Shown piece after piece: positions 1-64,000 of a stretch of DNA of 64,000 nt (its first letter is position 1; every line of letters starts with the position of its first letter). The stretch is from Zychaea mexicana. Lineage: Eukaryota; Mucoromycota; Mucoromycetes; Mucorales; Lichtheimiaceae. The notes below the pieces were generated by a model. It ran no database searches, was not told where the DNA came from, and was given only the letters and a program-made list of their open reading frames with translations. Both the position numbers and the translations under genes were made by a program. Location of the stretch: the NCBI RefSeq assembly GCF_025766255.1, contig NW_026516670.1, positions 558,001-622,000 on the forward strand. Reading direction: 5' to 3'.

Positions 1-923
1 ATCTACGGCATGGCCTTGTGTGTATAAATGGGCTTAGGGTCCCACAAACGCGATGGAAGATGTGGATCTTTTATTGCTGTTGTGCATATGACGTTTTGTA
101 TGTCTGATTTATTAATAGATCTGTCAAGGAACAAGGAGAGCTGGCTACGTATCTTCTTCATTATTATTTACTCTCGATTACTGTAAATGCATTACTCGAC
201 TAGGATAATGAAGCCCTGTCTATATGGTGGCCCCAGATTCCAATATAACATTCACAACTCGTGATACGCTTTGATCGATATAGACCCATGTATAGAGTAT
301 CCAAACGCATATATAGCACATACACTCTCTCTACCTCAGATCTGGCTTATTGACAAATTGTCAAAACATTGTATAAAGCAGTGGTATAGTCAGCATCATA
401 CTCTCCTTAGGTAGTACGATATTATGATAATGTAACATTTTGAAGTAATTATGCACCGTCCAGGTTACATCACGCCGCGTTAAACCAAAGACCTAAACTT
501 GCATAAATACCCATCCGGGGGCGAGAACTTTGGAGAGAAAATGAATCTGTTGATTAGTGTGACCATGAATAGGAAATCATCAGTAAGTTAAGCATGTACC
601 TGTGAGATGGTTAAATTTGGAATTCGCGCATAGGAATTAAAGTATTGCACTCTGTATACGGTACTAGTTGTGATGCGAGTGGAACAGAGTCTATATCAGT
701 AAGACTCATCATGCTGTGAAAGTTGGATGGGTAGAGTAACTACTTAGAAGTCGTTTTGTATAATAAAAACCACCTTTCCTTCGATTTTCTCGTTTGTGCC
801 GGTCAGTACAACATAATGAAGGATGATCTCGCTTGAACTACATTGAGCGCAAACATAAATCATAACGATTTTATTAGCCATCACAAATATCATATATATC
901 GCATTTAACAATTATATTGATTA
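1..923. other. Intergenic, no gene recognised
   Basis: AT-rich sequence with no open frame that resembles a protein and no clear RNA gene. It abuts the presumed Helitron 3' end at 924. Confidence 0.6.
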
Positions 924-1040
924 CTAGCGGTCCTTCCTCGCTTCGCTCGGATGAATGAGCCCCTCCGCTTCGCTCCGTGTCGTTCAACGGAAACGCGTCG
1001 CAAGGGGTTTCCCCCCAAACACCCCTGTGGAGCGAGGTTG
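924..1040 (-). mobile_element. Candidate Helitron 3' terminal region
   Basis: Read on the minus strand, a GC-rich block contains a GGGG-AAA-CCCC hairpin, two near-copies of a GAGCGAAGCG motif, and ends in CTAG immediately followed by T. Helitrons characteristically end in CTRR after a GC-rich hairpin and insert before a host T. The block stands out sharply from the AT-rich surroundings and lies about 200 bp downstream, in the correct orientation, of a Helitron-type helicase remnant. The 3' boundary is inferred and no 5' TC end was identified. Confidence 0.5.
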
Positions 1041-1247
1041 GATCAGTGTTTTGGTATTAAATGCTTATTGTCTGTTTTTAAAAACAAAAGCAAGATCAAT
1101 TTGCAGTGAGAAGTAGTCTATCATAGGAAGTCGTCAAAGTTGGATACTTAACTACCTCCAGTTTAAATGCAACGCGAAAAGAAGTGTAGAAAAAGATAAT
1201 GTAGTGATATTTATAAGAAGGTAAAAGAAATTAGACGACAAAAAGAA

Positions 1248-2100
1248 TTAGAGAAAAACTTCATGGAAAACAACGTTTCGGGTGTTTTGGCCTTGCTGAC
1301 CCGCGATACTTGAGTTCTCGGGATCTAACATGATTCTAATAGATGGTGGGGTGTGGACGCGTGCCATGGCTACATAAAGTAGACCATGGGTGAAAGGAGG
1401 TATAGGCAAGTAGAGGCCAACAATGTTAAAAATTTGACCTGTGCCTTATTGATGGTCATTGCATTCAGAAGCTCTGGTGGGTATGTGATTTGATCTTCTG
1501 CATCATCCACTGTATCAGCGCTCTGGAATTCGTGTACCGTGCCTGGGAAATGGTAGAGTATCAAATCATTGATTGCTGTAACGTCGACATTCTTTGGAGT
1601 CATGATAGAGCGACTGATGCGCTAATTTGATCCACGTGTGGTGCGTTGAGGTTGCCTTAATGGCTTCTATGAGCTCGTACGTGTTGTAATGTGGCATGAG
1701 CATTCGATCTGGAAGCCGGACTCTGTCATCAGTGGTTGACACCAACAGCTCAGCACCATCACCAATGCGAAGTAAATATTGCGCAAATTGGCGAAGCTCG
1801 TTTGCGTCATTGGTGTTGGCAGCTTGTTGGACGGGCATGTTGGTTTCAAGGCCGTGGACGGTGACACTGGACCAAATTGATGAACGATTTAGGCACTGCT
1901 GTACGATTTGCGAGCGCGACGCATTCGGCATCATAGGAAGGACCTATTATCAAATATTTTACTGTGAGTACTACCGCTTAATAGTAAGAGAATGCAAAGT
2001 AGAAGAGAGGTACAATGTTTCATACCTGGCGAAAGTCAACACCAAAAATCATGATTTTTCCGCGGGATCGTCATGTCTCATGAGATTTCGGATACTCCTG
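1248..2100 (-). pseudogene. Helitron/PIF1-type helicase remnant
   Basis: Read on the minus strand, fragments of a PIF1/Helitron helicase appear in family order. They are a VDFRQ segment near 2040, then V-L-P after a likely intron of about 80 bp, a 'CLNRSSIW...NMPVQQ' stretch, 'LLRIGDG', 'LPGTVHEFQSADTVDD'-like sequence, and the final helicase motif 'MTINKAQ' followed one frame over by 'GLYLP...HGLLYVAMARV' and a terminal stop near 1248. There are frameshifts near 1600 and 1450. The roughly 60-80 residues usually found between the 'YPPELLNA' segment and 'MTINKAQ' are missing, so an internal deletion has fused the two parts. The Rep (HUH) domain is absent. Inactive remnant; family assignment fairly sure, exact edges not. 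Confidence 0.72.
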
Positions 2101-3403
2101 TATACATACAGTATTGAATACGTTGATACTTGTACTGATACTTGTATTCAGCGTGTTTAAAAGCGATGACACTTCTCAGATGATGAAGAGGTGAGCTTCA
2201 TACCGTGTTGGTGACGGTTATCCCCTTGGCAGAGCAGTGAGGATGTTTATATGGAGCAATGCAACAGGCGAATCTATACAGTTTATTCCGCTGAAAAGTT
2301 TTCCGATACCTCCAGGACATAAGTCCGGAACAGATTTAATGTCAAAAACAATGCTTGAGGATGAAAGAGTAATGAACTTCATCTTGTCGACAGTCGTTGG
2401 TAAGTTGTAGACCCATGTACTTAACTTTAACCATGAAAACTGCGAAGCTGTCATCACTCTTCGTCCTCGAGCATTGTTTTTAACATCAGATCTGTTCCCG
2501 GTTTATGTTATGGAGGCATTGAATAGCTGCAAAGATTGTAAGCGGCTAGTAAGAAAGGCTTATTTTTACCTATCTCAGTGGTACTCATAGAGAAATCGGT
2601 AATGTAAAAGATGTATTAATGTTACCAGGGCCAACAACGCTTACAAAATCACATAGTTTCATGCTATTACAGCTATACCGGGTCATCAACATTTACTTCT
2701 CTAGGAACGTGTTACGTTTGCTTTAATCTGAACCATTGACCCAAATTGCTCAAATGAACTGAGCTCAGGACGAAGGCTAGTAAGCGCAGCGAAAACCGCG
2801 AGATTCTACGTATTTGGCTATATTTTCTGACGTGTGGATAGGAACATCATTCATCACCTTTCATGTGCGGATACTGGTTCATTTCATCCAATCGTTGTTT
2901 TCAGAAAGCTGTCATAGCGTCCTGTAACCGTTCCTTTGCTCATATACCCAACAACATTATCTCCCCGTTTTCTCTTTTTACTGAATGGAGGCTGAAGAAG
3001 TCTGAGGCTACATCATTTAATTAGACCTTCAGCAGAATGTTGTTGTTGCTCGTGTTTTGGGAACTGTGACCACTGCTGGTGTACGAATTTTGTATTCGCC
3101 ATCAGGCGAATTGATTTTTTCATTTAAACATTTTTCGTACAACATGAATTTAGTTTTTGCCATTGGGCGAGATACTTCTGGAAAGAGAAGGTCTAGACGA
3201 GAACCGTAAATATTTATGTTGCTTATGATCGGAAATCCATCTTTCTTTCCTTAAATATAAGCGTATTAAAATATAAGAGAAAAGAAACTATATAGAACAT
3301 GATTATGTTTATATATATACAAAGTTGAGACAAAAATAAATTCATTAGCCCCATCTGTCTCCTGCAGCTGCAACAAGTCGGTTGAAACAATCATCACGCT
3401 TGA
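2101..3403. other. Intergenic, no gene recognised
   Basis: No supported gene. A short minus-strand frame at 2218-2457 could be further transposon debris but I could not assign it. Near 3100 a short inverted repeat (TTCGCC-ATCA-GGCGAA) is visible, with no known role. Confidence 0.5.
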
Positions 3404-6032
3404 TTACATTGTCAAAATGAAGTTCCTAATTTGTATAAGCAAGTTGTTAGTAACCGATCCATCAGGCTGTTCTGGCTCGAAGTAAACTTTTTCGGAAAGA
3501 TTTTTATATACCTCGCCATCCACAGTAGTGATATCCAATCCATTCGTATGCCATACGAAAATATCGATACTCTTAGACTTGCGTACACTGACAATGTCTC
3601 TCCAGTAATAGTATACGAGAATTCTGGCACCTGTTACTCGCGAAGTCCTGAACTGAAGACCTTGGGTTGTTAAAACGATGCGACCCGGAATACTGCCTCT
3701 GTATACACATCCGTATGCTATTATTCCGTATGTATTATTCAGTCAGTTGATCCACCGTTTTGTTTAATGGCGATATTGGGTTGAAACGGAACAACTAGGT
3801 TCTAAACTTACTTTCAATGACTTCCGATCCAGTCTCAGTAGTATTGATACTTGCCAGGCTGCCTTTCCGCTCAAACAAATTGTTGCTACTCCTGGACTTT
3901 TTCAACGAGGTGCTATGCCCTGTCGTCGCAGTATCGCTAGTAGCACTACCAGCGCTATCACTGTTATCATTCTGCTCTTGCTGATGGTGTACTCTTGACC
4001 TCTCGAACTGTTCATCAAGTGCATGTTTAACTTGTCCTGCTGCCGCACCAGCAACCATGATAGCCAAAGTAGCCGCAGTTGATGTCGCTGCTTGGTGTTT
4101 TTCTTCAGTTTCTGGTTCGCTAATCTCGCCACTATCACTGCGATGAGGGAGAAGATGGTGATGATTCCGTTCTTCTCGTCCTCCTCCTACTCCACCTCCT
4201 GAACGTCTCCATCGTCGTTTGGCTGATTTGGGACTCGACACTTCCTCTTCTTCCCGATGCAAACGAAGCACTTCCATGGCATATTCTGCATCATTAGGTA
4301 CACCCCATAGTAGCCAATCGATGATGTTGAACAGTCTTCGATGTCGTGGATAATGTGACCGTAGTGATTGTAGAACGAAGAATTCGGTGCCGAGCCATAG
4401 GAAGACCAGTTTTGTCATGTAGCGCGTTGGGAGAAATGTCAAGGTGACTGCGCTGGCTACCAGTAACCATAGCAACATGCGTGTCTTTTCTGGTCGTTTC
4501 CATGTGAGAAGACTGATAGTAAAATAAGAAGTTGCTAAGTCCACTTTTGTTCATATCGCTTCCCTTCTTATCTTTTCTCTTTTGCGATGGTTACTTTTTC
4601 ACTCGTTCCAAACGATCCAGAATATCCATAAACTAAGTAACAATAATTCACCATGTGAGAAATATGTTGCGTCAGTAAGCAGCAACAAACAAAGCGTCAT
4701 CATCCACTTATATCTAGCCTAAAAAGCGGTTGCACTTCTTACCAAGAGTTGTCCTCGGGGTCCATATCTTTTCATAATATCACTCCTCCATTCGTTCATG
4801 GACTTTGTCTCCAATGCAGTAAACCCGTAATTCAATTCCGTGGATCCCAAATCATGCTTCAACCGTTTCCAGAACTGTTTCGTATGCTTGTTTTCTGATT
4901 TGCGATTCTTTCCGTCCTCATTTTTGCTGCCATCATTCTCTTGTTCTTCCTTGGTATTGTTATCTGCAGCTGTCGCCAACGCTTCAACGCCAAATTGAGC
5001 CAGTAGATCCAACCGAATCGACACGATATAGGCAATACATGCAGCAAAGAAAAATGGAACCAACAGATCGAGGTACCACAGTATCAAATAACCCTAAAGA
5101 ATGGTTTGCGTTATCTACACCATATTTACTCCAGATGATTGGGATATCTGGTACATTACTTGATGCTATTCCTTACCAGGGCTAAAGTTCCGGTCAGCCA
5201 TCGGTTTTCCCACCGATAGATTCTGCGAGCTGTCATTGCTGGGGCTTTGAGTGGTGCTACCATGCCATATAAACGGTCGACTCCACTTTTTACCACTTTG
5301 AGTGAAAACGGTTCCAACTTGTCATCCACTTGCCCACTTGCAAAAGAGCTGATGATGTATTGAACCCACTATAACACGACAGCGCAAATGCATATCATTG
5401 TTGCACAAAACAGAATGTGAGCATTAATATTGGTATACTATAAAACATACACCTCACCCCTTGCCAGAAATGTCTAAATCACTTACTGCTTCCAAATATT
5501 CTTTCCAATTGACCTGAACCGATCCGTCTTCATTCCGAGTTTCGTAATTCTGACGGAGGGGTTTTGCCAAACCTGCGACACTAGCCCGTTTCATTTCCCG
5601 TACATGACGTTCCAAGTAGGCTGTAGCCATGGCGTCAGCACTGCCGCCTCCACTGGAGCGTTTACTTTTATTGTTGTTGCTACTGTTGCTGGTGCTAGTG
5701 TTAGGTCCTTCAGGCACAACGGAAGTCGTCGTTGCGGGGTTGGCTGAAGCTATCGTAGCAGCCGCAACACTATTACTACTACTGCTGCTGCTAGCTGCAT
5801 CGTCGTCAATGGAATTGCCGTCGACGGCAAGTGGGGTACCGCCATTACGAAGAGAAACGTCAAAGTTTGAAAAACGGACTGCGGTGGTATCTGAAGTGGA
5901 ACGTGGACGTGTGTTGTTATTTACAGAAGAATAGGAACTGGTACGTGGTGGCAGAGTGGGTGGAGCCAAATTGTCGCTGGAAAAGGCATTACGTGGTGGA
6001 AGCGGTGGAGGGCCAACGTTGTCGCTGTTCAT
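3404..6032 (-). CDS. GRAM-domain membrane protein (GRAMD4-like)
   Basis: Six exons, 713 residues: 6032-5487, 5368-5177, 5093-4743, 4632-4595, 4512-3812, 3717-3404, all with GT..AG introns. The N-terminus (1-180) is disordered and Pro/Ser/Asn rich, with two PPxLPPR motifs typical of SH3 ligands. Hydrophobic segments lie at about 247-272 and 386-425, followed by a charged, Ser-rich linker. The last exon encodes a GRAM domain (about 610-713): 'CVYRGSIPGRIVLTTQGLQF', then 'YYWRDIVSVRKSKSIDIFVW'. GRAM domains bind phosphoinositides or lipids at membrane contacts. The order coiled region, membrane segments, C-terminal GRAM resembles animal GRAMD4, but I infer this from architecture only. The 38-nt fourth exon is unusually small. 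Start chosen as the first Met before the proline-rich motifs. Confidence 0.82.
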
Positions 6033-6302
6033 ACTGCTTTTTTTGAAAGTAGTTGTTTCAAAAGCAGTGTGGAGTGCGTATTTGTTGTTGGCGTCGTATG
6101 CGAAAGTATATGGCAGAGAGAGTGTGAGAGAGAAAGAGATTAGGAAAGTGAATAAACAAAATTAATGTAGGCTAATAGGAAAAAAAAACAGATGTTATTG
6201 TTTTGGTTTGATTGGTGTTCAGGATCGACCACAACGTGCGCTAAGAAAAAAAAATGCGTGTTATGCTGTCGTGTGCAAATCAGTATAAGTCTTGGGGATA
6301 GC

Positions 6303-6998
6303 TCATTTCCACGCGTCATTTATTTTAGCCAGCTCTTCTTGCTTCGCTCGCTCTTGTTCCTGCTGCTTGGCTCTGTAATCCTCGTCCACATCATCCGGCC
6401 AAGGCAGGAACAAGTTTGCTTTTTCTACGGAAGGATTATCTTGCTGCTGTTGAGAAGGTGGGTAACGGTGGACTTGGGGTGGGTCATTTGAGAAGTGCAC
6501 AGTTTGAGGCCGGGGGATCGTGGTAGCATCGAGTAATGGCATTCCGCGTGGCTGCGTAGCAGCACAAGAAGTTGGCAAGCTGCTCGGCCGACGATGGATT
6601 AGGATGCTTTTCGACGGGTGGTCGTCTGGTCTTGGTGTGATTGTGCATTCCACTGAGTCTTCTTCCCCTCTTTCGCTGTCTTTGATGTCGTTATTGTCGT
6701 CGTTGTCACTACTGCTACTGTCGTCGCTGCTAAGCCAACTGCTAGTCTTTGTTTTTCCTTCACAGTTGTTCCGTTGCTGGGTCAAGTGGTCTACATGCTG
6801 TTGCAGTAGCTCAAAGCTGCTAGGCGACTGTCCTTCTCCCACGTGCTGGTTGCGTGGCCATAATGATGACGGTACTGCTATTGGTTTAGACCGTGGCACA
6901 GGTTGAGCAATGGGCGTTGTTTGTTGTCTTCGTTGTTGTGTCATTGCTCCTTCTGGTGGCAGTGGTGATATCTTCTCGTCATTGCTACTTGGTGCCAT
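6303..6998 (-). CDS. Low-complexity hypothetical protein
   Basis: Single open frame of 231 residues from the Met in MAPSSNDEK; an upstream in-frame Met at 7040 is possible. The sequence is rich in Gln, Ser, Pro and Asp, with a stretch of Ser/Asp/Asn around residues 90-120 and a charged, probably helical C-terminus containing 'FLPWPDDVDEDYRAKQQEQE'. No domain recognised. It lies 270 bp upstream of the GRAM gene on the same strand. An intron or extra 5' exon cannot be excluded. The long open frame with organised C-terminus favours a real gene, but function is unknown. Confidence 0.55.
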   Translation of the reverse strand: MAPSSNDEKISPLPPEGAMTQQRRQQTTPIAQPVPRSKPIAVPSSLWPRNQHVGEGQSPSSFELLQQHVDHLTQQRNNCEGKTKTSSWLSSDDSSSSDNDDNNDIKDSERGEEDSVECTITPRPDDHPSKSILIHRRPSSLPTSCAATQPRGMPLLDATTIPRPQTVHFSNDPPQVHRYPPSQQQQDNPSVEKANLFLPWPDDVDEDYRAKQQEQERAKQEELAKINDAWK

Positions 6999-7040
6999 AT
7001 CACATAAAAGAGTGGAAAGGATTGTTGGAATTCTTTGCAC

Positions 7041-7803
7041 ACCATATTATTTTATAATCCCTGTGAAACAACTGGATTTTTATGCAGCAATAAGAATTGG
7101 CTGAGATTGATCGACATGGGTCACTGGTATTATAAATTATTGTAACACTGACGTTGAAGCAATATGACCTTGCTGCTGCTGAGCGTTTTGCTTGGGAGGT
7201 TGCTGGGTAACACTCGTTCACAAAGCCAGCTACAATGGTATCGACTACTGCTTAATCTCTTCAGCCACACATGCTTAAAGTTTAATATCATTCAGTGCTT
7301 TGTAGCACGTGTGCATTGTGTATGCACAGACTTTACTATATTAGCAAACTTACTAGATTTATCCGGGGTGAGATAGAGAGAGTAGCACCAAGCATGATTA
7401 TACGTGAGACGCAAGAGGATTACTTTGCATTGATCTAAATACTGGATGGTGAATATCATATTTCAAAAAAAGAATTGGCATACATCAATTTTTCGTACTG
7501 TAAAAGTACCGATATGGGACATTCAATGAGCACCGCATAGGCGAAATTGGCTGACAGCATTCTTAACAGCTGTGCTGTCACTGATATTATGTTACATACA
7601 ATATATAGCATAGACCGCTTTTTGCTACATACTAACTAGTTGAAAAGTATGCAAGTTATTGTGGAAGACTTATAAACCTTCCCCTATAGGGATATGGTCA
7701 CTTGCGGTACGTATGACTGGGAATATAGTGTGGTCTCGCGCCATGTCTGAAACCCCCTATTGGGAAAAAGACAGGCCTGTGTGGTAATAATATCTATGTA
7801 CAA
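7041..7803. other. Intergenic, no gene recognised
   Basis: Upstream region of the minus-strand hypothetical gene and 3' flank of the LINE remnant. No conserved feature seen. Confidence 0.5.
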
Positions 7804-10135
7804 TTAGGGAATAGATGCGTAGAGGTAACGCTCTAGGAGTGATGGGTGGTTTCCTTCTGTTGTTGATGCGCTGCCGTGTAAGATTTCTTTGGGCGCTGGT
7901 GTGTCAGCGTCGTACTCCTCATCCTTATGGCTCAGCCGGTCCATCTTTCGGAGAACATGTGGTAGTGCTGCTGGTCATGTATTTTTCCATTCACCATAGA
8001 TCAGACCAGTGTCGGAACGTGGCAGGTGTTCAGGATGTAGTCGTGTTATTGTTCCTCGTTTCGCAGGTCAGGTATCATTCTAAATGCATTGAGTAGCTCT
8101 TGTCGTAAAGTTCACAACGCTGGGCAGGTGGCGTAGTGTTCTTTAGAGGCCGTGACAGCACCACATTCACAGTCCTTCAACGGGTATGACGGTGGCCAAT
8201 GCATTCGTAATTGATCGTCCGGTGCCGATCCTCCGAGGAGGCCGCTAGGTATAGCACCGGGCTCACCGCACGCTGTGGTCGGAGACGCCGGATGGTCTTA
8301 AACTTAGAACAGCGGGAGGCAAGCTCGTCGACCCGGATCTTGTCGATTGCCTTGGCGACGGTGGGTTCTGGTGGGTTCTGCCCATTCCGTAGCTTTTTAT
8401 ACTCGTGGTGGAGGGGATTGATTGCTGCTAATCGCCGCCATCGGGAGTCGCTTCGTTTCCCATTGTCTCCAAGTATGGTAAGTTCCGCTGCACGGTCCAT
8501 GGTGCACACCAGTGGCGATCGGAGCCGCGTGCCGAACTTGAGTTGCGCAATACACGGGCACGTATCTGCATCGAGGGCAGATAGGCCAATAAAATAGGAA
8601 TTATGATTGGAACTTGGTCGATTTGCTGCTTTTGAGTGTCATTTCGATACATCCGATCTGAGCTATATGCAGCCTTTTTATAGCTGGCTGGCGGAGACAG
8701 CTGTGATGGCAAGCCATAATCGAGGATTGGTAGAACAAAAGAGCGATACATTCCATATTGGTGGTTTCCGAGCTGTCGTAACTAGGTCATGCTATCGGTT
8801 TCCTTCTCGGTGATACGCTGGTTGATGAGCATATTAGCATCAATGCCCTGGTATGTAAATGGGAGCCCCAGGAAGCTGTCTACTTTGCGGATCGGTGTAT
8901 TGTATATCGTACTCACATGTGCTGTATTTAAACGCGGCTGCTATGTGGACTATTTGCTAGCGATGCTGCTGCTAATGGTGTAGAAGGTTCAATTATTGCA
9001 CTTTTGTCCAGGTCCATCGATATCCATAATCTAGTGAGTGCTGTTCTGCAATGCCAAAAGATGTATTATGCAGTTTGAAAAACCTAGTAGCGCAAAATCG
9101 TCGGCATAAAGTAATGCGGATACAGTTTATGAGCAGTATCTGGACAGCGTTGCGCTTGGCGACCATTTTGGTCTCTAGAATAAAGTAGTGTTTGTGCAGT
9201 TGCTTCCACATTTGTTGGTGACGGTGTAGTGCGTAGTATGTAGTAGCGGTTGCTTCCCAGAATGTACGTAAGAATACATAGTCGACTTGGAAGTGTATCG
9301 ATGATTGAGCATATAACAATGGGCTGAGGATGGAGCCTTGTAGTACGCCGCGTGCGGGATGGATATATCGTAATTGGTGGCTTTGCAATATTAGCGAGAT
9401 ACGTACGTCGTCGAACAAGTGGCGGATAAGATGGAACAGTGTGCTCGGCAGGTATACCTGAAACGCTGACCATATCATATCTCGTGAGCTTGAATCGTAC
9501 GCCTGCTTGATACCAAGGAAATTCTTGTACCGGTGGCTCGCCGTATTGACGGGTGTATTGTCGTACTAGCAAAGGCTTGGTTGAGGGCACTCCGCTTGTG
9601 CCTAAAGCCTCCTTGCGCTATATCCAGAGCGATGGCATAGCTTCGAGGACTATGGTAGACATCGCTCTAATAGTTTTCGGAGTACGCTTGTTAGGCTGAT
9701 GGGTCTGTATTTGCCAGCTTTTGTCGCATCGCCTTTCTTGTATATTGGGACCTCCTGGCTATACAGGGACATATTACCAGTGCCAGCAGACCGCTAGAAA
9801 CTCACTTTGAGTTTTTGATAGAGACTTCGCGATGGACTATAGCATTGCGCCAGTAAGATGATTATCGCCTGGTATTTTTTATGGCGTCATGTTGCGTATG
9901 ATATGCTTGATTTGAGCAGCAGGAAACGAGTTGTCTTCTGGCTCAGTCTTAGTGTTTAAGGCCAATAAGATCGTATGTCTCTTCGGGGTTCCTCTCGCCC
10001 CCAAACACTGTTGATAGATGATCTGCCATCACCTCTGTTGCTTTACGCGAGAACGTGTGTGCTGACTGGTGCTTCCGTCGCATACGTTTGATGATGGAGT
10101 TCGCCTCTTCACCTACATACTGACAACATACAAAG
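7804..10135 (-). pseudogene. Degenerate LINE (non-LTR) reverse transcriptase
   Basis: On the minus strand, LINE polyprotein segments appear in order through several frames. They are a linker 'EEANSIIKRMRRKHQS...MADHLSTVFGG' (about 10130-9990), then 'VPIYKKGDATKAGKYRPISL' (about 9750) from the start of the RT domain, 'GGFRHKRSALNQA' in pieces near 9620, the RT motif 'GVLQGSILSPLLYA' (about 9340), 'LYRSFVLPILDYGL' (about 8740), and the C-terminal CCHC knuckle 'DCECGAVTASKEHYATCP' (about 8150). The frame ends near 7804. Multiple stops and frameshifts separate these blocks, and the 5' endonuclease half is not recognisable, consistent with 5' truncation. It is an old, dead copy. No target duplication or poly-A tail was confidently found. 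Confidence 0.85.
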
Positions 10136-12798
10136 TTAGAAAAAAGCGTAAATTTGTGCATATTCCGGGTGTGACTGTACATACAACCATCAAGTGGCCT
10201 GTCACAATGAGAATCTACCACACATGAAGGCACTGCTCTTGCTCGTACCAAGGTACTTTCTACGGCATTGTCAATCAATTAAGCACTAATCTGGGAGCAC
10301 GTGTTTTTCTGATCAGCATGTCTCAACACTGCTCTGATGTGATAACGTATATGACGCCCCAGAATGTTTAAGCACTAATGGAAGCTCCCCACCCCACCCC
10401 GCACAAGTCTCAAAGCATAATTACTACTGTCAGCAATACTGTCGGTGAGCCATCACGGCAACAGTCTCTTTCAGTCTGACGATCGAAAGATGTTTGTGGG
10501 CAGAAGTGGCCATCCAGACAACACAAGCAGCAGCAGTTAACAAATGAGCTGGAGTGACAGCCACGAGTGGTTAAAACAATAGATAATCATTTCGACTTAT
10601 AATATGTCCTTTGCTGTAAAAAAAGCACGAGGATCTTGTCTAACTAGCTCGCATTACTTTACGAATTTGAATACTGACTAGTGGAAAGGTTGTTGAGGAA
10701 GCAAATCAATGAAGATATCCAGGTTTAGAATATATGTATAATGTCAGCAAAAGGTTACACAGTCCTTCGTCACGAAAAATCCTAGTTAGATAGATGGCCA
10801 AGATACACGGGCCGCTTTCAATGCTCTCACATGATGCGCGTCCTCGGCCACTAGGTACATCGCCAACTTAGTAAGCTATTATGTAGTTACGATACTTCAA
10901 AAAATGGTTTGAGAGCATGAGAATGGCACTTTTGTCCTCGGATGTTGTTGTACTTTGTGGGAAACGTCATTACCTAGCAACAAGTACTGTTCTTTTTTTT
11001 TGTAATCTCCTTAGAAGAGCTGAGTCCAGTTTGGCTATGTATCGGTGTGTCTCATTTTTTGCTGACACCATTCTAAACTCCAGGCCGAAACTACTAATAA
11101 CTATGGTATTATGATATGTGCTGTATGCTAGGTGACATGGCCTTTCAAATACGTCAGCAGAATAGACAACAAACCATTTTTTTCTTTTATTAAATGTACT
11201 AGTTTCTCAAACATGGCTGGCACAATTACCTGTTTGTATTTTTAATCTATTAATACTACGGCTCGACTTTTATGCATAATGGCTATAAGACTTTCGGGGC
11301 TGTCCTCTTCGAAGAAAGCTCTTATGCCCTTTTTATCCTTTTTTGGGGGCTGGTCTAGTGGTGCCCTCCATTTACACATCATGGCTAATCAAAAGGTCTT
11401 TATAATCCGGATTTGGGGTCGCTTGCATCATGCTTGTCACAATAATCATTTAATGTTCTTGTTATACCACAGGCCAGCCGTACTTACAGACAACGGTTTA
11501 TTACAGCTGTTCGAGCAATATGATACATAGAGAATATGTTGGTGAATAGGCACTACAAATATTTTCTCTCTTGTTTCTTTTTTCATTTTCAGCGCACAAT
11601 ATGCATACTCTGCTGCAGCATATATCTGCTCTAATTTCTTACCCCTTTCTCGAAAAAAGATAGTAGACACGCTTTCTTATACATAAACTCCCCTCAGAAG
11701 GCAGTAGTTAAAGTGCCCGGGGGAAATGCACGTGCATCAGCATATCACTTTCCGCCTGCATAATACAGCAGCGTGCAGCATGGAAAAAGAAGAAATCAGA
11801 TTGTGCGGTTGTGGCAACTCGGTTGGGTTTAAAATAAAGAAGGTTACAGCATACACACTACTATGTACTGCTCTTGCTGCTCGATGCTATTGCGCTGGTT
11901 GCATACTGGAGGGCACAAATTCGCTAGAAAAACCGGAAGCTTGAAATAAAGGAAGGGGTTATGATGTCTGCAAAGCAGGCTGGATGATCAAGAAGATGAG
12001 CATGCCGTACCACTAGTACGTCGTATAGAATATCATATGAATGAAGACAAGTGTAGTGTTAGTAATGCTTCTAGACCATGGTTATATTTTGGACATATCA
12101 AGTCACATCATCATTCACCTCTTTAACAAAAATTGTAGTCTGTCGTCGTTCTGATGATCGCATACTGTAGTCATTCCAAACTATTGTAAAGTAGTATTGT
12201 GAAAACCTGCGGTATACTACAACTGTGGCGTTGTACAATGCGACTCCTTACCTAGTTCAATATGCCGGCATCATGTGTACGTATTTTGTTCCTGGATCTA
12301 TTTTTTATCCCAGCATAGGGTGATAGGAGGGGGCTTGCTGATAAATGCTGTCTTTGTAAACACAAGGATAATGAGCAGTAGTTGCTTTATGGATTAGAAA
12401 AGAGGAGAACGCATCATCGCCGTTTGCTTAAATTCATTATGAAGAATTTCTTCTTTTTTTACGTTTCAAGGAGGTTGTCTTTTTTCTCTTTTTCTCGAAA
12501 GGTTAAACAAGCATGCGTTCACAAAGTAGATCAAGTCCGTCTTTCTCGAGTATATACAAAAAACGAGAGGATGAAAAAGCGACTAAAACAGCGCGTTTAG
12601 GGAGCTTGGCGAAACTACCAGGTATAAGGGGTGTCGGTTCCAACATAATATTAATAATAGCATTAGTAGCTTTTGCTAATGACGATTCGCTTCCGAGCTT
12701 ATAATAATCAAAAGAAAGAGGCAGGGAGAGGACCCCGTCATCTGAGGATGTTCGGGGAACGAGAAAGGTGAGGGGAAGGATTGACATTGACAAGTACA
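10136..12798. other. Intergenic, no gene recognised
   Basis: About 2.7 kb of AT-rich DNA. The open frames are short, overlapping and without recognisable motifs. It may contain older decayed transposon sequence. Confidence 0.5.
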
Positions 12799-12807
12799 TA
12801 TATAAAG
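12799..12807 (+). promoter_or_regulatory. TATA box of secreted protein gene
   Basis: TATATAAAG lies 69 bp before the ATG at 12876, a typical TATA spacing for a strongly expressed fungal gene. Inferred from position and consensus only. Confidence 0.55.
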
Positions 12808-12875
12808 CCAACATATGCCACATCATTTTCTTTACCTTCTTTTTACTCGATAAAAGCAAAAGCTAATACTACACA

Positions 12876-13515
12876 ATGAAATACTCGACCGTTCTCGTTA
12901 CTCTTGCCGCCTTTGCATTGACCGTCTCGGCTGTCCCTGTTCCTGGCACTGAAGCTGACACTGGCGCTGGCACTGACACTGGCGCTGGCACTGGCACTGG
13001 CACTGGCACTGGCACTCAAGATGCAAGTGGAAATGGCAGCACAGGTCCCGTAAATGGTGTCGTACGTATCCATCAGCATATTTCTCTCTCTCTCTCTCAA
13101 CTTTGTTTTGTACCAATTCGTAGCACACACACTGATATACCTTTTTTCGTAAAATGTTAGCTTAACAACCCTTTGAAGGGTGGTATTCTTAACAAGAGCA
13201 AGCAGGAAATCATCATCTACCAGTGCGCCCAGGCAAACAGTCAAACGGCCAATGACAATGGCTCCACAGACTCTGTCGACGGTATTGTAAGTAGCAGTGG
13301 TTGTCTTTTTCTTTTAAGTGATCAACATTCGAGCATACCGTTAAATTTCTCTTCGTGAATTGTATTAGCTTAACAACCTTGCAGAGAAAGGTGTTCTGAA
13401 CGATACGGAATACACCATCAAGATTGTCCAGGGCTGCCCTAGTGACGTTATGGCAGCCAATGGCAATGGAGCAGCCAATTGCAATGGTGAAGGCTCTGAA
13501 GATGAAGCCAACTAG
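12876..13515 (+). CDS. Small secreted protein with duplicated exons
   Basis: Three exons, 152 residues: 12876-13061, 13161-13286, 13369-13515, both introns in phase 0. Residues 1-19 form a signal peptide (MKYSTVLVTLAAFALTVSAV). A Gly-Thr-Ala-Asp repeat tract follows in exon 1. Exons 2 and 3 both begin with LNN, followed by related patterns (LNNPLKGGILNKSKQEIIIY and LNNLAEKGVLNDTEYTIKIV), a Cys, and an Asn/Gly-rich end. They look like a tandem duplication of one phase-0 exon module. There is one Cys in the exon 2 module and two in exon 3. No family recognised; predicted extracellular or cell-wall protein, possibly an effector or structural peptide, which is speculation. It ends 326 bp from the convergent ERG1 gene. 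Confidence 0.75.
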
Positions 13516-13841
13516 ACTCAAGGAACAGCAAATTCCTCCCACACATCCTACAAAGCAAACCAACATGTGAACGAGTAGTAATAAGATAACATCCTACCGA
13601 ATCCCCAATAATGATGAAAGACTATATAAACAACATTTTGAAGGAGTAATTTTTATGTGTATGTTTGTTACGGTTGCTGCTACTACTGCTGGATGGGAAG
13701 TGCGCGGTGTGTATGTGTGGAATATATTAGAAGTATAGATGACGAAAGGAAGAAGGACAAATTATTATAGGGAAAAGAAAAGGGAGATTATTATTAAAGG
13801 ATGTTGTGGAACATAATAAGAAAGATAAAGGAAAAACACTT

Positions 13842-15905
<2,064 letters not shown>

Positions 15906-16543
15906 TTATTTCACAAGATGAGAGAGAGAATAAGAAACGCAGTGGGGGAGAAAGAGAGAGACGGAGAGTGAAGAAGAAGAGACGGGTCTGATGCTGGAAT
16001 GGGAAGTGATCCGGAGGTTGTGACAGATAAGTTTGAACGGACTGAGGTTTTTTTTTCTGTTTCACCAAGCGCTGCCTTTGAAGTTACTCTATTTTTTATC
16101 ACGTGTTGCTTTAAAACTGTTCCAGGTACAACCAACCCTACGTTCCATGTATGATATATGCAGCGCACAGTAACATATCGCGCACAGCTTTGAGTGCTAA
16201 TATGAAGCAAGATACTGGAGAATCGCTTTATGTATTGAATATGTGAGGAACAGACACACATTATGACTATGGCAAAATTTGATATAAGAAGGATTCGTGC
16301 ATACAAAAATAAGCAAGGTATTAAAAGGACAAAAAAAAATCGGACGATCCGAATAGAAATTGCTGAGTTCAAAGAGGGTTATCCGACCCTTGAAATGTAT
16401 AAGATGGAAGGGGGGGAGGAGGAAGTAGTATAACTTGGGCCAACAGAAACGGTAATGCTGTGGAGTTGAAGATGACTGATGCAATTTACATGTGAAAAAT
16501 AGGACTTCTTCTAGATGCATGTTTGGGCTATATCACCTTCTTT

Positions 16544-18947
16544 TCACGCATATGGCAAGAAACTCCATGCTGTCCCCACTGCCGCCATGCTTATGGCTAT
16601 CGCAAGGATGCCTATATTAAGACAGGATCGGGCATTCGAAATGCTGTGCGTATAAAGGCGTTCGTAACACATCAAGGGGAAAATCACTGAAATGCCAAAA
16701 CTGAACAGTGCGCCCAAGAGTGACATGACCCGATCGAATCCCGGAAATATAAGGGCAATGTAGACCAGGATTGTGGTAACAGATAGACGGACGATGGTGG
16801 TGAATAGAGCTTGGCGAAGCCAGGAGGAGCAGGACAGCCATGCGTCGATACGAGGACGTGCTTGCAACCATAATTCACAGGCAACATTGAGTGGATTCAT
16901 GATCAATGCGAATTTGGCGATAGGCGTAATCACCACTAGCCAGAGGGCCACGCTGTTGAAAATCTTGTAGTATCCATCGGTAACGGCCAAGTTTTGTGTG
17001 ATCTATTTTTGTATGTTTCCAAAGTCAGTACTACTGCTTAGCGAAACCTTCTTATTATTGCTGCTACTATGGTACCAGCATAGCAATTCAAGTATTGCTA
17101 GCGCGGCCGTACAGCAGCAATACTATTGTTGTTGATGCCACAGTACTTAGCAAATTAGGGTTGTTTGTTATTTCTTTACCTCTTGCATAGTTTCCGATCC
17201 AAACATTAGGTAGCCCGACACAGCCATGAGCGCATACACAAAAATTGTCAAGACGTAAGTGATGTCGACCATCTGATCGTACTTTTTGGGATTCTCCATG
17301 TCGCGGTAAATGGCCGGAAACACTGCATGACCAGCAAAGCCCGCCATCATCAGTCCAAAGCTCAGGGGGATCCGTGACGGATCCGATGGCAGCAGCTCAG
17401 TTTCCTGTATTAGATATAGTTAGTTACACAGCCCATACATCAACATGAAGCAATCCAGGAGATTTTTTGAGGGCGGGCAAGTGATAATAGTAGATACTAG
17501 TGTTGATCATGCAATGGTGACTGGTGAAGCTGGTAGTATAGCATTGAACAAGTTGGAAAAAAGAGAGAGGGAGTCTAATCAAGAACGTACCATGGGGTCC
17601 CAAAGACTTCCGGGTTGTGTCGTTTTGGAAAGTCCGTCAAAAAGAACAATGACCATGAGCAAGACACAGCTGATGATACCAAACAAGCTTGCCACAGACA
17701 GCTTGCGCAGTGATAGGAATTCAAACGGTGCCATTAAGCAGAAACACAGTATCCGTGAAGTCACAAAGTCCAAAGATGGATAAAGTGCCTGGAGACCATC
17801 GCCTAGCAAGGTCACCATCGCTACACTGAAAAATTAAATATGGTAAGTCTTTCACACGCCAAAGGAAAAGGGAAACGGAGACGCACAGGATATGCGTTTG
17901 ATACAATATCACAGATCTGTTTTTCTTTGTCTTTATCCATATCAATAACATATCTACAGCAAATAATAACAATAGACATATTTACCCCATGGTGGCTAGT
18001 TCTACATAAAACAGCCCTCCAATAAATGCACGTCCGCGCTCTCCGAATGCAGCATTACCCATGTCGCCGTAGGTCGATGCACCCGGCGCTGCATCTAGAC
18101 TGCGCGCTAGCATTTTGGCTGTGTAGTTGGTACCGATGGCACAAAAGATAAAAATCGCTGAACCGATCAGCCATCCAGCGTATCGAAACGCCAGAGGAAA
18201 AGCTAGGATGCCGACACCAATAAGCACATTCATGGCGTTAAATACTGACTGTACAAATGTGGATTTCGTGTGCTGTTCGTCGTGTGGTGGTGGGAGTTTG
18301 AGCTGTTCTGATATCACAGAGGCGACTGTTGCATGTCGGGACAATGGGGCTGTCGTGCCTAATAAGTGGTCCATCGAAGGCGGTGCAGTGCGTTGTGAAA
18401 GTGTCTTGTAGATACCGGTGTTGCTGTCATAATCCCTAGGAAAAACGTGTTGCATTTGTTGGTGGTGGCTGCATATACGTAAAGTAGCAAGCGAGCAATT
18501 TAATTAGTGTACATAATGCGGTGCACAAGCAAGGGAAACGCCTCATATGCAACTAGTAGCAGTAGTTTATTACTCATAATACCTTGATTTAGGCTCAAGT
18601 GGATCAACAGTGGTTTCTTCGTCGTCAATGAAGCGAATACTGCGATCGTCTCGATGATATCCGGAGGAGGATAAATTTTCAGCGATATAAATCATGGAGG
18701 AGCGAGAATAGGATTCTGCAAAGGAACCAAGGGTGTCTCTTAACGACCGTGGTCGAGAAGTAGTATTGCCGAGGAGTTGGCCTAGATCTTCAGTAGGACT
18801 GAAATAAATTGTCTCTGCCAACGAAGATTCTGCTGGTGGTCGTTGTATTGATCCATAGTAGTTCGGGCGCGCGTTGTTTGGCATGCGAATATCGACAGGT
18901 GACGCTGGCATGTCATCACTGACAGATGAAGTTGAATTAGAGGCCAT
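16544..18947 (-). CDS. Vacuolar-type amino acid transporter (AAAP/AVT family)
   Basis: Five exons, 577 residues: 18947-18583, 18435-17986, 17825-17591, 17404-17180, 17002-16544. The first 160 residues are hydrophilic and Ser-rich (cytosolic tail). The remainder carries about 11 hydrophobic segments of the Aa_trans family, beginning with 'FVQSVFNAMNVLIGVGILAF', then 'YAGWLIGSAIFIFCAIGTNY', 'GDGLQALYPSLDF', 'FGLMMAGFAGHAVFPAIYRD' and 'VTPIAKFALIMNPL'-like sequence. These match the AVT1 subgroup of vacuolar amino acid/H+ transporters (AVT1 imports neutral amino acids into the vacuole in yeast). The long N-terminal extension is typical of Avt1. Substrate is inferred from subgroup only. All exon phases join cleanly. 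Confidence 0.9.
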
Positions 18948-19634
18948 GGCAGAATAACAGTATCAATTATATATCAGTACGACAAGTTCAGTAGGGATAT
19001 ACTGCTAGAGGACGAGAAGAGGGGAGAGGAGAAGCAGGCTTTTCTTTTCTCTTATTGCTCTCCCTCACCTTGGGGGGAATTTATATAACGTCGAGCAATT
19101 TAAATATTTGTGTTGCTTCAAAGGATGAAACACTCCCTGCGTGTGGATACCGACATTACAAAAGTTTTTTTTTAATTTTGTCCTGGTGATTTCCCTCCAA
19201 CAAGTCAATGATAAAACGTCAATAGAAAAAGCACTCCTTCTCTCCCCCCACAGAAGCTATATCTATTATGTGTCCACGTAGTACATACACTTAACATACA
19301 TACACCCCCACAGCATCGCGAATCCATTATCCGACTGTTTACTATTTTTCCCAGGCCATATGTAATAGATAAATAGATAAAGCACGAGAGAGGGATGCAC
19401 TCATAGACAAGTCCTTGCTCAAATCACAAGACAACCTAAAAAGGTCTAGAAAGTTGGAAAGAACTGGAGGCAGGATGCATAATCTTAGTTACTTATCAAA
19501 GACTGAAAGTAAATTCAGTCGTACGCTACTGTGCTACTAGTACGGATGGTGAAATATGGTCGTGCATTTTGCGTATATGTTTTTTGCGCGGAGTGTTATA
19601 TTCACGACAAGAAGAACCCATCTTGGTATGTATT
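18948..19634. other. Promoter region of transporter gene, no gene
   Basis: AT-rich 5' flank of the minus-strand transporter. Contains pyrimidine-rich stretches. No other gene supported. Confidence 0.5.
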
Positions 19635-19643
19635 GTGGCTGCG
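19635..19643 (+). repeat. Target-site duplication, left copy
   Basis: GTGGCTGCG directly precedes the left end of the Mutator-like element and recurs exactly at 22924-22932 after its right end. A 9-bp duplication is the hallmark size for Mutator-like elements. Confidence 0.85.
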
Positions 19644-19695
19644 GGGTGTCACTAAAAATGGTGCACCGCTGAAATGGTGCACCGAGATTTGTGAC
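19644..19695 (+). repeat. MULE left terminal inverted repeat
   Basis: Matches the reverse complement of 22872-22923. The core reads AAAAATGGTGCACCGCTGAA, then a second ATGGTGCACC and TTGTGAC. Mismatches concentrate at the outer end. Confidence 0.88.
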
Positions 19696-19781
19696 TCGGA
19701 AAATATGCTTTTTTCTCTTCGGTTCCTGAAAGAACGCTTTGAACTACATTCCAAGCATAATCTACTGTTCACAATATAACA

Positions 19782-22658
19782 ATGTATAAATACATTACCA
19801 ATTTTCGAAGAAGATTTGTTAAGGATTCATATGAAGAGGAGGCTCCCGCATATTTTGACTCCAAAAGCAAAAAGTACTATTCTCGACAAAGCATCTAGTC
19901 CTTCACGACACTCAATCAAACTTACTCAAAACTTCTCGATTTTTGACAGGTACGTAAAATTGAATTTGGACATTGGATGGTCTATGCGCAAGGTTTATGG
20001 TCCTCGAAAACAAAAGTTCAATATCCATCGCTACAAGAAGAAATGCAATGGTTTTGTGCGCTGCAAATTCTATGGCAAACATTTGCGCCCGCGCTGCGAT
20101 TTTGAACAAATTCATAAACAATGCCAGCTTGGGTGTATGCGCTGCGGAGGCGATTTAGAGCACGTTGACACTTGTAAAACAGAGGCGTTCTACTATTTCG
20201 ACGGCAATAAATGCACTGTTAAGCAGATCGGCACACATGACCACGAACAATATACTGCGAAGCATCTATCGGAAGTAGAGAAGGAAACACTGGCAGAGAG
20301 AATTGGAAGTGATCCAACGGTGACACCCAAGGCAGCAATTTATGGCAACAACAAGCGAACTGGGGAAATCGTTGAATCGATCATTAAGATCAACCCAATT
20401 CTTGGCACGAGGGACAGAGCCGAGTATGAAATCAACAAAGTACGCGAGGAACGAGATATTCCAAGAAAAGGTGAATTTTTCGGCGACTTAGGGCAAGATT
20501 ATGAATGAGTTCCCTGGGTACTTCCTCCACGCCCACGTTCTGCCAGGCTCATTCTTTTTGGCGTATCGGTCACCGGCTCTTAAAGAATATGTTCACTTTC
20601 AAGATTTTCCGGCTGTTACCGATGTCACTTTCAAGGCATTTGAGAAAGGATACTATCTCTGCTCAACAGTGATCTATGTTCCTGAGCTGAAAAAACACAC
20701 AGTGATCTTCCAAGCTGTCCTGGATGGCCTTTCACAAACCTACTTTGCCCAATACTTCTTTGCATTCTTCACAGAGTACAACGTTAAGTTTGAAGGCAAC
20801 AATTCCTTTCTCGGTATGATGATGGATTTCTCTTTGGCACAAAGGAATGGATTTCTGCAAGCCTACACACAGTACACCAGAAAGGATGACGGCATGCGGT
20901 TCCTAAAAGGGTGCTATATGCACTGGATGCAATCCGTTCAACGTCTCAACAGCAATCACAGCATCGTTCTACCCGAATCCAGCGAACGATTTCGTGAACT
21001 GACCTGCATCATTCAGACAACTGAAGATGCTGATGAATTTTGCCGTAGTTGTAAGGAACTGGTGACAAATTTCAAGCATACTTTCAAATGGCTCAAATGG
21101 TGGCTACAACCATCTATAAGCAGCATGATTTTTCGACATCGCTCCAGCATGAATGACGCCCTCCGCAGCCACCCTTATCGTACCACAATTGCAGTGGAAG
21201 CGTTCCATAGAGATTTATACCGAGATACTGTACACAACTTGCCTATATCTCTAGCGCTTCCACAAACGTTGAATTATATCCGCTCAGATGAATTGACACT
21301 GAAAAACTATGAACAAAATGCGGTGCCTGCTTCATACAACAGAGCACCACGACAAACTCGAAAACGATCAAAGAAAAACTTTGACAATGATGGACGTGCT
21401 CCGGATGTTTTCGGTAAACTTGTTAATGATGTTACCACCGATCAACAGCCACTGGACCATTTTCTTTATGAAGATCAAGCTGAAAGCAAGACACTATCAC
21501 AAGCAGAAAAAGCCACCAACAAGAGCACCATGCCCTTCGCCAAAAGACTTTCGAAAGAGGATATCAAAGCAGTATCACAGCAAGATATCTTGGATAAGAT
21601 TGATGAACGCGCCCTGCACCTTTTGGATATGGAAGTCGATCCGTTCACGTTGAAGGAAATTGAGACAATGGCTGAGAACTTGGAGACAGGGTCAGACGAA
21701 ATGATGCAATATATCATGGGTGGCGAGATGAAGAATGAAAAGAAGAAGCAAGAAGTGAAGGAGAAAAATGCAATGAGCAAGACCAAAGAAAAGATGAAGA
21801 CGGAGAAGAAAACAGAGAAAACGATGGACAAGAAAACTGAAAACAAGCAGAAGAAAACTGAAAACAAGCAGAAGAAACGAAAACACACGGAAAATCAAGC
21901 TGAGGACTTATGGCCAAGTAACAGGAACTTCGAAGAGAACCATGGTAATATTAATAGATTATTGGAAGCGATTGGCAGTATAACTGATTTCAATTTAATA
22001 GTTTCGTGTCCATCGAGAGATCCCGCTCGATTGCTCGTTGGGAATTAAGCAAATCAAAGCTGACGGATGGTGTGGATATCGTGCCCTTGCTCTCCAACTT
22101 CATGGTGACCAAGATCAATATATTAAGGTCAAACAAGCAATTCTTGATCAGCTTTTTGCGAACTATGATTTCTATCGCGATACTCTATAAAACGGACGTG
22201 AGGTCATAATGCAAAATGCGATCAAACGAATGGAATATGGTATCACACCAGAAACAGCACAATACCAGAAGTACACTTGCAGTTCGGATTATTGGTTCAA
22301 TGCGATAATAGATGCCCAAATTGCTGCAGATGCATATACTGTGCCGATTGCAGTATATGATGATCGCTTGGATTGGAACAGTGTTTTGTACTTGCCTTTT
22401 ACTATCCCAAAGGGAACCAATCGGCAACCGCAGCCAATAACTCTTTTTCTTAGCTCAAATCACTTCAACGCAATCGACCTCGTTCCATCCAGAGCACGAC
22501 ATATGGAGTGGCCACCCGTCAGACCTTATCATGAGATAGGTTGGCATCGTCTTGGACTTAAGGCAGATTACAAGACTACATGGCGGTATCTTCATAGAAG
22601 GCGCTTGACCGAAAACGAGAAACAATTTTTCATAGACATTGGCACAAGTGTCATATAA
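19782..22658 (+). pseudogene. MULE transposase plus OTU protease, frameshifted
   Basis: A likely start ATG at 19782 opens a frame ('NFRRRFVKDSYEEEAPAYFD') that stops near 19887. The reading then continues in a second frame to 20508, a third from about 20501 to 22048, and a last one from about 22035 to 22658, with an in-frame TAA at 22188-22190. The second block has a Cys/His-rich putative DNA-binding domain (C-x-G-D-L...C...F-Y-Y-F-D...H-D-H). The third carries the transposase: first Asp in 'PAVTDVTFKAF', second in 'MMMDFSLAQRNGF', the 'GCYMHWMQ' Cys/His motif, and a candidate Glu in 'TIAVEAFHRDLYRD'. A Lys/Glu-rich repeat (KKTENKQ) links to an OTU-like domain: 'ADGWCGYRALALQLHGDQDQ' with the catalytic Cys, and 'LFLSSNHFNAIDLV' with the catalytic His. 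So there are three frameshifts and one nonsense codon. Confidence 0.82.
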
Positions 22659-22871
22659 AAACAGCAGAATAGAATTTATTAAATATTACTAAATATCATA
22701 AATTTCGGTTTACACAGTGCCAGAGCTAAAGTGAAGTTTGGAAGAGAAATTAGCGTATGGGATGCATATACGAAGGTAGAAACCGCAGGAGAGAAAGGAA
22801 TGATGGGTGCACTTTTCTGACACTTTGTCGGTGCACTTTTTCTGTGCGCCTCGAACCACTGTCACATCGCT

Positions 22872-22923
22872 GTCACAAGTCTCGGTGCACCATTTCGGCG
22901 GTGCACCATTTTTCGTGTCTCTC
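22872..22923 (-). repeat. MULE right terminal inverted repeat
   Basis: Inverted copy of 19644-19695, with two GGTGCACC palindromes near 22883 and 22900. Confidence 0.88.
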
Positions 22924-22932
22924 GTGGCTGCG
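22924..22932 (+). repeat. Target-site duplication, right copy
   Basis: Exact repeat of the nine bases at 19635-19643. Confidence 0.85.
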
Positions 22933-23630
22933 TACTTATACTGTTACTGAGAGCCCCATTTGTTATTGTTATTGTTATTGTTTAATATATACTTCTCTCT
23001 CCTCCCCTTCAATGTGTTTGGGTGGAACAGCAAATGCGTACTTTGTCTTACGTTTGTTGCTACCTGAATTATTGTTTGATATTGCGCAATCCACTGTTTT
23101 TTTTCATACTTTTACACATAACAAAACGAGCGGTAGAGACGCCTCCTACCTCCACCAAGCTGACGGTTTTTTTCTCTTCCTTTTCGAGTCGCGCAACAAG
23201 TTCCGATGGATTTCAACTTCCGCAGAAACAAGGCTTAAAAATTTTTTTCGTCGCGTTCAAGATAGTTGTGTGGCTCTTTCGCGTAAGGTATAGTATTCAT
23301 ATTTTCCCATTATTGCTTTGTTTCGTCATTGAAAAGACTGTTCAAAGGCTCTTTCGAAGCTTTCTGAGAAATCATCACATGTCTCAGGAAGTCAAAAAGT
23401 AGCCAAGATCCAACCACCTACACAGTCTATCAGTGATGACAAGGAAAAAAGTCTAGTTTCTCATGTTTTACTGATCAGAGTTTGTTTCCCATACTACATA
23501 GGTCCGTTATGCTTACAAGTCGACTCTTTATTGCTATCAAACAATTCTTTTATAATAAAAACACATTTTCATAAAACGTTAAACCAGTGGGGCTTTCGTC
23601 TCGACATATGAGACCTTTTTGTTCAGTTAT
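22933..23630. other. Intergenic, no gene recognised
   Basis: Between the MULE and the 3' end of VPS36. Contains a short TTATTG repeat near 22960; no gene supported. Confidence 0.5.
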
Positions 23631-25602
23631 CTAGAAAAAGGCATTTTTTGTTAGTCTTTTTTGATGCAATGGAGGGGGTTCATTCGAGAGCAGAATAAGC
23701 GTTACCAGGAGCTGCTCTGTTGCCAAGGCCAGAGCAAAGTTTTCCATTTCTGCCAGTCGCAATGCTGTGATGTGACCGCCTTGTTGTTTGACGTGCTGTA
23801 GGATACGCCTGGCTGCCCTGTCGTCATCCATGTATTGGGTTTGTACTACGAGTAAACCACTCGGAAATTTCCGTAGCCGGAACGGCAGCTTCAGTTCTTC
23901 AAATTGCTGGGCTGCTTTGTATATATCCTCGGGAGATATAAGTGCTAAAGACATAAGACATGGTGTTTGTTTTGTTGGTAAAAATGAGTTCCTTCAAAAA
24001 ACTTGTCTACTATTGTTACAGGGAGAAAAAGGAGTGCAAGCTTACCGACACCGCGCGCTCGATTAAAAATACAATATAAATCCGTGAGTGATTTCATGCT
24101 ATCCTGTTCGTTAAAGATTTTGCTCAAAAACTCTCCCAGTTCTCGTGCAAGTTCTTGGTGATAGATAGAACCAGCCGAACCACTGGATAGAAGTACCCAG
24201 TTAGCAAAGCATTCTTCTCTTAAACCATCATCTATCAGTATCATCATTAGAAGGGATGAAACTCAACCTACCGAGTTACTGGATCAGATATACCCAGTTC
24301 TAAAAGGTATGTACGTAGCGTCGATAGATCGCCTTCCGTATTATTGGTATCTCTGTTCATTTTTTGTGAAATGGATTCTGCTAGTTTGACCATTTCTGTT
24401 GCTTTTCCCATCAGTCGATCCAGGTCTTGGAAGGCATCCGTCATTGTCTCGCTTGCTTCAGCTGTATTTTTTTCAATTCTATCCTGGATAGCACCTATAT
24501 AGGTACCATTTAAAGCGTGTCCAAATAGAATAAACCATCCCCTCCCGCTATAGCTAGAACGTACTGATGCCAGCACCGCGAGATTTAGATATGGATGTCC
24601 GTTCAACGGGTGACTCTATCGGCTGTGAAACAACAACATTGCATATAAGACCATCATCCTTCACATTTCCTCTAAGCCTGTTTTTCTTTTTCAAAGAATC
24701 ACCTTATCCCACGCTTTCGCTTCAAGTGCACTCTTGAGCTTGCCAAGAAAACCTGATTGACCTCCATGACGAAAAGCGAGACGAACATGTGCATTATCCT
24801 CGAGCTGTACCGTCGCCACGGATTCAGATATACTGGAAGGTGTGGATACCGTCGGTGAAGGTAGAGGGACAGTCGCCAAATCCGTACCACACATCTCACA
24901 CTGCATCATGCTTGGATGATTGATAAACGTGCATGCTCGACAAGATACATCACCATTGTTCGATGATGGAGGTGGATCAGTAGGTGGTGTTGGCATGGTA
25001 GGTGTAGTAGGAGTAATAGCTTCTTCAGCTCGCTTGACTCCGCACAATTGACATTTTTCGAGCGTGCCTGCGTTCGCGAAGGAACAGATAGGACATACCC
25101 ACGTCGGCAGAGTCATTTGAGGCATGCTTCTTCGAGAAGGACTAGATACCGTTTTTTTCTCCAAGTGTAAAATGATTTTGGGGGATGCTCGTAGGAAACC
25201 GCCCTTTTTCTACCAATTAGTCCAGCGCACAAGCTCGATATATTCAGCAGCACCATCTTTTATAGCAGATAGGTTATAAAACTTACATAGCTGTCAGCTT
25301 CTTTGATATCTCCAAGTGACAGTTCAACAGCTTTTTCAGCAGGTCGCGCATTGTCCACGTAAATGATGCGATGTGATGTCAAGTAACACACGCCGTCCTG
25401 GTAATCATCAATCTTGTTCTTGCTGTTTTCGTGTGCGTGCATCCAAATTAGCAAACGTTTTAAAAATATTTTTTTTTGGTTATTTGTATATACCTTACCG
25501 CTCATATAGACCAACATTGCCTTGCTGTATAATAAGTGATTCGTTGGGTAGTAACACAGGTCGTCGAGAAGAAGACAATTCGGTCCGCTCAAAGTATTTC
25601 AT
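23631..25602 (-). CDS. VPS36: ESCRT-II subunit Vps36
   Basis: Seven exons, 492 residues: 25602-25499, 25422-25287, 25209-24703, 24622-24565, 24494-24272, 24182-24046, 23944-23631. Vps36 joins Snf8 and Vps25 in ESCRT-II, which sorts ubiquitinated cargo into multivesicular endosomes. The N-terminal GLUE domain starts with 'MKYFERTELSSSRRPVLLPN' and is split, as in budding yeast Vps36, by two NZF-type zinc fingers (C-x2-C-x10-C-x2-C at about 117-140 and 170-187), before resuming at 'LAFRHGGQSGFLGKLKSALE'. The EAP30 winged-helix region follows (about 270-492): 'DAFQDLDRLMGKATEMVKLA', 'LYCIFNRARG', 'SPEDIYKAAQQFEELKLPFR'. Exon 3 ends at a weak donor (GTGATT), yet frame and family sequence fit. The Met at 25602 matches the family start. 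Confidence 0.94.
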
Positions 25603-26888
25603 TTCGCACAGGATAACGGACGGCGGACAGCAGCGGACATGCGACGAAGAGTAAAACGCATAAGATATACGTGACTGAGCAACATGAAGCATAATTTTTT
25701 TTGCCACTTTCCTTATATAATTTTACAGTATGTGATGATTCCCAAGTATGCATGCGATAGATTTGAGAACGAGCTTGGGTACTAGTTGTCTGTATAGTTG
25801 ATATTGCTTGCAGTAAACAACATGAAATTTATCCAATAATAACAAGACAAAATGAAATATGTTAAATAACTGTGGTTGTATAACAAGCAGTATACAACAA
25901 TTAAACAGATTTACAGGTCTTCAGGGTCAGTACTATTATCTTTGCTAGTAAGGGATGATCGTGAGGAGAATACATTAAATTACTTGAAGGTTTTGGATGA
26001 GGTAAGGAAGGGCAAGTAAAAGTACAAGTGTACCGTATATAACATGGAGAACGTTATTAACGATTCTATCCCATTGTCTTTGGAAATGTTAAGATAAACC
26101 ACTCGATTAAGTTACTGGCTGTTTCCTCACCAACTTGGTAACTGGGGTCCCGTTCGTATTTCCTCGCGTGTCCTTGAATAACGTGACGGTGCCATCACGT
26201 TTAGTCGATAAATAGATTAGTAGGGAATACACCGACATCTCCGGTCGCAAACGTCGAACGATCGCTTGTCAAGTATTAACCGGTGAAGTTTGATCATGCT
26301 TGTCGCCAAAGTAATCGTACAATTGCTCCAAATTTTCTGCGTCGCGCGATTTCTTCTTGATATTTTTTCTGTTGTCCTCCTTGTAGCCCTCGTCAAGAAA
26401 GCGTATGTCCAGTAAAGATACGTATTGCATTCGAGCAGCTTTGGCGCAGGGTGAAGAGGTAGGATTACAGTGCTCAACTTGGATATATCTCAACACAACA
26501 TACCCCATGATCTAAGGATCTTGAGCTTCTCTTTGCTGCATATGCTCTGTAACAATAAATGCATCAGCAGAATGATCCAAGTATAATGTAAGCTATATAA
26601 CTCGTATAAGAGAAGAAGTAGCTTCTGAAAACCCTTTGTCTAGACCCTTTGGCTACAATCCTTGTTTTGACAATATCTTCAATTCATTTGACAGCTGCGT
26701 TGTGAAGATGACATGAAGGTTTTAGGTAGAAATCGAATTCAGCGTTATGAATCCACCTTGTCTGATTAGCGAGCAGGGCAATTACGAGTAAATTTATTCA
26801 AAAGGCGCCAAGATGGTAGTCATGCCGCCTGCGCGATTTTTCCCTCTTCTGCTTTCACGCAGTAGCATTTTCGTTAATATTACCATAA
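25603..26888. other. Divergent promoter region VPS36/Pelota
   Basis: 1.3 kb between divergently transcribed genes. Holds one unassigned short frame (26269-26508, listed separately) and otherwise AT-rich sequence. Confidence 0.5.
26269..26508 (-). CDS. Unassigned short ORF
   Basis: 79 codons with an ATG start. The product is hydrophilic and has a normal amino acid mix, including 'LLDIRFLDEGYKEDNRKNIK'. No family recognised, no neighbouring exons identified. Could be a small gene, an exon, or chance. Confidence 0.2.
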   Translation of the reverse strand: MGYVVLRYIQVEHCNPTSSPCAKAARMQYVSLLDIRFLDEGYKEDNRKNIKKKSRDAENLEQLYDYFGDKHDQTSPVNT

Positions 26889-28703
26889 ATGAGGGTAAAC
26901 ACAGTGGACAAGTACCCGGCGTCAATGATTATGCATTTTGCTAATCATGTACAATAGCTGATAAATAAAACGCTAGAAAAAGATTCCTCGGGTCATGTTA
27001 CTCTCTACCCGGAAGAACTCGAAGACATGTGGCATGTTTACAACTTGATTTCCAAAGAAGATCAAATCAAAGCAACGACGATCCGGTACAGATGTCAATA
27101 AACTTTTACTTTCTCCATTCCATTTTGATCTTACAGTAAAAGATAACTGGTTATTCGTTTAACGTGATAACATAGACGCCTACAAGCGGAAAGTTCGACG
27201 GGATCAACGACGAGCCAACGTACACGAATGGTGCTCACCATTACCGTAGCAACTGTTGACTTTGATCCTCAAGTCGGTCTTTTGCGTATCAATGGTCGTG
27301 TCACAAGCGAAAATCCTTACGTGAAGGTTGGTCCTGCCTCAATATTTATGGATGTGTAGTTTATTTACAAGTCTTTGTTTCGTTCTTCCTACATCGCAGT
27401 TGGGTAGCTTCCATACCATCGATCTAGAATTGAACAGAAACTTCACCTTACTCAAGCCAGAATGGGATGTAATAGCTTTGGAGCGTGTTGAGGATGCATG
27501 TGATGTTACCAAACAAGCCGACGTCGCTGCTATTGTCTGTCAGGAAGGATTAGCAAATATCTGCTTCTTAACACAACATATGACTGTTGTAAAGCAACGT
27601 ATAGAAACACCTATTCCACGGAAAAGAAAGGGATCAGTGACAAATCATGAAAAGGTGAGTTTTGGGACTAATAGCAGTAGATGGGTATCAAACAAAGCCT
27701 ATCGCTGGTAAATATGCTAATGAATGAATCGACGCGACCAAAAAATAGGGCCTTCAAAAGTTCTACGATCAGATCTATCAAGCAATTCTGCGATTACTCC
27801 ACTTTGATATCATCAAAGCTGTCATTATTGCTAGTCCTGGATTTGTTCGGGTATGTGACGCACTTGATCTCACAATCCCTATGTTTACTTACAATGTTGG
27901 AGAAATTGCTAATGTTTGGGTGACTACAATAGGAGCAAGTATACCAATACATTTTTGACCAGGCTGTGGTAATGAACACAACAAGGGGAGGAGAATAAGG
28001 ACGAAGCTTACTGAATGTTTCTGCGATTTTAGAAAACCGACAACAAAGTCCTGATGGAAAATCGCTCCAAGTTTGTTCTTATCCACAGCTCCAGTGGCCA
28101 CAAGCATTCGTTAAACGAAGTGATGCAGGATCCTGCAATTCAATCCAAATTGGCCGATACCAAAGCAGCACGGGAAGTCCAAGCCTTGGAACAATTTTAC
28201 GCCATGCTTAACACCGATCCAGACCGGGCATTTTATGGCATTAGTCACGTATTAAAAGCAAACGAACATGGTGCCATAGGCACTCTACTTGTTACAGACG
28301 AATTATTTCGGTAATAACCGATTACTGTAAAGTGCTGGCACAAAAGAAAGATGCTAAAATATGTAATTTCTCAATTAGATCCGCGGATATCACAACGCGG
28401 CGGAAATATGTTGATTTAGTGGAATCTGTCCGGAATACGGGAGGAGACGTCCGTGTATTTTCTAGTATGCATGTCTCTGGCGAACGTAAATATATTATCT
28501 AGATCTATTAGAAATTCAGGATGAAAGTGGTTGCGAGGTTCTTCCTTACTAACTTGACCACCTTTTAAACAATAATAGAGCTCAATCTGCTCAGTGGCGT
28601 TGCAGCAATCCTTACTTATCCATTGCCAGATATAGAATTGGAGGATACAGAAGAAGGAGAACAGATAGAAGAAAACAGCCATAGAAAAAGTGACTACGTG
28701 TAA
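26889..28703 (+). CDS. DOM34: Pelota/Dom34 ribosome rescue factor
   Basis: Nine exons, 395 residues: 26889-26894, 26958-27085, 27176-27326, 27400-27654, 27749-27850, 27933-27968, 28033-28310, 28379-28485, 28579-28703. With Hbs1 it recognises stalled ribosomes (no-go and non-stop decay) and promotes subunit splitting. It follows the eRF1-like three-domain plan: '[20 protein letters not shown]' and '[20 protein letters not shown]' in the N domain, '[15 protein letters not shown]' and '[20 protein letters not shown]' in the central domain, '[20 protein letters not shown]' and '[20 protein letters not shown]' in the C domain. It lacks the eRF1 GGQ motif, as expected. The first exon is only ATGAGG, chosen because it gives M-R-L-I-N-K with a good donor (GTAAAC) and a CTAAT branch site; an alternative is ATGAAG at 26713. 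Confidence 0.93.
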
Positions 28704-28834
28704 TTTAATTATGGAGATGTGTCTATAAAATCTTTGTGTGAATGTGTATATATACATTTGCGTTGGTTTCGAAAAATGAGTAAGGGAGAGTGTGTATGTG
28801 AAAGATATGCGAGGACAGGAGAACAAGGTCATCA

Positions 28835-29888
28835 TTATTGTTTAAGCACTTCATCTCCAAACAATGCAGCTGCTGCTTGAGCAACAACAGCTTGTGCGGC
28901 GGCCTGCGCAGCAGCATAATTCATTGCCAGAATTGCATCGATAGCAGCCAAAATATCCGCTTCCCACCATCCCATCTCGTAATCGACCAATCCATATCGT
29001 TCAAGTTTATCAGCCCAAGCGACCACCATTTCACGTAAGCCGTACAGATGCTGGTCCGTTAATCGTTCGATTTCTGAGCTTGGTTCGTGTCGCTGGGCTA
29101 ATGCATACAGCCAGCAATTATTGAGACCTGCCCAAAATTGCTCGCGATCAATAGCATTGTATGGATGATCGTCTGATGTCAAACCTAGATAGCAGGGTTA
29201 CTTGTAAATGATAGGTTTCGTAAAAGCATAAACTTCGACATTATTTATTACCAAGTTGTTCACAATGATCGACCACTGCACTCGTTGCTTTGCTAAGTGT
29301 TTGAAAACCGCTGACCATATTCCGTTGCTCCACATGGTCAAGAGTGGCTTTTAGTTGTTTCTGTATCTCTTCAAAAGTGGTAGTTGATGTAGGGGGTGGC
29401 GGCTGCAGGGTGGCAGGTGCTACTTCTGCTGTTGTTGCTGTTGCTGTTGCTGTTGGAACAGCAGTCGTTGTGTTGGTATCAGTTGTTGTTGTTGCTATTG
29501 CTGTCTCAGCAGCAGGCGCTAGAGCCACTGGGGTTATGGGTGTTACTGATGTTACGGGTGTTGTTGGTGCTGATGTAGGTTCCTGCTTTTGTTCTTCAGT
29601 TTTAACGATGACTTCGATGTTGCCAACTGACTCCATTTTTACGGTAGATTCCGTTGTGGTGGGAGTGCTAGTAGTGGTTGCAGCGGAGGCAATTGTTGTT
29701 GTTGTTGCTGCTGCTGCAGTGGCTGTTGGTGCAGTCGATTCTAGACTGACAGCGGGTTCGACTTTAACTGTAGTTTTTGTTGGAGACGATGTCTCAAGAT
29801 CGGGCATGCTGGTATCTTCATCTAGACTGCTTAATGGGCTGCTTGACGTAACTGATTGTAGAGAAGGTGAATCGGCACTAGCTTGCAT
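28835..29888 (-). CDS. Hypothetical protein, Thr/Ala-rich N-terminus
   Basis: Two exons, 328 residues: 29888-29252 and 29184-28835. The N-terminal half is low complexity (Thr, Ala, Ser, Pro, Glu). The second half is ordered and probably helical: 'FEEIQKQLKATLDHVEQRNM', 'TSAVVDHCEQLGLTSDDHPY', 'DREQFWAGLNNCWLYALAQR', 'GLVDYEMGWWEADILAAIDA', ending in an Ala/Gln-rich helix. I recognise no named domain; the ordered C-terminal half suggests a conserved fungal protein, possibly nuclear given its activator-like low-complexity tail, which is a guess. It converges on Pelota with 131 bp between stops. Confidence 0.72.
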
Positions 29889-31306
29889 ATTATTTTACTT
29901 TCCAAAGATGTTTGTGCTGAAACTTTATCCGGTAGCTAATTTTTGCGAATTCTCGGATCGTTTCGCCTTTTCTCCGCAAAAGATGAGCCAGTGCCTAATG
30001 GTGATTCATTTCTATTCCGAAGGTATTCATATATCCTCGTGAGGGTACGTCTATTTCATTGAAAGAATTTCTCCAACTTGGTGATGCGCTAGTAAGTTGG
30101 GGATTGACGCAGCTAGGCGGTAGCGCAAAAAAGGACAATAGATCTATCCGAGAGAAAACGTTACATACATCAGCCTTCACTGGGCTACCTCAAGTTTATA
30201 AAACTATACATAGATGTACATCTTCTTATTTACAACACTTCTGATGCGACCAACTCCATGCTGTAGTAGACTCTTTTCAATAGTGTACATAGCCAAAATC
30301 TGTGACGGGCAGACCTTTTGTCCTCTATATACTTTTGAAAGCGTAAATTCCGAACGTTTGACAATTTAGGATTGGTGTACATATGACTGATTCCTTGTTT
30401 GATTTAGCATATGAAATGCTTGCATGAACGCAGTGAAACGATTGTTGTCAATGTTCTATAAGCTACGAGATTGAGAATTGACAGACCCGTTGTTGCTTTC
30501 TATAAATCCTAATATCTGTTACATCCACGGCTTGCATATGAATGGAATTATCTCTGTGTAATTCCGAGAAACGGGTGCATATTCAGGTACAAATATTGGC
30601 TATGCATACCTTGTTTCAAAGAACATGATCATCTTGTAATGGATGAAATAATTAAGTGCTAAATTGGATATATTAAAGAAGCAATGTCACTGAAGAGGCT
30701 TCCTGGAGCCTTTTGCGTGCATGCACCAGCTCACTCAATAGTACTGTACATAGCCACGTTTATGTACTAGTAGTAGCACAAATGTGATGTGACGGAAGAT
30801 TCTGCATAAAATGGATCATTCATGAGAAAATATACCAGCGACGTTCTGCAAGGATCCAGGTTTACTCGTTTTGAACACAGGGACCCTGAAATTAGTCATT
30901 ACGGTAAACGCAAGGAATACAATGACCATACAATAGTGTAAATGACAATGGTTGATTACATAGCAATGTAAGCCTTCAAGTAAAGGAACATCTCCTTCAT
31001 AATTGTGCTGTCAAGTTGTGTATTACATAGTCGAAACACATTGTTTAATGAGAATAGGGGAGAACTTGTTACTACAAAGATGAATTGTTTTTTATAAAGG
31101 ACAAAGACCGAACATCTGTAGGACACTCTTGTGTCATGTAGTTGCTCGTCCGAATGTAATATGAATGTCGGTATAAACTTGTCATTTTTATTGCTACTGC
31201 ATGCCATTGTTATTTTTTCTCAAAGAAAGAGTTTGCTACGACTTTATAGTGTATATAAGCATTGAAGTAAAAGTGTGTAGGTTTTATTTTTTCTTGGATC
31301 ATCATC
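29889..31306. other. Intergenic, no gene recognised
   Basis: 1.4 kb of AT-rich sequence between divergent genes. No supported coding or RNA feature. Confidence 0.5.
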
Positions 31307-32611
31307 ATGAACGACCAGCTACAGCACGAAGACTACTCATCAGAAGAACTGGCATCAAGCGTTGATGATTTCAACACTACTGAAATTATTGGATCCTTGC
31401 CTCAGTCATTACTACCTACGCCACCGTCGCAATACATCGATGACTCGGCTTCTTTTCTCCAGCCATCCGAAATGCTCCTTTTCCAGAGCTTCGATGTAGA
31501 ATCAGCATTACAAACTAGTACTGGTGAAACGCTGCCATCATATACGTCGCTAACAGCAAGCGCGCCGCCATTTCCATTAAATACAATAACAACAACTATA
31601 CCAACGTTGGCCGACGAGATTTCGCATCAGGTCAGAGTGCAGAAGAACGGCGAACACGATCAATCAAATATCGTTGATACGTAAGAAACAATAAAATACC
31701 AAACACATGCACACATCAATAAGAAAAGACGACACCATGCATAAACACTCACATAAGCGTTATTTAATGAACTTGGCAAACTATTTTTCTCTACTATAGT
31801 GGGCTTATACATGGATATCTACAGTTAATCGTTCACGAATGCAAATGCATGTTTGCACATTTTGAACAAGCACGGAAACATAGGGCGGTGGCAGTCTTTC
31901 GACAATTGGTAGAAGCGCAACAGTTCGGATTTGACAGCACTGGACGCTATTATTCACTCCCAGAGGTTCCAAATGAGATTTCCCTTGAGGTCTCTCTTGT
32001 TTCCGAGAGCCATGCCGTCACCCTTCACAAAGACCAACCTATTCACAGTAGTAAAAGACCAGCAGGAGAAACAGCTGCGATGACTGAGGGCGATAACAAT
32101 AGCAGACGCGTCTACCAGCTTGTAATAACTCTCGACTCTAAACCTACTAGTACTACTGCTAGTAGTAGTAGTGATAACGGCGATGATGTTCAGATGGGTC
32201 AGACCTCCACACCATCACTACCACAGCAATACGAGGAACAGCAACGACATGTTCACCAGCCGTCCCCGCAACAGGAAGAAACACTACGTAAACGAATCTT
32301 GGAGATTGATATACAAGGCTATGCTCCCTGCCCCGAATCCTCTCATCAACATTCAATTGCTGAGCTCGATGCGCTCAGGTACATAAAATTGTATTCTTTG
32401 ACTATTGCTTTCAGCATTTATTATTACTATGTCCGTTTCATCGGTGATAGTATAGAAAATGCATAGAATATACTTAATTTCATATTTCTTCAATAGCTCA
32501 ACCCGGGATATCAGTATGCAAGCTCGCCAAGAAATACGTTGGTTCAATGAACATTTTGCGCGCGTAAAATATTATCAGCAAGCTCTTCTTCAGATTTACT
32601 ACGGTGTGTAG
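31307..32611 (+). CDS. Hypothetical protein, three exons
   Basis: Exons 31307-31680, 31800-32378, 32497-32611 give 355 residues; phases join cleanly. The N-terminal 125 residues are acidic and Ser/Thr/Pro-rich, like a transactivation region. Exon 2 begins with a more ordered segment, 'IVHECKCMFAHFEQARKHRA', continuing 'VFRQLVEAQQFGFDSTGRYY', then a Gln/Ser-rich linker. The C-terminus is helical and aromatic ('RQEIRWFNEHFARVKYYQQA'). No domain recognised and no catalytic motif seen. A role in transcription or signalling would be speculative. Confidence 0.68.
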
Positions 32612-34208
32612 ATTAGGATTGAAATCGAAAGATCATGGTGATACACAGCTTTTGCGTTTAAACTGTCCCTTGTATTTATTCTCCTTATCTATTTCAACCA
32701 ATACCCCCGGCACGATGCCAATCTTTATGTCTGATCCTGATATTAAATTGGTGCTCAAACAAAGCTTTTACAATATTGTTCTGGGAAAAAGGTTAAGTGA
32801 GCGCTTTTCACGCATTTTTTTTGGAAGACACATCAACTTCATGTTATATACAATGATACAGAGAACAGCTAATCTTTTTCATTATGAAATGTTTCTAAGG
32901 AAGGCACAACTTACCATCAAATTGACCACTAAGAGCTGGAACCAACTAAAAGTTGTACTGCAGTGGTGGTGCTATACTAAGCTAAATGAAGAGAGTGCCG
33001 AAGTCTCGGCCAACAGATGGTGTGGTCGCTCTCTCTTTTTAGCAATATCTAAATCCATAAAGACTTAACAATACTTCTTGGGAGTTTTGTTCCGCGGAAT
33101 TGGATTTAAAATAGCTTGGAGAATATATATACCAATGAACTCATGTGACGCCCGATAAGGTTTGATGTTATGCTGCGCAAGACTTGAACAAAATACTAGC
33201 CGTCATCCAAGCACCATCTATATTCTGAGAGAAATCATACACGTTTTGATAGGGATCCACACAAGGAATGCGCTAATTCCAATATTCAGCTCTATATCTG
33301 ACTAATACAAATGCATTGTCAATCTTTAGAGTAAATCGTTTAAAAAGCCAAACCTGCCGCAGCAGTATCTGATGGATCAATAAAGAAGCCCCCAGTTAAA
33401 TGACATATACGCAAAATCGGCTAGTGGATCTCAGAATGAACTTTATTGGCAAAACTGTATCTTTTTTAACTGCGGGCCTTGTGGGTATATTTTTTTGGGC
33501 GAGGATGGGGTCACATGAGTACGTGTGACACCTTGGGGGTGGTGAAAGGGTCTTACTGAGAAGATACAATCGACAAGCAAATAGACAAGCATGATAGTAA
33601 TAACAATAGCCAGCGAATCAGTATCGATGCTGCTGTTGTTGGTGCGCACTGACCCCTCTCTTTATCTCTATTATGATACTGTGTTGCAAGGATGTGTGTC
33701 CTCCAAAAATCACGATTGTTCCCCACCTTTCACATTGTTATTGGCTGCGCTGTTGGAATCGGCCGGGTATAATTTTTTACAGCGCTTGATTGTTATACAG
33801 TCTAAATTTTGTGCTTTCTTGTGTCTTGTAGAAAGGAAGAGTGGTTCCTTATTGTTGACGCCATACTCCGTCCAAATTACAAACGACATATAAAGAAGTG
33901 ATGAGGTGGCAATCCGAGGTGATGAGGTGGCTATCCGAGGGCACGGACACGTTGAGGAGCGTGTATTTGTAGTACGTGGGAAAGGACACAGCATAATAGA
34001 CCGTGCCTGAAGAGCAGCCGAGGGCTCGGACGGGGGCTCGGTGCAAGTCAGCGGCTCATGTTTAGTAGAGTAACGGCAAGAGGAGGGGGCTGGGCGGAGG
34101 AACGGCTTCTTCCGTTCGTTAGTTCCGATGGAGGGCTATATTTTTGCAAGATATGACTATGACCTCTGGGGTATACTTTCATCGTGATTGGAGCGGAGAC
34201 CTTGAAAA
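32612..34208. other. Intergenic upstream of allantoicase
   Basis: Contains no recognisable gene. An imperfect 21-bp tandem duplication (unit GTGATGAGGTGGCAATCCGAG) lies around 33898-33939 and the region near 34030-34100 is GC-rich, possibly promoter sequence. Confidence 0.5.
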
Positions 34209-34216
34209 TATATAAA
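34209..34216 (+). promoter_or_regulatory. TATA box of allantoicase gene
   Basis: TATATAAA 107 bp before the ATG, followed by a pyrimidine-rich leader. Position and consensus only. Confidence 0.55.
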
Positions 34217-34322
34217 GCCGATCCAACCCCAGCCCAGCCTTCCCTTTTTCTTTTTCTTCACAATCACTTTTGTACCTTTATCTCACTCTTCCCTTCACTC
34301 GCTTGTTTGTTTATCTCGAAAA

Positions 34323-35653
34323 ATGGTCTATCAACGCATTCCACATGAAGATCTCGCCAAGTCCGCTTTGGCCAAGTTGACTGGTACGTATCCTTTTGCT
34401 CTGTTTACTTTTCATTGCGCATTTTATCATGCTCACCCATGCATTTCTCAACGACACACACAGATGTCGCCAGCGCTGCTCTCGGCAGCACCATCATCGA
34501 GGTCACTGACGAGTTCTTCGCCGCCGCCACCAACATGATCAACCCTGCCCCACCAATCCACGCCCCCGGCAAGTTCGTCTCGACCGGTGCCTGGATGGAC
34601 GGTTGGGAAACCAAGCGTCACAACCCTACCTACGACTGGGCCATCATCAAGCTCGGTTTCGCTGGCTCGATCCGCGGTTTCGATGTCGACACCAGCTACT
34701 TCACCGGCAACCAGGCTCCTGCTGCCTCTGTTGAAGCCGCCTTCGCTCCCGATGGCAACTTGAAGGATGCCAAGTGGGTCGAGATCTTGCCCAAGGTCGA
34801 CTTGCCCCCTTCGTGCCACAACGTCTTTGTTTTGGACAAGGAAACCGAAGTCTACACTCACTTGCGTGTCAACAACATCCCTGATGGTGGTATTGCTCGC
34901 TTCCGTGCCTACGGTACCGTTCATGCTATCTTCCCTGAGGACAAGTCGTATGTATACTTTGCTGGATGGAAGGTTAAGGAAAGGAAAGGAAAGGAAAACT
35001 GTATATGCTAATGGCGGGAATTGTAAACTCCATCTTGTAGCACCGTGTTGGATTTGGCTTTTGTTGGTAACGGTGGCCACACTGTCTTCTGCACCAACGA
35101 GCACTACACTCCTTCCAGCAACTTGTTGTTGCCTGGCCGTGGTCAGAACATGGGCGATGGTTGGGAGACCAAGCGCTCGCGTATCCCCGGCTACAGTGAC
35201 CACACCGTCATCAAGTTGGGTGCCAAGGGTCACTTGCTCAAGGCTGTCCTCGACACCACCCACTACAAGGGCAACTATCCCAACAAGATCACCTTGGAAG
35301 CTACCTCGACCGAGCAAGAAGTTCCAGAAGAGTCTGCTGCTTGGACCTCTTTGATCGAACCTTCCTCCGTTGGTGCCCACGGCTTGTACTACTTTGACTT
35401 GCCCTCCACTGACAAGGCTTTCACCCACGCCCGTTTCACCATCTATCCCGGTAAGCGCTCTTTCTGTGTTGTGGTTCGACTATTGGATTTAACATAGGTA
35501 TACTAAATGCTGGTCGGTTTATATTTCATAGATGGTGGTGCCAAGCGTTTGCGCTTGTACGGTATCCGTGAAGGTGGCAAGCTTCCCCAGCTTCCTATTG
35601 CCAACCCTCAATTCGAAAAGTTCGATGACGAAGTCAACGGCAACGCCAACTAA
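34323..35653 (+). CDS. Allantoicase
   Basis: Four exons, 358 residues: 34323-34383, 34464-34947, 35041-35450, 35532-35653. Hydrolyses allantoate to ureidoglycolate and urea, allowing use of purines as nitrogen source (DAL2 in yeast, alc in Neurospora). The protein is two homologous jelly-roll repeats: 'GAWMDGWETKRHNPTYDWAI' in the first and 'QNMGDGWETKRSRIPGYSDH' in the second, each followed by a strand ending in K-L-G. The C-terminus has 'DGGAKRLRLYGIREGGKLP'. Length is normal. Codon use is strongly biased (TTG, GTC, ACC, AAG), unlike most neighbours, suggesting high expression. The bias also leaves a long open antisense frame, which I reject. No other purine-catabolism gene is adjacent. Confidence 0.95.
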
Positions 35654-35937
35654 GGAAATTGAAATTATCTAGTAAGACTTCTTATAGCTGTAAAGCTCTA
35701 GTAGCATACCAAAATTTACCCTTTCTTCTCTCCTCTTAACCATCTCACCCCCATATATATGATGTGAAAAGCAACTTAGTTTTTGTCCTAAAAATGTTAA
35801 AAAAATATGTAAATACATTAAAAACTTGTACACACTCATAAACATCACCTTCATCTACACACATCCATTACTAATTCCTCGCACGTGCTACTTACGCACC
35901 ATGTACACACATCAACTATTCACACTACTGCTGTCAG

Positions 35938-35956
35938 TATATATATATATATATAT
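35938..35956. repeat. (TA)n microsatellite
   Basis: Short uninterrupted TA run between the convergent allantoicase and CorA genes. Confidence 0.8.
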
Positions 35957-35972
35957 CCACATACAGATTTAT

Positions 35973-37984
35973 TCATACAAGTCTGTAGTACCGCATCAAG
36001 AGAGTGGATGCTACACAAAATACAGCAATTGCAAACAATATCGACATGAACCAAGTCAGATCGTGCCTGTCCTGGCCCGGCACCAATACGTTCATGCCCC
36101 AGAGACCCGTCACCAGATTCATAGGGACTAAGATGCTACCGAGTGCCGTTAATTTAGATAATACATCGTTCATTTCGTTATTCGTTTGGGTCATTTCAAT
36201 GGATATCTGGGCCAAGTAATTCGAATGCGACCGTGACGAGATCTTTTCATAGTGGGTCAAGGATTGTAACATGGTGATGATATGGTCTTGTACATCCCCC
36301 AAGTACAGGGATACTTCGCTGCTCAAAACAGGCTGGAAGGCATTAATGTTGATCTCTTCGTTTTTGTTATTCGGATGCTGGTATTGATGATGCTGCTGCT
36401 GTTGTTGCTGTTGTATATCGCCACGTTTCACTAATGTCTTCACCACGTCTACTTTGCCCGATAATAAGCGCATCATGCTCATCATTTTTTTGCGGCAGTA
36501 TCCAATCCGTCGCAGCATGTCAGATTGTTCAGATTCTTTCAGGATAAGCACCAGCTCGTCGATGGAATCCACTTCGAATTCAATGGATCGGATCATGGGT
36601 GCAAATGAGTCAGTGATATCGTCGAGCAGACCATAACATATCCAATCTATCATAGATAAGAGGGGTGCTTGTTTAGCTTTCATGAGATCTCTCTATCCTC
36701 GTATTTATCTCTCTTTTACCCGGTGACACGCTAATATAATCCCTCAATTGTTTGATGCGCTTGCGCACGTTGTGCGGATGCGGCGTGTGTCGAAAATGAA
36801 ACTATGCATGTTATACAACAATAGCATATTAGCTTATGCGTGTTGGATGTCAGGTAATGTAGATTTAGCCCGATGCGGATACATATAAAAAAACACATAC
36901 CGAAAGCACGCCCTCTTTTAACACAATAATGTACAGCGCCAATGGTTGCAAATAATTGACGGAGGATTGATTCTGCTCAAAACTGCGAAAACATATGAAA
37001 TAGTAATTCTTGTAGATTTCGCACTTTTCGCGTTGCTCCTCCATGCTGATATCCTCGACTGTCAACGGATGAATATGGAACGTTTTGCTGAGCACTTTCA
37101 TCTCGGCGTCTGTGGGACTGAGTATATCCAGCCAAAAGCAGCCCCTTTTTAACAAATCGCTCAACTGACTGCTGGTATCGGTTCCAACCCCTTCAACTTG
37201 CTGTGCAGCGAGTGGTATCTCGTCAAGGGATCGCACATGGATCGATTGTGGCTCGGCCACTGAAAACAAGGTGACACGACCGTCTGCTGCTTGGTCTTGC
37301 TTTTCGAATTGTGGATGCCGATTTCTGTCGCCGTATAAACTATATCGCCGAAAATTGGCAGCAGCAGCAGAGGATGATCGACGCCTTTGCCGAGGAGGCG
37401 CTGGTGGTGCTTCCAAGTGCTGATTACTGCTCCGTTGATCCCGAACATAGTCATCGAGCTCCTTGTAGTTGACGTCTTCTTCGTCGTCTTTTTTGTCGTT
37501 GGGGAAACATACGTCCTCTTCAAGTTCGGATGCGGGTCTGCTGGATTCGTCTGCAGACGTGTCGGAGGATGTTCCGTAAAAGGGTTGTTGCTGCTGCTGC
37601 TGCATATCAATAGCTAGATTATGATGGTTGGATGGTTCAATGACTTCGTCCGGGGATGTGCTGAACACTACGCCTCCTTCTCGCTCCTAACATTTTATCA
37701 AGACAAAAGAGAGAAATCTCTTCATATGAGCTTAAACACTTGTCCCAAAATAAGTTGAGATAAGAACAATTCACCTCGGCTTCCGGAATGGAGCCATATT
37801 GTCGCGATCGATTAAAAAATAGATTGAGCGGACCAAAAGTCGATCCTTGACGTTCTTGATGGGCAGCTAATGGCGGATCGCCATTTAAAAGGTGTTGCCG
37901 TTGCTCTTCTTGTTCTTCTTGTTGCTGTCGCTGAGAAGACGCTGTAGACCGTTGAGTTCGTTTTGGTCGTCGCGAACGGGCCAT
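35973..37984 (-). CDS. CorA-family Mg2+ transporter (Alr1/Mnr2-like)
   Basis: Four exons, 583 residues: 37984-37775, 37686-36901, 36801-36720, 36646-35973. The N-terminal 200 residues are hydrophilic and Gln/Ser-rich. The CorA cytoplasmic domain follows, with 'GCFWLDILSPTDAEMKVLSK', 'FHIHPLTVEDISMEEQREKC' and 'DWICYGLLDDITDSFAPMIR'. Near the C-terminus are 'GSILVPMNLVTGLWGMNVLV' (the signature GMN at about 543-545 at the mouth of TM1) and TM2 'LTWFMSILFAIAVFCVAST'. These match fungal plasma-membrane Alr1 or vacuolar Mnr2, and the sequence does not decide which. A Gln/His run (about 445-455) lies in a loop. The third exon is only 82 bp. The gene converges on allantoicase with 319 bp between stops. 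Confidence 0.93.
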
Positions 37985-40436
37985 TCGTGTATGTGTGTGA
38001 AGCGTGTGTAGTAGTGGATGAGTACCAAAAAGAAGTTGAGAAAAAAAGCTGCGTCGTGCACGTTTTTTGTCTTCAGTTCGTGTGAGCGTAGCCGTTTAAG
38101 CTGTCAAAACCATGTACGTCAAGTGTTGGACAGGAAAAGAATGATGAGTGCTTTTGTGCTACAGCCAAAAAGGAAAAAGAGAGTCGATTGGCATTTTTTT
38201 CCGTGTTTCGCATATTCATTTGTTCATTCATCGTATACGTATCACTGTCGCATGGCTAGCTGCCAGCCACTCCCTATTAAGCGCTCAGCGTAGACTGGGG
38301 CACTCTCTCCTATTCGCGTCTCTATAGCTGCAGATTGCAGCATGCTCATCCATTCATTTTCCGTTGTCTTCTCCCCTTCAACGTACTTTTTATCTTCTCT
38401 GGTCTCGACGCAGCACTCCATCTAGGCCTCAGTAAGAGTTTATCTATCTTCGCACTGTGTCCATTCTAGTAGATATACAATACCAGCTGTACACAGAAGA
38501 TGGAATATACATCGGATGCAAAAGCTGGTATGATCCATTACGTGTATATTTCGTCATGAATTATTTGAGGCGATATCTTGACAACAGCGATACAAATTAG
38601 AGCAATGACACCCAAGATGTCAAGATAACTGAACATACTGTAATAATTTTAAAGTTATACAGCAGTATACGCTTGCTCTACTACTACGAAGATGATCTTT
38701 AAAACAGCACATCTGATGTGCCGATTCTTTACATTGACAGCACGTTGCCGTGACTCGAAGCTAGCATGTCTCTTAATAAAGTACTGTATCATGCCGATAT
38801 AGTGCTCTTGAAATAAAAGCTTAAGGTGCGATGAAGAAGTCTGGCAGCAAACTTTGGATGTAAAGTAGCCATTTGAAGAATACGCAAGGAACTGGGTTGG
38901 GGGGGGGAATTCGGTTTTCAAAGTGGATGCTAGGACTCTCCATGGTGTCGTTAAAAATATACACCTAGTCCATTAGAAATTTGAGTGGCCCGCGCTTCAA
39001 GTCAATTTTATGAAGCGTACCAAGCTATGCTCAATAATTCAAAAAAGAAGATACCACATAGGCCACTACTCGTGCACCTTTTTCTCGTAGCATATGTTTC
39101 GTTCCAGCGTAAAAGGTGTGTTCAACTGAACAAGTGCCCAGGACAGCTGCTCATCGTAGCAAAAATACATAATAGTTCAAGACACCCGTCCTTCATTCTG
39201 TCATAAGCATAGACTACTCTATTTGGACTACCTAGATACATCGATCAAAGCAGCAGCTTGCCGTGGTGAGGTTTAGAACGAGCAGTAATCACTGTAATAT
39301 GACAGGTTATCATGTAAACATATCTATCGTCTAGTCATCGGAAAACTTCTACATTTTTTCGGTATCCAATCGAAGCACATGTGATCTTTGGGATCTAAGC
39401 ATTTTATGTACCGTAGATCGTCTTTAACTATTTTCACACCACATGATATCAGATAAGGTGCTCAACTTTGGCTGAAGCAGTATGCTATAAAGATGACGGA
39501 ATTTATTATATTAAAATCACAGGCGTAAATCAAAACCGCAGCTCTTATGACATCTCACTTTTAGCTGTCCATATCTCATTCGAGTGCCAGTACTGTTGTA
39601 TTCCCACTCCATATGTACGATCCGTTTGGCCAATGATGAATATTCCAGAAAGGCAAATGTAGGATACTATGGGCAGCAAACAGAAGTAGTAGGACGTTCT
39701 TGACATTGCAAACGTTGCTATTATGTATATTTTTTTCTTCCATATGGACCGGTGCACGTATTGGTAGCTTGCCATTACGATTGAGAAGCGAGCATTCATT
39801 TTCTTCACAAGAAAAATAAGAAAGATCAAGAAGAAATTGAAGTGCAGAAAAATGAAGGTCTCTAACCTATCCAACTGACTAAACTTTAGGCGACGACTCG
39901 CCACCTTCCGCTAGTAAATCCAGCGCTATCATGCTTTATGGAATTCTCTTGATGAGGTGCCATATTTAACTATTGAGCTTATCAAACAGTTAATATAAAA
40001 AAAAGAGCTTTTCGCTATTGCATATGATTGGATCTTGCTTCTGCCATTTCATCCTACTGTACTATCTGACCATTTCGGCTCCCTCGGGATTTGTTGTGTG
40101 AAGTATAGTTGCAACATCATCTTTCTTGTTGTGCTATAGTAAACAAGGAGACTTACCCTCTTTAAACTGAACGATTAGATCATATATTTAAAGAGATGAA
40201 AACAAGTGCGATATGGACGGAATTGCCGTTTTTGTTTTATGTACTGCCACGTTCACCTCTGCACATCTATGAATCGATCGACGAATATTTTTTCGGTCTA
40301 TAAAACTATCTGACAGGAGCATGAGTTCTGCTGGCTTGTTGTATATATATCAACAAATCAGACGGTGATCAATAATATTGGATATGGACAAGGCAAATGG
40401 TTGCTGGAAGAATTGTAATATTGTAAAGGCCTACTG
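37985..40436. other. Intergenic, no gene recognised
   Basis: 2.4 kb 5' of the CorA gene. AT-rich, only short frames without recognisable motifs. Confidence 0.5.
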
Positions 40437-40679
40437 ATGAAGGAACTCTTTGAACAAGATGTCATTGATGTCTTTGCAGCCTTGACCACCTTGACGCACC
40501 TGTTTATCAACAGTTACTTTAACAGAATGGTACCATCGCCATCTGACGACGAGGACGAGATGATGCTCAGCACATTATTCAATAAATGCCATGGCGACCA
40601 ATTCATCTATATTCGCATCAAGCGGAAATCAACATATGACTCCAAGAACATAGACAAAAGATACAAGCAATTATCGTAG
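40437..40679 (+). CDS. Unassigned short ORF
   Basis: 80 codons from ATG; the product contains 'SPSDDEDEMMLSTLFNKCHG' and a basic C-terminus. No family recognised. It lies 98 bp before another short frame on the same strand; together they could be parts of one decayed or spliced gene. Confidence 0.22.
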   Translation: MKELFEQDVIDVFAALTTLTHLFINSYFNRMVPSPSDDEDEMMLSTLFNKCHGDQFIYIRIKRKSTYDSKNIDKRYKQLS

Positions 40680-40777
40680 CAGTAAAACAATTCTATCAAA
40701 CAAAAGTCAAACTATAAGAAAAAAGTGCACCTATGCTGTGCCAACTTAAACACTTAAAATGCCTTTATTAAAACGCA

Positions 40778-41077
40778 ATGCACATCTACTATAAATTTGC
40801 TGTCGCTTATTCTCCTGTGCTCATAACACACACAGCTATAACACAGCGATCGAGCGAACATTTTGGGCTTTTCTTTTTACTCAAAAAGTACTTTATCGAC
40901 AAAAAAGGCTTCATTTTGTTTCAAAGTGGTACCACATTACTTTGTAATAACTCAACTATTTACGATGATGGTCGTACGCACGCTCTATATAACACATGGA
41001 AACGTGCCATTGTCACACGTCGACTTTTCAATTATCAATTAATTATTGAAGATGTAGATGCGTTTTTTAAGTACTAG
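40778..41077 (+). CDS. Unassigned short ORF
   Basis: 99 codons from ATG, mixed composition including 'TWKRAIVTRRLFNYQLIIED'. No family recognised; possibly related to the preceding frame. Confidence 0.22.
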   Translation: MHIYYKFAVAYSPVLITHTAITQRSSEHFGLFFLLKKYFIDKKGFILFQSGTTLLCNNSTIYDDGRTHALYNTWKRAIVTRRLFNYQLIIEDVDAFFKY

Positions 41078-41366
41078 TAGGTATTTCTAGAAAGATTTAC
41101 ACATATGCGTGACCTAGCTCTGGGACAGCTTTGTTTTCGACCACATAAGTAAAGCCGGTCAGAACCGAACTATTAGGCAAGCGCAGGAGGAAGAAACAAT
41201 ATATAAACGCGACAGACGACGACGGAGTCAGATGATTCACGCGGTATGTGTATCACAGCATCTTTGACCAGTCTCTCCCTTCATTGCATAAAAAAAAGGC
41301 TTGGTGATCTGGAACCGACCTGCGGGCGGGGAGATAAAGGCGGGGCGACAGTCTTTATTTCAGATA

Positions 41367-41538
41367 CAGTCGACCCCCGTTAACATCAACCCTAGGGTAC
41401 CAGCAAAAGTGTTGACGATTTCGAGGGTTGACGACCACCGGGGGTAGAGAATAGGCAAAATCTTTAACTGCTCTATTTGAAAGGGTACGAGCGAATCGGT
41501 TGACGCTATCGGGGGTTGACGTTAACGGGGGTTGACTG
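41367..41538. mobile_element. Pogo-like MITE, 172 bp
   Basis: Ends are inverted repeats: CAGTCGACCCCCGTTAACAT at the left and the reverse complement CAGTCAACCCCCGTTAACGT at the right, with two mismatches over 26 bp. TA flanks both sides (41365-41366 and 41539-41540). CAGT termini with TA duplication are typical of pogo/Fot-type Tc1-mariner elements. The interior has no ORF but repeats a GGGTTGACG-like motif several times in both orientations. Too short to be autonomous. Confidence 0.82.
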
Positions 41539-44386
41539 TAAGCATTCATGCACCCGTAGACATAATAGCAGAAGAGAGAAATATAGAATGTTTTGATCAA
41601 TCGCTTATCTGACATCTGACAAATACAGTCAATACAGATGCATATAAACAGAAGATTTGGCGATGGTCTTTGTATGTACGAGACGGAACGGTGGTGACTC
41701 CCTCCGTCAGGGAACATAGCTAGAAACTAGGGCTACAATACTACTCGTATACTTCTGTTAACTCGCCATCTTAGCATCAGTGCAAAATCATCTTGATGAT
41801 AATTGTTGCAGCAGATCTTATTTTTTTGCTGCAACAAACCCTCAAAAAGTACCATAGGGATCAAGAAGTAAGCCTCAATAGAATCGAATCCTCTTGTGTG
41901 GATAAACATGGATGCTCAACTTTGTATCCATTGGGGACCGGGATGATAGAAATAGAGCCGAAGAAGGCGGTTAGAACAATAAGAATTTATCGTGGTACAA
42001 TCTGCAAGAGGGAGTCTATATGTGTCCTGGTGCTGATGCGCACAAAACTCTAGCTCGGTATGTCACAGGCTACTGGATAATAGTTCTGCAGATCAAGCTT
42101 ACAACAACAACGAGCGGCGATCATCATCATCTCGCCTACAGAAATCGCTTTAATTCTATATAGAGTACATATTCATCTTGACAGCAAAAAATCTGCACTT
42201 ACGTAACATGAGTAGGAGAAATTCTATAGTAAGGATTAGCTTCATTAGACTCGCTAATTTTTTGACAAAATTTAATAAAGACCGTATATATGCTATTGTT
42301 TTGAAAAAGCAAGTTGCACAGGACAGGGATTTGTATTTGACGGCACATGGGTCAGGCGTAAATGCGGGTGTATTTTTAGTAGTAAAAGTTAGACTAACAA
42401 AGAACTTAGGCTATACCTCATTGGAAAATATCAAGACCAGCACAGCGACAACTGTGCGGGAGGGGAACCGATCACTTTGGTTTTATGTGTTGAGTTTTGA
42501 CTTAGTGAGACAGAGAGGAAGCATTAACACGTTTTCGGAAAATGCGCGTCAAATGGCGCTTAAATTTGTTGGATATGGTAAAGCTTGCAGTAGCAGCATG
42601 TTGGCGCCCGTTGCTGTTGTTGACGACTATCAAATAACCCAACCGTTGACTAAGGAAACAGCAGCACGCGGAAAAAGCAAAGTTAAAGTTTCACCACGGC
42701 AACGCGTTTTTTTGCTTGGCAACCCTCCATTCATTTTTGTAATTCACCATTGAGCATTCCCAGGGGATAAAAAAGGTTCTGGCGAGGAAGCTCTACAGGT
42801 ATAGCACAGCCGCACCCGGAATCCAGCACTACAAACCCGGAGAACCTGTAAAAGACAGTAGATTTTGTTTGGATATAGTTATATATGCACACACACTCAA
42901 GGGGTAAGTGGAAGATAAACACATTAGATCGGAAGCAAGGGGTGGGGAGGCGAGTTATCACCACCGGCTTTTACTTGTTCTGCCAAGTTGAGCTAATTAA
43001 CAAGATCAGGGCACTTTCTTTATAAGCATAAAATGAAAATATTACAGTGGAATCGACTCTTTGCCGAAGCTTGTGAGGCATTCTTTGCTCTGATACTGCT
43101 GCTAATATGTATGTGCTGTATCCAAAAATTATCAAAAAATTTATTATAAAGGTCCTGTGTTCGATCCAAGACTTTCTGGCCAGAACCAACAAGAATGGTA
43201 GTCTATCAATCAAAAAAGAGCAAGAGCGGATAGCGTGCCGCTCGACCGGGAAACACGAAGGTACCACCATACACCCTCGAAAGATTCCGATGGTCACACA
43301 CATACACGCGCACACATGCACCGTTCATCATTCTCGTACAATTTCATGGAGCATTCTAGTAACTGGAAAACCCTCTTCCTTCCTTACTTGCAGCGGCAGC
43401 CATCCCGATTGGAAGAAGAAGAATAGATGCAGGGACCCTTTTTTACATAATGAAAAATTCGTTTGTTTGAGAAAGAGGGAGAAATCAAAAGCAGATCAGA
43501 AACACAATCGTTTTCGGTGCCAGTGGCAAAAAAAAGTGTGTGCATTATTTAGCGGCTAACTAGTGAGCGAGTTAGAGAGAGAATGTGTGTGTATAAAAAT
43601 AGCGTTGGGTGGGCGGGAACAATTCTGGTTAATGAGCTACAGCGTTGATTGGACGTCGTTAATGAAGTACGGAAATCGAAATTGTGTGCACTGTACATGG
43701 TAACTCAGACCTCTTTTTTGGCGAGGTTAGCAGTCGAGAACTCGTTTCTTATAATTCCATGCTGTACTATCTGATACTAATACTACTATTAGTACGTATT
43801 TGTAATAGCTACAACGTCTCTCTATCTATTGCCCGTGTGTTTGCGTGTATGGTTTGCTGTCGTACCATCTCTACCCGTCTAGTATAGCCAATTGGAAGGT
43901 AACAAAAGAGGAGTTTTTATTAGTAGTTAGCAGGACCATGTTCTCGCCTAGATTTTTTTTTATTTTCGATCTCCTCTCCCCCCATCAACTTCACGTCTCA
44001 CCACCTCCCTAATTTCGCTTTTTTTACGGTGCACAAAGCGAACCTACTACAGTAGTGCCCACCCTCCCTCCTCTTTTTCTTTCTTTCTGTTTCTTTTCTT
44101 TCCCTTCTCCTTTAGCGCAAATCTCTTCTCCAAGGCAGCCCCAAGTCCTTTCTTTACGTTCTTTCTCCCCCTTTTCCTCATTTTTCTCGCTCACCCTTCT
44201 CGTCGCCCACTTCCTTTCATTTCCACCTCTCTTCCTTTCTCTCGCTTCATTTTCTTGTTTTGTCACCCAGCATTTGTTTGCTTTGCTGATAACAACCATC
44301 ATTCTATATACCTTTTGAGCGAGCAGTAAAAAACATACGAAACGACGATCTATCACACAATATAAATAAAACAACAACAGCATCCC
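41539..44386. other. Intergenic, no confident gene
   Basis: 2.8 kb with one unassigned frame (42208-42753). The 200 bp before the kelch gene are strongly pyrimidine-rich (TTTCTTTCTTTC-like), as seen in core promoters of well-expressed fungal genes. Confidence 0.5.
42208..42753 (+). CDS. Unassigned ORF
   Basis: 181 codons from the first in-frame ATG. Product is basic, ends 'NPPFIFVIHH', and has no recognised motif. Unusual length for AT-rich non-coding DNA, but no family or splice support. May be chance or old transposon sequence. Confidence 0.2.
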   Translation: MSRRNSIVRISFIRLANFLTKFNKDRIYAIVLKKQVAQDRDLYLTAHGSGVNAGVFLVVKVRLTKNLGYTSLENIKTSTATTVREGNRSLWFYVLSFDLVRQRGSINTFSENARQMALKFVGYGKACSSSMLAPVAVVDDYQITQPLTKETAARGKSKVKVSPRQRVFLLGNPPFIFVIHH

Positions 44387-47300
44387 ATGATTGGCGTCAC
44401 CTACCTCTTGCTAGGTCTGCTGTCGGCAGCCTCGCTGACACAGGCGTACTTTTACGTTCCAAATTTCATGAGCACGCTGCCCTTCCAGAGCGGCAGTGCT
44501 TATGCAACACGCGGCAACTCACTCATCATGTTTGGCGGTGAAAATGCAACGACGTCCTACACCAACAACCTGTACCAACTTACCCAGACCTCGACTTCGT
44601 ACACATGGCAAGAGCTGCCACAGACCAACCCACCACCGGGCGCCCTTTATGGCGAGGCCATGGTCTCGAACACCGGCAATACCTTGATCATCATGGGCGG
44701 TATGGCCGAAACGACTGTCAACCAGGAGCTGCCTTTGCAAATGTACTCGTATGATTTTGGCACTGGCGCCTGGGCCGCTGCCCCGACCAACGTCAATGCC
44801 ACCACCGCCGTCCCTTACAACCGTCAGCTCTTTAGTGCTACCTACGACAACTCGTCGACCGTCTACATTTACGGTGGTGCGCTCAACAATACGGCCATCT
44901 TCTCTGACTTTTATGCATTGAACACTCAGACCTTGGCATTCACCCCGTTGCCTACCCCGGGTGTGTCACGCTATGGCCATACTGCTTCGCTCTTGAGGTA
45001 AGAAAGAACTTCTGTAACATAGTGAGAGAGAGAGAGCTACCCAAAAATAACAATTCGTTCCACGTGCTGCAACGAATTTTATTTCTCAAAATTTATTTAT
45101 CATCATTCAATATTTGACTTTTTTTTACTCTCCCCCTCCCCTTATTCGCTCCTCCTCCTCCTCTATGTCTATATAGTGATGGCAAACTGGTCGTCATTGG
45201 CGGTGTCGTTTTGCAGCAAGTCGAAGGCGGCGTTGCTAGCGCATTGGCCTCTATGGAGGAGGTCTATATCTTTGATACCACGTCCAACCAATGGTCTGTT
45301 CAGGCTACACAAGCTTCTTCGGGTGGCAGTTTCCCCTCTACTCGTTCGGCTCACAATGCTGTCGTCAGTAAGTAGTAAATCTTCACAGAGACACACAACA
45401 AAGTTTGCTAACAGGAACATTTCAAAAATTAACTAATAGCCAAGGACGACAAGATCATTATCTTTGGAGGTAACTGACAAAGAAAGAAAAACGAAACAAT
45501 GAGACCCAAAAAAAAGACAAATAAATACTAATTGACAAAACAAATAATAATTTATTAATAAAAATCAGGTGATAATGGTGCCTCGCAGCGTGATCGCATG
45601 TACCTGAACGCTGTGGCTATTCTCGATACCAAAACCTGGACCTGGGAAGTTCCAACCGCTGGTGGCATCCCTCCTTCGCGTCGTTCCTATGCCGCCGCCG
45701 GTATGCTCGATGGCGAACACTTGACTGTTGCTTTCGGTGCTGCGTTGAACACCCAGTACAACGATATCAACGTCTACAGTTTGTCTGATTCCGAATGGTT
45801 GCAGTCGTTCACTGATGATGACAGCGATTCAGGCTCTGGTGTCTCGGCTGGTTTGATTGCTGGTGTCACTATTGCCGGTGTAGTCTTGCTTGCCATCATC
45901 TTGTTCTTGCTGTGGCGCTTCCAGTCTTACGTTCGCTGGTTGGCCGCTCGCATTCACCACGATATCTGGAAGCCTCGGTATGTACTCTCTAACTGCTAGT
46001 GATAGATTGGACAGTACCTTTTTTCAAAGAAAAAGTGCAACTAACCCAGCTAACTTGTAATAGTGCTGGTGAACCTGTCTGGGCTGAAACCACCCGTATC
46101 ATCTCGCAGATCTTCTTGCTGTTCTTGTTCATCTGCTTCTTGGTTTTTATAATCCGCCAAGCAGTTAATAGCCCCAATGTTACACAAAGAATTGAAGAAT
46201 CAGCAGCGGAGGTTGATGTGCCAGGTACATATCATTCGCAGCACACTTGTGCTTTATTCGGTGTTCTCGGCCCTCGATCTCATATTTTAATGATCCCCTT
46301 TCCTTTTCGTTAGATGTCCGATTCTGCTTTGATGGCTACCCCACCTATGCAGCCGGCGACGCACGCAATCCTGGCGTTGTCTGCCAGACTGACACCGGTT
46401 ACTCGTGCTCTGACTATATCCAGCCATTGAACATGAGCATCTTCACCCCCACCTTCGCCTCCAACTTGGGTGCCGTCAACTGCTTCTTGTTCCGTGGCGA
46501 CTCGAACCTCAAGATGACCTCCACCTCTGGCCAGAACAACGGTTCGCGCTTGCTGTTCTCTTTGTTTGGCGACCAGACAGCCTCATATGCGCGCGTGCAC
46601 GTCTCGGTGTACCCCAAGGAGATGGATCCCAACGTGAAGGTGTACAACATCAACGATGATATCCCCGTGATCATGTCTGACTTTGACGTGTTAACATGGC
46701 AAAATAACGAACGCAACGATATCCAGACCACCAACATTTTCGATGTCGAGCCCTACACGTACAGCGCCATGAGCTACAATCTGATCGATCATCGCTACTT
46801 GCAGGCTGTCGGCTGGAACTACGTCGGCTTTGCACCCATCACCAACTCGACTCCCGAAGTAGAGACCAACTTCCGTGCCGAGGCACCAAACCCCAACTAC
46901 ACCTTGACCCATGCCGACGTTGGCTTTATCGCCATGTACCCTGACGCGTTTGCCGAATTCACTGATCGTGAGGTCAAGATGTACACCTTGCTCAACGCCC
47001 TCGGTTTCGTCGGTGGTATCTTTGGCTTGTTGATCGGTGTGCAGGCCTGGCTGTTTGGCTTCCGTCCACGCTCGCCTTGGGGTGTCGTGCACCGTTGGTC
47101 AGTCGGTGACATGAAGCGCTCATTGCTTCGTGGCTTGCAATCCAACTTTAAGACCACCGACTCTTCGGTGCCGTTGGTGCATCCTTTGCACCCACGCTTC
47201 AGCATGAACAACTTGGCCGATCTGGGCTACGAGTCCGAGGGTCAGCGCATTTCGCGTGTCGAGGAGCGTATGCAGGTGCTCGAGTTGTTGTTTAAGGCGT

Positions 47301-47530
47301 ACTATGTCGACGACGAAATCTTCCGGTCTCTGGACAACGCTTCCAAGTCGGTGCCTGCTGGTCAGGGCGAGCAGCCCGCAAACCCGCTCTTCCCGTCTGA
47401 AAAGGGAGGCAGTGACATGGCCCGAAGCAACACTGGTGGTTTCTCGCACATGTTCAACAATCGACAAAGCGTCGCCAGCGTGAGCAGTGATACCCACTCG
47501 CAGCAGAACCTGAATGATCATCGTGTATAA
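44387..47530 (+). CDS. Kelch-repeat membrane protein
   Basis: Six exons, 872 residues: 44387-44997, 45177-45367, 45440-45469, 45569-45977, 46064-46224, 46314-47530. A signal peptide (about 1-20, 'LLLGLLSAASLTQAYF') precedes a kelch beta-propeller (about 30-350) with repeated G-G and Y...W elements ('NSLIMFGGENATTSYTNNLY', 'NTLIIMGGM', 'STVYIYGGALNNT', 'KIIIFGGDNGAS'). TM1 is at about 368-396 and TM2 at about 425-447. A large, Asn-rich, probably lumenal or extracellular domain follows ('CFDGYPTYAAGD', Cys pairs), then TM3 near 690-713 and a Ser-rich cytosolic tail. I know no characterised protein with this exact plan; a cell-surface or secretory-pathway role is inferred. The 30-nt third exon splits a kelch GG. 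Codon bias suggests high expression. Confidence 0.88.
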
Positions 47531-47833
47531 CTAATGTCCTATTTACCCCCACCACACACCCCTTCCTCAACACACACACTCTCTTACTAACTCTTTAACT
47601 CGTCCTCCACAACTTCCTTCAGCAACATCAACAACAAACATTAGCAAACCCAACCATTTCTTATTTTCTTTTCTGGAAGGAGAAAAAAAAAACAAAATTC
47701 TTTGTTCACCACGCTTTTTTTTTTCGCCCTCCACTTTTTCTTTTTCCCCACATCATTTCTTTCGTAATATATAAACAATTCTCACGCAAGCTCACACTTA
47801 TCAAGTCGCGCGCTGGTCCCTTCTTCTCTTTGA

Positions 47834-48616
47834 ATGATGTATTAGAATCTCTTTTTTTCTCCCATTCTCTATATATTAAAAAGAAAAACCAACCAACCCA
47901 TAGTCTACTATCACCACCATCATTCTTTAAGTGAACTCACGTATCAGCCAAATAACTGGCCAACAAACAAAGAACAACACAATGGCGATGGCAATCTCCT
48001 TGTTCTCGACGCTTCATTCAATCCTCCCACACAAGCCCACACAGCACTCATTGATGCCACAATTCAGCATTTCCCTCCATCAACCTTTGAAAGCTGCTTA
48101 CTCTTATTCACCACCAACAATGTCGACAAGCAACTTGTCGGTGCTTCTGCATCCCAACGTCTCGACATGATGACACTAGTAGCACAACGACGTAACAACG
48201 AGCACCAACAAACAATACCGACAGCCGTTGGCGTGACAACGCATGGACGATTCATCGACAAGGCAACCGCACTCCAGTCACTATGGCCACGAAAGACATT
48301 CTACTTTATCGTCGGATACGATACCGTGATTCGATTATTGGACCCAGCCTATTATCCAGAAAAGTCAGTGGATGAAGCACTGGCGCCCTTTTTCGAACAT
48401 TGCAAGCTCGTATCTGTCGATCGTGCAGGATATGGCGACATGGAGAGCTTCTGGGCTTCTAAAAGTGCGCACGGGATTGAACGCGTCGTGCTAAAGGATG
48501 AAAAGGTTGCTGCACTGTCGAGTACCCTGGCGCGTTCGATGGATCGCGGCCAATTAGAAACGGCCGTGGATGCGGATGTGGCAGAGTATATTCGTAAACA
48601 TGCATTGTATCTCTAA
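47834..48616 (+). CDS. POF1: POF1-like nicotinamide-nucleotide adenylyltransferase
   Basis: The main exon runs from about 47932 to the stop at 48616 (228 codons). It has the nucleotidyltransferase signature 'LLVLDASFNPPTQAHTALID' (G/S-F-N-P-x-x-x-H type), then 'LLFTTNNVDKQLVGASASQR', 'FYFIVGYDTVIRLLDPAYYP' and 'FEHCKLVSVDRAGYG'. These match yeast Pof1, a member of the NMN adenylyltransferase superfamily linked to protein quality control and NAD metabolism. There is no in-frame ATG before the catalytic motif. A candidate micro-exon ATG-AT at 47834-47838 with donor GTATTA, joined to an acceptor at 47931, would give M-I-E-L-T-Y in frame; this is tentative. The gene is 300 bp downstream of the kelch gene on the same strand. 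Confidence 0.8.
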
Positions 48617-48916
48617 AAACGAAAAAATAAAGAGTTTATTATTATGAAGAATGCTATTTTGTGTGTGTATGAATGTGCGTGTGCGTTATTAGTTGGTTGC
48701 ATGTGTGGAGAGAACGGGAAGATGATTTTGAGTTTTATATAAAGAGGAGACGCACGTTGTTTATATAGTAAGGGAGGGTGCGCGCGTGTGTGTACGAGGT
48801 GTGACGATGGTGTATACTTGACAAAGAGAGAGAGAGGGGAAAGAGGTATGTCATGACAAGAGGATGAACAAGAAAAAACAAAAATAAAAACAAGAAACAC
48901 ACAAATAAAAAGTCTA

Positions 48917-50278
48917 TTAGATCTTTTTGCTCTTCTTGACCGTGGCAGCAGCAGCAGCAGCAGCAGCATTCTTCTTGTTCTTGTTGGCATTATAGGTCAT
49001 ACGGTAAAAGTTGATGAACAAAACCAAGTAAGAAGACAGGATAGCACAGCCGAACCAAGCAGCTCCTTCACCACCGGAGCACGTGCCAAAGTTGGGCAAC
49101 TGGAGAGCGTACTTGTTAGCATAGAACGTGTAGGTGCAGCTGTAGATCACAAACAAATCAATAACGAACTGAATGATTTGCATCGTCGTCAAGTACTTCT
49201 TCCACCAGATCTTGGCGCCCGAGGCTGTGCGGAAGTAGTAGTAGTACATCAAAACGTGCACGGTCAAGTTCAACACAATAGGAACCCACGACTATTAAAA
49301 CACATAGAGGAGATAAGTCTTTTTCAGTATATACGACCAAAAAGAATACCCCCGACCATAATGATAACTCGCCCGTCCTTTCTCTTCCGCAATCATCCCG
49401 ATCCTTTTTGATCCCCAAAGGGAGATATCCCAGAACCTTACCACAGTGGTACGACCAACGAGCTGAGTGTAGCAAAGCACCATGGTCATACTGTGATGGA
49501 AGACGTGCAAGAATTCTATTCGTTTGCACAATTTTTTGTATCAGTTACATGACAGATAAAAGTTACCCTTTCTCGCTCTGTTTGCCCTATACTAAATCCA
49601 TCGGCTCGTTCCTTTTCATCACCACCTAACGATTTAACGTTTGCTGTAACGAGCCCGATCCAGACATTAGTCCATACCAACAACTTACCCAACTTCTTCT
49701 TCTTGACCACCAAGAACACGGTATCAATCAGTTCCCAATACTTGACGAGATAGTTCAAGTAGTACAAGAGCTCATGCTTCTGGGTCCACGCGTCAAAGGA
49801 GCAGATAGTCCAGTACAAGCCATGACGGACCAACTGAGGCACCAATTGTTCAATAAGCAGCAGCAGGATAGCGAGTGAGACCAACGTCAACAGCAAGTTG
49901 TGGACCTGGAAAATGAACTTGGGACGCAATGGCATCGAATCGCGCAAAATGTACTGACCGCCAAAGATCACCATGAGGTAGGTCACACAACCAACAACCA
50001 CTGTATTGAAGTTACACGCGTACATACGCACACACACACACACACACACATAAATATATGTAAGCGCGCCAGGTCGTAGATGTTGATGAGATTCTAAGCC
50101 GGTTCAATGAAGGAAAGCTTTCGGTATTACCTTCAGGAATGGTGGAGAAAGGCGTCTCGCCTTCGACAAACGCAAAGTCGTTGGCCGACTTGCCAAGGAC
50201 AGCAGTGAAGGCTTGGTCAAAGTAGTCCCAGAGATAGATACCAAAGGGTCTGTCGATGCTGAACTCGACACCAGACAT
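48917..50278 (-). CDS. Fatty acid elongase (ELO family)
   Basis: Four exons, 302 residues: 50278-50131, 50000-49689, 49515-49442, 49291-48917. ELO proteins are the condensing enzymes of very-long-chain fatty acid synthesis in the ER membrane. The histidine box HVFHH is at about 157-161 ('[19 protein letters not shown]'), preceded by '[20 protein letters not shown]' and followed by '[19 protein letters not shown]'. About seven hydrophobic segments fit the family. The C-terminus ends in a run of nine Ala encoded mostly by GCA repeats, then Lys-rich residues (KKSKK), a possible ER-retention tail. Intron 1 holds a CA microsatellite. Chain-length specificity cannot be told from the sequence here. 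Confidence 0.95.
50029..50050. repeat. (CA)n microsatellite
   Basis: Uninterrupted CA run inside the first intron of the elongase gene. Confidence 0.85.
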
Positions 50279-52891
50279 GATATAAAGGGGAGGGTGGAAG
50301 TGTATAAAGGATGAAGAAGAAGGAAAAAAGCGGGAAACCAACCGTTCACAAAAACAAAGTAGTGTTCCTCCCAAATTTTTACGCCGGCTGAAATATTGTG
50401 CCGTCGTTTCGGACAGGCTTGCAGACCTTTTTCTTTCGTTTCTGTTTATTGTGATACAACTAACATTGTTCTTTTCTGTTCTCAAAGGATGAAAGATATT
50501 GTGGTGAAATTCTGTACCTTTGAGACTCTTGCATATGAAATTTGTTCCCAGTAACTATAATGTCATCCTATCAGTAAGCTGTTGCTCTATACAATAGATG
50601 CCTAATATGCTGTGTATTAAATAAAAGGACGAGGTACGAATGTTTGTTTGTTTATTCTTGCTATTATCAATACGTACGCACACATTACACTATGGACTTA
50701 TTGCACGTGAAGTACCCTTCCGTTCTGCATTTCACATGAATTCGTAACTTTCGTCTTCTCTTTTCATCTTGGCAGACGGCATGTTTAACCAAAAAAAAAA
50801 AAAACATGTTTTTCCGAACTGACAGCAAGGCAAATTTATCCGTAATTCGCAGAGCGCCTTTTTTCCCTTCTTTCCCGCTCTCTCATTGATGTTTATGACT
50901 TTCTTCGAAGGTTCCATTGAGTACGTTTAAGCTGAGCCTTCTGGATACGATGGGATATCAGACCGTCTATGCCGTAAGTAAGAGATATGGGCATACCTAT
51001 TCAGTAACTTGGTAGTTTTTGCCCTGAACATGGGAAAATGGGAACGGAATTTTCATCGACTCCGCCCTACTACTAACTGAATAACTTGCAGGGTTCCACC
51101 CCATCACAACTGCATGCACATAAACATAACTAAACACGCCTGCTCATTACAAAAAAGAAACCAAGTGATAAGATGAATGCATCTTTTTCTTTAACTCTGT
51201 TTAGTAATTGGGAAGAAAGAGCCCGACATGTGTTTTTTGGACGAATCGGCGTCTGCCAGCAGCAATTGACTACCACTGGGTTGACAAAGTTCCGTTTATA
51301 CTCAAAGTACTGGTGATACAAACTAACAGAAAGTGTTACGTGAACCGTGTGTTGTGGTTATATAATAATAAGACTGGTTGCACGTCCCTTTTACCTTTCT
51401 TTCTAGGAGATAAAACAAGCTCCTTCATATCGTTCAGCATCTATATATGTATATGACGGCATTATATAGTGGTTGATATAGAATGTTAACTGTATATAAG
51501 AAAGGACTGGTAATTGTAATTGTATCATATGCTCTAATACACATTGCATATGCTACAGCTGCAGCGCACATTGTTGGGGCAGAATTGTTTTTTAATGTCG
51601 TACTTGGATCTTCTCGAATTAAAAGATATTACCATAAAGAGATGCCCTCTTTGTTGACGGAGAGAAACAAGAAGCTCTATTGCTTACTCCATTCTTAAAC
51701 AAAAGTTGAGCTGTCTGCTTTTTCGTAGGCAGTGGATACTAATAGATCCTTTAACGGAAAAGAAAGGATTTCATCAGTTTTGATGAGTACACATATCAGC
51801 AAGAAAAGTTGTATTTGCTCTTGAAGAAGAATGCTTACATACCACAATATATATGCATTTAAGAATTTTTTGTTTTTCAAAAACAGTAGTGTACATAACA
51901 TTTGTTCCGAACGACCTAGCTTTGCAGGAACTGGCTTCCCGAACCAATTGACCATTTCCTATCGATTGTACAAAGAGTTATAGCGATTTGATACGTGTAT
52001 CAATAATAGAATGTGATGATAGTCAGGGACAGTATTACAATTATCAATGAAGAGGAAAAGCTATTCAGTATATAAGAGTATAAAAATTGCTGATCATGGT
52101 CGCACTGTGCAATACCCAAGGTAATTTACGCACTTTTGATCACTCAACATCACAGATCACTTAAACGGCGGCCTCAACAGAAAGAGGACCATATGCTGGG
52201 AGGGATCTACGTATCATCAGGTTTTGTTGGATAGCGCGAAAAAAAAAAGGAAGTTCTTGATTTGAGTCTATGTGCTATTCGATGCATAAATAAGTATGGG
52301 CTGGCGCAGTAAAATAAGACGCGACCGCAATGAAGAACCTGAAGTATTGACGCATCTCTTTTAATAGAATTTGAATGTCTTTGTTCTCGATTGCTTTTTA
52401 AATACAATATTTCATCATGAACATTTATCGAGTACACATACTAACTTGGCAAAGTATAGTATGCGGTATTATTACACGTATTACCACATATTCAGGGCAT
52501 CCCAGAAACCCTAACCTTTCTGTAGCCATTGTGTATTAGAAGGGATATGTATATATACAGAACAAGTTTAAGCGGAAAGATACAAAGGCAAATGATCGGT
52601 TATCCGTTGAGACTTTCAACCATAGCCCGTCGAGTTGTCACAAGCCGATCAATAATTTCTACGTAAAAAAACAACAACCAAATATACTTCAGTATTCACC
52701 TTCTCAAATGAATAAAAAAAAGTTGCTCGCTTTCCATTTCTTACCTGGAAATTTCATTTTTTCACAGCCGGATATTGAGTCTCTCATTTTGTAGTATGTT
52801 TTTCTGGCAGTTTCCTTGTTGCTATAACAACAGCGACAACAAAAACGCAAGTCAACACCAAGACGAATTTTTCACTATGGTGATATCAAAC
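50279..52891. other. Intergenic, no gene recognised
   Basis: 2.6 kb between the elongase promoter and the 3' end of the Myb gene. AT-rich, no supported coding or RNA gene. Confidence 0.5.
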
Positions 52892-52995
52892 TTACATTTT
52901 AAACTTGTCCGTGTTGACCTTGTTGTAATCGATAGCATTTTCAGAACGCCATCCCATGTTTTGCATCCTAGAACGTTTCTTAGCTTTCGGGATAT

Positions 52996-53034
<39 letters not shown>

Positions 53035-54850
53035 GCAAAAAAAAAAAAAAGGCATATGATCAAAACTCACTGTTCAAATAGCATGAGCTGTGCCTGTACA
53101 GTCACATCTTTTCTGGTTCGCACAATAACCACGTCGGCTGCTGATGGTTCATGAGCTTCATGGGAGGTATGTTGCATGCTATCCCTGTTTTTTGAAAAGA
53201 GGCATGTGGTTACGATACGCTATCTACATGTGACAGCATGGAACAGGAGAAAAGGAAAGTGCAGTGCATCGTTTACCATTTCTTTCGAATCTGCAACTGA
53301 TTGCGTTCTCCATCAAAGTATGTCTTTGCGATATACTCCCAAGAAATATCCTTCCCATGCTTTTGTGTATACTCCTTGACAGCCTTATCCAGTTTTTCCA
53401 TTTCGTCCTTTGTCCAGCCTCTGCGTCTTGTGGATTTGTTTTTCAGCGTCCGGTATCGGTCATGGCATGCCTTTCTCGTTCGATCCATTTCTTTTGCGAT
53501 TTTGCTAAAGTGGTTATCGTATTGTTTGACGAGCCTATACATATACACTACGTTAATAAAGATATGCCGTATTCAACGCTAGCGTTATGCATAGTGTGTA
53601 CCTCTGTGTGTAGTGTCCGGACTTACTCTAATAACTTTTCATCCTCTTCCTTTGTCCACTGAACCTTGTATGCATCTACATGGTAGCACTCCTTGGTATG
53701 ATTGTAAATCTGTGTCAATGATCGATCCGGGAATACTTTTACTATAAGATGTTGGAGGGCGAGGATTTATTTGAGTATAACAACAAACATGAACAAGAGA
53801 AAATGTCTCTTACCATCAACCCCACATCTTTCAACGTACCAATCCTATGCCAAAACTTTGAGTTTGCTTTGAAGTTTTCTGCCAATATCGTTTCACGAAG
53901 TTGTTCCAACGTCAAATTTTCACGCTGTCAAAAAAAAAAAAGCGTTAGCATCCCATATCACATATGCGTACTGACAACAAAAAACTTGTTCTTTAAATGG
54001 TACTCACCCTGCCAATCTTTTTAATCCGTTTCTCGAGTTTTATCAATTCTTCGATAGTGAATCTTCCCATCTTGACTTTCCATTCACCACTATCCACTTT
54101 CGCCTTGAGTTGTTTCCGATCCGTCATTTTTTCATGCCATGGGTATTCTGGACTACCATCGTCGTCCGAATCCGACTCTTCGTCCGAATCCGAAATATAA
54201 TAATCGCGATTCACTTTGACAGTGGCAATAACCATACGACGGTCCTTGATCTGCGTTTTCATGTCCACACCATCATCATAGACATAATGCAATGTAGGGA
54301 GGATTCGGTTATGTGTAAGCGTTGCATCTTTCCTTTTCGCTTTTGTTGTTGTCGTTGTTCTTGTATGGGAAGCAGCAGCAGGTGTACTAGATGCAATGTT
54401 GTTGCTACTATTGTCGTCCTCATCATCGCTATCGCTTGCACTGTCGTAGGTTTGAATATCCGTTGCTGCTGTTGTTGCTTTTTTCTCGTTAGCAGGTTTC
54501 GTGGTAGTACTGGCGGTAGTAGTAGTAGTAGTAGTAGTAGAAGTAGTTGCAGCCGAAGGAGTAGGTACTTGAACATTTTTAATGGTATCGTCGTCACTGA
54601 TCGTGGGTATTTTTTGTTCTTTTCTTCCCTTGTCAATTAAATCTTTGATTTTACGTTTCTTCTTGCTGCTAGATCGATCGTTTTGCCCATGACGGTGCTT
54701 GCGTTTCTTTGACTTGTCGTAGTCGTCATTACTATCCTTCTTTGACTTTTTTTTTGTATGTTTAGTGTCGTCATGTTTAAGTCTCTTGGTTTGTGATTTG
54801 TGGTGATTTGCCTTTTGCAAATTGGGTACTACTGCTTCGGTGGCATCCAT
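52892..54850 (-). CDS. Myb/SANT DNA-binding protein (Reb1/TTF-I-like)
   Basis: Six exons, 496 residues: 54850-54008, 53924-53840, 53741-53627, 53534-53277, 53184-53071, 52967-52892. Residues 1-260 are low complexity: Lys-rich nuclear-localisation-like clusters, a Thr run and acidic Ser/Asp stretches. The C-terminal half carries TTF-I/Reb1-style repeats: an entry helix region 'GRFTIEELIKLEKRIKKIGR', then 'KFWHRIVKVFPDRSLTQIYN', a Myb repeat 'QWTKEEDEKLLELVKQYDNH...ACHDRYRTL' (about 334-378) and a second 'RGWTKDEMEKLDKAVKEY...ERNQLQIRKKW' (about 383-433). This arrangement is known from factors that bind rDNA terminators and stop Pol I, and some Pol II promoters. Role here is inferred. The donor of exon 2 was chosen as GTACGT because only it keeps the family reading frame. 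Confidence 0.88.
52996..53032. repeat. (CTA)n microsatellite in intron
   Basis: About twelve ACT/CTA units followed by an A-tract, located in the last intron (52968-53070) of the Myb gene. Confidence 0.88.
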
Positions 54851-55275
54851 TTTTTTATTTTTTGGCAGAAAGAAAGGTTTTCTAGTTTCTCAAAAATCTT
54901 TCTTTTTGTGCATTGTGGCCTGACTGAAACTCAGACAAATTCAATATGTAAGTTAGTAACAAACAAAATTCTGTGGCATAAAAAAATGTATAAATAACAA
55001 AAAGAGAGGAATGGATAATGTACAGAAAAAATTAGAGAGGGTATGATATGGAAAGGGAGCATCTAGTAGAAAATACATCATTTAGTAAGGGATTTTCACT
55101 TGACATGCCACGCATATCTTTGAAAGGTGTTGCTTACCTGGCCCAAAATGCTTATACAAGAAAAGAGTCTATAGTAAAGAAATGCTGTAGTCGGTGAGGA
55201 AGGGAAGGGGTAGATATGTATACAGAGTAGTGCTAGTGGCGGCAGATAAGGTATATAAGAGTAAACACGCAGTTT
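54851..55275. other. Intergenic, no gene recognised
   Basis: Promoter of the Myb gene and 3' flank of the phosphodiesterase gene, same strand. Nothing else seen. Confidence 0.5.
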
Positions 55276-58200
55276 TCACTGGATGGAACAATGGCAAAGG
55301 GCTGCTGCTGCTGCTCCTTTACGTCGATTGCTGGTCATTGTTGACGGTGTTGTTGCATTTGTTGCTAGTGGATGATGATAGTCTACGACACGAGGATCGT
55401 CATCATCCAGCGATGCATGTGTATTATACGCACAAGCGTTTTTTGTTAAAGGAGTCGATGCTATGTGATACGGTGCGATTTTGATGTCCTGCTTTGCAGC
55501 TGGAGTGGTGTCGTCGTTGTTGTCTTCTATTGCTATAATTGTTCGTGTGTTGAGAGATCAATGTTGACACTTGAAGTATAACGTTTTCTATATATGAAAA
55601 CCTACTTTTCTGTTCGCCATGGTCTTCTTCTTCCTCTTCATCGTCGTCGACGTCCGTATTTGGTTCGGATCGTCCAACGCCAGAATCAAGAGCCTGGTTA
55701 TTCTCCCAAGTGTCTATATTTTCATTGATAAAGTCTAAACAAAACTTCATGCCTGTGTGGTGATCCATTATGTTGGTAAATTTTTGGCCATCAATGATCC
55801 TCCTGCATTTGTATAAAGTCATCGTGTACGGTTACCTGGAAGCACGCGTGCAACGGCATTATAGAGCTTCAATGCAATTTTTCTTTCAAACGTCAGCTGG
55901 AACTCCTCAAGCGAAACCTTGCCGCGCTCATTGATCGGCAAAACTTGCAGCCCTAGTTCTTTTTCAAGATCTCCTTGTCGCGCAAACTCCTCTGTCAAAA
56001 TCTCAGCCCACTTTTTGGCTAGCGGAAACGGCCGTGCCTATAAATGTGTTATAGTATGGGTTGCGCAGTTCAGAAAAATGATCATTGACTGCAGCGTGGG
56101 CTGATCACGACACTCAACTACTACGTACACAGTTGCCGATATCCGCACATTTGATCAGTGCGCCGCACACAGTTAACCGTTCCTGCTCCACGGCGCTTTC
56201 ATTGTCTAAATCAATGCCATGGTTGCGCAGACGGTCCGCTTGATGCTCTATCCGCTGAACATAGTCGTCGTGCATGCTCATGTCTGTGGCAAGAATGCTC
56301 TGGACAACGAACTTGCGGAAGTCTACATACCACCGTCACAGTATAGGATGACGATGAGTAAGCCCCATATAAGACACATACAATTACGTACGCGATATCT
56401 AAACTTACGTTGGGACCCGGGATTTTGCTTGACGTCGATCAGTTTGCGGAAACAACTCTGGCCCAACAAGTGGAAAAATGCCATCGAATGATAACTTTCC
56501 AGGACCGATCGGTCATTGTACAAAACTGCCAAAGGCGTGCCCGATTGAACCTGTGATTTGACGATATCCGTGACGCAACAACGAGGTTTAATGCTTGCAA
56601 CCTTCTTTTTGTTTTCTCTTTTCTGATCTGAGAGGAGAAAACCTTACCATAAACATATTGGTGACACCCGGATGACCGACATCGTGACCTAAGCTAGCCA
56701 TGAGGAGTGCAAGTATGTCCATGGGCTTCAGGAGATCCTGCATAAGAAGTTTGTCCGCCACCGCGACCTCATGGTTACTACTCGCTTTCCTGCTACTACC
56801 ACTGCTTGCGGCGGAAGCAGCAGCGGCAGAGTCAGATGGTGAAAGCGAAGAATTATTATAATGATGTGCTGTTCCTTCTGCCGTCGCCGCCGATGCCGCT
56901 GCTGCTGCTGCTGCTGATGAGGAACGCTTCCGTTCGGATGTGGGCGTATATCCAGCGCCTCCACGGGTCATTGAAAACGCAGCATAGGCTTGGTTGTCCA
57001 TTGGCATCAACACGCCCATCTTGCACAAGAAATAATAGGTGGACTGCATGACGTCGACAGCATGGCGAAAGTTGTGGTAAGGGTTGTTGTTGTGGTACGA
57101 GTTGCAGATGTCAAATACGAAAGCGTACATATCATCTAAAAGAATCACAAAACAAACAAACACACGACCCGGACAAACAAACAAGCCAAGTCAGTCAGTC
57201 AAGAGTTGTTGTTGTTACAGTTCCACAGCGCCCGAGTGCACAGAACACATCCGATTCACAACAACAACAACAACAACAACAACAACGTGAGTCCACGTGG
57301 AGTGGAAGAGAGAAAGGAAAAGCTTCTTTTGTGTTCTGCCGCTCCCCCTTGTTTGTGGTAGTACTTGAACACAGAAGGCAACATTTACCGTCGGAAACAC
57401 GAAAGTCGGCTAGATCGGGATGGTCTAAAACTTGTTGCAGGATAAGACATACGCTTTTCACCAAGTCCTTCTCCTCGACGTCGAGTGGCAAGAAGTCCCA
57501 GCTGCAGATGCGTGATCGTAGGTACATGGTTTTCTCACTATGATGATTGATGCTTAGGTGAGCACGTGCTGTAGGAGACACATTACTACAAGCAGCTTTG
57601 AGCTGCGCAGTATCATTCGTGCACCTTGACATGGATGACATGGATGACCGTCGAACCGAAGGCTCTGGTGCGTAGTAGTTGTATATCGTGTTTTGAAGCC
57701 TTCAATTTACAGAGCATGAGCCATGATGGGTTGAGATACTTCTTGCCCTCTCTCCTCCTCTCCGCAAAATGGCTAGCACCCCACTCACCAATTCTCGTTC
57801 ATGAAAACACTTTTCAGTCGATCTTGGAAAAAGGGCCAGACCTTTCCCGGGTCCTGTGCTGGCGGAGACGTAACAGTCATGGATGGCGGGACAGTTCCTG
57901 TTCGAGCACTGCTGATCCGATACCGATAGACATTCTATTTACAGAGTCGTGTCAGCCTGGTGTTTTTTTTTCTTTTTTAGAAAGGGAGGGATAGGGACGT
58001 GCGGATAGTAGCTGGAAAGTAAGGGTCGATGAAGTCAGGACACTACCAAAAACAAGGTTTTAATGACTTGCGATTCTAACGGTTTGACGATGTAGTCTGC
58101 TGCACCATTACGTAGACACTCGAGCATAAACTCGGGATCTTCGCTGCAGGAGCACACTATTTTTTATTTTATTTTTTTAGTACATACACACACACATCAT

Positions 58201-58629
58201 GGTCTGTGAGTTTCTCTCTCTCACAAGTAAAAGTAACAGCAAGTTACCTATGGGAATTGCGTCATGCAGACTGCCTTGCTTCAACTCGTTGGTGACGGTC
58301 TTTATCAACCCAAGACATTCTTTGGCCTTCGAGCTGACGTTAATATTCCGGTCTATATTTTCAACGTCAATGAGCAGCAAGGTTGGCTTCTTGAATTGTC
58401 CTTTCTTCTGACGACTGTGCAACGCAGTCAATGCATCGTATCCCGTCGACACGATCTCCACTATGGATAGTCATAAAAGAGAAATAAAAAAGAGGTTAAA
58501 TGTTTCACTTTGATACAATCATGATATCATCGTACCATCGCCATGGAGTTGATTCAGCGTCGATATCGTAGCGTCTTGATGTGTGGTGCAGCCATCCACA
58601 AGTATTATGGAGCACTGTCTGGGATTCAT
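55276..58629 (-). CDS. Receiver-domain cyclic nucleotide phosphodiesterase
   Basis: Eleven exons, 767 residues: 58629-58536, 58460-58248, 58156-58047, 57934-57789, 57699-57389, 57136-56649, 56550-56409, 56322-56129, 56037-55836, 55752-55606, 55532-55276. Residues 5-135 resemble a response-regulator receiver: Asp12 after a hydrophobic strand, Asp63 in 'PTLLLIDVENID' at the phospho-acceptor place, Ser105/107, and Lys127 in 'GAADYIVKPL'. The class I PDE domain (about 240-620) hydrolyses cAMP/cGMP, with 'YHNFRHAVDVMQ' (His312/316), 'LGHDVGHPG' (His441, Asp442), 'TPLAVLYNDRSVLE' and 'LIKCADIGN' (Asp562). A 75-residue Ser/Ala-rich insert sits between the first two metal motifs. The tail is acidic. 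The plan is that of Dictyostelium RegA; animal PDE8 has a related N-terminal domain. The last two introns were set by frame and are less certain. Confidence 0.9.
57258..57286. repeat. (CAA)n microsatellite
   Basis: About nine CAA units within the fifth intron of the phosphodiesterase gene. Confidence 0.8.
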
Positions 58630-58846
58630 AGACGATTATTTGTGTTTTACTATTTCGGACAATATCTAAAATGACCGCGTATATGCGTAGCTGGCTCTTT
58701 AGTCTCGTTTATTCTAGTTCGCAATGAATGGCCGGAAAGATAAAAAAAGAAAAGAGAGAGATTTCTGTGAATCGTTCATGTTTCGAAATGAATTCGCAAT
58801 ACCTGATTCAAACAGGCCTTTTCGTCGAGCGTCACAAAAGAGAAAT

Positions 58847-58850
<4 letters not shown>

Positions 58851-58878
<28 letters not shown>
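58851..58878. repeat. (AG)n microsatellite
   Basis: Fourteen uninterrupted AG units in the phosphodiesterase upstream region. Confidence 0.9.
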
Positions 58879-58879
<1 letters not shown>

Positions 58880-59115
58880 TTGAATAAAGAAAGTGGAAAG
58901 GAAAGAAGGGATAAAAAAAAAGAGCAGAGACAATTGGTTCGCGAAAGAGCCGATCCGATGCCCTATTGTCAAGGTTGCAAAAAGTAGCGTTTTCCTTTTA
59001 CGGCCTTTTGTTTCTGTTCTGAGTTTTAGCCACGCGACACTTTGTACATGATCACCAAGGATCCTGCTTTTCTCCTCACTTTCTTTCTCCGCTGTGGCCA
59101 GCGCCACCATGACAA

Positions 59116-59140
<25 letters not shown>
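59116..59140. repeat. (CT)n microsatellite
   Basis: About twelve CT units, inverse complement in composition to the AG run at 58851. Confidence 0.9.
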
Positions 59141-59146
<6 letters not shown>

Positions 59147-60422
59147 TTATAGAGCTTAATTCTTCATCGTCACTCGAGATTGGGTTGAGTACCAAGAACA
59201 GCAACAACAACTTTTGAGTGTACCCCCCCAGCATGCTTCTAGAAATCTTTAAAGCTAAACACCGCCATGCGTCATTATAGAAAAAAGTCCCGTTCCGTTC
59301 CGCGGGGATTCCTCCCTGCCTAGCTATCTGTCGTAAGATCATGCGTTACAACTAGACAGTTGTTTGATTTATCCCAGAACAAGTATGTCATAAATAGGTC
59401 ATGGGGAGCTGTGCGTAAAACAAGATCAAGGGAGATCGTTGCTGGATAAAAGAAGGAAGGAATCTGCAATCAAACGATAATGCTATGAGACACTATTATT
59501 ATGTCCACCAGCCTTTAACGTACGGTATTACTACTGGTGCAGATTTCCCTAATTGGGCGACTGAAACGATCATTAATGCTGGAAAGTAAACTCGGTAATA
59601 CATCATTGGCTTGAGGTTCAGCTCCGTGCCGCCACCACAGAAGAGCTGGACTCGGATGACATTTAGACCCCCTTTGACGTTGAAATTATACGGGGAACAC
59701 TGTACATATACCATTAAATCCTAAAAACCACATACCAAAGAGGCACTGGGAATAGCGTGCATGCATTTTCGTAGATCCTCCGCTGCTAGTTTTTCATTAA
59801 AAGAAAATATAGGACGCACCCACACATTATTACACTTCCTAATACATCATAATAATGAGAAACTCGGTTAAACACCAATAGCATACACAGATAATTATAC
59901 ACTATGGCAATCGGCCAGACAATTCACTATGATTATGTAAAACCTGGAAATAAATCTTTCCGGTGATTCAGCTTATGTAAATGGGGCAATGGGCCTATCA
60001 ACAGGTACACCAGGTAGCGCCAGTATTAAAGAGGGGTCGCGATATATATAGCGACTTCTACACAAGTTCTGACAAGACTTTGATCAGTCATCATAGCATG
60101 GTACTAAGTAGTAGAGATGGGCAACCGATCCAGGACAAGAGGAACCGATAGCTTAAATACACGCTTCCCATGACGTTGGAGACTTTTAATAAAGCTAGAT
60201 TAATCATTATTACATATCCACGCTCAAAACAGTTTAAGACCTTTGTCCTAATCGACACCATCGCTCACTTTGCACTTTTTACAATGTTTTAAAGAAAAAG
60301 AAAGTTCTGATAGTATGTCTGTTTGTTAATGTATGTGTTTCATTCTACCACTTTAATATACATATAATAAACAAGATGAATGTATCGTGTAAAAACTAGG
60401 ACAATCGGGACCTAGACCCAGT

Positions 60423-60510
60423 AGGGGGTTTCAAACTCCTGGCCAGCTGGCCAATTTTCGCCGGATAGACCCAATTTTGCCGGATAGAACCAAATTTTGC
60501 CAGCTGGGAT
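60423..60510 (+). repeat. Harbinger left terminal inverted repeat
   Basis: 88 bp identical to the reverse complement of the right end. It contains a CTGGCCAGCTGGCCA palindrome and two and a half copies of an internal AATTTTGCCGGATAGA unit, likely binding sites for the Myb-like protein. Confidence 0.93.
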
Positions 60511-60633
60511 GCTATCCGGTCATTTCTATCCTGCGTCTCTGGAGGTGCAGGATAGAGCATCGAGCTGTTCCTGTCTTCTTGTCCAAATCCACATATTTTT
60601 AATTTTTGTCTCGACAAATTGTAATCTCACCTA

Positions 60634-61846
60634 ATGCCCAAAACATCCGACCGCCAATGGACTCTGTCTCAAGTAGACACTGCAATAATGTTCTGCATGG
60701 CGCGTAAAATGCAATTCCGCTGGGACACAAAGGAAGAAAAAGCTGCACGTAAACGCCTACGAGAACTGGCGAACATCAAGGCTGGCATCCTCTGCCACCA
60801 AAATTTGAACCCTTCGAGAAGTATTCCCAAGCTCCTGGAGAACCGCAACTTTTTTTTCAAACGGTCTACCAAAGAGTTTAGAAAGATTGTTCGGATGAAC
60901 AAGAAATCATTTCGCAAGTTAGAAGCACTGGTGACGGATACACCTGCTTTCCGTGAGAGGTTGAGTCAACAAACGCCTGTATGGATTCAGCTTGCTGTTG
61001 CTCTAGAGTATTTAGCTCACAGTGGTACGGGTGCCTCGGTTGCCCAACTTGCGCGTGAATGGGGGGTTTCTGCCGGAACTATACCCTTGTTCAATGACAG
61101 AATCTATGAGGCCATCGACTATTTGGCACCGAGATTTATTAGGTGGCCAGACACAGAAGAGCGTCGAGCCATGTCAGCACGGATCCAAGAGTTGCATGGC
61201 TTCCCCCATGTTGTTGGGTTTGTCGATGGTACGCATGCTATCTTTTTGCAAATGCCTGCTATTGATGATCCTCGTATTTTACTCGCAAGTGCACCTAAGC
61301 GCTGAACGTACAGGCTATATGTGATGATCGCCGATTCATTTGGTTTCTTCAAACAGGATGGCCCGGCTCCGTTAGTGACTCTGCGGCATTCAAGGACACT
61401 TCTGTTGTGGCTCAAGAGCAAGACTATTTCACCAATGATGATATTTGATTGGTGATGCTGGATATGCTTTGAGCATGGGGTTGCCCACACCTTACAGACA
61501 GCTGGACACCGAAGGAAACGAACAAAATACAATGTTTAATGAAGATATTGCTTCAGCGCGCGTTGTTATCGAAAACACCTTTGGTATTCTGAAAAACCGC
61601 TGGCAATGCTTAAAAAGAATGCATTTTCAAGTCAAAAAGAACGAAGACATGCCGAGAGTGATAAGGGCTATTGGTGTCACCGTGTGTCTTCACAATTTTT
61701 TGCTTGAAGAAAATGACGAGTGGCCTGCTGGCCAAGCAGCGGATGATACTAGAGTGGAGCGCATCGAACTATCAGTGAACGATGATACACCAGCATCACT
61801 ATGGAGAGAAAGGATTAATGATTTCATTTCGTGTCAAAGAGATTGA
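60634..61846 (+). pseudogene. Harbinger transposase, frameshifted
   Basis: The frame opens at ATG 60634 and covers an N-terminal helix-turn-helix-like region ('VALEYLAHSGTGASVAQLAR') and the first catalytic Asp in 'HVVGFVDGTHAIFLQMPAID', then goes out of frame at about 61275. The next frame carries 'ALNVQAICDDRRFIWF' and the second Asp in 'GWPGSVSDSAAF', but has a TAA just before it and a stop near 61447. The third frame, to 61846, has 'LIGDAGYALS' and the last acidic residue in 'VVIENTFGILKNRW', followed by 'TVCLHNFLLEENDEW'. Two frameshifts plus one nonsense codon make it inactive. The gaps are far too short for introns. Family membership is clear from the DDE_Tnp_4 motifs. Confidence 0.9.
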
Positions 61847-61891
61847 TAGCATTTGTAGTATACAGATGTAGCGCATTGATTTTATATATGA

Positions 61892-63190
61892 TTAAAGTTC
61901 GTTCTGAAAAAACTCATCCAAGAGATCACGGATCTTATCTTTGTGTATTCCACCAAGAGCCAAGTCGCGAACGAAGTTTGCTTTGGTGTTAAGCTTCAAT
62001 TTGTCCCAGTCGAAATCGAGACGAGCTTGCAAATGAGCTCTCTCCATTGAAAGTTTCTCATTTTCCAACTGGAGACGCCTCTTAAGCTTCAAATGCTCTC
62101 GTTCCGTTTCGGCGTAGGTGGCTGCAAAGTCCCGTTTCTTGGTGCGCTTTGGGGGCTCATCATCATCTTCTTCTTCTGACACGGGAAGCGATGATTCTCG
62201 AGAAGGAGCAAGCGCAGGAGCAGAGGTCGAAAGAGCACGCGATTGTCTGCGCGTCAGACTCGAGACAGGACTTGGTGTACGATTGGCGAAATCATCCATG
62301 TCCTGCAAGATTTGATCGAGATCCTCTGGCTGCAGTCTGTAACTTCGTTCGGGCTCGTTATCTTCTTGTTCGAAAGCTGGTGTACCTGGAACGGTCGAGG
62401 TTTCAGGTACCAAGGTAGATGCTGAGACGCCACCAAACTCTCTCACAAGGATCGGATTGACGTTATGCTTCTTGCCAAACAAAGCATCCATCCGCGCAAA
62501 GCAAGGACATTCGTACTCCTTGCGCTCATCAATCGTCTTTAATCCGGCCTTGATGTGCTTTGGCTCAAGACCATATCCCGTGGCATTTCTCGATGCTCTT
62601 TCTTCTGCCTTATACTTGTCTTTAAAAGTTGAGAACCGGCCTTTGGCCGATTTTCCAGTCCAAAGTTGAAGATGGTTGGGGATATTGACATGTTTGTTGA
62701 CATATCCCATGAGAAGTTCAAATCCGGTTTTGGGCTTCAACTTCTTACCATCAACCGGCTTGCCTTTAGCAGCATTACCTGTCACTAGGTCAAAGTTCCC
62801 CGGTTTCTCAAGCCAATCAACCATTGCTTCGTAGTGCTCTTTGGTTGTGCGCTTGTAAGCAATAGGTTTTTCTTGGCCTTGTGCATTACCACCCATCTCT
62901 CCTTCGTCTTCTGTTTCACCTTCGCTTTCTTTCTCTTCTTCTTCTTCAAGGTCTTGATTCTCTTCTTCAATTCCAGAGACATCGCGCGAATCGGACACCA
63001 CATCGGTGGGATTAGTTGCGGCAACGCGAACCCTGCGTTTGGCTGCGGGGGCAACAGGTGCATTGGAGCTACTTCCAGCTGTCAAGTTGCCACTGTCAGT
63101 GTTTCTTTTTCTTTTCCCAGTTGCATTCACAGAGCTGATTCTTCTCATTGCAGGTTTGGAGATGGAAGAGGTAGATTTGGGTGTAGTCAT
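61892..63190 (-). CDS. Harbinger Myb/SANT-like accessory protein
   Basis: Intact 432-residue single-exon gene. The N-terminus (1-60) is basic with KRKR and KRRVRV clusters (nuclear localisation-like), then an acidic Glu-rich stretch (75-105). A Myb/SANT-like DNA-binding region spans about 115-215 ('YKRTTKEHYEAMVDWLEKPG', 'KPKTGFELLMGYVNKHVNIP', 'LQLWTGKSAKGRFSTFKDKY'). A Ser-rich linker follows, and the C-terminus is a charged coiled coil ('REHLKLKRRLQLENEKLSME') ending in 'LALGGIHKDKIRDLLDEFF'. In Harbinger elements this second protein helps bring the transposase to the nucleus and to the element ends. It faces the transposase, with 45 bp between stops. Confidence 0.88.
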   Translation of the reverse strand: MTTPKSTSSISKPAMRRISSVNATGKRKRNTDSGNLTAGSSSNAPVAPAAKRRVRVAATNPTDVVSDSRDVSGIEEENQDLEEEEEKESEGETEDEGEMGGNAQGQEKPIAYKRTTKEHYEAMVDWLEKPGNFDLVTGNAAKGKPVDGKKLKPKTGFELLMGYVNKHVNIPNHLQLWTGKSAKGRFSTFKDKYKAEERASRNATGYGLEPKHIKAGLKTIDERKEYECPCFARMDALFGKKHNVNPILVREFGGVSASTLVPETSTVPGTPAFEQEDNEPERSYRLQPEDLDQILQDMDDFANRTPSPVSSLTRRQSRALSTSAPALAPSRESSLPVSEEEDDDEPPKRTKKRDFAATYAETEREHLKLKRRLQLENEKLSMERAHLQARLDFDWDKLKLNTKANFVRDLALGGIHKDKIRDLLDEFFQNEL

Positions 63191-63253
63191 GTTGATTAGA
63201 ATAGAAAAAAAGAAGCGTATGTGTGTTCTGTACAGCCTATCTGGTGAAACTCG

Positions 63254-63341
63254 ATCCCAGCTGGCAAAATTTGGTTCTATCCGGCAAAATTGGGTCTATC
63301 CGGCGAAAATTGGCCAGCTGGCCAGGAGTTTGAAACCCCCT
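63254..63341 (-). repeat. Harbinger right terminal inverted repeat
   Basis: Exact inverted copy of 60423-60510; flanked on its right by AGT. Confidence 0.93.
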
Positions 63342-63344
63342 AGT

Positions 63345-64000
63345 AAAACATCAAGCACGCGTATGAAAATCCAAGATGGTACTTTATTGTTTATAAAAGC
63401 CTTCAGAAGACTTTGAAGGCTTTTCCACAGCGTTTGAAGATTGTTATAAACATTTATTTTTTGACGACGTGGAAGCATTAAGTATTAAGCGCCTACATTA
63501 TCAATGAATAGTCAATCACTTCTGATTTCACAATAAGGAACATGTTAGCCCACATTACCCCGCACCCCATCCACTACTCGGCACACACGCTCACTTTAAC
63601 GACACGGATTTAGTTAGCCCCGCGCTCGCCAGCATGGCGGCCCAGTACACATCAACTTTTCGCTGTCCAGCCAAACGTAACACTTGTCGAAAGGTGCGGT
63701 TCCTGCTACTACAAGAAAAAGAGAAAACCACGCAAGCGTAATTTTTGTCTAATTAGCATATCATCCCACTCCATCCACCCTCTCCATTTTCCATGATACC
63801 TGCTCTCTTCATTGATAAGTCCACCAGACAACAGCCCTCGCAGTTAAAGACGCGCCGCTGCTCGGGACCGCGTCATCGTTGAAGAAGAAGAGGGTGTAGA
63901 AAAAAGGTGAATGTAATAAATAAAGATCGCAGAGAGAGTTCCTAACTGAGAGGCAAGCCCTTCCCCAGTGTCCACAAACCCACTTGGGAGTACACAACTG
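63345..64000. other. Window end, no gene recognised
   Basis: No recognisable coding sequence. The segment from 63550 is more GC-rich and C-rich and may be the promoter of a gene beyond the window. Confidence 0.45.

Follow-up and report, generated by a model that had tools for sequence, protein, structure and literature searches.

A transposon of the Mutator superfamily, whose transposase is predicted to be fused to an OTU-type cysteine peptidase, was identified in the stretch of Zychaea mexicana DNA analysed here (64,000 nucleotides, referred to as the window). Sequence analysis of the window identified positions 19782-22658 as the coding part of this DNA transposon. An earlier note had read the region as a Mutator-like transposase joined to an OTU protease. 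The two indeed belong to one element, and they form a single protein after predicted splicing of one genomic copy, L009, as well as in fused gene models of other Mucorales. The window element is a decayed copy of a cut-and-paste transposon and is probably of the MuDRF type, the GCM-domain branch of the Mutator superfamily, an assignment made from its GCM domain and its 9-bp target-site duplication. OTU-bearing Mutator-like elements (MULEs), counted as adjacent domains, are common in the host genome.

The element, its copies and its predicted gene

The whole transposon measures 3,280 bp (19644..22923, plus strand), with ends common to other copies. It is bordered by two 9-bp target-site duplications, at 19635..19643 and 22924..22932, which match each other perfectly. 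The left terminal inverted repeat of 52 bp (19644..19695, plus strand) pairs with a right one of the same length (22872..22923, minus strand). Within them, a 46-bp core of the left repeat is complementary to 22872-22917 at 93%, and the alignment of the inverted ends scored 80, compared to a maximum of 28 among 300 shuffles. No second copy was found inside the window when the element was compared to it by blastn. The element sits between two genes on the minus strand (17982-18455 and 23631-25592); these neighbours encode an amino-acid transporter (Aa_trans, 3.1e-19) and a VPS36-like ESCRT-II protein (EAP30, 1.3e-14; Vps36_ESCRT-II, 6.1e-11).

The 50.3-Mb host genome holds at least nine matches to the transposase reading frame, at least eight of them full length and the window copy included; our counts of copies, OTU matches and MULE matches in this genome are all lower bounds. 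The full copies have their ends in common, with the exception of L012 and L014, where the left end is shortened, and of L012, where the right end is altered as well. Target duplications were exact in five of the eight (9 bp in the window copy, L009, L011 and L013; 10 bp in L010) and carried one mismatch in L015. None was seen at L012 and L014, the remaining two full copies. Over aligned bases, the seven other full copies were 94.9-98.5% identical to the window copy. After removal of two introns, the reading frame was interrupted in seven of the eight, among them the window copy, and L009 was the sole uninterrupted one, giving one protein of 912 amino acids after predicted splicing.

The gene is predicted to consist of three exons on the plus strand. 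Exon 1 (19782..19873) begins with a start codon at 19782 and is followed by intron 1 (19874..19949; 76 nt, GT...AG). Exon 2 (19950..21944) encodes the GCM zinc domain, the DDE core and a Lys/Glu-rich linker, its frame being broken near 20490 in the window copy. Intron 2 (21945..22001; 57 nt, likewise GT...AG) separates it from exon 3 (22002..22658), which encodes the OTU cysteine-peptidase domain. A script that searched for these particular sites in the eight full copies found both introns in all of them, intron 1 with 75-76 nt and intron 2 alike in length. The junction of intron 1 is crossed by protein P0005, a Circinella minor gene model, and that of intron 2 by protein P0032 of Phascolomyces articulosus. 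Transposase and OTU domain are thereby predicted to be joined in one protein. If intron 2 were kept, L009 would have a stop directly before the OTU domain. One Trp codon of the OTU domain has become a stop in two copies, TAA in the window (22188-22190) and TAG in L011.

Domains of the predicted protein

Zinc-binding domain, DDE transposase, Lys/Glu linker and OTU domain had been proposed to follow each other in this order, and profiles and predicted folds recovered the same arrangement, with a GCM domain and an IS256/Mutator-like core in the first two places. The GCM DNA-binding domain also occurs in animal glial-cells-missing transcription factors. Here it lies approximately at 19830..20270 (plus strand). 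Its profile matched MGCM1 with an E value of 8.7e-9, and the predicted fold of the related protein P0006 matched 1odh, a GCM structure. The Pfam GCM profile responded in 3 of 15 members only and stayed below the cut-off. In the window copy, 15 nt are missing after 20060 and one Cys is gone with them.

The transposase core (approximately 20501..21300, plus strand) is of the RNase H-like IS256/Mutator kind, with aspartates at 20621-20623 and 20825-20827, a glutamate at 21197-21199 and a CxxH motif (20912-20923) between the second D and E. Its predicted fold was closest to ISCth4. The Pfam MULE profile PF10551 matched neither the window reading frames nor L009, and the place of the window was absent among the 150 PF10551 matches of the genome scan. 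The linker that follows (approximately 21330..21944, plus strand) has 44 K+R and 36 D+E in the 196 residues of L009.

A structure model of the C-terminal domain of L009 showed an OTU fold, together with a profile match. The DGxC motif and the downstream His were present in the window copy and in relatives. We assigned the catalytic residues of the window copy from the sequence as Cys 22071-22073, His 22461-22463 and Asp 22476-22478 (plus strand). Of the 17 rows in an OTU alignment, 16 cover the Cys position and all of these keep the residue; the His position is covered by 15 rows, 14 of which keep it. OTU fold and profile ruled out a chance motif match as the source of this assignment. The Pfam OTU profile PF02338 did not match the OTU domain of L009; when it was run on five further MULE OTUs from this genome, one of them reached an E value of 0.13, below the cut-off, and its scan of the Z. 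mexicana genome gave two matches, neither at the window family. The Ulp1 (C48) domain was absent in the Pfam scan, an OTU fold occupying the C-terminus instead, and a search of PHROGs returned no match. The search with OTU and MULE profiles recommended in the earlier note was thus informative in part: with single sequences Pfam gave neither domain, but a family profile, which proved to be needed, works.

Comparison of L009 with the Phascolomyces protein P0002 gave identities of 65% for the OTU domain (137/212 aligned), 63% for the GCM domain (62/98 aligned), 70% for the DDE core (189/271 aligned) and 41% for the linker (66/161 aligned). The OTU domain is hence conserved like the DNA-binding and catalytic parts of the transposase and well above the linker. 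This points to selection acting on the function of the OTU domain, which would be that of a deubiquitinase.

Pairing and exchange of peptidase domains

The OTU domain occupies the same place in all eight full copies and in other species. Fusions of transposase and OTU were found in other Mucorales in the proteins P0002 and P0032, both from Phascolomyces, and in P0021 and P0024, which are automatic gene models. Some relatives are already labelled 'OTU domain-containing' in public databases. The OTU part of P0002, used as a query, matched only P0002 itself (1 among 451 candidates), so that relatives were gathered via the transposase and from the Z. mexicana genome. Since the fusion recurs in these Mucorales, the domain is not a local capture. 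A host gene captured only here, which the earlier note had named as an outcome that would speak against it, was ruled out by the fused relatives, the reading of the fusion and the genomic pairing described below.

Outside the window family, 80 OTU loci were compared, and 51 of them had a PF10551 MULE domain upstream on the same strand at a distance of 1,438-1,675 bp; the control arrangements (MULE downstream or on the opposite strand) occurred in 4 of the 80. These loci stem from 88 OTU matches (83 of 96, after 13 of the window family had been dropped, and 5 more) and were compared against 150 PF10551 matches, 29 having no MULE in range. OTU-bearing MULEs are therefore frequent in the host genome beyond the window family. 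Three such loci were read directly, and in each an OTU frame comes after a long frame for the MULE transposase (in G000, C302:84200-88300, L057; C47:82900-87300, L058; C90:465800-469900, L059). Their PF10551-type transposases form a branch separate from the window family.

The expectation that all intact relatives carry an OTU domain held for several fused proteins, but others have a different domain at the same place and some gene models have none. The different domain was found in the relatives P0006, P0008, P0030 and P0022 and in the Z. mexicana loci L030, L031, L032, L033, L039 and L042. A profile made from the four proteins, run against a small custom set, recovered the main piece of all six loci at E values of at most 4.6e-8. 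L030, L033, L039 and L042 are diverged GCM-type transposases with this USP-like domain and no OTU domain. An N-x4-C is invariant in the Cys box of this domain (N17 and C22, six rows), and each of the three members complete at the C-terminal end shows an H-F motif, a feature of USP peptidases. The Pfam UCH profile responded in one of six members with an E value of 0.029, below the cut-off, from the Cys box onward. The structure model was unreliable in this region (pLDDT below 50 across 736-902), and a sequence search of the PDB with this domain yielded no match of note. The Cys-box pattern of the host USP loci is similar as judged by eye. Taken together, this C-terminal domain is probably USP-like. 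Among GCM-type transposases, the gene models P0026 of Circinella minor and P0014 of Lichtheimia ornata lack any recognised peptidase domain; the domain may have been lost or the models may be short.

On the transposase tree (38 rows, 12 with a C-terminal label), the OTU and USP labels required three changes, forced by the starred branches, and 0% of 200 bootstrap trees had a single change. Shuffled labels needed as few changes in 117 and 101 of 500 cases; the labels are thus not detectably clustered by clade. The other 26 of the 38 rows are unlabelled at the C-terminus, many of them short gene models or fragments, so loss of the protease in some relatives is possible. A long-branch check, for which two long branches were flagged, gave two changes without P0021 and three without own33, in quick trees of 32 rows, 9 of them labelled, that left out P0032, P0033, P0023, own42 and own36. 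It appears from these trees that the C-terminal domain was exchanged among relatives while its position was kept, with two or three changes required and the USP-like identity being probable. That P0021 and P0024 are gene models weakens this exchange but does not remove it.

In the OTU tree, the window-family domain grouped with OTUs of the PF10551 MULEs C282, C154 and C268 (87/89, not starred) and apart from those of P0021 and P0024; rows marked 'x' were counted in the MULE group though without a MULE match in range. Starred branches alone forced one change, and 2% of 200 bootstrap trees had one. A transfer of OTU domains between MULE branches stays a suggestion, because long branches meet in this tree and its starred branches force only one change.

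Possible role and comparison with known elements

We consider it fairly probable that the family is an autonomous MuDRF-type transposon, whose intact copies encode a protein of about 912 amino acids and whose OTU domain removes ubiquitin at the transposase or its complex. Splicing, DNA binding, transposition, deubiquitination and its target are what we infer for this protein. The GCM zinc domain would bind the inverted ends and the DDE core would excise and insert the element, leaving duplications of 9-10 bp. The OTU domain would strip ubiquitin from other parts of the machinery, its most likely substrates being the transposase and proteins of the transposition complex, and this removal would counter proteasomal turnover or help repair.

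The OTU domain might act on host targets instead of protecting the transposase. Such targets could be silencing factors, or ubiquitin carried by chromatin or repair factors where the element inserts. A role in repair was proposed for OTU and Ulp1 domains of transposons (PMC2836005), and the fusion would bring the domain to the site of transposition. A fused rather than separate OTU, however, fits an action near the transposase, although the fusion leaves the target undecided, and we find host targets rather unlikely. That the domain handles another ubiquitin-like modifier, or is a non-catalytic ubiquitin-binding module, is improbable in our view: the Cys and His conserved in nearly all rows that reach them favour catalysis, even though the fold does not reveal linkage or modifier choice and some of the matched OTU structures were, by their entry titles, solved with ISG15 besides ubiquitin.

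MULEs are prone to acquire host gene fragments (PMC6446971), and two of the fusions come from automatic annotation. The domain could then be a passenger derived from an adjacent or captured gene, with the fusion existing only in gene models or by chance. We regard this as very improbable in the light of its constant place in the full copies, in Phascolomyces and in the 51 of 80 MULE-side loci, of catalytic motifs that are mostly kept and of a conservation between species equal to that of the transposase. Tentatively, ubiquitin removal by the transposase fusion can be placed in a wider frame: a deubiquitinase may be a standard, exchangeable MULE module in Mucorales, carried by PF10551- and GCM-type branches, with OTU and USP-like domains swapped at one position and OTUs moved between branches. 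Ubiquitin removal would then be a selected need, and retention of intron 2 could serve as a switch that decides whether a form includes the OTU domain.

MuDRF was named in a rust-genome paper for GCM-type MuDR elements with GCM and DDE domains and 9-bp duplications (PMC3164196). The window element shares with them the combination of both domains in one protein, the 9-bp duplication and the occurrence in fungi. The passages on MuDRF in that paper mention no protease and place the elements in Basidiomycota and Naegleria, whereas the window lineage adds a C-terminal OTU domain and is nearest to Mucorales proteins. Ginger1 elements carry an OTU or, in other families, an Ulp1 domain C-terminal to the transposase and thus also exchange the peptidase type at one position (PMC2836005). 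Their transposase, though, is Gypsy-integrase-like with a GPY/F motif and not MULE/IS256-like, the hosts in the table of that paper are animals, and the alternative domain is Ulp1 where relatives of the window element have a USP-like one. Ulp1 peptidases also occur on MULEs of hydra, lancelet and plants (PMC2836005). These likewise pair a Mutator transposon with a peptidase for ubiquitin-like modifiers, but the window element has an OTU fold and a GCM zinc domain.

Helitrons and Helentrons carry OTU and/or VTD deubiquitinases, and their authors considered that deubiquitinating activity, rather than its class, may benefit the elements (PMC9741609). Deubiquitinases of different classes occur there side by side or interchanged, which resembles the exchange of candidate deubiquitinases among relatives of the window family, but on rolling-circle elements with HUH/helicase proteins instead of cut-and-paste DDE elements. 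The PF10551 MULEs with OTU of the host genome may belong to the MULE-Mucorales group, Mucoromycota MULEs with 10-bp duplications, 40-bp inverted repeats and one reading frame (PMC6446971, Table 1). SWIM is the sole motif given for that group, while the window family has a GCM domain and no PF10551 match; the main text of this survey names neither OTU nor Ulp1.

The notion of a parallel invention in fungi is therefore to be narrowed. OTU and Ulp1 domains on Ginger1, Ulp1-bearing MULEs and Helitrons with OTU are published (PMC2836005, PMC9741609), but our searches of open-licence PMC papers turned up neither an OTU-bearing MULE nor an OTU/USP exchange on such elements. New here are transposon-borne deubiquitinase-like domains on Mutator-type elements of Mucorales, and a peptidase is now added to the GCM-type elements. 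Ubiquitin and SUMO proteases are found on unrelated transposons, and in the papers examined their role in transposition is not established. A compact element with a single protein would make a simple test system, requiring one catalytic-residue knockout. The presence of two candidate deubiquitinases at the same place of one transposase type speaks for selection on the activity as such, and suggests that ubiquitin removal helps these elements move.
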